Below are positions 1 to 64,000 of a DNA stretch of 64,000 bases, piece after piece; positions within the stretch are counted from its first letter, which is position 1; each line of letters begins with the position of its first letter. This DNA comes from Rhodobacter viridis (GTDB taxonomy: Bacteria > Pseudomonadota > Alphaproteobacteria > Rhodobacterales > Rhodobacteraceae). The DNA is taken from positions 39,528 to 103,527 of the forward strand of contig NZ_QJTK01000003.1 in the NCBI RefSeq assembly GCF_003217355.1. The letters are read 5' to 3'. The notes under the pieces are model-generated. The model was not told the DNA's origin, did no database searches, and saw nothing but the letters and a program-made list of their open reading frames with translations. The position numbers were made by a program, and so were the translations under genes.

Positions 1-1176
1 ATGGCAAAGGCAAAGTTTGAACGGACGAAACCGCACGTCAACATCGGCACGATCGGCCACGTTGACCACGGCAAGACGACGCTGACGGCGGCGATCACCA
101 AATACTACGGTGAATTCCGCGCCTACGACCAGATCGACGGTGCGCCGGAAGAGCGCGCGCGCGGGATCACGATCTCGACGGCGCACGTGGAATACGAAAC
201 CGCGAACCGTCACTATGCGCACGTCGACTGCCCCGGCCACGCTGACTATGTGAAGAACATGATCACCGGCGCGGCGCAGATGGACGGCGCGATTCTGGTT
301 TGCGCCGCCTCGGACGGCCCGATGCCGCAAACCCGCGAGCACATCCTGCTCGGCCGCCAGGTGGGTATCCCCTACATGGTGTGCTACATGAACAAGATCG
401 ACCTCGTCGATGACGAAGAGCTTGTCGAGCTGGTCGAGATGGAAATCCGCGAACTGTTCTCGTCCTACGAATACCCGGGCGACGACATTCCGATCGTCAA
501 GGGCTCGGCCCACCAGGCGATGATCGGCGAGCGCAAGGACATCGGCGAAGATTCGATCCACGCCCTGATGAAGGCCGTCGACGAATACATCCCGACCCCG
601 GCGCGCGCGGTTGACCAGCCGTTCCTGATGCCGATCGAAGACGTGTTCTCGATCTCGGGCCGCGGCACCGTGGTGACCGGCCGTGTGGAACGTGGCGTGA
701 TCAACGTCGGCGACGAAGTGGAAATCGTGGGCATCCGCGCGACCGCCAAGTCGACCTGCACCGGCGTCGAGATGTTCCGCAAGCTGCTCGACCGCGGCGA
801 AGCGGGCGACAACGTCGGCGTTCTGCTGCGCGGCATCGACCGTGACGGCGTCGAGCGTGGCCAGGTGCTGTGCAAGCCGAAATCGGTGAACCCGCACACC
901 CACTTCGAAGCCGAAGCCTACATCCTGACGAAGGAAGAAGGCGGCCGTCACACGCCGTTCTTTGCGAACTACCGTCCGCAATTCTACTTCCGCACGACGG
1001 ACGTGACCGGGACCGTGAAGCTGCCGGAAGGCACGGAAATGGTGATGCCGGGCGACAACCTGAAGTTCGAAGTCGAACTGATCGCCCCGATCGCGATGGA
1101 AGAGAAACTGCGCTTCGCCATCCGCGAAGGCGGCCGCACCGTCGGCGCCGGCGTCGTGTCGAAGATCATCAAGTGA
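1..1176 (+). CDS. tuf: Elongation factor Tu, copy 1
   Basis: EF-Tu, the GTPase that delivers aminoacyl-tRNA to the ribosome in the cytoplasm; 391 aa, the usual length. The G domain shows GHVDHGKT at residues 19-26, RGITI near 54-58, DCPGH at 76-80 and an NKID motif; the two beta-barrel domains follow. The window starts exactly on its ATG, so ribosome binding site and promoter are not visible. The protein is identical to that of the second tuf at 17832. Only three synonymous differences (positions 861, 948, 1158) plus the stop codon (TGA here, TAA there) separate the genes, which points to ongoing gene conversion. Confidence 0.98.
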
Positions 1177-1221
1177 TGATCCCGAGACGCGCCACCAAAG
1201 GTGCGTCGAAGATCATCAAGT
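1158..1221 (+). repeat. 17-bp direct repeat of the tuf 3' end
   Basis: The last coding bases of tuf (1158-1174, GTCGAAGATCATCAAGT) recur exactly at 1205-1221, 47 bases on. The first copy is followed by TGA, the second by TAA, the stop used by tuf copy 2. It looks like a scar of recombination between the two tuf genes. Confidence 0.85.
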
Positions 1222-1245
1222 AATTTTCCCGCAAGGGAAAATCGG

Positions 1246-1273
1246 AAGGCCGCCCAAACCGGGCGGCCTTTTG
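1246..1273 (+). terminator. Rho-independent terminator of tuf copy 1
   Basis: A perfect 10-bp stem (AAGGCCGCCC at 1246-1255, GGGCGGCCTT at 1261-1270) with a 5-base loop ends in a short T run. It closes the unit ending with tuf copy 1. Confidence 0.85.
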
Positions 1274-1326
1274 CATGCAGAGGGGTAGGCTGCGGCATCA
1301 CTGTCGCGACTTCATGCAAATCGCTC

Positions 1327-1355
1327 TTGATTTCCCCCGCGTGGTGCCTTAGCAC
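1327..1355 (+). promoter_or_regulatory. Promoter for tRNA-Trp
   Basis: TTGATT at 1327-1332 and TAGCAC at 1350-1355 are separated by exactly 17 bases and end 12 bases before the tRNA. The style matches other sites in this window (TTGxxx, 17 bases, TAG-type -10). Predicted from sequence only. Confidence 0.5.
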
Positions 1356-1367
1356 GCGCTCAGGCCT

Positions 1368-1443
1368 AGGAGTTTAGCTCAGTTGGTAGAGCATCGGTCT
1401 CCAAAACCGAGGGTCGTGGGTTCGAGTCCCCCAACTCCTGCCA
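1368..1443 (+). tRNA. tRNA-Trp (anticodon CCA)
   Basis: A complete cloverleaf of 76 bases including an encoded CCA end. The acceptor stem pairs AGGAGTT with AACTCCT; the anticodon loop CTCCAAA gives CCA (1401-1403), reading UGG; the T loop TTCGAGT is standard. Its place between tuf and secE is common in alphaproteobacteria. Confidence 0.97.
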
Positions 1444-1473
1444 TCCATCTTTCCCGAAAGTATCGGATGACAT

Positions 1474-1500
1474 CAGGCGCTTCGGCGCCTGTTTTTGTTT
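1474..1500 (+). terminator. Terminator after tRNA-Trp
   Basis: CAGGCGC (1474-1480), a TTCG tetraloop, GCGCCTG (1485-1491) and a T-rich tail (TTTTTGTTTT). It separates the tRNA from the secE-nusG unit. Confidence 0.9.
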
Positions 1501-1533
1501 TCCGGCAGGCCGCGGTGCCGCACAGCAACGCGC

Positions 1534-1562
1534 TTGAAATCCGCCGCATCTGCGCGTATCTC
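1534..1562 (+). promoter_or_regulatory. Promoter for secE-nusG
   Basis: TTGAAA at 1534-1539 and TATCTC at 1557-1562 with a 17-base spacer, between the tRNA terminator and secE. A promoter is expected here because the upstream transcript is terminated. Confidence 0.5.
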
Positions 1563-1588
1563 GGCGCGGTCGCATGAGAGGAAGCAGC

Positions 1589-1771
1589 ATGGCAAACCCG
1601 ATCCAGTTCCTGAGCCAGGTGCGCTCGGAAGTTGGCAAGATCACGTGGCCGACCCGGCGTGAAACCGTTCTGACCACCGTCATGGTGCTGGTCATGGCGA
1701 TGCTGACGGCGATCTTCTTTTCCTTCGTGGATTGGGTGATCGGTTTCGGCGTCACTGCAATGTTCATGTAA
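1589..1771 (+). CDS. secE: Preprotein translocase subunit SecE
   Basis: Small membrane subunit of the SecYEG channel, 60 aa, the short single-span form usual in alphaproteobacteria. The protein begins MANPIQFLSQVRSEVGKI; the amphipathic helix contains the conserved KITWPTRRE, followed by one membrane segment at about residues 27-51. The ATG at 1589 is preferred over one at 1574 because AGAGGA lies just upstream of it and family members start MANP. It is followed by nusG after 174 bases, the standard order. Confidence 0.95.
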   Translation: MANPIQFLSQVRSEVGKITWPTRRETVLTTVMVLVMAMLTAIFFSFVDWVIGFGVTAMFM

Positions 1772-1945
1772 GACGCATGGAAGCCCTTGAAATACGGGGC
1801 GACCGAGGCTAAACGGGCACGACACTCAAGGACCGGCGTGCATCGATTCGAATGATGCGCGCCGTTCTTCGTTGAGGGAGCAACGGCAAGACCGTTGAAA
1901 TGACAAAATTTCGGCGCTCGCCGCCGGGGGGAAAGAGGCAGGTTG

Positions 1946-2485
1946 ATGGCGAAGCGGTGGTATTCGGTTTCCGTTCTCTCGAACTTCGAGAAGAAGGTCG
2001 CCGAGCAGATCAAACAGGCCGTGATCGACAAGGGCCTGGGTGACGAGATCGAGGAAGTTCTTGTCCCCACTGAAGAAGTGATCGAAATCCGCCGCGGCAA
2101 GAAGGTCACGTCGGAGCGTCGCTTCATGCCCGGATATGTGCTGGTGCGCATGGACATGACCGATCGCGGCTATCACGCGATCACCTCGATCAACCGCGTC
2201 ACCGGCTTCCTGGGTCCGCAGGGCAAGCCGACGCCGATGCGTGATTCCGAGGTCAACACGATCCTGAACCGTCAGGGCCCGACCGGCGAAGTCGTCGCGC
2301 CGCGCAACCTGATTCGCTTCGAGATCGGCGAGAATGTTTCCGTGACCGACGGCCCGTTCGAGGGCTTCTCGGGCATGGTCGAGGAAGTGGACGACGTCGC
2401 GGGCCGCCTGAAGGTCACGGTGTCGATCTTTGGCCGGCCGACGCCGGTCGAGCTGGAATTCACCCAGGTGTCGAAAACCGCCTGA
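1946..2485 (+). CDS. nusG: Transcription termination/antitermination protein NusG
   Basis: NusG binds RNA polymerase and links it to Rho or to the ribosome. It has 179 aa, with an N-terminal NGN domain (starting MAKRWYSVSVLSNFEKKVAEQ, containing RRGKKVTSERRFMPGYVLV) and a C-terminal KOW domain (ENVSVTDGPFEGFSGMVEEV, about residues 125-175). The ATG at 1946 is chosen; a purine-rich AAAGAGGCAGG precedes it. It lies between secE and rplK, as in most bacteria. Confidence 0.97.
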   Translation: MAKRWYSVSVLSNFEKKVAEQIKQAVIDKGLGDEIEEVLVPTEEVIEIRRGKKVTSERRFMPGYVLVRMDMTDRGYHAITSINRVTGFLGPQGKPTPMRDSEVNTILNRQGPTGEVVAPRNLIRFEIGENVSVTDGPFEGFSGMVEEVDDVAGRLKVTVSIFGRPTPVELEFTQVSKTA

Positions 2486-2566
2486 GGGGATGCGTGGGAG
2501 GCGGGTGACCGCCTGACCACTAAACTTCGCTCCATGGTGGGGCGGCAGTGATAAGGAGAAGGCCAC

Positions 2567-3019
2567 ATGGCCAAGAAAGTCATCGGGCAGCTGAAGCTGC
2601 AAGTGAAGGCGGGGCAAGCCAACCCCTCCCCGCCGATCGGTCCGGCGCTGGGTCAGCGCGGGATCAACATCATGGAATTCTGCAAGGCGTTCAACGCCCG
2701 CACGCAGGAAATGGAACTCGGTTCGCCGGTTCCGTGCCTGATCACCTATTATGCCGACAAGTCGTTCACGTTCGAAACGAAAACCTCGCCGGCCTCGTTC
2801 ATGCTGAAGAAGGCCGCTGGCCTGAAGCCGGTGGGCAAGCGCAACCGTCCGAAAGGGTCGGTCAAGCCGGGCCACATGGTTGCTGGCACCGTCACCGCCG
2901 CTCAGGTGAAGGCGATCGCCGAAGCCAAGATGAAAGACCTGAACGCCAACGACATTCAGGGCGCCATCAACATCATCCTCGGCTCGGCGAAGTCGGTCGG
3001 CATCGAAGTCAAGGGGTAA
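2567..3019 (+). CDS. rplK: 50S ribosomal protein L11
   Basis: L11 forms the base of the GTPase-associated stalk with 23S rRNA. The 150 aa run slightly beyond the common 141-142. The N-terminal domain carries the proline-rich [19 protein letters not shown]; the C-terminal RNA-binding domain ends with [21 protein letters not shown] good ribosome binding site (AAGGAGA) precedes the ATG. It is followed after 3 bases by rplA, so the two are co-translated. Confidence 0.97.
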
Positions 3020-3022
3020 GCC

Positions 3023-3721
3023 ATGGCCAAGATCGGTAAACGTTCGGCCGCTGCGCGGACCGCTTTCGAAGGCAAGGCCAACCTCTCGGTTGAAGATGCT
3101 GTCAAGCTGATCAAGTCGGCGGCTTCGGCCAAGTTCGACGAAACGCTTGAAATCGCGATGAACCTGGGCGTCGACCCGCGTCACGCCGACCAGATGGTCC
3201 GTGGCGTGGTGCAGCTGCCGCACGGCACCGGCAAGACCGTCCGCGTGGCCGTCTTCGCCCGTGGCGCCAAGGCTGACGAGGCGAAAGCCGCCGGGGCCGA
3301 CATCGTCGGTGCGGAAGACCTGATGGAAACCATCCAGCAGGGCAAGATCGAGTTCGATCGCTGCATCGCCACCCCGGACATGATGCCGCTCGTCGGCCGT
3401 CTGGGCAAGATCCTCGGGCCGCGCAACCTGATGCCGAACCCGAAAGTCGGCACCGTGACGATGGACGTGAAAACGGCGATCGAAGCGGCCAAGGGCGGCG
3501 AAGTGCAATTCAAGGTCGAAAAAGCTGGCGTGATCCACGGCGGCATCGGCAAGGTCTCGTTCGCCGAAGACAAGCTCGCGGACAACGTCCGTGCTTTTGT
3601 CGACGCGGTGTCGAAAGCCAAGCCGTCGGGCGCCAAGGGCACCTACCTGAAAAAGGTGTCGCTGTCCTCGACCATGGGCCCGGGCGTGACGGTCGATCTG
3701 ACCTCGGCCGCGGCCCGCTGA
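3023..3721 (+). CDS. rplA: 50S ribosomal protein L1
   Basis: L1 builds the mobile L1 stalk next to the E site and in many bacteria represses its own rplKA mRNA. It has 232 aa, normal length. Conserved segments include [55 protein letters not shown] and the C-terminal [11 protein letters not shown]. The start lies 3 bases after the rplK stop with its ribosome binding site inside rplK. Confidence 0.97.
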
Positions 3722-3727
3722 GAATTT

Positions 3728-3935
3728 GCCGGGAAACCGGCGAATGACGGGGCGGTGACGCCCCGTCCTGTCCGAGACGGAGGGTGGGGGTTTCCCCCAT
3801 AAGTCCTTCCTGAGATGGGGAACGAGAATTTCCGGGGCTGCTGCCTCGGGCGATCTCTCGGGAACCGATCGGACCCGACCTGCGGGCAGTCTGCTCGTGG
3901 GAAACAGAGCCGGGGGGAAACCCCCACACTTGGAG
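3728..3935 (+). promoter_or_regulatory. rplJ leader (probable L10 autoregulatory region)
   Basis: The 221 bases between rplA and rplJ are rich in hairpins: GCCGG-GAAA-CCGGC at 3728-3741, a perfect 9-bp stem with a GTGA tetraloop at 3746-3767, and a G5/C5 hairpin near 3786-3800. In bacteria the L10-L12 complex binds such a leader to repress rplJL translation. Position and structure fit; the exact L10 site was not resolved. Confidence 0.55.
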
Positions 3936-3942
3936 TGTAACC

Positions 3943-4458
3943 GTGGATAGAGCCCAAAAAGAGAAAGTGGTCGAGGAACTCGGCCAAATCTTCGAAAGCT
4001 CTGGCGTCGTGGTGGTTGCCCACTACGAAGGCATGACGGTTGCTCAGATGCAGGACCTGCGCGCGAAAATGCGTGACGTGGGTGGGTCCGTTCGCGTTGC
4101 CAAGAACACGCTCGCCAAGATCGCCCTGGAAGGCAAGCCCTGCGAGAGCATGGCCAAACTTCTGACGGGGATGACCGTTCTTGCCTATTCCGAAGACCCT
4201 GTGGCTGCTGCCAAGGTCGCGGACGCTTACGCCAAGACGAACGACAAGTTCGCCATTCTTGGTGGGGCCATGGGCAAGGACGCTCTGGATCCGGCCGGTG
4301 TCAAAGCCGTTGCCGCCATGCCGTCGCGCGAAGAGCTTATCGCTCAAATCGCGTCGTGCATCGGGGCGCCTGCTTCGAACATCGCCGGTGCCATTGGCGC
4401 GCCTGCTTCCAACATCGCGGGCATCCTCAAGACGCTTGAGGAGCGGGAAGCCGCCTGA
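3943..4458 (+). CDS. rplJ: 50S ribosomal protein L10
   Basis: L10 anchors the L7/L12 dimers on the ribosome. It has 171 aa starting from GTG ([19 protein letters not shown]), preceded by GGAG at 9 bases. The body has the conserved [20 protein letters not shown]; the C-terminal helix that binds L7/L12 carries a nearly duplicated segment, [23 protein letters not shown]. It is co-transcribed with rplL after 68 bases and sits behind a structured leader likely used for autoregulation. Confidence 0.96.
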
Positions 4459-4526
4459 CGCAACAATCTGCCTTCGTCGGGAAATCTCGACGTCGGATCA
4501 ACCCTATATCAGAATGGAACGGAAAA

Positions 4527-4901
4527 ATGGCCGATCTTAAAGCCCTTGCCGAGCAAATCGTCAACCTGACGCTGCTGCAAGCTCAAGAACTGAAAACCAT
4601 CCTCAAAGACGACTACGGCATCGAGCCGGCCGCCGGTGGCGCCGTCGTCATGGCTGGCCCGGCTGCTGGCCCGGCTGAAGCCGCGGAAGAAAAGACCGAA
4701 TTCGACGTCGTCCTGGTTGACGCCGGTGCGAACAAGATCAACGTGATCAAAGAAGTCCGCGCCATCACCGGCCTGGGCCTGAAAGAAGCCAAAGACCTCG
4801 TCGAGGCCGGCGGCAAAGTCAAAGAAGCTGCGGCCAAAGCCGAAGCCGAAGACATCAAGAAAAAGCTCGAAGCGGCTGGCGCCAAAGTCGAGCTCAAGTA
4901 A
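4527..4901 (+). CDS. rplL: 50S ribosomal protein L7/L12
   Basis: The acidic stalk protein that recruits translational GTPases; 124 aa. The N-terminal dimerisation helix is followed by an alanine/glycine-rich hinge (about residues 35-50, [19 protein letters not shown]) and a globular C-terminal domain with the conserved [20 protein letters not shown]. Very high Lys, Ala and Glu content is typical. The 237-base gap to rpoB is filled with hairpins. Confidence 0.97.
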
Positions 4902-4940
4902 TCGGGCAGGGTGCGCACGCATCCGACCAGATAACTTCAG

Positions 4941-5051
4941 GCTGGGTTCGGGGTTTCCCCGAGCCCAGCTATGCCCGTCTCGGCAAGGGGTTTTGCGAAA
5001 CCCTTTTCCAAGGCAGGGTCGGTTCGGGAGCCTTCCGGTGGGACGGAAGGC
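4941..5051 (+). promoter_or_regulatory. rplL-rpoB intercistronic hairpins (probable attenuator)
   Basis: Three hairpins lie between rplL and rpoB: a 13-bp stem with one G-T pair (4941-4953 with 4957-4969), a GGGTTT/AAACCC stem followed by TTTT (4988-5007), and an 8-bp stem (5030-5037 with 5044-5051). The middle one has the form of a weak rho-independent terminator. In E. coli an attenuator at this place makes rpoBC less expressed than rplJL; the same role is inferred here. Confidence 0.55.
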
Positions 5052-5138
5052 AGGTATGGAACCGCCTCCCATTCGCAAGCGGCGTGCATCGGGCCCCGAC
5101 GATGCACACCCGCGAAGAGACGAAAGGTCACGACGAGC

Positions 5139-9275
<4,137 letters not shown>

Positions 9276-9278
<3 letters not shown>

Positions 9279-9293
9279 GCGCTTCGGCGCTCA
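9276..9293 (+). promoter_or_regulatory. UUCG hairpin at the rpoB stop codon
   Basis: A perfect 7-bp stem (TGAGCGC, TTCG loop, GCGCTCA) starts on the rpoB TGA itself. There is no T run, so it is more likely an RNA stability or ribosome-spacing element than a terminator. Confidence 0.5.
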
Positions 9294-9328
9294 CCACCCC
9301 CCTCTGACCTCACGCAAGGAAAGATCTG

Positions 9329-13567
<4,239 letters not shown>

Positions 13568-13583
13568 TCGCCTGACACGATTG

Positions 13584-13618
13584 AAGCCCCCGCGCAGCAG
13601 CCCTGCGCGGGGGCTTTT
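13584..13618 (+). terminator. Terminator of the rpoBC operon
   Basis: A 14-bp perfect stem (13584-13597 with 13603-13616), 5-base loop and a T-rich tail (CTTTTCTTTT). Confidence 0.93.
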
Positions 13619-13695
13619 CTTTTGCCTTGACCCTTGCGCGGGAAGCGGAAATCCTGATCCCGTCCAGACGCGTTATGGAACCGGGAGCCTTTGAA

Positions 13696-14520
13696 ATGAC
13701 GACAGAGTTTCGCAATCAGATCGTGGGTCTGATCCGCTTTTCCTTTGTCACCGTGGGCGACTTCTACCCCGGCTTCGACACGGTCGAGGACATGAAAGCC
13801 TTCCTCTTCGACGAGGCCCGGCTGGAGCGCCGGTTCCGCCTGTTCGAGGGGATCTGCCTGCCGACGCTGAAGGCGCAGACCGATCAGGATTTCACCTGCA
13901 TCTTCCTTGTTTCGCAGGACTTTCCGACGAAATGGCGCAAGCGGCTGGACATGTTGCTGGAGGGTCTGCCCTTCGTGCAGATCGTCGAAAAGCCGCCGAT
14001 GAACCACTATCAGGGCATCCGCGAGGCCTTCGCCGAAGTGCCGAGCGCGGGCTTCACCCATCGCACCACCTTCCGGCTCGACGATGACGATGCGGTGAAC
14101 CTGAATTTCATCGCGACGCTGCGGGGCCTGGCCGAAAAGGTCCACATGATTCCCGCGAAGGACGAGCCGATCGGCATTTCCTTCAATCGCGGCCTCTATC
14201 TGACCTATTCGAAGAAGGGCACGAGCTATCAGCGCGCGGTCGAGCGCACGCCCTTGTCGATCGGCACGGCGCTGCTGGCGCCGGTCGCCTTTGCGGGCAA
14301 CATCTATGCCTACAACCACCGCGCGCTGGGTCAGTATCACAACACCTGGATGGATCAGCAGGATATCGTCTATCTGCGCACCCTGCATCGCGACAACAAA
14401 TCGAATCCGCATTTCTCGGGCTCGATGGAAGCGGTCGAGCCGAAACGGGCGGCAGTCCTTCTGCAACAGAAATTCGGCTTCGATTTCGACACGATCGAGA
14501 CCCTGATGACCGGCACCTGA
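13696..14520 (+). CDS. Putative rhamnosyltransferase-like glycosyltransferase
   Basis: A protein of 274 aa resembling the putative rhamnosyltransferase family common in Rhodobacterales. Seen: an N-terminal GLIRFSFVTVGDF segment, an FRLDDDDAVN motif near the middle that would serve as the DxD metal/nucleotide-sugar site, and no signal peptide or membrane segment. The ATG at 13696 is chosen because GGGAG lies 8 bases upstream; ATGs further upstream lack one. It stands alone between the rpoC terminator and the str promoter. Acceptor and sugar cannot be told from sequence; the family call is from memory. Confidence 0.7.
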   Translation: MTTEFRNQIVGLIRFSFVTVGDFYPGFDTVEDMKAFLFDEARLERRFRLFEGICLPTLKAQTDQDFTCIFLVSQDFPTKWRKRLDMLLEGLPFVQIVEKPPMNHYQGIREAFAEVPSAGFTHRTTFRLDDDDAVNLNFIATLRGLAEKVHMIPAKDEPIGISFNRGLYLTYSKKGTSYQRAVERTPLSIGTALLAPVAFAGNIYAYNHRALGQYHNTWMDQQDIVYLRTLHRDNKSNPHFSGSMEAVEPKRAAVLLQQKFGFDFDTIETLMTGT

Positions 14521-14540
14521 GCCTGCGTGGGGCACTGCGG

Positions 14541-14569
14541 TTGACAAGGGGGGCGCAACCCCCTATAGC
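14541..14569 (+). promoter_or_regulatory. str operon promoter
   Basis: TTGACA at 14541-14546 and TATAGC at 14564-14569, spacer exactly 17 bases, about 210 bases ahead of rpsL. It is among the closest matches to a housekeeping promoter in this window. Confidence 0.7.
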
Positions 14570-14658
14570 CGCGCCATCCTGCGGACAGACCTGCCCGCCG
14601 GTATTCGATCTTCAGTGGTGATGGTCCGGGTCCCATAACCCGCTCCTCTGGATATCGC

Positions 14659-14693
14659 CCGTTCGGCAGCCTTCGGGTGGCCCGGACGGTTTT
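14659..14693 (+). promoter_or_regulatory. Attenuator-like hairpin in the rpsL leader
   Basis: CCGTTCGG (14659-14666) pairs with CCGGACGG (14682-14689) with one T-G pair and is followed by TTTT. It lies between the str promoter and rpsL, where an attenuator could set operon expression. Confidence 0.4.
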
Positions 14694-14777
14694 GGCGTTT
14701 CGCGATGGGCGCGGAATGTCGTCGAGAAGTGGCGCACCCGCAGGGGTGCGAGTATTGACAGCAGAACGGGGAACCGA

Positions 14778-15149
14778 ATGCCGACGATCCAGCAGCTGAT
14801 CCGCAAACCGCGGCAGCCCAAGGTGCAGCGCAGCAAGTCGCAGCACCTTCAGTCGTGCCCGCAAAAGCGGGGCGTGTGCACGCGCGTGTACACCACGACG
14901 CCGAAGAAACCGAACTCCGCTATGCGTAAGGTGGCCAAGGTCCGCCTGACGAATGGCTTCGAGGTCATCTCCTACATCCCGGGCGAAAAGCACAACCTGC
15001 AAGAGCACTCCGTCGTGCTCATCCGCGGCGGCCGGGTGAAAGACCTTCCGGGTGTCCGTTACCACATCCTGCGCGGTGTGCTGGATACCCAAGGCGTCAA
15101 AGACCGTCGCCAGCGTCGTTCGAAATACGGCGCCAAGCGTCCGAAATAA
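14778..15149 (+). CDS. rpsL: 30S ribosomal protein S12
   Basis: The decoding-centre protein where streptomycin resistance mutations fall; 123 aa. Starts [13 protein letters not shown]; the conserved [18 protein letters not shown] and [16 protein letters not shown] loops are intact, with lysine at the usual positions, so a streptomycin-sensitive type is expected. First gene of the str operon, followed by rpsG after 12 bases. Confidence 0.98.
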
Positions 15150-15632
<483 letters not shown>

Positions 15633-15641
15633 GGGGTCATC

Positions 15642-17768
15642 ATGGCACGCGAATATCCGCTCGAGCGGTACCGCAACTTCGGGATCATTGCCCACATCGA
15701 CGCGGGCAAGACCACGACGTCGGAACGCATCCTGTACTACACCGGCAAGTCGCACAAAATCGGCGAGGTCCATGACGGGGCCGCGACGATGGACTGGATG
15801 GAGCAGGAACAAGAGCGCGGCATCACCATCACCTCGGCTGCCACGACCACGTTCTGGAACCGTCAGATCGATCCGTCGACCGGCGTGGGCGACAAGGCCT
15901 CGAAGTTCCGCTTCAACATCATCGACACCCCCGGCCACGTCGACTTCACCATCGAAGTCGAACGGTCTCTCGCGGTGCTCGACGGGGCTGTGGTTCTGCT
16001 CGACGGCAACGCCGGCGTGGAACCGCAGACCGAAACCGTGTGGCGTCAAGCTGACCGCTACAAGGTTCCGCGGATCGTGTTCGTCAACAAGATGGACAAG
16101 ACCGGCGCCGACTTCTTCAACTGCGTCCGCATGATCAAGGACCGCACCGGCGCGAATGCGATGCCGGTTGCCCTGCCGATCGGCTCGGAAGACAAGCTTG
16201 AAGGCATCATCGATCTCGTGACCATGGAAGAATGGGTCTACGAGGGCGAAGATCTTGGCGCGTCGTGGAAGCGTCAGCCGATCCGTGCGGAACTGAAGGA
16301 CGAAGCCGACGAATGGCGTCTGAACCTTCTGGAAACCGCCGTCGGTCAGGACGATGATGCGATGGAAGCCTACCTCGAGGGCAACGAGCCCGACGAGGAA
16401 ACGCTGCGCAAGCTGATCCGCAAGGGCACGCTCGCCATCGACTTCATCCCGGTGCTCGCTGGGTCCGCGTTCAAGAACAAGGGCGTGCAGCCGCTGCTGA
16501 ACGCCGTGATCGACTATCTGCCGAGCCCGCTCGACGTACCGCCCTACATGGGCTTCGCGCCGGGTGACGAGACGGAAACCCGCAACATCGCCCGTTCGGC
16601 CGATGACGCGCAACCCTTCTCGGGGCTGGCGTTCAAGATCATGAACGACCCCTTCGTGGGCTCGCTGACCTTCACCCGGATCTATTCGGGCAAGCTGGCC
16701 AAGGGCGACGCGATGCTGAACGCGACCAAGCAGCGCCGCGAGCGCGTTGGCCGCATGATGATGATGCACGCCATCGAACGCGAGGAAATCACCGAAGCGT
16801 TTGCGGGCGACATCATCGCGCTTGGCGGTCTGAAAGAGACCACCACCGGGGATACGCTCTGTGATCCGGCGGCGCCGGTCGTTCTCGAAACCATGACCTT
16901 CCCGGTCCCGGTGATCGAGATCGCGGTGGAACCGAAGACCAAGGCCGACCAGGAAAAGATGGGCATCGCTCTCGCCCGTCTGGCTGCCGAAGACCCGTCC
17001 TTCCGCGTCGAAACCGATCTCGAATCGGGTCAGACGATCATGAAGGGCATGGGCGAACTTCACCTCGACATCCTCGTCGACCGTATGCGTCGCGAGTTCA
17101 AGGTCGAGGCGAACATCGGTGCGCCGCAGGTGGCCTATCGCGAAACGATCTCGCGCGAGCATGAAATCGACTACACGCACAAGAAACAGACCGGTGGTAC
17201 CGGCCAGTTTGCGCGCGTGAAGCTCGTCATCTCGCCGACCGAACCGGGCGAAGGCTATTCGTTCGAGTCGAAGATCGTGGGTGGTGCGGTGCCGAAGGAA
17301 TACATCCCCGGCGTCGAAAAGGGCATCAAGTCGGTGATGGACTCCGGTCCGCTCGCGGGCTTCCCGGTGATCGACTTCAAGGTGGCGCTGATCGACGGTG
17401 CCTTCCACGACGTCGACTCGTCGGTTCTGGCCTTCGAAATCGCCTCGCGTGCCGCCATGCGTGAAGGCCTGAAAAAGGCCGGCGCGAAGCTGCTCGAGCC
17501 GATCATGAAAGTCGAAGTCGTGACGCCGGAAGAATACACCGGCAGCGTCATCGGCGACCTGACCTCGCGTCGGGGCATGATCAACGGCCAGGACAGCCGC
17601 GGCAACGCGAACGTCATCAACGCGATGGTCCCGCTGGCGAACATGTTCGGCTACATCAACACGCTGCGCTCGATGTCCTCGGGCCGTGCCGTGTTCTCGA
17701 TGGAGTTCGACCATTACGACACCGTGCCGGACAACATCTCGGCCGAGATCCAGAAAAAACACGCCTGA
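15642..17768 (+). CDS. fusA: Elongation factor G
   Basis: EF-G, the GTPase that drives translocation and, with RRF, ribosome recycling; 708 aa. G1 [13 protein letters not shown], switch [21 protein letters not shown] and domain IV ([15 protein letters not shown]) are clear; domain V ends the protein. It follows rpsG after 9 bases. The usual five-domain layout is intact. Confidence 0.98.
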
Positions 17769-17831
17769 TGCGACGGGGCCCGGCAGATCCGGGCCCCCTC
17801 CCGCACAGGACAAACGACTTAGGAGGCCATT

Positions 17832-19007
17832 ATGGCAAAGGCAAAGTTTGAACGGACGAAACCGCACGTCAACATCGGCACGATCGGCCACGTTGACCAC
17901 GGCAAGACGACGCTGACGGCGGCGATCACCAAATACTACGGTGAATTCCGCGCCTACGACCAGATCGACGGTGCGCCGGAAGAGCGCGCGCGCGGGATCA
18001 CGATCTCGACGGCGCACGTGGAATACGAAACCGCGAACCGTCACTATGCGCACGTCGACTGCCCCGGCCACGCTGACTATGTGAAGAACATGATCACCGG
18101 CGCGGCGCAGATGGACGGCGCGATTCTGGTTTGCGCCGCCTCGGACGGCCCGATGCCGCAAACCCGCGAGCACATCCTGCTCGGCCGCCAGGTGGGTATC
18201 CCCTACATGGTGTGCTACATGAACAAGATCGACCTCGTCGATGACGAAGAGCTTGTCGAGCTGGTCGAGATGGAAATCCGCGAACTGTTCTCGTCCTACG
18301 AATACCCGGGCGACGACATTCCGATCGTCAAGGGCTCGGCCCACCAGGCGATGATCGGCGAGCGCAAGGACATCGGCGAAGATTCGATCCACGCCCTGAT
18401 GAAGGCCGTCGACGAATACATCCCGACCCCGGCGCGCGCGGTTGACCAGCCGTTCCTGATGCCGATCGAAGACGTGTTCTCGATCTCGGGCCGCGGCACC
18501 GTGGTGACCGGCCGTGTGGAACGTGGCGTGATCAACGTCGGCGACGAAGTGGAAATCGTGGGCATCCGCGCGACCGCCAAGTCGACCTGCACCGGCGTCG
18601 AGATGTTCCGCAAGCTGCTCGACCGCGGCGAAGCGGGCGACAACGTCGGCGTTCTGCTGCGCGGCATCGACCGTGACGGCGTCGAGCGTGGTCAGGTGCT
18701 GTGCAAGCCGAAATCGGTGAACCCGCACACCCACTTCGAAGCCGAAGCCTACATCCTGACGAAGGAAGAAGGCGGCCGCCACACGCCGTTCTTTGCGAAC
18801 TACCGTCCGCAATTCTACTTCCGCACGACGGACGTGACCGGGACCGTGAAGCTGCCGGAAGGCACGGAAATGGTGATGCCGGGCGACAACCTGAAGTTCG
18901 AAGTCGAACTGATCGCCCCGATCGCGATGGAAGAGAAACTGCGCTTCGCCATCCGCGAAGGCGGCCGCACCGTCGGCGCCGGCGTCGTCTCGAAGATCAT
19001 CAAGTAA
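17832..19007 (+). CDS. tuf: Elongation factor Tu, copy 2
   Basis: Second EF-Tu gene, last of the str operon; 391 aa, protein identical to copy 1 at position 1, with the same G-domain motifs ([17 protein letters not shown]). TAGGAGG lies 8 bases before the ATG. It ends in TAA and runs into a strong terminator. Two near-identical tuf genes are usual in proteobacteria. Confidence 0.98.
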
Positions 19008-19036
19008 GACCTGCCGGTCTTTTTGAACGAAATCGG

Positions 19037-19064
19037 AAGGAGCGCCCTCGGGCGCTCCTTTTGC
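19037..19064 (+). terminator. Terminator of the str operon
   Basis: A 10-bp perfect stem (AAGGAGCGCC and GGCGCTCCTT) with a 4-base loop and TTTT tail. Its tail abuts the -35 box of the S10 promoter. Confidence 0.9.
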
Positions 19065-19066
19065 TC

Positions 19067-19095
19067 TTGACAGACTCGGGGGGCTCCCGTAGGGC
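19067..19095 (+). promoter_or_regulatory. S10 operon promoter
   Basis: TTGACA at 19067-19072 and TAGGGC at 19090-19095 with a 17-base spacer, about 97 bases before rpsJ and right after the str terminator. Confidence 0.6.
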
Positions 19096-19191
19096 ACCGG
19101 CCTGATCTGCCAAGATTACGGTTCGATGCAGGCGTCGCATTCGGCGGGGTCTGCCTCTCAACTTGAAAGCCCTGCGAAAAGGGAAGACTGC

Positions 19192-19500
19192 ATGTCTGGT
19201 CAAAACATTCGCATCCGGCTCAAGGCGTTCGATTACCGCGTGCTGGATGCCAGCACCCAGGAAATCGTGAACACCGCGAAGCGTACGGGTGCACAGGTCC
19301 GCGGGCCGATCCCGCTGCCCAACAAAATCGAGAAATTCACGGTTCTCCGTGGTCCGCACATCGACAAGAAGTCGCGCGACCAGTGGGAAATCCGCACGCA
19401 CAAGCGTCTTCTCGACATCGTCGATCCGACCCCGCAAACCGTGGACGCGCTGATGAAGCTCGACCTCGCGGCTGGCGTGGACGTCGAGATCAAAGTCTGA
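19192..19500 (+). CDS. rpsJ: 30S ribosomal protein S10
   Basis: S10 of the 30S head, also NusE in antitermination; 102 aa, the standard length when starting [19 protein letters not shown]. An upstream in-frame ATG would add 22 unrelated residues. Conserved [16 protein letters not shown] and the C-terminal beta strand ([12 protein letters not shown]) are present. First gene of the S10 operon. Confidence 0.97.
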
Positions 19501-19511
19501 GGAGCGGGCAC

Positions 19512-20231
19512 ATGCGTTCTGGTGTTATCGCCAAGAAGCTGGGCATGACCCGGCTGTTCCTCGAAGACGGCAAGCAGGTTCCGGTGACCGTGCTGCTGCT
19601 GGACAACCTGCAGGTTGTCGCGCAGCGCACCGTGGAAACCGACGGCTACACCGCGGTGCAACTCGGTGCGGGCGAGGCGAAAGCCAAGCGCACCACCGCT
19701 GCGATGCGTGGCCATTTCGCGAAAGCGAATGTGGCGCCGAAGCGCAAGCTGTGCGAATTCCGCGTTTCGCCGGAAAACCTGATCGACGTTGGCGCCGAGA
19801 TCTCGGCCGAGCATTACCTTGCCGGTCAGCATGTCGACATCGCCGGCACCTCGATCGGTAAAGGCTTTGCCGGTGCCATGAAGCGTCACAACTTCGGTGG
19901 TCTGCGCGCCTCGCACGGTGTGTCGGTCTCGCACCGGTCGCACGGTTCGACCGGCCAGTGCCAGGATCCGGGCAAGGTGTTCAAGGGCAAGAAGATGGCT
20001 GGCCATCTTGGTGCTGCCCGCGTCACCACCCAGAACCTGCAAGTCGTCCGCACCGACGCCGCCCGTGGCCTGATCATGGTCAAAGGGTCGGTTCCGGGCG
20101 CCAAGGGCGGCTGGGTCACGATCAAGGACGCGGTGAAGAAAGCCGCTCCGGCCGATCTGCCGCTGCCCGCCGCGCTGAAGGGCGCTGCTGCTCCGGCCGA
20201 ACAAGTCTCGGTCGAAGGGGGTGAAGCATGA
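19512..20231 (+). CDS. rplC: 50S ribosomal protein L3
   Basis: L3 has a globular part and an extension reaching the peptidyl transferase centre; 239 aa. Starts [16 protein letters not shown]; the extension contains [36 protein letters not shown] in outline (about residues 133-170). GGAG precedes the ATG. Its stop overlaps the rplD start by 4 bases (ATGA). Confidence 0.97.
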
Positions 20232-20848
20232 AACTCGATGTGATCAAGCTTGACGGCGGCACCGCCGGTTCGATCGAGCTGGACGACGCGCTGTTCGGCC
20301 TCGAGCCGCGTGCCGACATCCTGCACCGCCTCGTGCGCTGGCAGCGGGCCAAGGCCCAGGCTGGCACCCACTCGGTGCTCGGCAAGTCGGACGTCAGCTA
20401 CTCGACCAAGAAGATCTATCGCCAAAAAGGCACCGGCGGCGCTCGCCACGGGTCCAAGAAGGCTCCGATCTTCCGTCACGGTGGCGTCTACAAGGGCCCG
20501 ACCCCGCGGTCGCACGCCCACGACCTGACCAAGAAGTTCCGTGCCCTCGGCCTGCGCCATGCGCTCTCGGCCAAGGCGAAATCGGGCAGCCTCGTGGTGA
20601 TCGAAGCGGCTGACATGGCCGAAGCGAAAACCGCCCTTCTGGCGAAAGCCGCGAAGGAACTGGGCTGGAAAAAGGTCCTGGTCATCGACGGCGCCTCGGT
20701 CAACGAGAACTTCGCTCTGGCGGCGCGCAACCTCGACGGCATCGACGTGCTGCCGACCATGGGCGCCAACGTCTATGACATCCTCAAGCGTGACACGCTC
20801 GTGATCACGAAAGCGGGTGTCGAAGCTCTGGAGGCTCGCCTGAAATGA
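20228..20848 (+). CDS. rplD: 50S ribosomal protein L4
   Basis: L4 lines the exit-tunnel constriction with L22 and in E. coli autoregulates the S10 operon; 206 aa. The tunnel loop contains the conserved [21 protein letters not shown]... stretch (about residues 60-85), and [19 protein letters not shown] near the end is typical. Overlaps rplC and rplW by 4 bases each, indicating translational coupling. Confidence 0.97.
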
Positions 20849-21141
20849 GCGCGAAACCCGAACATTACGACGTGATCGTGAAGCCCGTCATCACCGAGAA
20901 AGCCACCATGGCTTCCGAGGCTGGTGCGGTCGTCTTCCAGGTGACCAAGACGGCGACCAAACCCGCCATCAAGGAAGCCGTGGAAGCGCTCTTCGGCGTC
21001 AAGGTGAAGGCGGTCAACACCACCATCACCAAAGGCAAGACCAAGCGTTTCAAGGGCCGCCCCGGCGTGCGCTCGGACGTGAAGAAAGCCTATGTGACGC
21101 TCGAAGCCGGAAACACCATCGACGTCTCGACCGGCCTCTGA
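20845..21141 (+). CDS. rplW: 50S ribosomal protein L23
   Basis: L23 sits at the tunnel exit and docks trigger factor and SRP; 98 aa. Conserved [13 protein letters not shown] near the start, and the extended loop with [20 protein letters not shown]. It overlaps rplD by 4 bases and is followed by a 142-base gap holding a terminator-like hairpin before rplB. Confidence 0.96.
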
Positions 21142-21157
21142 TAGAAGCCGCACGAAT

Positions 21158-21198
21158 CTCTCGGGCCGGGGCTTCCCGGCCCGCAGAGTTTTGCTTTT
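21158..21198 (+). terminator. Terminator-like hairpin inside the S10 operon
   Basis: A 9-bp perfect stem (CGGGCCGGG, GCTT loop, CCCGGCCCG) extended by CTCT/AGAG across a one-base bulge, then TTTTGCTTTT. It lies between rplW and rplB. Since rplB must still be transcribed it is probably a partial terminator or attenuator; no clear new promoter was found in the gap. Confidence 0.65.
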
Positions 21199-21283
21199 CA
21201 GGCGACTGAAAACGTGAGCGGGGAGCTACGGCGCCCCATACGAAACGGACCTGACAGGTCCAAAGCAACGGAAGACAGAGAGC

Positions 21284-22120
21284 ATGGCACTCAAGTCGTA
21301 TAAGCCGACGACGCCTGGCCAGCGTGGACTGGTTCTGATCGACCGTTCGGAGCTTTGGAAAGGTCGCCCCGTCAAAGCCCTCACCGAGGGTCTGACGAAA
21401 ACGGGCGGCCGGAACAACACCGGACGCGTCACGATGTGGCACAAGGGTGGTGGCGCGAAGCGTCTCTACCGCATCGTCGACTTCAAACGTCGCAAATTCG
21501 ACGTCGCCGCCACGGTCGAACGGATCGAATATGACCCGAACCGGACCGCCTTCATCGCGCTGGTGAAATACACCGACGGCGAACTGGCCTATATCCTCGC
21601 GCCGCAGCGCCTTGCCGTGGGTGACACCGTCATCGCCGGCCTGAAGCAGGACATCAAGCCGGGCAACGCGATGCCCTTCTCGGGCATGCCGATCGGCACG
21701 ATCGTTCACAACGTCGAACTGAAACCGGGCAAGGGCGGCCAGCTGGCGCGCGCTGCCGGGACCTACGCCCAATTCGTCGGCCGTGACGGGGGCTACGCCC
21801 AGATCCGTCTGTCGTCGGGCGAACTGCGCCTCGTGCGTCAGGAATGCATGGCGACCATCGGTGCCGTGTCGAACGCCGACCATTCGAACCAGAACCTCGG
21901 GAAAGCCGGGCGTCGTCGCCACATGGGCATCCGCCCGACCGTTCGCGGTGTTGCGATGAACCCGATCGACCACCCGCATGGTGGTGGTGAAGGCCGGACC
22001 TCGGGTGGCCGTACCCCGGTGACCCCGTGGGGCAAGGACACCAAGGGCAAGAAGACCCGTTCGAACAAGAAGACGGACAAGTACATTCTCCGTTCGCGTC
22101 ACGCCAAGAAGGGTCGCTAA
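21284..22120 (+). CDS. rplB: 50S ribosomal protein L2
   Basis: L2 supports the peptidyl transferase centre and subunit joining; 278 aa. Starts [15 protein letters not shown]; the conserved histidine region [20 protein letters not shown] (about residues 226-245) is intact. Followed by rpsS after 3 bases. Confidence 0.98.
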
Positions 22121-22123
22121 CAC

Positions 22124-22402
22124 ATGGCACGTTCTCTCTGGAAAGGCCCCTTCGTCGATGCCTATCTGCTGAAGAAAGCGGAAAAGGCTCGGGCTTCGGG
22201 CAAATCGGACGTCATCAAGATCTGGTCGCGTCGTTCCACCATCCTGCCGCAGTTCGTCGGCCTCACCTTTGGCGTCTACAACGGCCAGAAGCATATCCCG
22301 GTGAACGTCACCGAGGAGATGATCGGCCAGAAGTTCGGTGAATATTCGCCGACCCGGACCTACTACGGTCACGCCGCCGACAAGAAAGCGAAGAGGAAGT
22401 AA
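22124..22402 (+). CDS. rpsS: 30S ribosomal protein S19
   Basis: S19 forms a complex with S13 in the 30S head; 92 aa. [18 protein letters not shown] at the start and [19 protein letters not shown] in the centre are diagnostic. Basic C-terminus ([11 protein letters not shown]). Spaced 5 bases from rplV. Confidence 0.98.
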
Positions 22403-22407
22403 TCGCC

Positions 22408-22788
22408 ATGGGTAAGGAACAAAATCCGCGCCGCGTGGCGGACAACGAAGCCTTCGCGAAAGCGAAGATGCTGCGCACCTCGCCGCAGAAACTGAACCTC
22501 GTCGCCGCGCTGATCCGTGGCAAGAAGGTCGAAAAGGCTCTGGCCGATCTGACCTTCTCGAAGAAGCGGATCGCCGAAGACGTGCGCAAGTGCCTGCAAT
22601 CGGCGATCGCGAACGCCGAAAACAACCACGGCCTTGACGTCGACAGCCTCGTGGTTGCCGAAGCCTGGGTCGGCAAGAACCTCGTGATGAAGCGTGGCCG
22701 TCCGCGGGCGCGTGGCCGGTTCGGCAAGATCATGAAGCCGTTTTCGGAAATCACCATCAAGGTGCGTCAGGTCGAGGAGCGCGCGTAA
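22408..22788 (+). CDS. rplV: 50S ribosomal protein L22
   Basis: L22 lines the exit tunnel beside L4; 126 aa. The [18 protein letters not shown] segment and the hairpin tip [14 protein letters not shown] reaching into the tunnel are conserved. Its stop and the rpsC start overlap by one base (TAATG). Confidence 0.97.
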
Positions 22789-23504
22789 TGGGTCAGAAGG
22801 TCAACCCCATCGGGATGCGTCTCCAGGTCAACCGTACCTGGGACAGCCGCTGGTTCGCCGAATCGAAAGACTACGGCAACCTGCTTCTGGAAGACCTGCG
22901 CATGCGCGAGTTCATCCATGAAGAGGCGAAGCAAGCCGGCATCGCCCGCGTGATCATCGAGCGTCCGCACAAGAAGTGCCGTGTCACGATCCACGCTGCG
23001 CGTCCGGGTGTCATCATCGGCAAAAAAGGCGCCGATATCGAGACCCTGCGCAAGAAGCTGGCGAATTTCACCGCTTCGGAACTGCACCTGAACATCGTCG
23101 AAGTCCGCAAGCCGGAACTCGATTCGCAGCTGGTGGCCGAGTCGATCTGCCAACAGCTCGAGCGTCGGGTCTCGTTCCGCCGCGCGATGAAACGTGCCGT
23201 GCAGAACGCGATGCGCATGGGCGCCCTCGGGATCCGGGTCAACGTTTCGGGCCGCCTTGGTGGCGCCGAGATCGCCCGTACCGAATGGTACCGTGAAGGT
23301 CGCGTGCCGCTGCACACCCTGCGTGCCGACATCGACTACGCGCTGGACGAAGCCATGACCCCCTATGGGATCATCGGCGTCAAGGTCTGGATCTTCAAAG
23401 GCGAGATCATGGAACATGATCCGCAGGCCCGTGACCGCAAGGCCGCCGAAGCCCAAGACGGCCCGGCTCCGCGCGGTCCGCGTCGCGACCGCGACGCTCG
23501 CTGA
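22788..23504 (+). CDS. rpsC: 30S ribosomal protein S3
   Basis: S3 forms part of the mRNA entry channel; 238 aa. The KH domain carries [18 protein letters not shown] (about residues 70-88); the C-terminal half has [21 protein letters not shown] in outline. It ends with a charged Arg/Asp-rich tail. Coupled to rplV; rplP follows after 13 bases. Confidence 0.98.
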
Positions 23505-23517
23505 GGAGTGACTTGAA

Positions 23518-23931
23518 ATGCTGCAACCGAAACGGACGAAATTCCGCAAACAGCACAAGGGCCGCATCCACGGCGAAGCCAAAGGCGGCTTCAACCTGAA
23601 CTTCGGCTCGTTCGCCCTCAAGGCGACCGAACCGGAGCGTGTGACCGCGCGTCAGATCGAAGCGGCTCGCCGCGCGATCACCCGCCACATGAAGCGTCAG
23701 GGCCGCGTCTGGATCCGCGTGTTCCCGGATGTGCCGGTGACCTCGAAACCCACCGAGGTTCGGATGGGTAAAGGGAAAGGCTCTGTCGATTTCTGGGCGT
23801 GCAAGGTCAAACCGGGCCGCATCATGTTCGAAATCGACGGCGTTCCGGACGCCATCGCCCGCGAAGCCCTGCGCCTTGGCGCGAACAAGCTTCCGGTGAT
23901 GACCCGCATCGTCGCCCGCGAAGACTGGTAA
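23518..23931 (+). CDS. rplP: 50S ribosomal protein L16
   Basis: L16 helps position A-site tRNA on the 50S; 137 aa. Starts [19 protein letters not shown]; conserved [20 protein letters not shown] and [12 protein letters not shown]. In most bacteria rpmC follows directly; here a terminator and an unrelated gene intervene, so rplP appears to end this transcription unit. Confidence 0.98.
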
Positions 23932-23952
23932 GTCTTCCAAGGTTCGAGATCG

Positions 23953-23984
23953 AAACCCCCGTCGGAAACGGCGGGGGTTTTGCT
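23953..23984 (+). terminator. Rho-independent terminator after rplP
   Basis: AAACCCCCG (23953-23961) and CGGGGGTTT (23972-23980) form a 9-bp stem with a 10-base loop, followed by a short T run. It splits the usual rplP-rpmC junction. Confidence 0.85.
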
Positions 23985-24082
23985 TTGGGCAAGGCCATCT
24001 CCTTTGTGACAGAAAGATGACGTTCGGTCCTTGCGGCGGGGCAGGGCTTGCCCGATGCTGGGCGGAAAGCTGGAGTACGGAC

Positions 24083-24763
24083 GTGTCGGCACGGCGCATC
24101 GAAAAGACCTTCGTGGCCGGTCAACCCGGATGGGTGAAGCGCGTCGAACAGGTCGGGCTGCGGCTGCGGCTGCAAAAGGGCGACCCGCGACGGCTGTTCG
24201 AAGCCGAGCGGAGCGCCTATCTGAGCCTGCAGGACGCGCATCTGCCCTTTCCGAAAGTGCTGGCCGAGGGGCCGGATCATTTCGTTCTCGCCGATGCCGG
24301 CCCGACCGTGCGCAGTCTGCTGCGGCGCTCCGGCTCCGAGGCACCCGACGTGCGGGCGGCACTGGTCGCGGCGGCGCGGGCGCTGGCCGGTCTGCATGCG
24401 GCGGGCTACAGCCACGGGCGGCCAAACCTCTGCGACATCTGCTGGCAGGATGGACAGATCACCTTCATCGATCTGGAAAAATACCGTGCGCGGCACAACA
24501 CGCCGGGTGGTCACGTCTGGGATGTGCTGATCTTCTTCTTTGATCTTTGTGCCGAGACGGGCCGCATCGACGCCTCGGTTCTGGCCGCCCGCGCGGCCTA
24601 TCGTGCCGCCGACACGAAGGGCATCTGGGAGGCGGCCGTGCGGCGGATGCGCCAGATGCGCCCGTTCTGGGCGGTGCTCGTGGCGCTGACCCGGCCGCTT
24701 CGGCACAAGCGCGACTTCCGCGCGATCGGCCCTTTCGTGGCGCTGTTTCGCGATCCGCAGTAG
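24083..24763 (+). CDS. Kinase-fold protein inserted between rplP and rpmC
   Basis: A 226-aa protein with the outline of a small protein-kinase-like fold (RIO/LPS-kinase/aminoglycoside-kinase superfamily): an N-terminal lobe, then [22 protein letters not shown] (catalytic-loop-like, H111-G112) and [11 protein letters not shown] (metal-binding-loop-like, D130). In the usual HGDxxxxN loop the first Asp is Arg here (R113) and the Asn position is D118, so activity is uncertain. No membrane segment or signal. The GTG at 24083 has GGAG 7 bases upstream; an upstream ATG at 24017 lacks one. Function and substrate unknown. Confidence 0.65.
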
Positions 24764-24787
24764 GGCGGACCCGCTTTCATTCGGGGC

Positions 24788-24816
24788 TTGCTCCGGCGGG
24801 CGCTTTCCTGTAGGCA
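24788..24816 (+). promoter_or_regulatory. Promoter for rpmC and downstream spc genes
   Basis: TTGCTC at 24788-24793 and TAGGCA at 24811-24816, spacer 17 bases, about 130 bases before rpmC. The -10 resembles TAGGGC (S10) and TAGGTC (rpsM). Transcription must restart here if the terminator after rplP works. Confidence 0.55.
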
Positions 24817-24944
24817 GCGGCATCCGCGCGCCGGTCCCTTCGGGAATCGGCCGTGGCTTACATAACCCACCGGACCACGGGTCACCCCAAGTGTGCATCA
24901 CGCACCCAAGCGGGGCCTTCCGGTGCCAGACAAGGAACCCTGGG

Positions 24945-25145
24945 ATGAAAGCCCAAGATCTCAAGGCGAAGACGCCTGACGAGCTCCGCGACGCGCTTGT
25001 CGCGCTCAAGAAGGAAGCCTTCAACCTCCGCTTCCAAGCCGCCACCAACCAGCTGGAAAACACCGCCCGCATGCGCGCCGTCCGTCGTGACGTTGCCCGC
25101 GTGAAGACGGTGCTGAACCAAAAAGCTGCTGAAGCCGCGAAGTAA
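24945..25145 (+). CDS. rpmC: 50S ribosomal protein L29
   Basis: L29 at the tunnel exit near L23; 66 aa of two long helices. Starts [16 protein letters not shown]; the conserved [23 protein letters not shown]-type motif spans about residues 24-46. The ATG at 24945 follows CAAGGAACCCTGGG. rpsQ follows after 11 bases. Confidence 0.96.
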
Positions 25146-25156
25146 GGAGACTTCCG

Positions 25157-25390
25157 ATGCCCAAACGTATCCTTCAAGGGGTCGTGACCTCGGACAAGAA
25201 CGATCAGACGATCACTGTCCTCGTGGAACGCCGCTTCAAGCATCCGCTGCTGCAAAAAACGGTGCGGAAATCGAAGAAATACCGCGCGCATGACGCGCTG
25301 AACCAATTCAAGACCGGTGACACCGTCCGCATCGAGGAATGTGCGCCGATCTCGAAGACGAAACGCTGGACGGTCGTCGTCGAGGCCTGA
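25157..25390 (+). CDS. rpsQ: 30S ribosomal protein S17
   Basis: An early-binding OB-fold protein of the 30S body; 77 aa. [37 protein letters not shown] and [17 protein letters not shown] are typical. AAGGAGA precedes the ATG. A 91-base gap with a hairpin separates it from rplN. Confidence 0.97.
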
Positions 25391-25406
25391 GGAAACTCAG
25401 GCCCGG

Positions 25407-25428
25407 CGATGAACTTTTCAGTTCATCG
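25407..25428 (+). promoter_or_regulatory. Hairpin between rpsQ and rplN
   Basis: A perfect 9-bp stem (CGATGAACT, TTTC loop, AGTTCATCG) in the leader of rplN, the classical first gene of the spc operon. No T run follows, so a regulatory or processing role is more likely than termination. Confidence 0.45.
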
Positions 25429-25481
25429 AAACCCTGGGACGACTACCTGCATAGCCGTTCCCAAAGGTCGGGAGTAACAAC

Positions 25482-25850
25482 ATGATCCAGATGCAGACCA
25501 ATCTGGATGTCGCTGACAACTCCGGCGCTCGCCGAGTTCAGTGCATCAAGGTTCTGGGCGGTTCGCACCGCCGCTACGCATCCGTGGGCGACATCATCGT
25601 GGTGTCGGTCAAGGAGGCGATTCCGAAAGGCCGCGTGAAGAAGGGGGATGTCCGCAAGGCCGTCGTCGTTCGCACCGCCAAGGAAGTCCGTCGCGAAGAT
25701 GGCACCGCCATCCGCTTCGACCGCAACGCCGCCGTCATCCTGAACAACCAGGGCGAACCGGTCGGCACCCGTATCTTCGGGCCGGTCGTTCGCGAACTGC
25801 GCGCGAAGAACTTCATGAAGATCATCTCGCTTGCGCCGGAGGTGCTGTGA
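25482..25850 (+). CDS. rplN: 50S ribosomal protein L14
   Basis: L14 at the subunit interface, contacting L19; 122 aa. [28 protein letters not shown]-type start and [20 protein letters not shown] near the end are diagnostic. GGGAG precedes the ATG. Its stop overlaps the rplX start by one base (TGATG). Confidence 0.98.
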
Positions 25851-26158
25851 TGGCTGCGAAACTCCGCAAGGGCGACAAGGTCGTCGTGCTGACCGGCAAG
25901 GACAAGGGCAAGCAAGGTGAAATCACCGCTGTCATGCCCAAGGACAACAAGGCCGTCGTCGAAGGCGTCAATATGGCGATCCGCCATCAGCGTCAGACCG
26001 CGAATGCGCAGGGCGGCCGCACGCCGAAGGCGATGCCGATCGACCTGTCGAACCTCTCGCTGATCGACGCGAACGGCAAGGCGACCCGCGTCGGCTTCCG
26101 GATCGAAGCCGATGGCACCAAGGTCCGTTTTGCCAAGACCACCGGGGAGGCGATCTGA
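25850..26158 (+). CDS. rplX: 50S ribosomal protein L24
   Basis: L24 initiates 50S assembly; 102 aa with an N-terminal KOW motif ([20 protein letters not shown]). Start is the ATG overlapping the rplN TGA; a longer reading upstream would run inside rplN and is rejected. Its TGA overlaps the rplE ATG, so rplN-rplX-rplE form a coupled chain. Confidence 0.97.
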
Positions 26159-26715
26159 TGCTCGACCAAGCCACCTATACCCCGCGTCTGAAGGCGCTTT
26201 ATGCCGCCTCGATCCGCGCTGCGATGAAAGAGCAGTTCGGCTACAAGAACGACATGCAGATCCCCAAGATCGAAAAAGTCGTTCTGAACATGGGCGTCGG
26301 CGAAGCCGTCAAGGACACCAAGAAAGTCAAGCAAGCCGCTGAAGAGCTGACGCTCATCGCCGGTCAGAAGGCTGTCATCACCAAGGCCAAGAACTCGATC
26401 GCCGGGTTCCGCGTCCGTGAAGAGATGCCGCTGGGCTGCAAGGTGACCCTGCGCGGTGACCGGATGTATGAATTCCTCGACCGTCTGATCAACATCGCCC
26501 TGCCGCGCGTGCGCGACTTCCGCGGTGTGAAGCCCAGCTTCGACGGCCGTGGCAACTTCGCGATGGGTCTCAAGGAACATATCGTGTTCCCGGAGATCGA
26601 CTTCGACAAGGTCGACGAAGTGCTCGGGATGGACATCATCATCTGCACCTCGACCCAGGTCGATGCCGAAGCGAAGGCGCTGTTGAAAGCCTTCAACATG
26701 CCTTTCAACGCCTGA
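26158..26715 (+). CDS. rplE: 50S ribosomal protein L5
   Basis: A 5S rRNA-binding protein of the central protuberance; 185 aa. Conserved [41 protein letters not shown] and the region [14 protein letters not shown]. Coupled to rplX by a one-base overlap; rpsN follows after 15 bases. Confidence 0.98.
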
Positions 26716-26730
26716 TCGCGGAGAGAATTT

Positions 26731-27036
26731 ATGGCCAAGAAATCCATGGTTGAACGCGAAGTGAAGCGCGCCAAGCTGGTGAAGCAATTCGCCAACAAGC
26801 GCGCCTCGCTCAAGGCGATCATCGAAGATCAGTCCCGCCCGATGGAAGAGCGCTTCAAGGCGACTCTGAAACTGGCGGAACTCCCCCGCAACTCGTCGGC
26901 CGTGCGTCTGCACAACCGTTGCCAACTGACCGGCCGTCCCCACGCTTACTACCGTAAGCTCAAACTCTCGCGGATCATGCTGCGTGACCTGGCCTCGTTC
27001 GGCCAGATCCCCGGCATGGTGAAGTCGAGCTGGTAA
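26731..27036 (+). CDS. rpsN: 30S ribosomal protein S14
   Basis: S14 of the 30S head, the 101-aa zinc-independent type: the CxxC pairs of the short type are absent. Starts [17 protein letters not shown]; the C-terminal RNA-binding part has [20 protein letters not shown] and [19 protein letters not shown] precedes the ATG. Confidence 0.97.
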
Positions 27037-27048
27037 GGGAGACCGGGA

Positions 27049-27447
27049 ATGTCCATGAACGATCCCCTCGGCGATATGCTGACCCGCATCCGCAACGCGC
27101 AACTGCGCGGCAAGTCCACCGTGAAAACCCCGGCGTCGAAACTGCGCGCCTGGGTGCTCGATGTGCTCGCAGCGGAAGGCTACATCCGTGGCTATGAGAA
27201 AACGACCTCGACCGAAGGCCATCCGGAGCTCGAGATCAGCCTGAAGTACTTCGAAGGCACCCCGGTGATCCGCGAAATCCATCGCGTGTCGAAGCCGGGC
27301 CGCCGGGTCTATGCTTCGGTCAAGGAAATCCCGTCGGTCCGCAACGGCCTCGGCGTTTCCATCGTCTCCACGCCGAAAGGCGTCATGACGGACGCGGCTG
27401 CGCGCACTGCCAATGTTGGCGGTGAAGTGCTCTGCACCGTGTTCTAA
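27049..27447 (+). CDS. rpsH: 30S ribosomal protein S8
   Basis: S8 binds the central domain of 16S rRNA and in E. coli represses the spc operon; 132 aa. [18 protein letters not shown] at the start and [20 protein letters not shown] near the end are conserved. The ATG at 27049 is 8 bases after AAGGGAG; a second ATG two codons on is possible. Confidence 0.97.
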
Positions 27448-27457
27448 GGAGGGAAGC

Positions 27458-27991
27458 ATGTCTCGTATCGGCAAGAAACCGGTCGAAATGCCCAAGGGCG
27501 TCAGCGCGACGCTTTCGGGTCAGACCATCGAAGTGAAGGGGCCGAAAGGCACCCGCAGCTTCACCGCCACCGACGACGTGACGGTTGCTCTCGACGGCTC
27601 GACCGTCACCGTGACCCCGCGCGGCACCTCGAAACGTGCCCGCCAGCAATGGGGCATGGTGCGTTCGATGATCGAGAACCTCGCCATCGGCGTCTCCACC
27701 GGCTTCAAGAAAGAGCTCGAAATCCAGGGCGTGGGTTACCGCGCTGCGATGGCGGGAAATGTTCTGAAGCTCTCGCTCGGCTATTCGCATGAAGTCAACT
27801 TCGAGGTGCCCGCTGGCGTGACCATCGCCACCCCGAAGCAGACCGAAATCACCATCGAAGGCATCGACCAGCAACTGGTCGGCCAGGTGGCCGCGAACAT
27901 CCGCGAATGGCGTCGTCCCGAGCCCTACAAGGGCAAAGGGATCCGCTACAAGGGCGAGTTCATCTTCCGCAAGGAAGGCAAGAAGAAGTAA
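27458..27991 (+). CDS. rplF: 50S ribosomal protein L6
   Basis: L6 near the sarcin-ricin loop; 177 aa made of two similar domains. Starts [15 protein letters not shown]; the signature [14 protein letters not shown] is at about residues 152-165. AAGGAGGG precedes the ATG. rplR follows after 11 bases. Confidence 0.98.
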
Positions 27992-28002
27992 GGGGCGCGA
28001 AA

Positions 28003-28362
28003 ATGGCGAACAAGAAGAGAGAGCTGTTCCTCAAACGCCGCCTGCGCGTCCGGAACAAACTGAAGGCGATGGCCAATGGCCGCGCCCGTCTGTCGGTGCA
28101 TCGCTCGTCGAAGAACATCAGCGTCCAGCTGATCGACGACGTCAAAGGCGTGACGATTGCTGCGGCGTCGACTCTGGAAAAAGAGTTCGGCTTGGTTGGC
28201 AAGAACAACGTCGAAGCGGCCACCAAGATCGGTGCCGCGATCGCCGAGCGTGCGAAGAAAGCCGGTGTCGAAGAGTGCTACTTCGACCGTGGCGGCTTCC
28301 TGTTCCACGGGAAGATCAAGGCTCTGGCCGACGCAGCCCGCGAAGGCGGTCTGAAGTTCTGA
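28003..28362 (+). CDS. rplR: 50S ribosomal protein L18
   Basis: L18 binds 5S rRNA with L5; 119 aa. Starts [38 protein letters not shown] and the C-terminal [25 protein letters not shown]-type end are typical. A 114-base gap with G/C hairpins (for example GGCGTGG/CCACGCC at 28441-28456) separates it from rpsE. Confidence 0.97.
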
Positions 28363-28476
28363 GCCCGGTGGGGGGCGCTTGCGCCCTCCCGATGATCCGG
28401 GGGCGGTCCCTTTGGGGCTGCCCACCTGGATTGGTACAACGGCGTGGACCCACGCCATTCACGAAAGGAATGCCTG

Positions 28477-29034
28477 ATGGCAGAACGTGAAAACCGCCGG
28501 GAGCGTCGCGCCGAGCGCGAAGAGACCCCGGAATTCGCCGATCGTCTGGTTGCGATCAACCGCGTGTCGAAAACCGTGAAGGGTGGTAAGCGCTTCGGCT
28601 TCGCTGCGCTCGTCGTGGTGGGTGACCAGCGTGGTCGCGTCGGCTTCGGCAAGGGCAAGGCCAAGGAAGTGCCGGAAGCGATCCGCAAGGCGACCGAACA
28701 GGCGAAGCGCTCGCTCGTTCGCGTGCCGCTGCGTGATGGCCGCACCCTGCACCATGACATCGAAGGCCGTCACGGCGCTGGCAAAGTGGTGATGCGGACG
28801 GCTCCGGCCGGGACCGGGATCATCGCCGGTGGTCCGATGCGCGCCGTGTTCGAGATGCTGGGCGTTCAGGACGTGGTCGCGAAGTCGATCGGGTCGCAGA
28901 ACCCCTACAACATGATCCGCGCCACCATCGACGGTCTGAAACTGGAAGCCTCGCCCCGCAACGTCGCGGCGCGCCGTGGCAAGAAAGTGGCCGACATCCT
29001 GCCGAAGACCGCCGCTGAAGCGGCCGAAGCCTGA
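28477..29034 (+). CDS. rpsE: 30S ribosomal protein S5
   Basis: S5 at the mRNA entry site; 185 aa. Arg/Glu-rich N-terminus, then [22 protein letters not shown] and [20 protein letters not shown], and [19 protein letters not shown]. The ATG at 28477 is preceded by GAAAGGA. Followed by rpmD after 12 bases. Confidence 0.98.
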
Positions 29035-29046
29035 GGAGTGTGAGAG

Positions 29047-29238
29047 ATGGCGAAGAAAACCATCGTCGTGCAACAGGTGGCCTCGGCCGCCCGTCGTCCG
29101 GCCATCCAGACCGCGACCCTCAAAGGTCTCGGCCTGAACAAGATCCGCCGCACCCGTGAGCTGGAAGACACTCCGGCCGTCCGTGGCATGGTCAACAAGA
29201 TCTCGCACCTCGTGAAGATCATCGAAGAGCGCGGCTGA
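29047..29238 (+). CDS. rpmD: 50S ribosomal protein L30
   Basis: A small L30 of 63 aa. Seen: [21 protein letters not shown] in outline and [19 protein letters not shown] at the end. GAGGAGTGTGAGAG precedes the ATG. In most bacteria rplO follows at once; here a terminator, an RraB-like gene and about 600 bases come first. Confidence 0.95.
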
Positions 29239-29260
29239 GCGTCCTTCGCGAAGATTGAGG

Positions 29261-29290
29261 AACGCCCCGGGTATCCCCCGGGGCGTTTTT
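29261..29290 (+). terminator. Terminator after rpmD
   Basis: An 11-bp perfect stem (AACGCCCCGGG and CCCGGGGCGTT) with a 5-base loop and TTTTT tail. It breaks the spc operon between rpmD and rplO. Confidence 0.9.
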
Positions 29291-29321
29291 CGTTTAGGAC
29301 GGTGGGGCAACCAAGGAGGCG

Positions 29322-29660
29322 ATGATGGACCTGAAGCAGCAGAAAGCCGAGACCGAACAGGTGTTTCGGGAAATCCAGTCGATGGAATCGCTGCCCGAGA
29401 AGGCCTGCATCAACTTCCAGTTCGTCACCGACGAGCCGAAGGCCGACTGGGACGGCTTTACCGAGGCCGCCGAGGCCGCGGGCTATTCGGTCGAATGGTA
29501 TGAAGCTGATGACGAGGACGACGAGGATTGCCTCGAGATCACCACGGGTCCGGTGGTGCTGACCTTCGAGACCCTCTGGGCCGAGGAAGAGAAGCTGACG
29601 CTGATGGCCGCGATCTACGGTTTCATCGCCGACGGCTGGGGGTTCTTCGAGGAGGAGTGA
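29322..29660 (+). CDS. RraB-like regulator of RNase E activity
   Basis: A 112-aa acidic protein with the layout of the RraB family: an N-terminal helix (MMDLKQQKAETEQVFREI), FQFVTDEPKADWDGFTEAA, GYSVEWYEADDEDDEDCLEI and a C-terminal region ending DGWGFFEEE. In E. coli RraB binds RNase E and lowers its activity; the same role is inferred, not shown. AAGGAGG sits 5-6 bases before the ATG. It lies right after the rpmD terminator, so either read-through or an unseen promoter expresses it. Acting on mRNA decay, it would be a fitting neighbour of ribosomal genes. Confidence 0.7.
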   Translation: MMDLKQQKAETEQVFREIQSMESLPEKACINFQFVTDEPKADWDGFTEAAEAAGYSVEWYEADDEDDEDCLEITTGPVVLTFETLWAEEEKLTLMAAIYGFIADGWGFFEEE

Positions 29661-29905
29661 TATCGACCGGCAGGTTGCAGAGCATGACGAAAAGGTCATT
29701 TAATTCGTGTTCTGGCGCTGAGGCTGTCTATATTTTGCGTTGGGGTCGGAGGCTGGCGCCATATGAGGTGGGACGCTTTCGCGAAAGGAAGAGGGCACCC
29801 ACCTGAGGCAGGTAGTTTTCTACCCGCAGCTTGTGAAGGGGTTGCGACTCGCGGTAATGTATCGCTGCGGAGCGGAGGCACACACTATAGCGAGGAGTGT
29901 GTCCC

Positions 29906-30109
29906 GTGGTCCCCGACAAGAAGCCGTCCCTCAAAGTCCTGACGTTCGACCTGATCTCTCAGGCAGAGCTATCGTTCGGTTTCTTCCGCGGAAGAGGACT
30001 CGGCGCCGTGCTTTTGGCTCTGGTCGCTCTGGTCTTTCTCACACTGCCGGAAAGCTCGATTGTAACTCTTGTGGGGGCGGCGAGGGAGTATGTGCAGGCG
30101 AGCAGGTGA
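29906..30109 (+). CDS. Possible small single-span membrane protein
   Basis: A GTG-started reading frame of 67 aa with GAGGA 9 bases upstream. The protein has a polar N-terminus (VPDKKPSLKVLTFDLISQ), then a hydrophobic stretch LGAVLLALVALVFLTLP that could cross the membrane, then a short tail. No family is recognised. It may equally be a chance frame; codon use is less GC-biased than that of neighbouring genes. Confidence 0.3.
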   Translation: MVPDKKPSLKVLTFDLISQAELSFGFFRGRGLGAVLLALVALVFLTLPESSIVTLVGAAREYVQASR

Positions 30110-30147
30110 TCTGGGGCGATCATCGGCCAAGGCGTGACAGCTAGTGC

Positions 30148-30176
30148 TTGCGGGATTTCCTCGCTCCCGCTATACG
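30148..30176 (+). promoter_or_regulatory. Promoter for rplO-secY-adk
   Basis: TTGCGG at 30148-30153 and TATACG at 30171-30176 with a 17-base spacer, 92 bases before rplO. It would restart transcription after the rpmD terminator and the inserted DNA. Confidence 0.6.
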
Positions 30177-30267
30177 CCCACGGTGGCTCTGCCACAGAAT
30201 CAACAACAAACGCCGCGTGTGCTCCGGTTTCGCTTCCGGGGGCATCTTCCGGCAAAGGAGAAGCGAC

Positions 30268-30738
30268 ATGAAACTCAATGAACTCCGCGACAACGCGGGT
30301 GCGGCCAAGAAATCCAAACGCGTTGCGCGTGGTCCGGGTTCGGGCAAGGGCAAGACCGCTGGCCGTGGTATCAAAGGTCAGAAATCGCGTTCGGGCGTCG
30401 CTCTGGGCGGCTACGAAGGCGGTCAGATGCCGCTCTATCGGCGTCTGCCGAAGCGTGGCTTCAACAAGCCGAACCGCAAGGCTTTCGCCGTCGTCAACCT
30501 CGGCCTGATCGAGAAATTCATCGGCCTCGGCAAGCTCGACGCCTCGGCGCCGATCACCGACGATATCCTCGTTGCCGCTGGTCTGACCTCGCGCAAGCGT
30601 GACGGCATCCGCGTTCTCGCCAAGGGCGAAATCACCACCAAGGTCACGCTGGTTGTGACCGGCGCCTCCGCCGCGGCCGTTGAAGCCGTCGCGAAAGCCG
30701 GTGGCACGCTGACCGTTGCTGCGGCCGCTGCCGAATAA
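30268..30738 (+). CDS. rplO: 50S ribosomal protein L15
   Basis: A late-assembly 50S protein; 156 aa. Starts [20 protein letters not shown]; the glycine-rich [20 protein letters not shown] and [19 protein letters not shown] segments are diagnostic. AAAGGAGAAG precedes the ATG. Upstream in-frame codons run through the promoter and are rejected. Confidence 0.97.
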
Positions 30739-30787
30739 TCGGTTGTGAACGGGCCTTGGCCCGCTTACATAGGCAACAGTTTTCCAG

Positions 30788-30819
30788 GCGCCGCCGACCG
30801 GGGAACGGTCTGGCGGCGC
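30788..30819 (+). promoter_or_regulatory. Hairpin in the secY leader
   Basis: GCGCCGCC (30788-30795) pairs with GGCGGCGC (30812-30819); inside it GACCG pairs with CGGTC. The structure ends 22 bases before the chosen secY start and could tune secY relative to rplO. Confidence 0.4.
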
Positions 30820-30841
30820 TTCTCGCATGAAAGAGACGGGC

Positions 30842-32212
30842 ATGGCATCTGCTGCAGAGCAAATGGCGGCGAACCTGAGCTGGTCGGCCTTGGGCAAGGC
30901 CTCCGACCTCAGGGCGCGCATCTTCTTCACCATCGGGCTGCTGATCATCTACCGGCTCGGAACCTATATCCCGGTGCCCGGCATCGATGCTGACGCGCTG
31001 CGGAGCTTCATGGAACGCGCCTCGCAGGGGATCGGCGGCATGCTGTCGATGTTCACCGGCGGCGCGCTGGGGCGGATGGGCGTCTTTGCGCTTGGCATCA
31101 TGCCCTATATTTCGGCCTCGATCATCGTTCAGCTTCTGACTGCGCTCGTGCCCGCGCTCGAGCAGATGAAGAAGGAAGGCGAGCAGGGCCGCAAGAAGAT
31201 CAACCAGATCACCCGCTATTCGACCGTCGGTCTGGCGACGTTCCAGGCCTGGGGTCTGGCCACCAGCCTTTACAACGGCGGCATGGCGAACGAGTCGGTG
31301 CCGCATCTGTTCTTCATCTCTTCGGTGGTGGTGACGCTGGTCGGCGGTACGATGTTCCTGATGTGGCTCGGCGAGCAGATCACCGCGCGCGGTATCGGCA
31401 ACGGTGTCTCGCTGATCATCTTCGTCGGCATCGTCGCGAACATCCCGCACGCCGCGGCGACCTTCTTCGCGCAGGGCCGGGCGGCCGGGAACACCTCGAT
31501 CCCGATCACGATCGGCGTGTTGGTGATGGTGATCGCCGTCATCGCCTTCGTCGTCTTCATGGAACGGGCGCTGCGCAAGATCCACATCCAGTATCCCCGC
31601 CGTCAGGTGGGCATGAAGATCTATGACGGCAGCTCCTCGCACCTGCCGATCAAGGTCAACCCGGCGGGCGTCATCCCGGCGATCTTCGCCTCGTCGCTGC
31701 TGCTTCTGCCCACCACGATCTCGACCTTCTCGGGCGACAACACCGGCCCGATCATGTCGACGATCCTCGCCTATTTCGGCCCCGGTCAGCCGCTCTATCT
31801 GGCGTTCTATGCGGGCATGATCGTGTTCTTCGCCTATTTCTACACGGCGAACGTCACCTTCAAATCCGACGAAGTGGCCGAGAACCTGAAGAATCAGGGC
31901 GGCTTCATTCCCGGCATCCGTCCGGGCAAGAAGACCGAAGACTACCTCGACTATGTCGTGGCCCGCATTCTGGTGATCGGCTCCGCCTATCTGGCGCTGG
32001 TTTGCCTGCTGCCCACGATCCTGCAAACGGAACTGCATGTTCCGTTCTACTTCGGCGGCACCTCTGTGCTGATCGTGGTCTCGGTGACGATGGACACGAT
32101 CAACCAGATTCAGTCGCATCTTCTGGCGCATCAATATGAGGGGCTCATCGAGCGGTCTCAGCTGCGCGGCAAACGCAAATCGGCCACGAAGAAGGCGCCC
32201 ACCCGGCGCTGA
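30842..32212 (+). CDS. secY: Preprotein translocase subunit SecY
   Basis: The channel subunit of the Sec translocon, an inner-membrane protein; 456 aa from this ATG ([18 protein letters not shown]). Ten membrane segments are recognisable, beginning [23 protein letters not shown]; the plug region ([22 protein letters not shown]) and a C-terminal cytosolic tail are present. An in-frame ATG at 30827 adds five residues; neither start has a strong ribosome binding site. Followed by adk after 11 bases. Confidence 0.96.
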
Positions 32213-32223
32213 GGGAGGAAAGC

Positions 32224-32877
32224 ATGGCCAATATCATCCTGCTGGGGCCGCCCGGCGCAGGCAAGGGCACCCAGGCCCGCAAGCTCGTTGACGAACGGGG
32301 CATGGTGCAGCTGTCGACCGGCGACATGCTGCGCGAGGCCAAGACCTCGGGCACCGAAATGGGCAAGAAGGTCGCCGAAGTGATGGACCGCGGCGAACTC
32401 GTCACCGACGAGATCGTCATCGGCCTGATCGAGGAAAAGCTCTCGTCCGGTCAGGGCAACGGCTTCATCTTCGACGGCTTCCCGCGCACGCTGCCGCAGG
32501 CGGATGCGCTCGGGCGGCTCTTGGCGAAGATCGGCCAGAAGCTCGACGCCGTGATCGAGATGCGCGTGGATGACGAGGTGCTGGTGCACCGGATCTCGGG
32601 GCGCTTCACCTGCGGCAAGTGCGGCGAAGTCTATCACGACGCCACGAAGCCCACGAAAGTGGCGGGCACCTGCGATGTCTGCGGCTCGACCGACCTGCGT
32701 CGGCGCGCCGATGACAACGAGGAAAGCCTGCGCACCCGGCTGATGGAGTATTACAAGAAGACCTCGCCGCTGATCGGCTACTACTATCACGCGGGCGATC
32801 TGTTCGGTGTCGATGGTCTGGCCGAAATCGACGACGTGGCGGCCTCGGTCGCGGCCATCCTCGATCAGCAAGTCTGA
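32224..32877 (+). CDS. adk: Adenylate kinase, zinc-lid type
   Basis: Catalyses ATP + AMP to 2 ADP in the cytoplasm; 217 aa, the long-lid form. P-loop GPPGAGKGT at residues 8-16, [10 protein letters not shown] for AMP binding, and a lid with four cysteines in CGKCGEVY...CDVCG, which normally bind zinc. GAGGGAGGAAAGC precedes the ATG. Its location after secY is conserved in many bacteria. Confidence 0.97.
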
Positions 32878-32890
32878 GGCGTGTTACCGC

Positions 32891-32919
32891 TTGACCTGCG
32901 CCAAAATAGCCTCTAGGTC
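32891..32919 (+). promoter_or_regulatory. Promoter for rpsM-rpsK-rpoA-rplQ
   Basis: TTGACC at 32891-32896 and TAGGTC at 32914-32919, spacer 17, placed 14 bases after the adk stop. The -10 resembles those proposed for the S10 and rpmC units. Confidence 0.6.
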
Positions 32920-32939
32920 GCGGTGTCTCGCATGAGAAT

Positions 32940-33004
32940 CGCCCGAATCTCCGGAATGCCGGAGGTTCGGGCGTTAAGCCGTCCGGAGAGGTGATTTTCC
33001 GGAC
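32940..33004 (+). promoter_or_regulatory. Two-hairpin leader upstream of rpsM
   Basis: A 15-bp stem with a single G-T pair and AATG loop (32940-32954 with 32959-32973) is followed by a 7-bp stem GTCCGGA/TCCGGAC (32981-32987 with 32998-33004). There is no strong T run. In E. coli S4 represses this operon through a leader; rpsD is not in this operon here, so the ligand, if any, is open. Confidence 0.5.
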
Positions 33005-33058
33005 AAGTTGTGAAAAAAGGTTCTGGCACCACGGAACCGCAACGAAAGGAAGCACGCT

Positions 33059-33427
33059 TTGGCACGTATTGCTGGCGTCAACATTCCGACCGGGAAACGC
33101 GTCCCGATCGCTCTTCAATACATCCACGGCATCGGCCCGATGTTTGCCAAGCAAATCGTCGAAGCCGTCGGCATCGCCGAAGCGCGTCGGGTGAACGAAC
33201 TGACCGACGCCGAAGTGCTCGCCATCCGCGAATACATCGACGCGCATTTCACCGTCGAAGGTGACCTGCGCCGCGAAGTCTCGATGAACATCAAGCGTCT
33301 GATGGACCTTGGTTGCTACCGTGGCCTGCGTCACCGCAAGAACCTGCCGGTTCGCGGTCAGCGCACCCACACCAACGCCCGTACCCGCAAGGGCCCGGCG
33401 AAACCGATCGCCGGCAAGAAGAAGTAA
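33059..33427 (+). CDS. rpsM: 30S ribosomal protein S13
   Basis: S13 of the 30S head contacts P-site tRNA and the 50S; 122 aa. It starts at TTG, unusual for a ribosomal gene: the family start [15 protein letters not shown] begins exactly there, AAAGGA lies 8 bases upstream, and no ATG fits. [14 protein letters not shown] (helix-hairpin-helix) and [20 protein letters not shown]-type end are conserved. First gene of the alpha operon behind a structured leader. Confidence 0.96.
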
Positions 33428-33441
33428 GGGGAGGGTAGCAC

Positions 33442-33831
33442 ATGGCTCGTGACAAGACTCGCGTCAAACGCAAGGAACGCAAGAACATCGCCGCTGGTGT
33501 GGTGCATGTGAACTCGTCGTTCAACAACACCAAGATCCTGATCTCGGACGTGCAAGGCAACGCCATCTCGTGGTCGTCGTCGGGCACCATGGGCTTCAAG
33601 GGCTCGCGCAAATCGACCCCCTATGCCGCGCAGATGGCCGCCGAAGACGCTGCCCGCAAGGCGCAGGAACACGGCCTGAAAACCGTGGACGTCGAAGTGC
33701 AGGGCCCGGGTTCGGGCCGTGAGTCGGCGCTGCGCGCGCTGGCTGCGGTTGGCCTCAACATCACCTCGATCCGGGATGTGACGCCGATCGCCCACAACGG
33801 CTGCCGTCCGCCCAAGCGCCGCCGCGTCTAA
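33442..33831 (+). CDS. rpsK: 30S ribosomal protein S11
   Basis: S11 of the 30S platform; 129 aa. [40 protein letters not shown] and the C-terminal THNG-like [13 protein letters not shown] are typical. GGGAGG precedes the ATG. A 118-base gap to rpoA holds the rpoA ribosome binding site. Confidence 0.98.
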
Positions 33832-33949
33832 TCAACTGTGTTAAGCCGGGCCGTGCGGGGTGTCCTCGCGCGGCCCGGTCAGTTTCGTTTTTTCCTCGGG
33901 CGTTCCGGGCAAGGGACATGGGTCCGGAACAAGAATGGAGGCAGAGCGC

Positions 33950-34966
33950 ATGATCCACAAGAATTGGGCCGAGTTGATCAAGCCGACGCAGCTTGAAATC
34001 AAGGCGGGCAACGATCCGCAACGGCAAGCCACCGTCATCGCGGAACCGCTGGAGCGCGGCTTCGGTCTGACGCTGGGCAACGCGCTGCGCCGCGTGCTGA
34101 TGAGTTCGCTTCAGGGCGCGGCCATCACCTCGGTGCAGATCGACAACGTGCTGCACGAGTTCTCCTCGGTCGCGGGCGTGCGTGAAGACGTCACCGACAT
34201 CATCCTGAACCTCAAGGGCATCTCGCTCAAGATGGACGTCGAAGGGCCGAAACGCCTCTCGATCTCGGCCAAGGGTCCGCGCGTCGTGACCGGCGCCGAC
34301 ATCTCTGAATCGATGGGCATCGAGGTTCTGAACAAGGACCACGTGATCTGCCACCTCGACGATGGCGCCGACGTGTTCATGGAACTGACCGTGAATACCG
34401 GCAAAGGCTACGTGGCCGCCGACAAGAACCGTCCGGAAGATGCGCCGATCGGGCTTATCCCGATCGATGCGATCTATTCGCCGGTGAAGAAGGTCGCCTA
34501 TGACGTGCAACCGACCCGCGAAGGTCAGGTGCTCGACTATGACAAGCTGACGATGAAGATCGAAACCGATGGCTCGCTGACGCCGGAAGACGCGGTGGCC
34601 TATGCTGCGCGCATCCTGCAAGACCAGCTGTCGATCTTCGTGAACTTCGAAGAGCCGGAATCGGCCTCGAAAGCCGATGCCGACGACGGGCTCGAGTTCA
34701 ACCCGCTTCTGCTGAAGAAAGTGGACGAGCTGGAACTGTCGGTCCGTTCGGCGAACTGCCTCAAGAACGACAACATCGTCTATATCGGCGATCTCATCCA
34801 GAAGACCGAAGCCGAGATGCTCCGCACCCCGAACTTCGGCCGCAAGTCGCTCAACGAGATCAAGGAAGTGCTCTCCTCGATGGGGCTGCACCTCGGCATG
34901 GAAGTCGAGGATTGGCCGCCGGAGAACATCGAAGATCTCGCGAAGCGCTTCGAAGACCAGTTCTGA
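33950..34966 (+). CDS. rpoA: DNA-directed RNA polymerase subunit alpha
   Basis: The alpha subunit, 338 aa. The N-terminal dimerisation domain includes [21 protein letters not shown]; the C-terminal domain that binds activators and UP elements shows LDLPELSVRS-like [19 protein letters not shown] and [21 protein letters not shown] in outline. The ATG at 33950 ([12 protein letters not shown]) has GGAGG 8 bases upstream, which decides against earlier in-frame ATGs. Confidence 0.98.
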
Positions 34967-35094
34967 TCTTTCGGGGGGCGGTAACGCCCCCCGGCAAATG
35001 CCGGGAAGACCGGGAACCCTGGGCAATGATGCCCCAACGAAGCCCCCCGCACGCACGGGGCGCAACACAAAGCACAACGCAATAGGAGACCATC

Positions 35095-35514
35095 ATGCGT
35101 CACGCTCGCGGCTACCGCCGTCTGAACCGCACCCACGAACACCGCAAGGCGCTGTTCGCCAACATGTGCGGCTCGCTCATCGAGCACGAACAAATCAAAA
35201 CCACCCTGCCGAAAGCCAAGGAACTGCGTCCGATCATCGAAAAGCTGATCACGCTGGCCAAGCGCGGCGACCTGCACGCGCGCCGTCAAGCGGCCGCGAT
35301 GCTGAAGCAGGACAAGGACGTGGCCAAGCTCTTCGAAGTGCTCGGGCCGCGTTACAAGGACCGCAACGGTGGCTACACCCGCGTTCTGAAAGCCGGCTTC
35401 CGCTATGGCGACATGGCCCCGATGGCCTTCATCGAATTCGTCGAGCGTGATGTCTCGGCGAAGGGCGCGGCTGACAAGGCCCGTGAAGCGGCTTTCGAAG
35501 CTGCCGACGAATAA
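35095..35514 (+). CDS. rplQ: 50S ribosomal protein L17
   Basis: L17 at the tunnel exit; 139 aa. Starts [20 protein letters not shown]; conserved [26 protein letters not shown] in outline and [28 protein letters not shown] precedes the ATG. Last gene of the alpha operon, followed by a terminator. Confidence 0.97.
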
Positions 35515-35534
35515 GGCATCCACAAGTAAAAGGG

Positions 35535-35566
35535 AAAACCCGCCCCTTGAGGCGGGTTTTCTTTTT
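35535..35566 (+). terminator. Terminator of the alpha operon
   Basis: A 10-bp perfect stem (AAAACCCGCC and GGCGGGTTTT), 6-base loop, then CTTTTTC. It closes the ribosomal cluster. Confidence 0.93.
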
Positions 35567-35695
35567 CGCGTGGCCTGCAATGCAGGGTTGAAATTGTATC
35601 GAAACGCTTCAGAAATGCGGCGGAAACGCGCCAAAAGCAACCAAACAACAGCAATTGGCAGTTGATCTTTTGCCGCTTCACTTGTCTAAAAAGAC

Positions 35696-36307
35696 ATGTC
35701 CATTCACGTCGAAATCAACAAATGCCTGCGGGAAATCGGTCGTGTTGCGACGGATGGCTATTTCATTGGTCTGCACATCCGTTTTGCCGCGCCGATCATG
35801 CAGTTTCAGACCTATCCCGACGCCTGGACGGACCATTACACCCGACAAGCCTATGCGCTGCGCGATCCGACGATCGCCTGGGGCTTCTCGCAAGAGGGGG
35901 CATCCCGGTGGAGCGAGTTCGGCCTGCCTGACCCGTTCAACATCCTCGGCGAGGCGCGGAAATTCGGGCTGAATTACGGGGTGACGGTGTCCTGCGGACC
36001 GGTCACCTCGCGCACTATCGCGTCTTTCACGCTGCGGAACCGCGAGTTCCGCGATGACGAGATCGAGTTGATCGCGCAGCAGATCCGGCGTCTGCATGAG
36101 CTGTCGCAGCCGCCGGAAGCCCTGACCAAGGCGCAGATCGAGGCGCTGCGCTGTGTCGCGGCCGGGGATCGCCATGCGGCGGCGGCGGCGAAGCTGGGCA
36201 TCACGCAATCGGCCTTCAAGGCGCGGCTTCTGTCGGCGCGCGAACGTCTGATGGCGCGCACCACCGCCGAGGCGATCCAGCGCGCCAAGGAATACCGGAT
36301 GCTGTAA
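35696..36307 (+). CDS. LuxR-family autoinducer-binding regulator, orphan
   Basis: A 203-aa transcription factor with an N-terminal autoinducer-binding domain and a C-terminal GerE-type HTH (about residues 143-200, LTKAQIEALRCVAAGDRHAA). W44, Y48, D57, P58 and W72 have the same spacing as the acyl-homoserine-lactone-contacting residues W57, Y61, D70, W85 of TraR. No luxI synthase lies next to it in this window, so it is a solo here. TGTCT-AAAA-AGACA (35684-35697) overlaps the start codon and could be an operator; no clear ribosome binding site is visible, so a leaderless message is possible. Confidence 0.85.
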   Translation: MSIHVEINKCLREIGRVATDGYFIGLHIRFAAPIMQFQTYPDAWTDHYTRQAYALRDPTIAWGFSQEGASRWSEFGLPDPFNILGEARKFGLNYGVTVSCGPVTSRTIASFTLRNREFRDDEIELIAQQIRRLHELSQPPEALTKAQIEALRCVAAGDRHAAAAAKLGITQSAFKARLLSARERLMARTTAEAIQRAKEYRML

Positions 36308-36364
36308 GCTTTTCCGATCTTTCGCCCTTTCGCGGCGAAGGCGGGATGGTATTCTGGCACGGTC

Positions 36365-37672
36365 ATGCCCGATCTTTTCGACACATCCGCACCCAAGGGG
36401 GCCGAGGCTCCGCGGCCACTCGCTGACCGCATCCGCCCGCAGCATCTGTCCGAGGTGATCGGCCAGACCCATGTGCTTGGCCCGGAGGGGCCATTGGGGG
36501 CGATGCTGGCGGCGCAGTCGCTCGGCTCGGTGATCCTCTGGGGGCCGCCCGGCGTTGGCAAGACGACGATCGCCCGGCTGCTCGCACATGAGACTGACCG
36601 CGCCTTCGTGCAGATCTCGGCGATCTTTTCCGGCGTGCCCGAACTGCGCAAGGTCTTCGACGCGGCGAAGCTGCGGATGGGGCAGGGGCGGGGGACGCTG
36701 CTTTTCGTCGATGAAATCCACCGCTTCAACAAGGCGCAGCAGGACAGTTTCCTGCCGCATATGGAGGACGGCACCATCCTTCTGGTCGGCGCCACCACCG
36801 AAAACCCGAGCTTCGAGCTGAACGCCGCGCTTTTGTCGCGGGCGCAGGTGATCGTGCTGGAGCGGCTCAGCCTTGCCGATCTCGAACGGCTGGCGCAGCG
36901 GGCGGAGCAGGCGATGGGCAAGGCCCTGCCGCTGAAAGCCCCGGCGCGCGAGGCGCTTCTGGAAATGGCCGATGGCGATGGCCGCGCCGCGCTCAACCTG
37001 ATCGAGCAGGTGATGGCGTGGAAGCTGTCGGCCCCGCTCGATACCGAAGCGCTCTCGACCCGGCTGATGCGACGGGCGGCAAATTACGACAAGTCGGGCG
37101 ACGGCCATTACAACCTGATTTCGGCGCTGCACAAATCCGTCCGCGGTTCCGACCCGGATGCCGCGCTGTACTGGTATTGCCGCATGCTGGAGGGCGGCGA
37201 GGATCCCCGCTTCATCGCCCGGCGCCTGACCCGGATGGCGGTCGAGGATATTGCGCTGGCCGATCCGCAGGCGCAGACGCAATGCCTGCACGCCTGGGAG
37301 ACCTATGAACGGTTGGGCTCGCCCGAGGGCGAACTCGCGCTGGCGCAAGCGGTGATCTATCTTGCGCTCGCGCCGAAATCGAACGCGGGCTATGTCGCCT
37401 ACAAGGCCGCCCGCGAGGCCGCCCGCAAGACTGGCTCGGCCCCGCCGCCCAAGCACATCCTCAACGCCCCCACCCGGCTGATGGAGGAACAGGGCTTCGG
37501 CGCGGGCTATCACTACGACCACGACGCCGAGGACGGCTTCTCGGGCCAGCATTATTTCCCCGATGGCATGAAGCGGCCGGTCTTTTACAGCCCGGTCGAA
37601 CGCGGCTTTGAACGCGAGTTGAAGAAGCGCGTCGACTGGTTCGCGAAGCTGCGCGAAAAGCGCGGCAGTTGA
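36365..37672 (+). CDS. rarA: Replication-associated recombination protein RarA (MgsA)
   Basis: A AAA+ ATPase of the clamp-loader clade acting at stalled replication forks; 435 aa. Walker A GPPGVGKT at residues 60-67, Walker B LLFVDEIHRFN, sensor 1 GATTENPSFE, and the family-specific C-terminal tetramerisation region (HYNLISALHKSVRGSDPDAA, ARRLTRMAVEDI). An N-terminal LFD peptide (residues 4-6) resembles motifs that bind clamp or SSB partners. 31 bases before crcB, so probably the first gene of the rarA-crcB-rluA-type-HAD-ATP12 unit. Confidence 0.95.
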   Translation: MPDLFDTSAPKGAEAPRPLADRIRPQHLSEVIGQTHVLGPEGPLGAMLAAQSLGSVILWGPPGVGKTTIARLLAHETDRAFVQISAIFSGVPELRKVFDAAKLRMGQGRGTLLFVDEIHRFNKAQQDSFLPHMEDGTILLVGATTENPSFELNAALLSRAQVIVLERLSLADLERLAQRAEQAMGKALPLKAPAREALLEMADGDGRAALNLIEQVMAWKLSAPLDTEALSTRLMRRAANYDKSGDGHYNLISALHKSVRGSDPDAALYWYCRMLEGGEDPRFIARRLTRMAVEDIALADPQAQTQCLHAWETYERLGSPEGELALAQAVIYLALAPKSNAGYVAYKAAREAARKTGSAPPPKHILNAPTRLMEEQGFGAGYHYDHDAEDGFSGQHYFPDGMKRPVFYSPVERGFERELKKRVDWFAKLREKRGS

Positions 37673-37703
37673 CATTGGCCGCGCGGGGGGCAAAGGAAAC
37701 CGG

Positions 37704-38081
37704 ATGATCCAGACCCTGCTTTTCGTTGCGCTTGGCGGTGCCCTCGGCTCCGCGCTGCGCTATCTCGTCAATGTCTCGCTGCCGCGGCTCATGGGCCACG
37801 GCTTCCCCTATGCCACGATGGTGGTGAATGTCGTCGGCAGCTTTGCCATGGGGGTGCTTGTCGTCGTTCTGGCGATGAAGGGCGGCAACCGCTTCGCCCC
37901 CTTCCTGATGACCGGGATCCTGGGCGGCTTCACCACCTTCTCGGCCTTTTCGCTGGATGCGGCGAAGCTCTGGGAAGCGGGCGAGGTGACCACGGCCGCA
38001 AGCTATGTCGTCGGCACGGTGGTTCTGGGTCTGGCAGCACTTTTCGCGGGCATGGCGTTCGCACGGGGGTTTTTCGCATGA
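37704..38081 (+). CDS. crcB: Fluoride ion channel CrcB (Fluc)
   Basis: An inner-membrane fluoride exporter acting as a dimer; 125 aa with four membrane segments. GGALGSALRY, a NVVGSFAMGV segment and the signature GGFTTFSAFSLD (about residues 74-85) with its conserved Phe and Thr are present. AAGGAA precedes the ATG. No fluoride riboswitch is visible; the gene sits inside an operon. Its stop overlaps the next gene by 4 bases (ATGA). Confidence 0.95.
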   Translation: MIQTLLFVALGGALGSALRYLVNVSLPRLMGHGFPYATMVVNVVGSFAMGVLVVVLAMKGGNRFAPFLMTGILGGFTTFSAFSLDAAKLWEAGEVTTAASYVVGTVVLGLAALFAGMAFARGFFA

Positions 38082-39145
38082 GTTCGGTGCAACTGATCAA
38101 GGTGACCGAGGATGAGGGCGAAAGCCGTCTGGACCGTTGGCTGAAGAAGAAATTCCCGGTCCTGACCCAGGGCGCGGTGGAAAAGATGTGCCGCACCGGG
38201 CAGGTACGGGTCGATGGCGGCCGGGTGAAGGCCTCTGACCGGATCGGGCCGGGCATGGAAGTCCGCGTGCCGCCGCTGCCCGAGGCCGGGGCGAAGGCGC
38301 CTGAAAGCCGCTCGGAAGCACGGCGCGAGGCGACGCAGATCTCGCCCGCGGACGAAAAGATGATCCAGGCTGCGGTGCTCTGGAAGGATGAACACATCAT
38401 CGCGCTGAACAAGCCTGCCGGGCTGCCCTCGCAGGGGGGCTCGGGGCAGGGGGATCGGCATGTGGACGGGCTGCTTGATGCGCTGAAGTTCGGCTACAAG
38501 GACCGGCCGAAGATGGTGCACCGGCTCGACAAGGACACGTCCGGCGTGCTGCTCATTGCCCGCACCGACCGCGTCGCCCGGGCACTGTCGGAGTCGTTCC
38601 GGTTGAAGACCACCCGCAAGATCTATTGGGCGGCGGTGGCGGGCGTGCCGAGCCCGAAGAAGGGCACGATTCGCTATGGTCTGGTGAAGGCCCCCGGCCA
38701 CGGTCGCGGCGGCGAGGGCGAGAAGATGATCTGCATCCACCCGTCGAAGGTTGATTCGACGCCGGATGCGAAACGCGCCACCACCGATTTCGCGGTGATC
38801 GACGGGCTGGGAAGTCGCGTTTCATGGGTCGGTCTGGTGCCGATCACCGGCCGCACGCACCAGTTGCGCGCGCATATGGCGGAACTTGGCCATCCGATCG
38901 TCGGCGATGGTAAATACGGCGGCTCGGGGCAGGAGAACCTGGGCGACGGCTGGGGCTCGCAGCTGGGGGGCGAGCTTTCGCGCAAGCTGCACCTGCATGC
39001 GCGCACGATTTCCTTCGACCATCCGATCACCAAGAAGCGCGTCACCATCACCGCGCCGCTGCCCGATCACATGGTGCGGACCTGGAAGACGCTGGGCTGG
39101 ATCGAAGGCGAAGCGCCGCTCGACCCGTTCGAGGACGATCGATGA
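38078..39145 (+). CDS. rluC: RluA-family 23S rRNA pseudouridine synthase (RluC-like)
   Basis: Converts uridines of 23S rRNA to pseudouridine; 355 aa. An N-terminal S4 RNA-binding domain (DEGESRLDRWLKKKFPVLTQGA) is followed by the catalytic domain with HRLDKDTSG, in which D151 is the catalytic aspartate, and GRTHQLRAHMAELGHPIVGD. The S4 domain favours RluC or RluD over RluA; RluC is the likelier name. Overlaps crcB and the HAD gene by 4 bases each. Confidence 0.88.
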   Translation: MSSVQLIKVTEDEGESRLDRWLKKKFPVLTQGAVEKMCRTGQVRVDGGRVKASDRIGPGMEVRVPPLPEAGAKAPESRSEARREATQISPADEKMIQAAVLWKDEHIIALNKPAGLPSQGGSGQGDRHVDGLLDALKFGYKDRPKMVHRLDKDTSGVLLIARTDRVARALSESFRLKTTRKIYWAAVAGVPSPKKGTIRYGLVKAPGHGRGGEGEKMICIHPSKVDSTPDAKRATTDFAVIDGLGSRVSWVGLVPITGRTHQLRAHMAELGHPIVGDGKYGGSGQENLGDGWGSQLGGELSRKLHLHARTISFDHPITKKRVTITAPLPDHMVRTWKTLGWIEGEAPLDPFEDDR

Positions 39146-39798
39146 AGCTTGCGATCTTCGATGTCGACGGCACGATCAGCGACAGTCAGGCGCATATTCT
39201 GGCCGCGATGACCGAGGCGTTCCGGGCCGTCGGGCTGACCCCGCCGCCGCCCGCGGCGGTGCTGGCGATCGTCGGCCTGTCGCTGCCCGTCGCGCTGGCC
39301 CGGCTCGCGCCCGATCAGGACGCGGCGACGCAGGCAGCGGTGGTGGCCGCCTACAAGGCCAGCTATTTCACCGGCCGCGCCGCGCAGCCTGCGCCGCTTT
39401 ACCCCGGCGCGAAGGACTGTCTTTTGCATCTCGCCGCGCGCGAGGATTGGCTCTTGGCCATCGCCACCGGCAAGTCGCGCCGGGGCGTGACTGCGCTGAT
39501 CGCCCATCACGGGCTCGAGGGTCTTTTCACCTCGTCGCAGGTGGCCGACGACCATCCGTCGAAGCCGCATCCCTCGATGGTGCTGGAAGCCCTGCGGGTG
39601 GCGGGGGTTGAGGCGAAAGACGCTGTGATGATCGGGGATACCACCTACGACATCGAGATGGGCCGCGCCGCGGGTGTGGCGACGATCGGGGTCAGCTGGG
39701 GCTATCACCCTGTTTCGGAATTGAAAAAGGCCGGTGCCGGGCGGATCGTCGAGAGTTTCGCCGAACTGGAACAGGCCTTGCAGGAGGGTCTTGCATGA
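39142..39798 (+). CDS. HAD-family hydrolase (phosphoglycolate-phosphatase-like)
   Basis: A 218-aa haloacid dehalogenase-type phosphatase. Motif I DVDGT gives D7 and D9; a cap domain lies between residues 15 and 85; motif II IATGKS, motif III Lys in SKPHPSM, and motif IV GDTTYDIEMGRAAG are all present. Substrate cannot be assigned; Gph-like phosphatases are the nearest relatives. Coupled by 4-base overlaps to the genes on either side. Confidence 0.88.
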   Translation: MKLAIFDVDGTISDSQAHILAAMTEAFRAVGLTPPPPAAVLAIVGLSLPVALARLAPDQDAATQAAVVAAYKASYFTGRAAQPAPLYPGAKDCLLHLAAREDWLLAIATGKSRRGVTALIAHHGLEGLFTSSQVADDHPSKPHPSMVLEALRVAGVEAKDAVMIGDTTYDIEMGRAAGVATIGVSWGYHPVSELKKAGAGRIVESFAELEQALQEGLA

Positions 39799-40508
39799 GT
39801 GGCTGGAGCGCAAAACGGTTCTGGAAAGCGGCAACGGTCGAGCCCTGCGAGGGCGGTTTCACGGTGAAGCTCGATGGGCGCGCGGTGAAGACCCCGGCCA
39901 AGGCGGCGCTGGTTCTGCCGACCCGGGCGATGGCGGAAGCCGTGGCCGCCGAATGGCAGGCGCAGGGCGAAAAGGTCGATCCGACGACGATGCCGGTGAC
40001 GCGCTCGGCCAATGCGGCGCTCGACAAGGTGCGCGCGCAGCAGGCCGAAGTGGCCGAACTGATCGCGGCGTATGGCGAGACCGATCTGCTCTGCTACCGC
40101 GCCAAGGCCCCCGAAGAGCTGGTGGCGCTGCAGGCCGCGGCGTGGGATCGCTGGCTCGATTGGGCCGACAGCCGCTATCAGGCGCGGCTGATCGTGACCG
40201 CGGGCGTGCTGCCCGTCGCGCAGCCTGCGCAGGCGCAACTGGCGCTCGCGGCCCGGGTCTCGGCTTGCGACATCTGGGAGCTGGCGGCGCTGCATGATCT
40301 GGTCGGCATCACCGGCTCGCTGGTGCTGGGTCTGGCCGTCGCCGAGGGCGAGATCGACGCCGATGAAGCCTGGCGGCTGTCGCGCATCGACGAGGAGTGG
40401 CAGATCGCGCAATGGGGCGAGGACGAGGAAGCCGCCGAGATGGCCGCGCTGAAGAAGCAGGCGCTCGCCCATGCCGGACGATTCTGGATACTGCGGCATA
40501 CCGCCTGA
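39795..40508 (+). CDS. ATP12-family F1-ATPase assembly chaperone
   Basis: A 237-aa protein of the ATP12 family, which in mitochondria chaperones the F1 alpha subunit and is confined to alphaproteobacteria among bacteria. Seen: SAKRFWKAATVEPCEGGFTV, LDGRAVKTPAKAALVLPTRA and ETDLLCYRAKAPEELVALQ. No membrane segment. Last of four genes joined by ATGA overlaps. Confidence 0.9.
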   Translation: MSGWSAKRFWKAATVEPCEGGFTVKLDGRAVKTPAKAALVLPTRAMAEAVAAEWQAQGEKVDPTTMPVTRSANAALDKVRAQQAEVAELIAAYGETDLLCYRAKAPEELVALQAAAWDRWLDWADSRYQARLIVTAGVLPVAQPAQAQLALAARVSACDIWELAALHDLVGITGSLVLGLAVAEGEIDADEAWRLSRIDEEWQIAQWGEDEEAAEMAALKKQALAHAGRFWILRHTA

Positions 40509-40655
40509 ACCTCTTCACCAGGGCGCGTCTGCGGTCTTTGCGATGCGCGCAGGGCGGGCATTTGCTCGTGGAATGGGCAGTTGCGACACCGAAAATTACT
40601 CAGGCGTCTTGACCAATTCCTGCGTATTTGCGCAAACTCCGGCAGCCGGTCATGA

Positions 40656-40673
40656 TCGGCACAGAACTTGCAG
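40656..40673 (+). promoter_or_regulatory. Sigma-54-type promoter element upstream of bztA
   Basis: CGGCACAGAACTTGCA keeps the strict RpoN spacing: GG at 40658-40659, ten bases, GC at 40670-40671, close to the consensus TGGCAC-N5-TTGCA. It would place the transcript start about 45 bases before bztA. A nitrogen-source transporter is a sensible target, but activity is unproven. Confidence 0.5.
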
Positions 40674-40728
40674 ACCCGTTAAGGGCACTCTCACCGCCGC
40701 AACGGCGGCAACTCAGGAAGAGGTAAAC

Positions 40729-41745
40729 ATGAAAAAATCCGTATTCTTCGGCACGGTCGCGCTGGTCGCCCTCGTGGCGGGCGCAGCTTCGGCCTCGACG
40801 CTCGATGACGTCAAGGCCCGCGGCCAGCTGATCTGCGGCGTCAACCCGGGCCTGACGGGTTTCGGCGCGCCGGATGCGAACGGGAACTACCAGGGCTTCG
40901 ACGTGGCCGCCTGCAAGGCCGTTGCCGCCGCCGTTCTGGGCGACCCGATGAAAGTGCAATACAAGGCCCTGACCGGCGAGACGCGCTTCACCGCGCTTGC
41001 CTCGGGCGAAGTCGACATGCTTGCTCGCAACTCGACCTGGACCTTTGGCCGTGACACCGAGCTCGCGCTCGATTTCGTCGCCGTCAACTACTACGACGGT
41101 CAGGGCTTCATGGTGAACAAATCGCTCGGCGTCAGCTCGGCCAAGGAACTCGATGGCGCCACCGTCTGCGTGCAGACCGGCACCACCACCGAGATGAACC
41201 TCGCCGACTACTTCAAGTCGAACAACATGACCTATACGCCGGTGAACATCGCCGATGACGCCGAAGGTCAGCAGAAGTTCCTCGCCGGTGCCTGCGACAG
41301 CTACACCACCGACGCTTCGGGTCTGGCCGCCTCGCGCGCGACGATGCCGAATGCCGCCGACATCGTGATCCTGCCCGAGATCATCTCGAAGGAACCGCTG
41401 GCGCTGGCCGTTCGTCACGGCGACAACAACTGGGGCGATATCGTGCGCTGGAGCTTCTACGCGCTCGTCGCCGCCGAGGAATACGGCATCACCAAGGCGA
41501 ACCTTGAAGAAGTGGCCGCTTCGACCCAGAACCCGGAAATCCGCCGTCTGCTCGGCCTCGAAGGCGACATGGGCAAGAAGATCGGTCTCGACAATGATTT
41601 CGCCAAGCGCGCGATCATGGCCTCGGGCAACTACGGCGAGATCTTCGAAGCCAATATCGGGGCCTCCACCTCGATCGGTCTGGCTCGCGGTCTGAACGCG
41701 CAGTGGACGCAAGGCGGGCTGATGTACGCCCCGCCGTTCCGCTGA
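40729..41745 (+). CDS. bztA: Glutamate/glutamine/aspartate/asparagine-binding protein BztA
   Basis: The periplasmic substrate-binding protein of a polar amino-acid ABC importer; 338 aa. A signal peptide (MKKSVFFGTVALVALVAGAA, cleavage near ASA-S about residue 22) precedes a type II binding fold: GQLICGVNPGLTGFGAPD, GEVDMLARNSTWTFGRDTEL. The ATG at 40729 follows GAAGAGGTAAAC. The gene set and sizes fit bztABCD of Rhodobacter capsulatus. A terminator-like hairpin right after it would make the binding protein more abundant than the permeases. Confidence 0.92.
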   Translation: MKKSVFFGTVALVALVAGAASASTLDDVKARGQLICGVNPGLTGFGAPDANGNYQGFDVAACKAVAAAVLGDPMKVQYKALTGETRFTALASGEVDMLARNSTWTFGRDTELALDFVAVNYYDGQGFMVNKSLGVSSAKELDGATVCVQTGTTTEMNLADYFKSNNMTYTPVNIADDAEGQQKFLAGACDSYTTDASGLAASRATMPNAADIVILPEIISKEPLALAVRHGDNNWGDIVRWSFYALVAAEEYGITKANLEEVAASTQNPEIRRLLGLEGDMGKKIGLDNDFAKRAIMASGNYGEIFEANIGASTSIGLARGLNAQWTQGGLMYAPPFR

Positions 41746-41757
41746 TCCAACCCACCG

Positions 41758-41788
41758 ATGCGGCCGGGAGTCCTCCCGGCCGCATTTT
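41758..41788 (+). terminator. Terminator-like hairpin between bztA and bztB
   Basis: A 13-bp perfect stem (41758-41770 with 41773-41785), very short loop, then TTTTGCATTTC. Read-through must still express bztBCD, so partial termination is inferred. Confidence 0.8.
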
Positions 41789-41871
41789 GCATTTCAAGGA
41801 CGGTCTGTCGGGGCACAAGTCCCGAACGCAGTCGGCGCAAAGCCGCGGGACAGATCGGACAGGGGAAAACC

Positions 41872-43152
41872 ATGGCACTCGCTAGTGACCCGCCGAAAGA
41901 TGGCTTTCGGCTCTCGATGCTCATTTACGACACGCGGTTCCGCTCGATCACCATCCAGATCGTGGTGCTGCTGTTGTTCCTCGCCGGCCTCGTCTGGCTC
42001 TTGCACAACGCCTATGTGAACCTCGAGGCGAAGGGCAAGGATTTCGACTTCCACTTCCTGTGGACGCGCGCGGGCTATGACCTTGCGCAGACGTTGATCC
42101 CCTATTCGAACGACGACACCCATTTCCGGGCGCTGATCGAAGGGCTGTTGAACACGCTGCTGGTCTCGGTTCTGGGCTGTATCCTGGCCACGGTGCTGGG
42201 AACGGTGATCGGCGTGCTGCGACTGTCGCACAACTGGCTCGTGGCGCGGATCATGACGGTCTATGTCGAGACCTTCCGCAACATCCCGCTGCTTCTGTGG
42301 ATCCTGCTCATGGGCACGATCCTGGCCGAGACCCGGCCGGTGCCAAAGGACTTCCGCGTCACCGAGGCGATGAAGGCCGCGGGCGAGGAACCCAAGGCCT
42401 CGATGTGGCTCTTCGACTCGATCGCGGTGACGAACCGCGGCACCAACGTGCCTGCCCCGGTCTTCGACAACTCGCTCGGAGTGGTCGATATCGGCTGGAA
42501 CCTGCCCGTCAGCCTGAACGCGCTTGCGGTGATCGCGGTCATGGCGGCCTCGTTCTGGGGCTGGCGTCGGTTCATGGCCCGCGCGAAAGCGGTGCAGGAA
42601 ACCACCGGCCGTCGCCCCGTGACCTGGTGGCCGAGCCTGCTGATCCTTTTCGCGCCGATCATCGCGCTGCTTTATGCGCTCGGGTTCCATCTGGATTATC
42701 CCAAGATCACCAAGTTCGACTTCACCGGCGGCTTCCAGATGCTGCATTCCTTCACCGCGCTGCTGATCGCGCTGACGCTTTATACCGCCGCCTTCATCGC
42801 GGAAATCGTGCGGGCGGGGATTCAGGCGATCTCGAAGGGCCAGTCCGAGGCGGCCTATGCGCTTGGCCTGCGTCCGGGCCGGACCATGAGCCTCGTGATC
42901 CTGCCGCAGGCTTTGCGGGTGATCGTGCCGCCCTTGATCTCGCAGTTCCTGAACCTGACGAAGAACTCGTCGCTCGCCATCGCGGTCAGCTACATGGACC
43001 TGCGCGGCACGCTGGGCGGCATCACGCTGAACCAGACCGGCCGCGAACTCGAATGCATGCTCTTGATGATGCTGATCTATCTGACCATCAGCCTGACGAT
43101 CTCGAGCCTGATGAACATCTACAACAAATCGATCAAGCTGAAGGAGCGGTGA
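41872..43152 (+). CDS. bztB: Polar amino-acid ABC transporter permease BztB
   Basis: An inner-membrane permease, 426 aa. A first membrane segment (IVVLLLFLAGLVWLL) is followed by the transport core; between about residues 150 and 300 there is an unusually long inserted stretch with two extra membrane segments, a feature of AapQ/BztB. The EAA loop that meets the ATPase is EAAYALGLRPGRTMSLVILP. The ATG at 41872 is preceded by AGGGGAAAACC. bztC begins 2 bases after the stop. Confidence 0.92.
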   Translation: MALASDPPKDGFRLSMLIYDTRFRSITIQIVVLLLFLAGLVWLLHNAYVNLEAKGKDFDFHFLWTRAGYDLAQTLIPYSNDDTHFRALIEGLLNTLLVSVLGCILATVLGTVIGVLRLSHNWLVARIMTVYVETFRNIPLLLWILLMGTILAETRPVPKDFRVTEAMKAAGEEPKASMWLFDSIAVTNRGTNVPAPVFDNSLGVVDIGWNLPVSLNALAVIAVMAASFWGWRRFMARAKAVQETTGRRPVTWWPSLLILFAPIIALLYALGFHLDYPKITKFDFTGGFQMLHSFTALLIALTLYTAAFIAEIVRAGIQAISKGQSEAAYALGLRPGRTMSLVILPQALRVIVPPLISQFLNLTKNSSLAIAVSYMDLRGTLGGITLNQTGRELECMLLMMLIYLTISLTISSLMNIYNKSIKLKER

Positions 43153-43153
43153 G

Positions 43154-44458
43154 ATGAGCGATACCTCTTTCGTCCGCACCGAGATGCTGCCGCCGAAACC
43201 CGCGCCCGTGTCGCAGGTGGGCGTGGTCAAATGGATGCGGGAAAACCTGTTCTCGGGTCCGCTCAACACCGCGCTGACGGTCTTTGGCCTGCTGGTCACG
43301 GCCTGGCTGGTGCAGGCGGGGGCGCCCTGGTTGATCCACGGCGTCTGGAACGCGAATTCGCTGACCGAGTGCCGCACGATCATCGCCGAGCGGTGGGGGC
43401 CCGAGGCCACCGGCGCCTGCTGGGCGATCATCCGGGTGCGCTGGAACCAGTTCCTGTTCGGCTTCTATCCGGTCGAGGAATACTGGCGGCTGTTTCTGAC
43501 CTTCGCCGGGCTGTTCCTTGCGCTCGCCCCGGTGCTGTTTGACGCGCTGCCGCGCAAGCTGATCTGGGGCACGCTGCTTTACCCGCTCGTGGCGTTCTGG
43601 CTGCTCTGGGGCGGGCCGGTCTGGGGGCCGGTGGGCGTGCTCGTCGGCTTTGCGCTGATGGGCCTCGCCTTCACCAGGCTCGCACCGAAGCTGGGCGTGC
43701 CGGTTGCGGCCGGGGCGGGGCTGATCCTGGCCGCGGTGGTCTGGCTTTACGCTGTAGGCCCGTTCGAGAGCGCGATGCAGTCGGTTCTGCCGCTCGCCCT
43801 GCCCGAGGTGGTCAGCGACAAGTTCGGTGGCTTCCTGCTCGCGCTGGTGATCGGGGTGACGGCGATCGTCGTCTCGCTGCCGCTCGGCATCCTGCTCGCG
43901 CTCGGGCGGCAGTCGGACATGGTGATGGTGAAGGCGCTCTCGGTCGGCATGATCGAATTCATCCGCGGCGTGCCGCTGATCACGCTGCTCTTCACCGCCT
44001 CGCTGCTGCTGCAGTATTTCCTGCCGCCGGGAACGACGTTTGACCTGATCCTGCGCGTGGTGATCCTCGTGACGCTTTTCGCCGCGGCCTATATCGCCGA
44101 GGTGATCCGGGGCGGTCTGGCGGCGCTGCCGCGCGGCCAATATGAGGCGGCCGATGCGCTGGGGCTCGATTACTGGCAGGCGCAGCGGCTTATCATCATG
44201 CCGCAGGCGCTGAAAATCTCGATCCCCGGCATCGTGTCGAGCTTCATCGGGCTGTTCAAGGATACGACGCTGGTGACCTTTGTCGGGCTTTTCGACCCGC
44301 TCAAGGGCATTTCGGGCGTCGTGCGCTCCGACATGGCGTGGAAGGGCACCTATTGGGAGCCCTATATCTTCGTCGCCGTCATCTTCTTCCTCTTCAACTT
44401 CAGCATGTCGCGGTATTCGATGTATCTCGAACGCAAGCTGAAGCGTGACCACCGATAA
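43154..44458 (+). CDS. bztC: Polar amino-acid ABC transporter permease BztC
   Basis: The partner permease, 434 aa, with eight or so membrane segments. The C-terminal half is the transport domain with the EAA loop [21 protein letters not shown] and the conserved [11 protein letters not shown]. The N-terminal third is an extra membrane region typical of AapM/BztC. The gene starts 2 bases after bztB. AAGGAGG at its very end serves as ribosome binding site for bztD. Confidence 0.92.
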
Positions 44459-44468
44459 GGAGGCGCTC

Positions 44469-45260
44469 ATGTCAGAGCCCAGCTATGACCACGCGGTCGA
44501 CCGCAGCCACATGAAGGTCAGCGACGAGGTCGCGATCCAGATCAGCCAGATGAACAAGTGGTACGGCCAGTTCCACGTTCTGCGCGACATCAACCTCACC
44601 GTGAACCGGGGCGAGCGCATCGTCATTGCCGGGCCTTCGGGCTCGGGCAAGTCGACGATGATCCGCTGCATCAACCGGCTCGAGGAACACCAGTCGGGCA
44701 AGATCATCGTCGATGGCATCGAACTGACCTCGGATCTGAAGAACATCGACAAGGTGCGCTCGGAAGTGGGGATGGTGTTCCAGCACTTCAACCTGTTCCC
44801 GCATCTGACGATCCTCGAAAACCTGACGCTGGCGCCGATCTGGGTGCGCAAGGTACCCAAGCGCGAGGCCGAGGAAACCGCGATGTATTACCTGCAGAAG
44901 GTGAAGATCCCGGAGCAGGCGCATAAATATCCGGGGCAGTTGTCGGGCGGCCAGCAGCAGCGGGTGGCGATTGCGCGCTCGCTGTGCATGAAGCCGAAGA
45001 TCATGCTGTTCGACGAGCCCACCTCGGCGCTCGATCCCGAGATGATCAAGGAAGTGCTGGATACGATGATCCAGCTCGCCGAGGAAGGCATGACGATGCT
45101 CTGCGTGACCCACGAGATGGGCTTTGCGCAGGCGGTCGCGAACCGGGTGATCTTCATGGCGGACGGGCAGATCGTCGAGCAGAACAACCCGCATGACTTC
45201 TTCCACAACCCGCAATCGGAGCGGACGAAGCAGTTCCTGAGCCAGATTCTGGGACACTGA
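44469..45260 (+). CDS. bztD: Polar amino-acid ABC transporter ATPase BztD
   Basis: The ATP-hydrolysing subunit, 263 aa. Walker A GPSGSGKS at residues 55-62, Q loop [10 protein letters not shown], signature LSGGQQQR, Walker [13 protein letters not shown] and H loop CVTHEMGFA. The ATG at 44469 ([10 protein letters not shown]) follows AAGGAGG; an earlier in-frame start inside bztC is less likely. Completes the importer with bztABC. Confidence 0.94.
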
Positions 45261-45263
45261 AGG

Positions 45264-45282
45264 GTGGGGGCGCTGCCCCCAC
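45264..45282. terminator. Hairpin between convergent bztD and sixA-like genes
   Basis: GTGGGGGC, 3-base loop, GCCCCCAC, 4 bases after bztD, followed by a CCCCCGAGGTATTTGGGGCA-type stretch and an imperfect AAAGGG.../...CCCTTT inverted repeat to 45333. It probably ends transcription from both sides, though T runs are weak. Confidence 0.5.
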
Positions 45283-45336
45283 ACCCCCGAGGTATTTGGG
45301 GCAAGATGAAAGGGCGGCCGTCGGGCTGCCCCTTTC

Positions 45337-45858
45337 TTATTTGCCGCGGCTGGCGGGCAGGAAGAAGTCGAGCATCGAGCCTTGGCCGAGCGCGACTTGC
45401 GACCAGTCATCGATCTGGAAATCGACGATCAGCGTGGCGCAGGTCGGATATTTGCGGAAATCCGGATCGTAGTTCGGTCGCGACGGCAGCGAGGCGGCGA
45501 AATCGGCAATGCCCGGGTTATGCGCGATCAGCATCACCGTGGAGGCGGTCGCCGTCTTCAGCACGGCCAGCAGCGTTTCGGGCGTGGCCTGATAGAGGCT
45601 GTCGATGTAATGCACGTCGGGCCGGGTCTCGATCACGGCCGAGGCGACACCTTCCCAGGTTTCGCGGGTGCGCAGCGCGGTCGAGCACAGCACCTCCTCG
45701 GGTTCGAGCCCGCGCGAGGCGAGGAAATCGCCCAGCTCATGCGCCGCGGCCCGGCCACGCGCGTTCAGCGGGCGGTCGGCATCGGCCATCAGGGGATCGT
45801 CCCAGCTCGATTTCGCATGGCGGGTGAGGATCAGGCGACGGTGTCCGGGGGGGGTCAT
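45337..45858 (-). CDS. SixA-like histidine phosphatase
   Basis: A 173-aa member of the histidine phosphatase (phosphoglycerate-mutase) superfamily, small SixA type. The RHG motif is LTRHAKSSWDD with catalytic H14; the second histidine lies in LIAHNPGI. SixA of E. coli dephosphorylates phosphohistidine on HPt/PTS proteins; the target here is unknown. The ATG at 45858 overlaps the upstream stop (ATGA), making it third in the argB unit. Confidence 0.88.
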   Translation of the reverse strand: MTPPGHRRLILTRHAKSSWDDPLMADADRPLNARGRAAAHELGDFLASRGLEPEEVLCSTALRTRETWEGVASAVIETRPDVHYIDSLYQATPETLLAVLKTATASTVMLIAHNPGIADFAASLPSRPNYDPDFRKYPTCATLIVDFQIDDWSQVALGQGSMLDFFLPASRGK

Positions 45859-46481
45859 CTGTGGAAGTGCCTCATGTGCCAAGCGGATTGTTTTTCCAGC
45901 CTGCCATAGCTTTGACCCGGGGGGCAAGAGCGGCGCACGAGGCAACCTGCAGAAAGGCAATTCTGCCCTTCCCCGGTGTTGAGGAAGGCGTGGCAGGCGG
46001 GGACGTCATAGCCCTGTGCAGACAGGGCGCCGCAGGGGCAGGCCGTCGTGCAGGGCGCGGCGCAGCCCGTGCAGGGGTGTTTTGACGCAGGGGGCAGGGA
46101 AAGCCTTTCGGGCAGCGCCAGAGCCCCCCGAAACGAGGTCCAAAGACCCATCCGCGCCTGCACAAGCATCTGCACCGGCGCGGAAAAAGCCTGTCCCGAC
46201 TCGGTTGCCCAGCGAAAGAACGGCGGGTAGGGCGGCCCGTCCGAGGGAAAGACCGCGCGCCCGCCGAAGGCTGTGGCAAGCGCCCCGATCACCCGCTTCG
46301 ACCAGCGGTCGAGCGGATCGGCGGCGCCATCGGCAAATTCCGGCTCTGCGGTGACATGGTGCCAGAAGCCGGGCTCGTCAGGGGAGAGGAGGAGGATCGT
46401 CTCCTCCTGCGCGTGGACCATCCCCGCCACGAACAGCTTGTCCGCGGCAAGGGCTTCGGTCAGGGCAAGCGGCAGGTTCAC
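45855..46481 (-). CDS. Iron-sulfur (ferredoxin-like) protein of unknown function
   Basis: A 208-aa protein starting from GTG that overlaps the argB stop as GTGA. The N-terminal 130 residues have no motif I recognise. The C-terminal part carries C137-x2-C140-x3-C144-x3-C148-P, a classical 4Fe-4S ligand pattern, and further cysteines at 150, 163, 175, 180 and 186 that could hold a second cluster. No signal peptide or membrane span. Ends with an ATGA overlap on the SixA-like gene. Related proteins are usually called ferredoxin; partner and reaction unknown. Confidence 0.75.
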
Positions 46482-47371
46482 CGGCGGCGCGGCTTGACCC
46501 GCGTCAGCGTCGACCGGATCATCGAGCCCGCCCCGTGTTCGGTGAGAAGTTCGAGCAGACAGGCATTCGCCACCCGGCCATCGAGGATGACCACGGCGCG
46601 CACGCCCTCCTTGACCGCCTTCAGCGCGGTTTCGACCTTCGGGATCATGCCGCCCGAGATCGTGCCATCCTCGATCAGCGCATGCACCTCGTCGGGGCTC
46701 ATCTGGGTGATGACCTCGCCCGCCTTGTTCTTGACGCCCGCGACATCGGTCAGAAGCAGCAGCCGGTCGGCCTGCAGCGCCCCCGCGATGGCGCCCGCGG
46801 CGGTGTCGCCGTTGACGTTGAAGGTCTCGTTGTCGTTCACGCCCGTCGCCACCGGGGCGATCACCGGAATGAGCCCGGCGCCATAAAGGTCGCGCACGAT
46901 CTGCACGTTCATCTCGACCGGCTTGCCGACGAAGCCGAGTTCCGGATCGTCCGCCTCGCAGACCATCAGATCGTCGTCCTTGCCGGAGATGCCGACGGCA
47001 CGGCCGCCCTGATCGTTGATCGCCTGCACGATGCGCTTGTTGACAAGGCCCGAGAGGATCATCTCGACCACCTCGACCGTGGCCTTGTCGGTGACCCGTT
47101 TGCCGCGCACCCAATCCGACTTGATGCCGAGCTTGGCCAGCATCTCGTTGATCATCGGGCCGCCGCCATGCACGACGACCGGGTTCATGCCGACCTGCTT
47201 CATCAGCACGACATCGCGGGCGAATTCCGCCATCGCCTCGTCGTCGCCCATGGCATTGCCGCCGAATTTCACCACCACCACCGCACCGGTGTAGCGCTGC
47301 AGATAGGGAAGCGCTTCGGAAAGCGTTTTCGCGGTGGCGATCCAGTCACGGTCCATCGTCTGTTTTCTCAT
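46478..47371 (-). CDS. argB: Acetylglutamate kinase
   Basis: Second step of arginine synthesis: phosphorylates N-acetylglutamate; 297 aa, the arginine-inhibited long type judging by the N-terminal helix ([19 protein letters not shown]). KFGGNAMGD and [12 protein letters not shown] are the nucleotide/substrate motifs, with [10 protein letters not shown] and [15 protein letters not shown] further on. The ATG at 47371 ([10 protein letters not shown]) has GAGGG 7 bases upstream. First gene of a three-gene overlapping unit. Confidence 0.96.
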
Positions 47372-47397
47372 CAGGGGCCCTCGGGGAAGTCGGGAAA

Positions 47398-47426
47398 GTG
47401 TTAGAACCAATCGCGCCCCCTGCCAA
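47398..47426 (-). promoter_or_regulatory. Promoter for argB
   Basis: On the minus strand TTGGCA (47426-47421), 17 bases, TAACAC (47403-47398), 27 bases before argB. Confidence 0.5.
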
Positions 47427-47431
47427 GGGCA

Positions 47432-47459
47432 TTGCCAATGCCGCCGGGGTGATTACATC
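47432..47459 (+). promoter_or_regulatory. Possible promoter for the SDR gene
   Basis: TTGCCA at 47432-47437 and TACATC at 47454-47459 with a 16-base spacer, divergent from the argB promoter. Confidence 0.35.
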
Positions 47460-47484
47460 GAGGGGGAAAAGCAGGAGAACGGGC

Positions 47485-48216
47485 ATGGATGGACGGAAGG
47501 TATTGCTGTTGACTGGGGCGAGCCGCGGGATCGGCCATGCCACGGTGAAGCGCTTCGCGCGCGAGGGCTGGCGGATCATCACCTGCTCGCGCCAACCCTT
47601 TCCCGAGCAATGCCCCTGGGGCGGCGGGCGCGAGGATCACATCCAGCTCGATCTGGGCGACCCCAACGCGACGATTCAGGCGATCGACGAGATCAAGTCG
47701 CGGCTGGGCGGCAAGCTGCATGCGCTGGTGAACAATGCCGGGATCTCGCCGAAAGGGCCGGGCGGCTCGCGGCTGAATTCCATCGACACCGACCTGCGCA
47801 CCTGGGGTCAGGTGTTCCATGTGAACTTCTTCGCCTCGATCGTGCTGGCCCGCGGGCTGAAGGACGAACTCTCGGCGGCCAAGGGCGCGGTGGTGAACGT
47901 CACCTCGATCGCGGGCTCGCGCGTGCATCCCTTTGCGGGGGCGGCCTATTCGACCTCGAAAGCGGCGCTGAAGGCGCTGACGCGGGAAATGGCGCATGAT
48001 TTCGGGCCGATGGGCGTGCGGGTCAATGCGATCGCGCCCGGCGAGATCGAAACCTCGATCCTGTCGCCCGGCACCGAAAAGATCGTCGAGACCTTGCCGC
48101 TGCGCCGCCTTGGCCAGCCGCGCGAAGTGGCCGACGTGATCTGGTTCCTGTGCTCGGATGCCTCGAGCTACGTCACCGGGACGGAAATCGAGGTGAACGC
48201 CGGGCAGCACGTCTGA
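47485..48216 (+). CDS. Short-chain dehydrogenase/reductase
   Basis: A 243-aa NAD(P)-dependent oxidoreductase with a Rossmann fold. TGASRGIG at residues 10-17 binds the cofactor, NNAGISPKG follows, and the catalytic Y155-x3-K159 is in AYSTSKAA; the end shows WFLCSDASSYVTGTEIEVNAG, standard for the classical family. AGGAG precedes the ATG at 47485. Substrate unknown; transcribed alone, divergent from argB and convergent with engB. Confidence 0.9.
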   Translation: MDGRKVLLLTGASRGIGHATVKRFAREGWRIITCSRQPFPEQCPWGGGREDHIQLDLGDPNATIQAIDEIKSRLGGKLHALVNNAGISPKGPGGSRLNSIDTDLRTWGQVFHVNFFASIVLARGLKDELSAAKGAVVNVTSIAGSRVHPFAGAAYSTSKAALKALTREMAHDFGPMGVRVNAIAPGEIETSILSPGTEKIVETLPLRRLGQPREVADVIWFLCSDASSYVTGTEIEVNAGQHV

Positions 48217-48228
48217 CCGGCGGGGAAG

Positions 48229-48244
48229 GGGGGGCTTGCCCCCC
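48229..48244. terminator. G/C hairpin between convergent SDR and engB
   Basis: GGGGGG, CTTG loop, CCCCCC, touching the engB stop codon. No T run on either side; a shared weak terminator is possible. Confidence 0.35.
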
Positions 48245-48894
48245 TATTCCAGCGTGGCGATGATCGCGCGCAGGGTTTCGATGCCGTCACCCTTTTCCGA
48301 CGAGGTGACGACGATCTCGGGATAGGCCGCGGGGTGCTTCGAGAGCGCGCCCTTGACCTGCTCGATCACCCGCTCCAGCTCGGCCTTGGAGATTTTGTCG
48401 GCCTTGGTCAGCACCGCCTGAAAGGTCACGGCGGAGCGGTCGAGCAGCTGCAGGATTTCCTCGTCGACCGCCTTCACCCCGTGGCGCGCATCGATCAGTA
48501 CGAAAGCGCGGCGCAGGGTGGCGCGGCCCGACAGGTAGGATTTCAGTAGTGCCTGCCACTTCTTCACGATCGCCACCGGGGCTTCGGCGAAGCCGTAGCC
48601 GGGAAGGTCGACCAGATAGGGGCCGCCATCGGTGGTGAAGAAGTTGATCTCCTGCGTCCGGCCCGGCGTGTTCGAGGCGCGGGCGAGGTTTTTGCGCCCG
48701 GTCAGCGCGTTGATCAGCGAGGATTTCCCCACATTCGAGCGGCCCGCGAAGCAGACTTCGAGCCGGTCGGCCGGGGGCAGGCCGGTCATCGCGACCACGC
48801 CCTTGACGAACTCGACCTGCGCGGCGAACAGCAACCGGCCGCGCTCGCGGGCGTCCTGTTCGGGCTCCGGGGCCAGCGTGAATTGCATCTGCAT
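48244..48894 (-). CDS. engB: Ribosome biogenesis GTPase EngB (YihA/YsxC)
   Basis: A GTPase needed for 50S assembly; 216 aa. GRSNVGKSS at residues 51-59, NTPGRTQEINFF (switch I), DLPGYGFA (G3) and LTKADK (G4). The ATG at 48894 overlaps the MOSC gene's TGA by one base, with GGAGG 6 bases upstream inside that gene. Last of the rpmH...yidC-MOSC-engB group. Confidence 0.95.
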   Translation of the reverse strand: MQMQFTLAPEPEQDARERGRLLFAAQVEFVKGVVAMTGLPPADRLEVCFAGRSNVGKSSLINALTGRKNLARASNTPGRTQEINFFTTDGGPYLVDLPGYGFAEAPVAIVKKWQALLKSYLSGRATLRRAFVLIDARHGVKAVDEEILQLLDRSAVTFQAVLTKADKISKAELERVIEQVKGALSKHPAAYPEIVVTSSEKGDGIETLRAIIATLE

Positions 48895-49649
48895 CAAAGC
48901 ACCTCCACCGTATCGTTCAGCGTGATGGTGCCGCTTTCGATCACTGTTGCATAGCAGCCGAAGTGCCAGTCGCCGTTCAGGCGTTCGAGCAGCTCCAGCA
49001 TTTCAAGGTCTTCCACCCCGGTCTCCGGGTTGGTGCAGGTCGCCCGGCAGCGGGTGATCGGCATCGCGACTTCAAGCACGGCCCCGCCGATGCGCAGCCG
49101 CTTGCCCACCAGATCGCGCTCCGCCCAGGGCGCCCAGCCCTCGACCCAGAGATTGCCGCGGAAGCGGTGGCGCGAGAGCGCGACCCCGGCAGCTTGCCCG
49201 AGCGCGGTCAGCGAGGCGAGCGACAGCAGCGAAATATAGGGCTCGGCCATGTCGGCCAGCGCGATCCCCTCGACCCGTTCCACCGCGCGGGGCGCAGGGC
49301 GGCTGTCGGGCCAGAGCGGTTTCAGCCAGTCGATCAGCCGCGCCTGATCCTCGGCCCGGTCGGGATCAAGGGTCAGATCGGGCTGCTCGGGATGGCGCAG
49401 GGTGATCTGCCCGCCCTGAGCCATCCGCGCTGTGATCGCCATCAGCTTCGGGGCCGCTACACCGCGCACGAAGTTCTGCTTGCGCGCCCAGACGCCCAGC
49501 GGGCTTTCGAATTTGGCCGCCTCATGCGAGACCGCCCAGACCCGGTCAAAAGGCAGAACGCGCCCCTGCATCAGGGGCGCGCTTTGGATGTCCTCATGGC
49601 CGATCGACTTGATCGGATGGCGGACGATGTGGCTCAGTCGTCCGGTCAT
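48894..49649 (-). CDS. MOSC domain protein (molybdenum-cofactor-binding type)
   Basis: A 251-aa protein with an N-terminal MOSC_N beta-barrel (GRLSHIVRHPIKSIGHE) and a C-terminal MOSC domain; the conserved cysteine region is ITRCRATCTNPETG, where a molybdenum cofactor sulfur could be handled. Proteins of this kind act in sulfur transfer or as N-hydroxylated-compound reductases; the role here is unknown. Overlaps yidC by 4 bases and engB by 1. Confidence 0.85.
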   Translation of the reverse strand: MTGRLSHIVRHPIKSIGHEDIQSAPLMQGRVLPFDRVWAVSHEAAKFESPLGVWARKQNFVRGVAAPKLMAITARMAQGGQITLRHPEQPDLTLDPDRAEDQARLIDWLKPLWPDSRPAPRAVERVEGIALADMAEPYISLLSLASLTALGQAAGVALSRHRFRGNLWVEGWAPWAERDLVGKRLRIGGAVLEVAMPITRCRATCTNPETGVEDLEMLELLERLNGDWHFGCYATVIESGTITLNDTVEVL

Positions 49650-51499
49650 TTCTTCGGCGTTTCAGGCGCGGGCTTCTTGCGGAAGCTCGACGCGATATTG
49701 CCAAAAAGATCGGGCCGTTTGCCGTGCAGCGTCATGATCGAATACTGCTGGATGAAGGTGATCGTGTTGTTCGCGATCCAGTACAGCACGAGGCCCGAGG
49801 CGAAGCTGCCCAGCATGAACATGAAGATCCACGGCATCCAGGCGAAGACGGCGGCCTGGCTCGGGTCCGACGGTGCCGGGTTCAGCTTTTGCTGGAACCA
49901 CATCGAGATGCCCAGCAGGATCGGCAGCACGCCAAGGCTGAACATGAACAGCATCGAGCCCGGTTGCGGCGTCGCAAAGTCGAGCAACCCGAACAGGTTC
50001 AGGATCGAGGACGGATCGGGGGCCGACAGGTCATGGATCCAGCCGATGAACGGCGCGTGATAAAGCTCGATCGTGACGTAGATCACCTTGTAGAGCGAGA
50101 AGAAGATCGGGATCTGCAGCAAGACCGGCAGGCAGCCCGCGGCGGGATTGATCTTCTCGCGCTTGTAAAGCTCCATCATCCCTTTCTGCATCGCCTGCTT
50201 GTCGTCCTTGGTGCGCTCTTTCAGCGCCTCCATCATCGGCTGGATTTCCTTCATCTTCGCCATCGAGATGTAGGAGGTCCGCGCCAGCGGGAAGACGATC
50301 AGCTTGATGATCACGGTCAAGGCGATGATCGCGAAGCCCATGTTGCCCAGCACGGCGTGCAGCCAGTGCAGCAGACGGAACATCGGTTTCGTCAGGAAAT
50401 AGTACCAGCCCCAGTCGATCGAATCGACGAAGCGGGTGATCTGCGGCCGGTTCGGGTCGACGCGGTCGCCCAGCAGGCTGTCGAACCAGCCCGGAGCGTT
50501 CTGGTATTCGGCGATCGCTTCCCATTCCTTTGCGCCCGCGAAGAGCCGCATCGTGACCGAGGTGCTCGCCCCGACGGCGATTTCCACGGCGGGCTGGCGG
50601 GTCTCGGTCTGGTAAAGATCGGCCGACGGCACGTATTTCACCACCGAGGTGAAGCGCGCGGTCTCGGGGATCAGGGTGGTCATCCAGTATTTGTCGGTGA
50701 ACCCGGCCCAGCCGCCCGAATCGGCGGTCAGCACATCGGCCTGTCCCTCGCCCTCGACCGTGTCGAGATCGGTGATCTTCTTGTATTTGATTTCCTGCAA
50801 CTCGCCATTGGTCATCCGCACCGCACCCTCGTGCAGCACATAGACACGGTTGCCGCTCGGAATGCCGTGACGGGCGATGATGCCCCAGGGCGCGATGCTG
50901 ACGGGCGCGGCCCCGGTGTTTTTCACCGCATCGGTGACGGTGAACAGGTATTGCGGATCGACGGCGATAGTGCGGGTAAACAGAAGCCCGGCGCCATTGT
51001 CCCAGGTCAGGGTCAGCGGCGTTTCCGGGGTCAGTTTCGCGCCCGGCTGCGCGGTCCAGAGCGTCTTCGGTCCGGGCACCTGCGCGGCCGTCACGCCAGC
51101 CAGCGCCGACCAGCCCTGAACCACATAATAGGGTTTCGCAGCCGCAAGATCGCTGCCGCCAACCGGTGCCAGCAAGCGCACCAGAGGCGAATTCTCGTCC
51201 AGCTTTTCATGGTAGCGCTTCAGCGACAGATCATCGAAGCGTGCGCCCAGAAGCGAGATCGAGCCGGTCAGCGCCGGGGTGTCGATCGCGACCCGCGGCG
51301 CCTCGGGCGCGGGGTCGACCGCCGGAACGGCCGTTGCCACCGGAGCTGCCGCCGTCGGCGTGCTTTCGCTTGCCGTCTGGCTTTGTGTGACCGGGTCCGT
51401 CGCTTTCGGTTTCGGCGGCGGGAAGAAAACGGTCCAGACGACGATCACCAGTGCCGAAAGCACCGTCGCAAGGATGAGGTTCCTGTTTTGATTGTCCAT
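49646..51499 (-). CDS. yidC: Membrane protein insertase YidC
   Basis: Inserts and folds inner-membrane proteins, alone or with SecYEG; 617 aa. N-terminal membrane segment (NLILATVLSALVIVVWTVFF), a large periplasmic domain to about residue 350, then the five-segment insertase core with WGYYFLTKPMF-like WGWYYFLTKPMFRLLHWLH, the cytoplasmic hairpin rich in Lys/Met (MKEIQPMMEALKERTK) and PVLLQIPIFFSLYKVIY. Stop overlaps the MOSC start. Confidence 0.97.
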   Translation of the reverse strand: MDNQNRNLILATVLSALVIVVWTVFFPPPKPKATDPVTQSQTASESTPTAAAPVATAVPAVDPAPEAPRVAIDTPALTGSISLLGARFDDLSLKRYHEKLDENSPLVRLLAPVGGSDLAAAKPYYVVQGWSALAGVTAAQVPGPKTLWTAQPGAKLTPETPLTLTWDNGAGLLFTRTIAVDPQYLFTVTDAVKNTGAAPVSIAPWGIIARHGIPSGNRVYVLHEGAVRMTNGELQEIKYKKITDLDTVEGEGQADVLTADSGGWAGFTDKYWMTTLIPETARFTSVVKYVPSADLYQTETRQPAVEIAVGASTSVTMRLFAGAKEWEAIAEYQNAPGWFDSLLGDRVDPNRPQITRFVDSIDWGWYYFLTKPMFRLLHWLHAVLGNMGFAIIALTVIIKLIVFPLARTSYISMAKMKEIQPMMEALKERTKDDKQAMQKGMMELYKREKINPAAGCLPVLLQIPIFFSLYKVIYVTIELYHAPFIGWIHDLSAPDPSSILNLFGLLDFATPQPGSMLFMFSLGVLPILLGISMWFQQKLNPAPSDPSQAAVFAWMPWIFMFMLGSFASGLVLYWIANNTITFIQQYSIMTLHGKRPDLFGNIASSFRKKPAPETPKK

Positions 51500-51646
51500 G
51501 GGCGTGTATTTCCCCTGCCGGTCCGGAGTCGGCCCGGTTCAACAGAAGGGGCGGCAAAAGGTCAAGCGGTTTCGCGCAGGAGCCCCGTGCAAGCGCCGAT
51601 TCCCGCCTTTTGTCGCAGCGGAAAAAGGGCCCGGCGGCGCTGTCAA

Positions 51647-53192
51647 TCAGGCGCCGCGGCGCAGATCCGGACGCGGGATCGACGAAAGCCGTGCATCGTG
51701 GCGCAGCATCCACGCGGCGCATTCATCCAGCGGCAACGGCGCCGAAATCGCCTTGCCCTGCACATGACTGCAGCCCAGCTGCCCCAGCATCGCATGTTCG
51801 CCGATCGTCGCCACGCCCTCGGCCAGGGTTTCAAGGCCGAGCCCCGCGGCGAACGAAACGATGGCCGAGACCAGACGCTGCTGTTCCGGATCCCGCTCGA
51901 CATTGGTGACGAAAGAGCGGTGAATGCGAATCCGTTCCGCTCCGGTGCGGCGGATCGCCGAGACCGAGATCGGACCGGTGCCGAATCCGGCCAGCTCGAT
52001 CCGGCAGCCCATCTTGGCGCATTGCGAGACATTGCGCATGATCACTTCGTCATCGAGCCGCGCTGTCACCTCGCGGTGCAGGACAAGGCAGACTTGCTGC
52101 GGATGCACGTCGAAACGGTCGAATTCCCATTTCAGCCGGTCATACATCTTGGGGTCGGTGACATGTTCGATCCCGATCGGCAGGCTGATCAGGCCGGGGG
52201 TGATCGGCAGCTTGTCCCATGCGCGCAACGCGCCGAAGCATTGGAACAGCATCACCTCGGACAGGCGGACCTGCAGGCCCTTGGCGATCACCGCGGGCAG
52301 GATCTCGGCTTCCGCCAGAATGCCGCGGTCGCGGTCCAGCCAGCGCGGCACCGCCTGCATGCCGGAAATCGCCCCGGTGTCGGTGCTGATCTGCGGCTGG
52401 AAGTAAGCGACGATGCGACCTTCCTCGAGGGCGGGGGTGATGTCCGAGGCCAGCTTGCTTTGCACGGTCGGGCCCTGCTTGATCTCGGGCGAATAGGCGC
52501 GGATCGCCCCGGGGCCGTTGCGGCCGGCCTCGTCGGCGGCCATCTCGGCGGCGTTCAGAATCGCTTTGCCCGTCGGGTCCGGCGCCCGGGTCATCAGACA
52601 GAAACCGACATGGCTGGTGATGTTGATGCTGCGCCCGCTGATCGAATAAGGCGCGTCGCAGGCCAGTTGCAGCCGCCTGGCCAGCTGGATCATGCTTTCA
52701 AGATCGGGGCGCTGGGTCGGGGTCAGGATCGCCGCATACCGTTCGCCATCCAGCAGGGCGATTCGGTCCGAATTGCGCAGCACGCCGCGGATGCGCTCGC
52801 CAAAGCCATGCAGGAACTCTTCGAACTCCTCGCGCGACATCTGCCGCGCCAAGGCCGTCGGATCATCGACCCCGATCACCAGACAGGCGGTGCCCTTGCC
52901 ACTTTCCCGCGCGTCTTGCGCGGCGGTCTGCATCATCTCTTCGGCATCGGCGCGCTGCGGCAGGGCCTGCAGGTTGATGCCTTCTTCCTCGGTCTCTTCG
53001 GGGGGGGGCCAGAGGGCGGCTCATCCAGGCGACCATCAGAGCGGTGGCCCCGACAAGGGTCATGCCTTCGAGCCCGAACCACAGGCCGGCCAGCGAGACC
53101 GCCGGCAAGAAAGCGACCATCTCCCGACGCAAGAGAATCGGCCCCCGCAGTTTTGCCTTGCGTTTCTTGCCCTTCTTCGTTGCCTTGACCAT
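51647..53192 (-). pseudogene. Degenerate GGDEF-EAL membrane protein, frameshifted at a C9 tract
   Basis: Reading from ATG 53192 gives a basic N-terminus (MVKATKKGKKRKAK) and two membrane segments (VAFLPAVSLAGLWFGLEGMTLVGATALMVAW), then loses frame at nine Cs (53008-53000). One C fewer restores PEETEEEGINLQALPQRA and leads into the 429-residue remainder. The GGDEF site reads LDGERY. In the EAL domain EAL is MQAV, DDFGTG is LAGFGTG, the KID motif is RIH and AEGVE is AEGVA, so it should not make or cleave c-di-GMP, though it could bind it. It is either a phase-variable gene, a pseudogene or a sequencing slip; GAGGGC precedes the ATG. Confidence 0.8.
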
Positions 53193-53267
53193 TCTGCCCT
53201 CAACCCGTCATGAGGGGCGCACCCCTCCTGTCGGGGTCGACCGTAGGCAGGTTTGGTCAGCGATTGG

Positions 53268-54152
53268 TTAAGGAGCTTGTCGCAAATTCGGAATGTTTTC
53301 GATAAAATCCGACGCAATCGGCGCTTCGGCTCGCATCAGTGCGGCGAAATCGAAAATACCCGGGTCGCACAGATGCGAGGGGCGCACGTTCATCAGGGAG
53401 CGGAACATCACCTGACGACGGCCCGGGCTGCGGGCTTCCCAGCCGTCGAGAATCTGTTTCACCTGCACCCGCTGCAGGCCTTCCTGCGAGCCGCAAAGAT
53501 TGCAGGGGATGATCGGATAGCCCATGCCACGGGCGAATTTCTCGCAATCGGCCTCGGCGACGAAGGCGAGCGGGCGATAGACGAACAGATCGCCTTCCTC
53601 GTTCAGCAGTTTCGGCGGCATCGTCGCCAGCCGTCCACCGTGAAAGAGGTTCATGAAGAAGGTTTCAAGGATGTCGTCGCGGTGGTGGCCGAGCACGACG
53701 GCCGAGCAGCCTTCCTCGCGGGCGATGCGATAGAGGTTGCCGCGCCGCAGTCGCGAACACAGGCTGCAGGTGGTCTGACCTTCCGGGATCTTTTCCTTGA
53801 CCACCGAATAGGTGTCCTGAAACTCGATCCGGTGCGGCACCTGCATCCGGGTCAGGAACTCGGGCAGGACGGTGGCCGGAAAGCCCGGCTGGCCCTGATC
53901 GAGGTTGCAGGCGAGCAGCTCGACCGGCAGGAGGCCGCGCCATTTCAGCTCGATCAGCGCGGCCAGCAGCGTGTAGCTGTCCTTGCCGCCCGAAAGACAC
54001 ACCAGCCAGCGATCGCCGGGCTGGATCATGCCATAGGTCTCGATTGCCTCGCGGGTCTCGCGCAGGATGCGCTTGCGCAGCTTCTTGAACTCGGTCGAGG
54101 ACGGCGCCCCCGCCAGAAGCGGCGGCAGGCCGGTGTCGTCATCGTCAAACAT
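53268..54152 (-). CDS. ttcA: tRNA 2-thiocytidine biosynthesis protein TtcA
   Basis: Thiolates C32 of certain tRNAs using ATP and a 4Fe-4S cluster; 294 aa. PP-loop SGGKDS at residues 54-59, the CxxC pair in [11 protein letters not shown] and a later NLCGSQ cysteine are the expected cluster ligands. The ATG at 54152 ([11 protein letters not shown]) lies within the end of yidD, overlapping by 8 bases. Confidence 0.94.
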
Positions 54153-54414
54153 GGTCGTGATCCTTGTGCCGCGTCGCATCGAAGGCCGGATCGGCGCCCG
54201 GCACCGGGTCGTAGCCATGCCCGCCCCACGGATGGCAGGACAGAACCCGTTTCGCCGCAAGCCAGGTGCCCTTGAAGGCCCCGTGGCGTTCCAGCGCGTC
54301 CATCGCATAGGCCGAACAGGTGGGCTGATAGCGGCAGCCATGGCCGACCCAAGGCGAAAGCAGCAGCCGATAGGCACGCACGGGCAGCGAGACGACAAAG
54401 GCGAGCGGGCTCAT
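54145..54414 (-). CDS. yidD: Membrane protein insertion efficiency factor YidD
   Basis: A small inner-membrane-associated protein that aids YidC; 89 aa. [23 protein letters not shown] contains the conserved RY-PTCS region with two cysteines, then [29 protein letters not shown]. Overlaps rnpA by 4 bases and ttcA by 8; order rpmH-rnpA-yidD is widespread. Confidence 0.96.
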
Positions 54415-54914
54415 TTGCCCCGTCTCCGCCCCTTCGGCACCTCGCCCAGCGGGCGGGGCTTCAGGCTGCGCCCGGCGTGGAGGTCGGCGATGGCGCGGGC
54501 AAGATCGGCCTGAAGGGCCGCGAAGTCACGGGCGGCGGTGGCCTCTGGGCGGCCGACAAGGACATAGTCCCAGCCCGGCAGGCCAAGGCTCGGCAGGCCC
54601 AGCCGCGCCACTTCGCGCAGCCGCCGCTTCGCGCGATTGCGCGCGACGGCATTGCCGAGTTTCTTCGAACAGGTGAAACCGACGCGGATCACGTCGGCGG
54701 GCGCGCCGTCACTGTCGCCGCGCTTGCGCGCCTGCACCAGAAAGCCGGGCGCGCTCATCCGCTGCGCCGAGGCGGCGCGCAGGAAATCGGCGCGTTTGCG
54801 CAGGACCGTGATGACAGGTTTGGCGACGCCGGGCGCCGGACAAACGGAAACCGCCGGGGCAGTTCCCGGGTCCCGACCCTCTGGGCCAGTCGCGGGAGCC
54901 TCCGGCGGTGTCAT
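54411..54914 (-). CDS. rnpA: Ribonuclease P protein component
   Basis: Protein subunit of RNase P, which matures tRNA 5' ends; 167 aa. The RNR motif is [15 protein letters not shown] and [12 protein letters not shown] precedes it. An N-terminal extension of about 35 residues rich in Pro and Ala precedes the usual start near [11 protein letters not shown]; whether translation begins at this ATG or later is uncertain. 18 bases after rpmH. Confidence 0.93.
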
Positions 54915-54932
54915 GCGGTCTGGCCGTCAGCC

Positions 54933-55067
54933 TTACGCCGACAGAACCTTGCGGCCGCGGGCGCGACGAGCATTGAGGACCTTGCGGCCGCCTTTGGTCG
55001 CCATGCGGGCGCGGAAGCCGTGACGGCGGGCGCGAACGAGGTTCGACGGCTGGAAAGTGCGTTTCAT
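54933..55067 (-). CDS. rpmH: 50S ribosomal protein L34
   Basis: The 44-aa basic L34. [20 protein letters not shown] and the closing [11 protein letters not shown] are family-standard, fixing the ATG at 55067. GGAGTATCCGCG precedes it. First gene of the rpmH-rnpA-yidD-ttcA group behind its own promoter. Confidence 0.98.
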
Positions 55068-55144
55068 CGCGGATACTCCGGTTGTCTTGTCGGGGGGGCA
55101 GCTGGATTCCTGCCGGATTCGGCCGCCCTGCAATTGAAGCCCGG

Positions 55145-55173
55145 TCTTTAGGGGCATCCTTTGCACAAGTCAA
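55145..55173 (-). promoter_or_regulatory. Promoter for rpmH-rnpA
   Basis: On the minus strand TTGACT (55173-55168), 17 bases, TAAAGA (55150-55145), about 78 bases before rpmH. Confidence 0.65.
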
Positions 55174-55346
55174 TTCACCCGTGCGGGTTTTTTGCGCATC
55201 CACCCCCGGCGCGGCGTTTGCGCCCTTCCGCTACCGCCAACAGCCCCCTATGTAGGTGCAAAAGGCTTTGGTATTCCATAAAAATGCTGAAGACATGAGG
55301 AGGGGGTGAAAGGACCCCCGGGCGGATCGACGCCGATCGGGACAGG

Positions 55347-56750
55347 ATGAAGGTCAACACGCTTTCCGGGCGGTTTCTTGTGCTCACGACGGTCTTCGTC
55401 GTGTTGGCTGAAGTGCTGATCCTGTTGCCGGGCCTTGCCAACTTCCGCGAAGATTATCTGCAGACCCGGCTCGAGCGCGCCCAGATCGCCTCGCTGGCGC
55501 TTCTGACCACCGATACGATGATCGAACCCGACCTCGAGCAGGAACTGCTCGACAATGCCGGGGTTTACAACGTCGTTCTGCGCCGCGATGCGGTGCGCCA
55601 ACTGGTGCTGTCCTCGCCGATCCCGCAGCCGATCTCGGCCACCTATGACCTGCGCGAGGAACCCTTTCTCAATCTCGTCCGCGATGCGCTGGCGGTTCTG
55701 GCCGATCCCGAGAATCACGTGATCCGGGTCATCGGCGATCCGGTGCAAAAGGGCGGTCTGGTGATCGAGGTGACGCTGGCCACCCAGCCGATGCGGCTCG
55801 CGATGATCGAATCGGGTCTGCGGCTTCTGTCGCTCTCGGCGGTGGTCTCGGTGGTGACGGCGTTCTTGCTGTTCTTCCTTGTGCGACGCCTGATGGTGGT
55901 GCCGATCAAGCGCGTCGTCGCGCATATGGCCGCCTATGCCGCCGCGCCCGAGGATGCCCGCACGATCATCCGGCCCGAGGCCCGGATCGAGGAGCTGCGG
56001 GTGGCCGAGGATGCGCTGGCCTCGATGCAGCATCAGCTGACGGCGGCGTTGCGGCAAAAGGAGCGGCTGGCGCAGCTTGGTCAGGCGGTGGCGAAGATCA
56101 GCCACGATCTGCGCAACATCCTGACCACGGCGCAGCTTTTCGCCGACCGGATGGAGGGATCGGACGATCCGGCGGTGCAGCGGGCGGCGCCGAAGCTGAT
56201 GGGCTCGATCGGCCGCGCGATCAATCTGTGCGAGACGACGCTCGCCTTTGGCCGCGCCGAGGAGCCGCCGCCGAAGCTCGAACCCTTCGATCTGGCCGGT
56301 CTGGTGACCGAGGTGATCGAGGGCGAAGAGGGCCTGACCGCCGAAGTCGAATTCCTGTCCGACGTGCAGCCCGGCTTTGAAATCCATGCCGACCGCGAGC
56401 AGCTTTACCGGGTTCTGTCGAACCTCGCCCGCAATGCGCGGCAGGCGATCGAGGCGACGGGCAAGCCCGGCACGATCGAGATCGGCGCGGGCGACGAGCC
56501 CGAGGGTTGGTGGATCCGCGTGCAGGACACCGGGCCGGGCCTGCCCCTGAAAGCGCGCGAGCGGCTGTTCCAGCCGTTCTCGGGCGGGGTGAAGAAGGGC
56601 GGCACCGGGCTTGGCTTGGCGATTTCGGCCGAACTCGTGCGCGGTCACGGCGGGCGGCTCGACCTGTTGCGCACCGACGAGACCGGCACCGAATTCCGCC
56701 TGCATCTGCCGCGTCCGCTGCTTCTGGCGGGCGACGAGACCGCCGTCTGA
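55347..56750 (+). CDS. Sensor histidine kinase, orphan
   Basis: A 467-aa membrane kinase. An N-terminal membrane segment (FLVLTTVFVVLAEVLILLPG), a periplasmic sensor part of about 130 residues, a second segment (LSLSAVVSVVTAFLLFFLV), a HAMP-like linker, then the kinase core: H box KISHDLRNILT with phospho-acceptor H253, N box NLARNARQAIE, G1 DTGPGLP, F box LFQPF, G2 GGTGLGLAIS. No response regulator gene lies nearby, so its partner is elsewhere. Divergent from rpmH. Confidence 0.93.
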   Translation: MKVNTLSGRFLVLTTVFVVLAEVLILLPGLANFREDYLQTRLERAQIASLALLTTDTMIEPDLEQELLDNAGVYNVVLRRDAVRQLVLSSPIPQPISATYDLREEPFLNLVRDALAVLADPENHVIRVIGDPVQKGGLVIEVTLATQPMRLAMIESGLRLLSLSAVVSVVTAFLLFFLVRRLMVVPIKRVVAHMAAYAAAPEDARTIIRPEARIEELRVAEDALASMQHQLTAALRQKERLAQLGQAVAKISHDLRNILTTAQLFADRMEGSDDPAVQRAAPKLMGSIGRAINLCETTLAFGRAEEPPPKLEPFDLAGLVTEVIEGEEGLTAEVEFLSDVQPGFEIHADREQLYRVLSNLARNARQAIEATGKPGTIEIGAGDEPEGWWIRVQDTGPGLPLKARERLFQPFSGGVKKGGTGLGLAISAELVRGHGGRLDLLRTDETGTEFRLHLPRPLLLAGDETAV

Positions 56751-56819
56751 GCGGCGCCCCTGAAATCCGGGCAAAATCCGGGGGCGAAAAGAAATCTTTC
56801 GATCTCCTCGTTTTCGGGC

Positions 56820-56848
56820 TTGCAAAGGTTTTCCTGCGGGGCTACATC
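56820..56848 (+). promoter_or_regulatory. Promoter for tRNA-Arg
   Basis: TTGCAA at 56820-56825 and TACATC at 56843-56848, spacer 17, ending 12 bases before the tRNA, the same distance as for tRNA-Trp. Confidence 0.55.
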
Positions 56849-56860
56849 GCCCCCCACGAC

Positions 56861-56937
56861 GGACCCGTAGCTCAGCTGGATAGAGCATCAGACTACGAAT
56901 CTGAGGGTCGGGCGTTCGAATCGCTCCGGGTCCGCCA
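56861..56937 (+). tRNA. tRNA-Arg (anticodon ACG)
   Basis: A complete 77-base cloverleaf with encoded CCA. Acceptor stem GGACCCG/CGGGTCC; anticodon stem CAGA/TCTG around CTACGAA gives ACG. Its 3' end faces the integrase gene, so it is the likely attachment site of the element that follows. Confidence 0.97.
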
Positions 56938-56958
56938 CTTCCTCAAAAACTTTCTGAT

Positions 56959-57009
56959 TTGTCAGCCGCTTGCGAGGCGGTTTGTCAAACTTGTCAGCCG
57001 AGTTTGACA
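56959..57009. repeat. TGTCA repeat cluster beside tRNA-Arg (possible integrase arm sites, attL)
   Basis: TTGTCAGCCG occurs at 56959-56968 and 56991-57000; TGTCAAAC (56983-56990) and GTTTGACA (57002-57009) form an inverted repeat. Four TGTCA units in 51 bases between the tRNA 3' end and the end of the integrase gene are what arm-type sites of an attL would look like. The crossover core, expected in the 3' half of the tRNA, cannot be fixed without the other end. Confidence 0.4.
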
Positions 57010-58052
57010 GTTTCAGTTGCGCTTGTGTTCTTGTCGAGAGCGAGAATTGCCCGCTCTGCGAGGTTTTTTCGGCTGGCCGCGACAGTGTAGCGTGTCACTT
57101 CGGCCAGCGACTTGTGACCAGAGATAGCCATGATCTCGTGGGCGGTGCAGCCTGCTTCCGCAAGACGGCGGCACGTCGCCTTCCGCAGCCCGTGGGGTGA
57201 AAGACTGTCAGGCAGTTTAGCTTCCCGCACCATCGCGCGAAACCAGTTGGTGAAGCCCGCCGGGGTGAAGGGCTTCCCTTGCGCCGTCACAAGGAAGGCA
57301 AGGTTATTGAGCGGCAGTCGATCGAGGGTCGCCTTAAGCTCAGGGTGCAAGGGGATATGCACGTCCTGCCCGGTCTTCTGTTGGACGATCGACAGAACCC
57401 CGTTGCGGACATGCTGCCGCCCCATCCTCACCACGTCCGAACGCCGCTGGCCCGTATATAGCAAGAGCGACAAGGCAAGATGCGCGCGGGTGCCGGGTTT
57501 GTGCTGCGCGATGAAGGCTTCGATATGCTCTTCTTCCCAGGTCAGGAAGCCGCCCGTTTTTTCTTTGGCCTTGCGCACATCGCGAGTCGGATCGTCGCCC
57601 CGCCAGCCAAGTTCCACCGCATGTCGCATCAGAAGGTGAATCATGCGCAGCATATTATTGGCAGCCGATGGCGTCTCGGTTTTGGCGGCAACGATGCTCT
57701 GCACATGCCGCCTTTCCATGTGCGCAACGCGCTTGTCACCATGTTCGGCGCGGAAGCGTTCGATGATCCCGCGATAGGTGGCCTTCGTGGAGTCGCTCAG
57801 GCCCTTGAAGTCTGAGGTGCGATAGTAGCTCGCCACCAGTGCAGAGACGGTGCCCGGTTTGCTGCGGTCCTTGCCTATTTCGACACGTTCGCCGACCGAC
57901 GCCTTTTCATAGGCTGCCATGAACTCGGGCGACCACGGCAGGCCGGGCAAGGCGAGACGCGGAAAGCCGGGGCGGCGGTAATACCAGCGCACCTTGCCGT
58001 GTCGGTCCTCGAAGCCTTGGCAGTATTTGGGAGGTTTTCGAAGTTGTTTCAT
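56994..58052 (-). CDS. Tyrosine integrase
   Basis: A site-specific recombinase of 352 aa. Arm/core-binding N-terminal half (about residues 60-165), catalytic domain with R203 (YTGQRRSDV), K226 (QQKTGQ), H287-x2-R290 (SPHGLRK), H313 (SGHKS) and nucleophile Y322 (RYTV): the full set. It ends 57 bases from tRNA-Arg. The HTH gene lies 3 bases upstream on the same strand. Confidence 0.95.
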   Translation of the reverse strand: MKQLRKPPKYCQGFEDRHGKVRWYYRRPGFPRLALPGLPWSPEFMAAYEKASVGERVEIGKDRSKPGTVSALVASYYRTSDFKGLSDSTKATYRGIIERFRAEHGDKRVAHMERRHVQSIVAAKTETPSAANNMLRMIHLLMRHAVELGWRGDDPTRDVRKAKEKTGGFLTWEEEHIEAFIAQHKPGTRAHLALSLLLYTGQRRSDVVRMGRQHVRNGVLSIVQQKTGQDVHIPLHPELKATLDRLPLNNLAFLVTAQGKPFTPAGFTNWFRAMVREAKLPDSLSPHGLRKATCRRLAEAGCTAHEIMAISGHKSLAEVTRYTVAASRKNLAERAILALDKNTSATETVKLG

Positions 58053-58055
58053 GTT

Positions 58056-58301
58056 TCAGTCCCAATCGTTCGTTTCGGGGGCTGAATCTTCACCCGGAAG
58101 GGCGTCAAACGCCAAGTCCAAAGCGCGACAGTCCCAGATTCGCCGGGTTCCGATGCGCTTGGGGCTGGGCATTTCGCCAGCGGCAACCAGCTTGTCAAAG
58201 GTTGTGGGGCTTACACCGATGTAGCCCGCCGCCTCGACACGCGACAGCCCGCGCCGAGTCGGCGGGGCAATCGGGGAAGAGGGGCGGGCTTGAGTCTGCA
58301 T
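58056..58301 (-). CDS. AlpA-like / excisionase-type HTH protein
   Basis: An 81-aa protein with a MerR/AlpA-like winged helix: RGLSRVEAAGYIGVSPTTFDKL, then GEMPSPKRIGTRRIWD, which is the typical wing that reads PxPxRIGxRxxW. Small proteins of this kind serve as excisionase or activate integrase in P4-like elements and satellites. The ATG at 58301 is chosen; GAGG lies 11 bases upstream. Three bases before integrase, thirteen after the decoration gene. Confidence 0.8.
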   Translation of the reverse strand: MQTQARPSSPIAPPTRRGLSRVEAAGYIGVSPTTFDKLVAAGEMPSPKRIGTRRIWDCRALDLAFDALPGEDSAPETNDWD

Positions 58302-58314
58302 CTGCGGGCGAGCC

Positions 58315-58641
58315 TCAGAACCCCGACAGACGCACGCGCACGGATGCCGTGTCGGCGGGGGCGGCTTCGACAGCAACGCCCAGTTTCGTGTTGCCGCTGG
58401 CCGTGGAGGTGGCGAGCTTCGACGTTGCGTTCCAATACACGACAGCGCCCAGCGTGAAGGCATTGGCCGCGACTTTCGGCAGATCAAAGACGCCCGTAAC
58501 CACTACGTCCACCAGATCGCCCGCACCCGCGCCACCCGCCGCAATGCCGACGATATTACCCGCGATCACCACTTCATCAGACGAGACAGCGGCGGGGGCG
58601 GGAATTGTCAGGTTCGAGCCTGCTTGCATGAAGGATTTCAT
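58315..58641 (-). CDS. DUF2190-like capsid decoration protein
   Basis: A 108-aa protein, MKSFMQAGSNLTIPAPAAV..., with the glycine/alanine-rich VVIAGNIVGIAAGGAGAGDLV and TLGAVVYWNATSKLATS, matching small capsid proteins annotated DUF2190, thought to decorate or cement heads. AAAGGA precedes the ATG. Placed right after the gpW-like gene with a one-base gap. Confidence 0.8.
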   Translation of the reverse strand: MKSFMQAGSNLTIPAPAAVSSDEVVIAGNIVGIAAGGAGAGDLVDVVVTGVFDLPKVAANAFTLGAVVYWNATSKLATSTASGNTKLGVAVEAAPADTASVRVRLSGF

Positions 58642-58642
58642 C

Positions 58643-58858
58643 TTAGAGTCCTTTCGAGGTTTGAAGTCGGACAAGCGCCAGCCGCCCGCGTTGAAGCCGC
58701 GCGATTTCCGAGTCGAGCGCGGCGATTGCCCGTTCGATCTCGCCTTGCGAGCGGTAAGTGATTTCCTCGCCGTTTTGGTCGCGCAGGGTGCGGAGGCCCG
58801 AAAACCGGGCTTCCTGCAGTTTGTCGCGATATTCGCGGAGGGTTTCGACGGTCGCCAC
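58643..58858 (-). CDS. gpW-like head-tail joining protein
   Basis: A 71-aa protein close to lambda gpW in size (68). Two helices: VATVETLREYRDKLQEARFSG and YRSQGEIERAIAALDSEIARL, with the family hairpin RTLRDQNGEEITYRS between. A GTG start at 58858 has GGGAG 7 bases upstream; a TTG overlapping the capsid stop is possible. gpW seals the packaged head and prepares it for a tail, so its presence without tail genes matters. Confidence 0.82.
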   Translation of the reverse strand: MATVETLREYRDKLQEARFSGLRTLRDQNGEEITYRSQGEIERAIAALDSEIARLQRGRLALVRLQTSKGL

Positions 58859-58860
58859 GA

Positions 58861-60678
58861 TCAAGCTCCCGTGCCGTGATAGGCGCCGCGCCAATCGAGC
58901 CAACCGCAACCGAAGTCGAGCCAAGCACGGTATTTGAGTCCCAGCGTGTCCCAAGCCTCTTGGCGCTGGATCTGCACACCCTGCGCGCTGGCAAGATAAC
59001 CGTATTGGAGCGAAGGCACCGAAGCCGGATCGGCCAGCACATACCAGCCGAGTCCGGTGATGCGCGGTTCGACAACAATTTCGAGCTTCCCGGCCATCGG
59101 GTTCACGTCGCCCGAAGTCGCGGCATAGATCGCCGTAAGCGCGCGTTCCGCACCCGCTTCAAGTTCCGGCCCCACAACAAGGTATTTCGGCTTCACGGCC
59201 AGAATGGTCTTGCCGTCCAGCCCTTTGACGGTGCGCATGGCCTGCCGCGCCGCAAGAAGAGCGGAAATCGCGGCGTCAATGTCGCGAAGGTCCGTATTCG
59301 AACCCGTCACGAGGTTGCCCCGCGTGGCATGGAAGACCGCTTTGGCATCGCTCAGTTTCGGATTGCCGGTAAGCAACTTCACCAGTTCTTCGGCTTCCGT
59401 CTGGGCGGCGGCTTGCCCCATTGCGGCGGTCATGTCCCCCAAGAGCCCCAGATCGTCGTCGATCAACAGCTTCCGCGAAACATTGATCGCCCGCCCGAAG
59501 GTCTTCAGGCTCATGCTTTCGCCCGCTTCGGCGCGGCTCGTGTGCTTGAACTCGCCGTGTTCGGTCATTTCTTCAAGTCGCCCCATCTCGCCAAGACGAA
59601 TGGCCGTCGACTCTTTGAAGTTCGGAAGCACCCGTTGCCGCGCGAGCGCCTTCAGCGGCGACTCCGCGGCTTGATATGCCTGCGCCGCAACCTTGTTCAT
59701 GGCATTCGAGACGAGAGAGGGGAAATCACTCGTCCCCATCGCGCTACGTTGCAGGATTTCATCTTGCGTCATGCCGCGCACCGACACGCCAGCCCGCGCA
59801 AGGGCTTCCCGCGCGTGATCAAGAAGCGACATGCCGACAAACTCACGCGCGGCGGCGGGCAGTTCGCCCCCGGCCATGCGGAATGCCAGCGCATCGGCGG
59901 CGCGGGTCTGCACTTGCGCCGGGTCGTCGTGCGAACGGGTGACACGGATTCGCGGGGCCTGGCGCTTCAGCAACTCTTCGCGCGCAGCGGCGCGAATGGC
60001 GTCTTCATCCAGATCGGTTGCGGCCATGCCTTCGGCCCATTCTTCGGTAAGGCCGCACGCGGAGCGGATCGCTTCCACGAAATCGGGCCGGGTTTCGGTA
60101 TCGAGGGGCATCGTTGCGCTTCTCCTTTGAATAATGGCGCGATGATCGGCGGGGATGGGAGTCAGGCTGACTTCGAGAAGCCGCCACCTTGTTGCGGTCT
60201 TGGTGCGTTGCCGCGTGTCGGGGTCGAAGGACTCGGCCCATTCGAGAACCTGATAGCCCGCGCTCACATGGCGCAGCACGCCATCCCGCACGCGCTCGAA
60301 AAGCGGTTCAATGTCGGTTGCCATGCCCAGCCGCAGCGATGCCGTCACGGCGCTGCCATCGACGGCGATTCCGAAAGCGCGCCCGACAGTTTCCCGCGCG
60401 CTGGCCCGGTGATCGGTCAGAAGCGGCAGATCGGTTGCGGCGTCGAATTGCAGCCCTGCGGGGTCAAGCACTTCGAGAAACGGCCCTTTGGAGTCCTTGC
60501 GGGTGACGGGCGTGTTGGTGGCGATCACGGCGCGAAAGGTGCGATCCTCTTCCATGTCACCGACACGCGGCGCAGTGCGGGTCAGAAAGTCCCCGGACGT
60601 GGCATCAGCGGGGGCAAGGCGGGGGTTCGGGGTGATCTTGGAAGCCCGCGCAGGGTTTCCGGTGAGTCGAATGTTCAT
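58861..60678 (-). CDS. Prohead protease-major capsid protein fusion
   Basis: A 605-aa two-domain protein. Residues about 40-185 form an HK97-type (U35) prohead protease with H90 in LPLLTDHRAS and S139 in RHVSAGYQV as catalytic candidates. Residues about 300-605 resemble Mu gpT-type major head protein (FPSLVSNAMNKVAAQAYQ, SRKLLIDDDLGLLGDM, WDTLGLKYRAWLDFGCG). The fusion lets the protease free the capsid domain during maturation. Overlaps the portal gene by 4 bases. Confidence 0.85.
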   Translation of the reverse strand: MNIRLTGNPARASKITPNPRLAPADATSGDFLTRTAPRVGDMEEDRTFRAVIATNTPVTRKDSKGPFLEVLDPAGLQFDAATDLPLLTDHRASARETVGRAFGIAVDGSAVTASLRLGMATDIEPLFERVRDGVLRHVSAGYQVLEWAESFDPDTRQRTKTATRWRLLEVSLTPIPADHRAIIQRRSATMPLDTETRPDFVEAIRSACGLTEEWAEGMAATDLDEDAIRAAAREELLKRQAPRIRVTRSHDDPAQVQTRAADALAFRMAGGELPAAAREFVGMSLLDHAREALARAGVSVRGMTQDEILQRSAMGTSDFPSLVSNAMNKVAAQAYQAAESPLKALARQRVLPNFKESTAIRLGEMGRLEEMTEHGEFKHTSRAEAGESMSLKTFGRAINVSRKLLIDDDLGLLGDMTAAMGQAAAQTEAEELVKLLTGNPKLSDAKAVFHATRGNLVTGSNTDLRDIDAAISALLAARQAMRTVKGLDGKTILAVKPKYLVVGPELEAGAERALTAIYAATSGDVNPMAGKLEIVVEPRITGLGWYVLADPASVPSLQYGYLASAQGVQIQRQEAWDTLGLKYRAWLDFGCGWLDWRGAYHGTGA

Positions 60679-62033
60679 GCTTTGATGCCCTTTTGTTCAA
60701 CTGAATGTTGAGTAAGGTTGAGCCCCAGAGCGGACTCGCGCGCCCGATCGGCCGCAATATCGGCGTCGATCGCGGCAACGTCATAACCAAGCTGCGCAAC
60801 GGCCATGCGGCGGCTGATGAGCCCCATATTAAGCATTTCCCGCGTTGCCTTGGCGTCAGACTCCGGGTCCACCCATTGCGGCTTCGGAAAATGCCACTCG
60901 GCCCCGCAGGTTGTTTCGGTTGCGCCCCGAAGGGTTTCGAGGGCTTGCCAGCGCGCCCAGATCCGGTTGAGAGCGGGGACAAGAAGCGTGTGCTGAATGG
61001 CTTCGATACGGGCGCGGAACTGCACCAGTGCGGTTCGGGCGCTCGAATAGTTCACACCCCGCATGTCGCCAGAAAGCAGGAACTCGGGGATTTGCAGCCC
61101 CGCCGCGATCTGCCGCAAGCTGACAGCCACCAGTTCAACGGCCTGCGCCATCTGCTGCGGTGTCGAGAACCGCACGTCATAGCCCGCAGGCAGGAAGCGC
61201 ATCACGCCCGGCTCAAGGCTCACGTCCAGCGGGTCGTTGCTGTCGAACGGCGCAGCGCCGCCCGTGCCGTTTTGGTCAATGACGAAGCCGCAGAGCATAG
61301 ACTGAATCTTCGCATTCACCTGCAGCGCGTCAATGAGCTGACAAAGCTCGTTCAGCGGCAGGATCACGGGCGCGAACCACGACAAACCGCGAGTCTGCCC
61401 CGCGCCAAGGCGGCGGAAGAGGTGAATAAGGTCTGCAGCTTCCACGCGGACGGGCGCGCGAAACCCGGTAAAGGCATCGGTCGGACGGCTGGGGCGGAAG
61501 TGGTAAGCAACAGGCTCGTCTTCGGCGGAATATTCGATCCCTGCCGCAATATAGCGCCCGTCATGCAGTTCTACGCTATAGGACTCGTCCAACTGTTCGG
61601 CGGGAACATGCTGCAACCGCAATGTACCGTCTTCGTTGGCTCGCATGACCAGCAGGGCTTCGCCATCCGTCACAAGCGCATCGGCAACTTCGGTCAGAAG
61701 CGCCGCGAAATCGACGCGCGCCGCCCAATCGGCAAAGGCGGCATCACAGGCGGCACGGCTGGCCTCGTCTTCGCTCGTGCTGGCCGCGGTGACGCCATAG
61801 CCCACCAGCGCGGTTTTAAGGATCTCAGCAGCATTCCCGGCAGTCGGATCGTTGAAGCGCAAGTGACGCGCGCGGCCCCGAACCTGCGAAGCCCCTGCCA
61901 GCACCTCCGCCCCGGTCGTGCCGAAGGCGGGCGTGTTATTCCAGCGTTTGCCCGAAGCCCCTTCGAGCATCCGAAGGGCGGGTGCAACGGGCTTTTCGCG
62001 GGTGAAGAGACGAGGCCAGCGCAAAGCGTTCAC
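60675..62033 (-). CDS. Phage portal protein, lambda type
   Basis: The 12-subunit portal through which DNA enters the head; 452 aa. N-terminal RLFTREKPVAP, RARHLRFNDPTAGNAAEILKT, the central DLIHLFRRLGAGQTRGLSWFAPVI and QIAAGLQIPEFLLSGDMRGVNYSSAR are hallmarks of the lambda gpB family. Coupled by 4-base overlaps to the capsid gene and to the upstream unknown gene. Confidence 0.92.
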   Translation of the reverse strand: MNALRWPRLFTREKPVAPALRMLEGASGKRWNNTPAFGTTGAEVLAGASQVRGRARHLRFNDPTAGNAAEILKTALVGYGVTAASTSEDEASRAACDAAFADWAARVDFAALLTEVADALVTDGEALLVMRANEDGTLRLQHVPAEQLDESYSVELHDGRYIAAGIEYSAEDEPVAYHFRPSRPTDAFTGFRAPVRVEAADLIHLFRRLGAGQTRGLSWFAPVILPLNELCQLIDALQVNAKIQSMLCGFVIDQNGTGGAAPFDSNDPLDVSLEPGVMRFLPAGYDVRFSTPQQMAQAVELVAVSLRQIAAGLQIPEFLLSGDMRGVNYSSARTALVQFRARIEAIQHTLLVPALNRIWARWQALETLRGATETTCGAEWHFPKPQWVDPESDAKATREMLNMGLISRRMAVAQLGYDVAAIDADIAADRARESALGLNLTQHSVEQKGIKA

Positions 62034-62575
62034 TCCTGCCCGAAGAGGGCCGAGAAGATCGGCTGCACAAGGGTCGTGACGGGGAACAAGTTTGTCTGAG
62101 TGATAACAAACAGGTTGTTTTCCGCGTCGAAAGTGGCGAACTGCGGGTTGATATTCAGATCAACCCATTTACCCATTTTTGCGCAGGTCTGTTCCCAAGG
62201 GTGGGAAAGAATGTCGAAGCGGATAAATACGCCTTCCCCCGCCATAATGGCATTGAGGTGTGCTTCAAACGCCGGATAGCCTTGAGTTTTACTGAATCCA
62301 ATCCCAATGTCCCGCAAGTCTCGGTTGATCGCCTCAATCTGCCCGGTGGAGCCGCCATTAAGGCTAATCGTAATGGCAACAACTGCCGCAGCGATGTCCG
62401 CGGCGGAATACTGGATTTCTCGGCCTTGCGAACGATGAGAGGCGGTAAGGATCAACCCACGGTCGCGCATGGTGCGCGCTCGGGAATAGAGCCGGTCGCG
62501 TTCTTCGTCGTCCTTCCCTCGGAGGGTGGCGATGGCATCCGTGATCTGGCGCAATGTGGCGGTGTGGTCGGTCAT
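62030..62575 (-). CDS. Unknown protein encoded before portal
   Basis: A 181-aa protein from ATG 62575 (MTDHTATLRQITDAIATLRG). The first half looks helical and winged-helix-like (ERDRLYSRARTMRDRGLILTASHRSQGREIQYSAADIAAAVVAI), reminiscent of MerR-type DNA binding. The second half ends in a hydrophobic NNLFVITQTNLFPVTTLVQ. I recognise no family. It overlaps portal by 4 bases and starts 31 bases from a 24-bp inverted repeat, so it may be a regulator of the operon it opens, or a terminase small subunit-like protein. Confidence 0.65.
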   Translation of the reverse strand: MTDHTATLRQITDAIATLRGKDDEERDRLYSRARTMRDRGLILTASHRSQGREIQYSAADIAAAVVAITISLNGGSTGQIEAINRDLRDIGIGFSKTQGYPAFEAHLNAIMAGEGVFIRFDILSHPWEQTCAKMGKWVDLNINPQFATFDAENNLFVITQTNLFPVTTLVQPIFSALFGQE

Positions 62576-62605
62576 CGAAGGTTGTCCCAGGGTGATGATT
62601 TCGAA

Positions 62606-62684
62606 TGACTGGAAGGTAGCACCTGCGTCGAGAGGACGCAAGAAGAACTTGCTTCCGTTTGACGCAGGTGCTACCTTCCAGTCA
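62606..62684. repeat. 24-bp perfect inverted repeat with inner hairpin
   Basis: The arms are 62606-62629 and 62661-62684; the left begins TGACTGGAAGGTAGC and its reverse complement closes the right arm. The 31-base spacer holds a second hairpin, GCAAG-AAGAA-CTTGC (62638-62652). No T run follows on either strand and no target duplication is evident. It lies between divergent genes. Confidence 0.95.
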
Positions 62685-62768
62685 CCAAAGTTCACTTGTC
62701 ATCGTTGGGGGCGAGCAATCGCCCCGATCAAAGAACACGGGGAAGACAGGCCCCGCCCCGATTGGGGG

Positions 62769-62807
62769 AAGCCCCGGCTGCGTCCTCCACCGCTGCCGGG
62801 GCTTTTG
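62769..62807 (+). terminator. Terminator-shaped hairpin directly before the 62824 gene
   Basis: AAGCCCCGGC (62769-62778) pairs with GCCGGGGCTT (62795-62804), 16-base loop, then TTGTTTT. The ribosome binding site of the next gene (AGGAG) follows at once, so it may act as an attenuator or block read-through into the plus-strand genes. Confidence 0.75.
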
Positions 62808-62823
62808 TTTTAGGAGTCATCGC

Positions 62824-63090
62824 GTGCCGACAGAAATCATCATCGAACCGCATTTTAGATGGAACACGCGCCGCTTGCCCCCACCGCCGCCCGGCCTTGA
62901 GGGCCGCAAGCTGGCCGAATGGGCGCGCGGCTGGCGCAGCCTGCACAAATGGTTCCGATACCAAGTATCAGAGGACGAACGCTACTGGCTGTCTGTCTGC
63001 GAGGTTATCGGGCTGGCTGCCACGGAAGCCTTGCTTGGCGAGAGGGATGAGTTCAGAATCGACTCGCTTGGCAACTGGCCCGATCTGTGA
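62824..63090 (+). CDS. Small unknown protein, element cargo
   Basis: An 88-aa protein from GTG 62824 (VPTEIIIEPHFRWNTRRLPP), AGGAG 7 bases upstream. Proline-rich PPPPPGLEGRKLAEWARGWRSLHKW, then a helical end (SVCEVIGLAATEALLGERDE). No family recognised. Opposite in strand to the capsid operon and first of three plus-strand genes. Confidence 0.6.
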   Translation: MPTEIIIEPHFRWNTRRLPPPPPGLEGRKLAEWARGWRSLHKWFRYQVSEDERYWLSVCEVIGLAATEALLGERDEFRIDSLGNWPDL

Positions 63091-63149
63091 GATAATCAAC
63101 AGGACTTATTTATATTCACTGTGAGCAATAAGCCGTCAATAGGTGCCGA

Positions 63150-63332
63150 ATGATCGAGCCGAAAATAACCTATCGAGTCGATGGACACGAATATGTGGTC
63201 GTGGAACAGGAAAGAGGAAATTATCTCTGCCGCAAGGTTGGGGAAGAGGGTGGAAAGGTGTATTATTTCAATAGTTCCACTCACGAAGGGCCCTTTGACG
63301 ATCCGCCCGTTAATATCGGTGATTGGCTTTAG
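63150..63332 (+). CDS. Small unknown protein, element cargo
   Basis: A 60-aa protein, MIEPKITYRVDGHEYVVVEQ..., probably beta-rich, ending PPVNIGDWL. Base composition is clearly more AT-rich than the surrounding capsid genes, a sign of separate origin. Start ATG at 63150 with only a weak AGGTG upstream. Function unknown. Confidence 0.5.
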   Translation: MIEPKITYRVDGHEYVVVEQERGNYLCRKVGEEGGKVYYFNSSTHEGPFDDPPVNIGDWL

Positions 63333-63383
63333 TCTAATAGTTATTGCTTAATAATTGAGAAAATTGAAGGCGTGTGGAGGGAA

Positions 63384-63620
63384 ATGGACGAATCAGACTA
63401 TAGCAATGCAGCAGATAGATTGCTTGGGGAAACGCAAGCTCGAATGGATTTCGAAGAGTTCATACGGCATGTCCGTTTGACCACTGATGATGAGGTTAGC
63501 CTTTCTGGACGACTTCTTGACATGATCGGTGATGCATTTTATCGACCCCCATATGAAAATTACACGAATGAGTTTTTGCGTCAAATTGCTCTTGCTGTCG
63601 TGCGCGCTAATGTCAGATAA
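63384..63620 (+). CDS. Small unknown protein, element cargo
   Basis: A 78-aa acidic protein (MDESDYSNAADRLLGETQARMDFEEF), mostly helical, AT-rich like its neighbour. GGAGGG lies very close to the ATG at 63384; a GTG at 63372 is the alternative. It ends one base from the terminase stop, convergent with it. Function unknown. Confidence 0.55.
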   Translation: MDESDYSNAADRLLGETQARMDFEEFIRHVRLTTDDEVSLSGRLLDMIGDAFYRPPYENYTNEFLRQIALAVVRANVR

Positions 63621-63621
63621 A

Positions 63622-64000
63622 TTACCCACCCAACCACTTTGATTTAACCACGGTCGGCGCCTTTCGGGGCGCCGCTGCACTTGCAAGCTCTGCCGCCCGC
63701 AGGTCTTCACGTTGCCCGATGATCTGTCGCACGGCGAGCGCGTAAACGGTGGCGTCGAGCGTTTCGGCGCGCTTGCCTTTGATACGCTCGAACCGGGCTT
63801 CGGGCTTGCCGCGAACATAACGCACAACGCGCCGCTCCGAGGTCAGTTGCTCGAAATAGATCGGTTGCAGGGCTTCTCCGAACCGAATCCCCTGCGTTCT
63901 TGCGAGCCGCGCAAACAGAGCGGATTTCGCGGCGTCGACTCCCACAAGCCAAAGGTGTTGCCCCTTGGTTCCCGAACGCTGGAAGACCGGGCGCGAGAAG
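63622..64000 (-). CDS. Terminase large subunit, GpA type, C-terminal part (5' end beyond window)
   Basis: 126 codons of the nuclease end of a packaging terminase are visible; the frame is open to the window edge. RPVFQRSGTKGQHLWLVGVD is followed by AAKSALFARLA, then FGEALQPIYFEQLTSERRV and EARFERIKGKRAETLDATVYALA: the order of the lambda gpA family (VGVDxAK, FeqLtsErr, EtLDc-vYAlA). The ATPase half lies outside. Ends KSKWLGG. Confidence 0.87.
   Translation of the reverse strand, partial: FSRPVFQRSGTKGQHLWLVGVDAAKSALFARLARTQGIRFGEALQPIYFEQLTSERRVVRYVRGKPEARFERIKGKRAETLDATVYALAVRQIIGQREDLRAAELASAAAPRKAPTVVKSKWLGG

Follow-up and report, generated by a model that had tools for sequence, protein, structure and literature searches.

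The capsid-forming phage-inducible islands (cf-PICIs), satellites that encode head proteins of their own, are among the closest described systems to the element reported here. As far as the accessible parts of the published accounts go, cf-PICIs encode a major capsid protein, a protease, a portal and a head-tail connector (PMC10690885), an HNH endonuclease that serves in packaging (PMC10690885, PMC13230959), a Stl-like regulator (PMC13230959), and an alpA homologue together with a Pri-Rep replication gene (PMC10448857). PMC13230959, in the part available, uses PF05065 for 900 published capsids of cf-PICIs. The cf-PICI host list in the available part of PMC10803314, which is qualified by 'primarily', does not include Alphaproteobacteria.

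Two satellites of Streptomyces, MulchRoom and MiniFlayer, resemble the element in encoding capsid formation and packaging genes, and MulchRoom is thought to take the tail of its helper (PMC10690885, from the part available); as far as that account goes, they differ from it by their hosts, virulent helpers, direct terminal repeats and absence of an obvious replicase, a comparison that does not extend to sequences. According to the available excerpt of PMC10448857, the RepA_N satellites of E. coli resemble the element in having genes for capsid and decoration while lacking most of those for a tail, and in many of them the att sites lie beside tRNAs; they also offer a precedent for a satellite with a tape-measure gene. 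However, they reportedly lack terminase, prohead protease, alpA, head-tail adaptor and Pri-Rep genes, all of which the element has. The P4-like satellites, in the portion of PMC9122126 at hand, share with it a variable slot of 1-5 kb for anti-phage systems, flanked by two conserved genes, but the slot of the element sits between terL and the portal gene. Furthermore, P4 shrinks helper capsids (PMC11389934) and, in the section of PMC4490671 available, has no particle genes of its own, whereas the element has head genes.

The DNA analysed here, a stretch of 64,000 nucleotides called the window, splits the element in two. The first-pass annotation had proposed reading on past position 64000 to a second tRNA-Arg repeat; this repeat was found, and it gives the element a length of 11,782 bp (Table 1). 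The boundaries are a 22-bp exact repeat, GCTCCGGGTCCGCCACTTCCTC, that corresponds to the end of a tRNA-Arg(ACG) gene. The second copy starts 127 bp past the start codon of the replication gene and is followed by a host asparaginase gene. The uninterrupted empty site is present in three genomes of the same genus (92-94% identity over 438-442 bp). At Rfam gathering scores the tRNA was the sole match, and megablast of the whole element against phage and plasmid collections gave no match. The element itself is stored as a virus in IMG/VR.

Table 1. Features of the element and its insertion site (window coordinates; features beyond position 64000 are numbered in the same frame)
Feature	Position	Strand	Basis
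tRNA-Arg(ACG), integration target left whole	56861..56937	+	ARAGORN; Rfam tRNA
attL core, 22-bp repeat GCTCCGGGTCCGCCACTTCCTC	56923..56944	+	exact repeat; empty site in 3 genomes
Tyrosine integrase	56994..58052	-	Phage_integrase PF00589 1e-19; phrog_1 3e-45
AlpA/excisionase-like HTH protein, 81 aa	58056..58301	-	phrog_25900 3e-11; phrog_66 excisionase and regulator 5e-7
Head cement (decoration) protein	58315..58641	-	Phage_cement_2 PF09956 4e-27; phrog_122 1e-28
gpW homologue, head-tail adaptor Ad1, after capsid	58643..58858	-	phrog_2545 2e-9
Prohead protease + major capsid fusion, 605 aa	58861..60678	-	phrog_4523 'major head and protease' 6e-140; PF25209 1e-47; PF04586 1e-6
Portal, lambda family	60675..62033	-	Phage_portal_2 PF05136 4e-67
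Predicted MerR-type regulator ('unknown gene' of the first-pass annotation)	62030..62575	-	alignment, predicted fold, family position
Inverted repeat, perfect 24-bp arms, 31-nt loop	62606..62684	.	sequence; 84% self-match with own reverse strand
Small ORF, 88 aa, cargo slot	62824..63090	+	nothing above Pfam cut-off; no PADLOC match
Small ORF, 60 aa, cargo slot	63150..63332	+	nothing above Pfam cut-off; no PADLOC match
Small ORF, 82 aa, cargo slot	63372..63620	+	nothing above Pfam cut-off; no PADLOC match
TerL, GpA type, clipped at window end	63622..64000, on to 65379 (whole gene L003 7150-8907)	-	GpA_ATPase PF05876 7e-76; GpA_nuclease PF20454 1.5e-75
TerS, outside window	65369-66046		phrog_57 3e-24
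Candidate cos site, outside window	66067-66137		conserved site before terS
Replication protein, outside window	66272-68578		PF13481 2e-33; PF08707 2e-8
attR, second GCTCCGGGTCCGCCACTTCCTC copy, outside window	68705-68726 (L003 12233-12254)		exact repeat

The named genes of the window all lie on the minus strand with gaps or overlaps of at most 13 bp, and the capsid and packaging module seen next to the integrase in the first-pass annotation is present exactly as described there. Its gpW-like gene also kept its name: comparison of profiles (hhalign) with four phage gpW proteins gave 97.8% and an E value of 1e-12, the best solved structure found by sequence being that of lambda gpW (1hyw, E only 0.038). 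The AlpA-like protein matches HTH_17 at 8e-4, below the cut-off of that family. Beyond the window, the replication genes that remained to be searched for are represented, between TerS and attR, by a protein carrying PriCT_2 with AAA_25. The terminase is of the Nu1/GpA (lambda) type, and the conserved DNA site ahead of terS, found in 63 of the 71 elements of the family described below, is probably a cos site, an assignment that rests on position and conservation only; the elements counted were also those used to iterate the model, and the held-out test merely divided sites that had been found beforehand.

Domain scans (Pfam, PHROG) recognised neither tail nor lysis genes between the att sites. 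The absence of tail genes, as first claimed, also survived a screen of 74 tail and neck proteins from six phages against the 7,438 ORFs of the 71 elements, in which the only hits were 60 homologues of cement proteins and a single further gene; the reach of this screen is limited, its cross-phage control having recovered only some pairs.

The element shares with cf-PICIs its small size and integrated state, an integrase, an AlpA-like protein, a primase-type replication gene, its own TerS and TerL, portal, protease, capsid and head-tail adaptor, and the absence of tail genes. However, its capsid belongs to PF25209/phrog_4523 and is fused to the protease, whereas that of cf-PICIs is PF05065, a family absent from the matches of the element's capsid up to E 1 (PF25209, PF10124, PF04586). 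Its Nu1/GpA terminase, whose TerL has a GpA nuclease domain, comes without the HNH nuclease of cf-PICIs: neither the 10 core proteins nor the three small ORFs had a Pfam match to an HNH family. It has a predicted MerR-type regulator, and no Stl-like repressor was recognised; no repressor-type Pfam domain was found above cut-off in the 10 core proteins, but the three small ORFs remain without assignment. The earlier description as a cf-PICI-like satellite stands for the head, packaging, alpA, integrase and replication genes and the missing tail, but not for the capsid family or the HNH nuclease. In view of these two features, the evidence supports an element that works like a cf-PICI without showing that it is one. 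The comparison included no cf-PICI sequence, and the use of a helper's tail is inferred.

According to the annotation tables, the tailed phages RcKemmy, Psul1 and lambda also have small and large terminase subunits, a portal and a gpW-type protein, and in RcKemmy and Psul1 a protease-capsid fusion is followed by a homologue of the cement gene. In these phages, terL and portal flank the gpW-type gene, and the head genes are followed by those for the tail, whereas in the element cargo and a regulator occupy the interval between terL and portal, gpW comes after the capsid gene, and alpA and the integrase gene follow the cement gene.

The product of 62030-62575 is predicted to be a MerR-type regulator. 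The prediction rests on a 20-sequence alignment and on an AlphaFold2 model (pLDDT 81, pTM 0.79), the best fold match being CvkR (7xn2); a related gene is found at this position in 39 (after iteration 45) of 65 elements, versus 1 (2) of 171 other ORFs. These coordinates correspond to an ATG start; the longer GTG form, extending to 62695, would cross the inverted repeat located 30 bp upstream. This repeat is possibly an operator or a terminator. As a family feature it is weak, because arms of at least 12 bp occur in only 9 of 65 relatives, versus 3.7% of background windows, and a family-wide operator accordingly has only weak support; long arms are found in the present element (24 bp) and in L162 (27 bp).

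The family to which the element belongs comprises at least 71 distinct repeat-bounded elements, itself included, of 9,725-13,234 bp (median 11,979) with a common layout. The source loci were collected by their similarity to satellite TerLs or the present capsid; out of 198 genome and 441 viral loci, the 80 best of each were used. An element had to span 8-20 kb and to carry terL, portal, cap and int. A length rule gave 77 loci with a repeat pair; L118, whose gene order differs, was dropped and copies with identical TerL were removed, 'distinct' meaning that the last 400 TerL residues differ, so that some elements are near-copies. Beyond the required genes, gpW is present in 70 of the 71, terS in 69 and cement in 60, while the alpA model matched only 25; the repeats overlap a tRNA or tmRNA in 57. 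All hosts named to class are Alphaproteobacteria, outside the cf-PICI host list as far as it is available, and the family extends beyond the family of the present host, for example to Sphingomonadaceae, Caulobacteraceae and Methylopilaceae.

Between terL and portal, some relatives carry defence genes, Pycsar and GmrSD being among the matches listed, and one partial relative carries Cas9-Cas1-Cas2 plus a CRISPR array; the array of L168 had no match in 50,697 phage records. The accessory-ORF scans (PHROG, Pfam, PADLOC) covered the 150 longest of 393 ORFs, and their results rest on the first 25 of 72, 27 and 81 families, respectively. This slot provides a defined place to search for new anti-phage systems.

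The element is very probably an intact capsid-forming phage satellite that packages its DNA into a head of its own making and uses a helper's tail, although helper, induction and particles are inferred from sequence. The entry or induction of a helper phage would act through the AlpA-like and MerR-type regulators to switch the element on, after which it would excise and replicate. Its own Nu1/GpA terminase would then cut its cos-like site and fill its own head, gpW would close the neck from the head side, and the helper would provide the next neck protein, the tail and lysis. The terL-portal slot would hold interchangeable cargo, including anti-phage genes in some relatives.

Dependence on a helper's tail is an inference, and no FII-like gene was recognised in the element. 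A search of the host genome restricted to four protein families, which is not a full prophage search, identified no tailed helper: PF10145 was not found, the one GpA terminase is the element's own, the only PF06199 tail-tube match lies in a gene-transfer-agent (GTA)-like cluster, and of two PF04860 portals, both of HK97 type, one is in that cluster and the other on a 22.7-kb contig without match to the reference tail set. The tail could conceivably come from this cluster instead of an infecting phage, since four tail genes of RcKemmy are 39-53% identical to it and the RcKemmy cement protein is homologous to that of the element. We consider this very improbable, as no gene of the element points to the GTA and relatives are found beyond the family of the present host, in hosts that lay outside the GTA search.

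It is equally improbable that the element is an autonomous virus, tailless or with a minimal tail made from unrecognised small genes. Replication, packaging and head genes are present and ORFs without assignment remain, but non-core DNA amounts to a median of only 3.0 kb per element (range 1.2-5.5), with ORFs that differ between members, and no lysis gene was recognised. The conservation of the gpW adaptor suggests that something gets attached to the head, which counts against an autonomous tailless virus.

The tailless remnant offered as an alternative in the first-pass annotation merits no more credence; on this view, a normal lambda-like prophage would have shed the genes for tail and lysis and be in decay. 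Partial deletion would leave head genes without a tail, and two relatives are damaged (L039 has a broken terL, L041 a split capsid gene). However, size, order and repeat boundaries are common to the 71 distinct elements in many tRNA sites, and the element's reading frames are open. Compared with L068 and L069, the two closest relatives compared, dN/dS is 0.09-0.26 for terL, portal, cap and int, higher for gpW (0.21-0.40) and alpA (0.34-0.42). These ratios are rough because most NG86 dS values exceed 1 (terL dS is saturated versus L072); judged by them, the four main genes are under purifying selection. The element does not show the disrupted genes, relaxed selection and lack of shared boundaries expected of a remnant, and the empty site, the similar elements and the low ratios together argue against decay.

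The TerL tree also opposes a remnant: a branch with support 100 and a long stem sets 77 TerLs apart, with no reference among them. It is a quick tree with SH-aLRT support only and 12 phage or plasmid references, among which the program warned of long branches; L039 is represented in it by the longer fragment of the broken terL, without repair. Among 745 matching phage records, the best-ranked is 36% identical and all are below 60%. The literature search, which did not extend to the original cf-PICI paper or to the SatelliteFinder survey, found no description of this family of elements.

A tail-bearing ordinary prophage, which at 35 kb or more with a complete tail and lysis module before attR would have refuted the first-pass reading, is ruled out by reading on to attR.

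For the satellite as preferred here, a broader reading is reasonably likely, with less assurance: a class-wide, long-separate lineage in Alphaproteobacteria, with lambda-type heads acquired independently of the cf-PICIs, its own TerL clade, a cos-like site, a MerR/CvkR-like switch in the head operon and a slot for defence cargo (Pycsar, Cas9-Cas1-Cas2 with CRISPR array), some wider relatives having a tape-measure gene and no further recognised tail gene, as if setting the length of the borrowed tail. If true, this would be a second solution built on another type of capsid and of terminase, one that includes even a probable packaging site and extends across many families of Alphaproteobacteria, and head-making plus tail-stealing would have evolved more than once. 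The TerL clade and the site before terS would form a compact marker set for finding such elements, whose contigs, being stored as viruses in IMG/VR, may be miscounted as incomplete phage genomes.

In this wider group the absence of tail genes is not absolute, because a tape-measure gene is present in L187, L190, L196 and L197, which are related but not among the 71, and isolated tail or neck genes are found in L120, L226 and L065. For a group with capsids of 35-41% (L047-L053, L056, L058, L066, L067), the evidence on whether its members are ordinary prophages points both ways. In favour, L049 has RcKemmy-like tail-tube and tail-chaperone pieces beside its portal gene. On the other side, the five TerLs tested form a clade separate from the satellite TerLs, L240 carries methyltransferase and HNH genes between TerL and portal, and the downstream flank of L056, the sole flank read, contains ORFs that by eye resemble antisense rRNA.

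The head, packaging and integration genes at the tRNA-Arg(ACG) gene of Rhodobacter viridis belong to a discrete conserved element that also carries replication genes and no recognised tail gene. The genes named from sequence in the first-pass annotation are all present, spaced as described and with domain matches far above chance. Extension past position 64000, on the 344-kb contig that holds the window (genome of 3.87 Mb, 99.98% complete), recovered the remainder of the element up to a second tRNA-Arg repeat. The ends of this 11,782-bp insertion are two 22-bp copies of GCTCCGGGTCCGCCACTTCCTC. In three genomes of the same genus, where tRNA-Arg(ACG) adjoins the asparaginase flank, a virtual empty site built by joining the two flanks gives an uninterrupted alignment (92-94% identity over 438-442 bp). 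IMG/VR contains the element as an 11,585-bp contig with an identical TerL.

Transcription runs on the minus strand in the order replication protein, conserved DNA site, TerS, TerL, cargo slot, regulator, portal, protease-capsid fusion, gpW homologue, cement protein, AlpA-like HTH, integrase and attL/tRNA. The interval between terL and portal, occupied by cargo and the regulator here, contains a gpW-type gene in the tailed phages lambda, RcKemmy and Psul1; in the element, gpW follows the capsid.

Features of the element and of related loci (window-frame, numbering of the window continued past 64000)
Feature	Position	Strand	Details
attL repeat copy	56923-56944		last 15 bp of tRNA-Arg(ACG) + 7 bp
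TerL, GpA type	window-frame 65379-63622	minus	
TerS, Nu1 type	window-frame 66046-65369	minus	
Conserved DNA site	window-frame 66137-66067	minus	
Replication protein	window-frame 68578-66272	minus	PriCT_2, AAA_25
Second repeat copy	window-frame 68705-68726		
Tape-measure protein	L187:5071-7824; L190:120-2768; L196:9074-12064; L197:10162-13062		phrog_2335; TMP_2 tested in two
Cas9-like, Cas1 and Cas2 genes + CRISPR array in cargo slot	L168:7617-13032		IMG/VR UViG_3300010013_000013

A capsid search of 248 genomes of the same family gave matches in 62, distant capsids among these, and scans with TerL confirmed 198 genome loci and 441 viral loci as relatives, the best 80 of each being taken. A pair of direct repeats (at least 14 bp at a tRNA or tmRNA gene, at least 17 bp elsewhere) was found for 77 of all loci examined. 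Exclusion of L118, which has another gene order, and removal of copies with identical TerL left 71 elements, that of the window included, all required to have terL, portal, cap, int and a span of 8-20 kb. They measure 9,725-13,234 bp (median 11,979), and their repeats sit in many tRNA genes and also in tmRNA genes. The rep-terS-terL-portal-cap-int layout is found in 45 of them; another 24 share it without a match to the rep model, some carrying another primase or replication initiator, and two lack a terS match.

Among 745 phage records with a TerL match, of which 15 were listed, the best-ranked is 36% identical and all are below 60%. Among plasmids, pBEN of Paracoccus versutus bears a family member (TerL 52.6% identical), the next among the matches listed reaching 35.6%. 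TerLs at least 45% identical occur in 4 of 385 class-wide and 8 of 398 phylum-wide genomes (own genome included in each count, one match partial), all from the same class; the remaining matches are at most 41% identical among those listed. In a tree of 94 TerLs, the 77 satellite sequences (the 71 plus six with permuted gene order) form one side of a branch of length 1.36 (SH-aLRT 100) that excludes all 12 phage or plasmid references and five TerLs of a second group described below. Families named among these 77 include Paracoccaceae, Roseobacteraceae, Sphingomonadaceae, Erythrobacteraceae, Caulobacteraceae, Nitrobacteraceae, Rhizobiaceae, Brucellaceae, Methylopilaceae, Stappiaceae and Acetobacteraceae; for some, the host is named only to phylum or the sequence is a viral contig without host. 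Against L068 and L069, the two closest of the relatives compared, dN/dS is 0.098/0.091 for terL, 0.117/0.259 for portal, 0.165/0.161 for cap, 0.118/0.115 for int, 0.238/0.263 for terS, 0.400/0.214 for gpW and 0.424/0.336 for alpA. Judged from these sequence comparisons, the satellite family is a distinct lineage under selection.

The second group (L047-L053, L056, L058, L066, L067, L240) has a related capsid and, where tested, a TerL of another clade; L240 carries methyltransferase and HNH genes between TerL and portal. It is possibly a second satellite type, but one member, L049, has tail pieces adjoining the portal. A 12.4-kb linear plasmid of the cyanobacterium Stanieria cyanosphaera, pSTA7437.04 (L229), carries a GpA-type terminase near a telomere resolvase.

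The proposal of a head module without tail genes holds for the window element, in which no tail gene was recognised up to its second repeat. A search with 74 tail and neck proteins from six phages among the 7,438 ORFs of the 71 elements matched only 60 cement proteins (the reference set itself contains such proteins) and one homologue of a RcKemmy minor-tail protein (DUF6441, L120), which also occurs in L226. None of the 25 most frequent of 72 PHROG families among the 150 longest accessory ORFs is described as tail. Non-cement tail or neck matches concern 10 of all 195 loci examined. Tape-measure proteins of 882-996 aa are encoded by L187, L190, L196 and L197, immediately before portal in the first three, with no other tail protein match in these four loci, and in L065 terS and terL are separated by a head-tail attachment homologue. 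L049, with its tail pieces, also counts among the ten. Two further satellites are flanked by tail genes belonging to other phage types (Pyei1-like left of the L103 element, CRP-823-like left of the L074 rep), candidates for neighbouring helper prophages.

Alignment of the DNA preceding terS in eight relatives revealed a conserved block. The iterated model of this site finds it in 63 of the 71 elements (E <0.01), always on the terS strand and never twice. It precedes the start of the terS ORF by a median of 83 bp (from -639 to +132, distances affected by uncertain ORF starts). With the final model there were 68 hits; when half of the sites were used to build a model, it recovered 30 of 32 held-out elements, and reversed or shuffled sequences yielded no hit. 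The consensus starts GGGTCCtTCccgngggnnngcnntgCGGGggncgcnGagCcCg, and the left end of lambda, which is its cos, starts gggcggcgacctcgcgggttttcgc. Of 63 sites, 8 contain a lambda-like core, GG.?CGG.{1,8}CGCGGG, versus 0.19 expected from shuffles. The model has no match in lambda and a weak one in Psul1 (E 2.4), likewise just before terS. From its position and conservation alone, we read this site as a probable cos.

The gene of the head operon left as unknown at first exists, and is now predicted to encode a regulator from an alignment of 20 homologues, the good structure model that it gave (pLDDT 81, pTM 0.79) and the best fold match of that model, CvkR (7xn2), titled MerR-type regulator (Foldseek E 1e-3, TM 0.51/0.60, rmsd 6.3). 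Further MerR proteins match only at E >0.2, mixed with unrelated ones. Among 65 elements having a gene of that size immediately upstream of portal, 39 have a related one there, versus 1 of 171 other ORFs (45 versus 2 of 171 after iteration), part of the 65 having contributed to the model itself.

Accessory ORFs, many of which may be spurious, begin 1.5-5.5 kb past the terL start in 239 of 393 cases, mostly the terL-portal interval. Verified cargo examples are PycTM with PycC, carried by L216, and the GmrSD/HEC-06-type protein of L041. The slot of L168, a partial viral contig outside the 71, holds a CRISPR-Cas locus whose Cas9-like protein matches the last RuvC segment incompletely and whose array (11 repeats, spacing 64-66 bp) has no match in the phage collection. 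Seven other large cargo proteins gave four absent and three weak matches in PADLOC. In the window element, the slot has only three small plus-strand ORFs, for which no family was found.

The regulators would sense a helper, and the element would excise and then replicate; its terminase would fill its own head, starting from the cos-like site, and the helper would contribute neck completion, tail and lysis. The window element probably depends on the helper for the following neck protein besides the tail, as it has no recognised FII-like gene. This putative mechanism matches how capsid-forming phage-inducible chromosomal islands (cf-PICIs) are described to work. However, two cf-PICI criteria fail for the element, that of the capsid family and that of an HNH nuclease, with the Stl criterion undecided; we therefore call this a cf-PICI-like satellite family that evolved separately.

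A short acidic-hydrophobic motif, often close to the N-terminus, is shared across the family by Rep (DVFGDLWG and DVFGDLMG in the window element) and TerS (DIFGDLMG there) and might serve both as a docking peptide for the same partner. Its strict pattern occurs in 10 of 48 Rep and 15 of 69 TerS, and never in reversed Rep or TerS sequences or in TerL, portal or cap.

Elsewhere in the genome, a tRNA-Cys locus on contig C15 (L063:14652-19901, L064) carries an integrase, a Phage_capsid_4 protein, a ClpP-type protease and a replication gene. It is a possible second element, without a match to the window element's portal and without a GpA terminase, the genome's only one being that of the window element. 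The 22.7-kb contig C24 (L267, L268) encodes an HK97-type portal. Inspection by eye suggests a protease-capsid, an HNH-like protein and neck-like genes as well, and nothing on it matches the reference tail set; the contig may belong to a prophage or to a cf-PICI-like element. Lastly, a gene-transfer-agent (GTA)-like cluster (C1:629-642 kb, L264) includes four genes that share 39-53% identity with tail genes of RcKemmy, in whose annotation one of them is called GTA TIM barrel-like.
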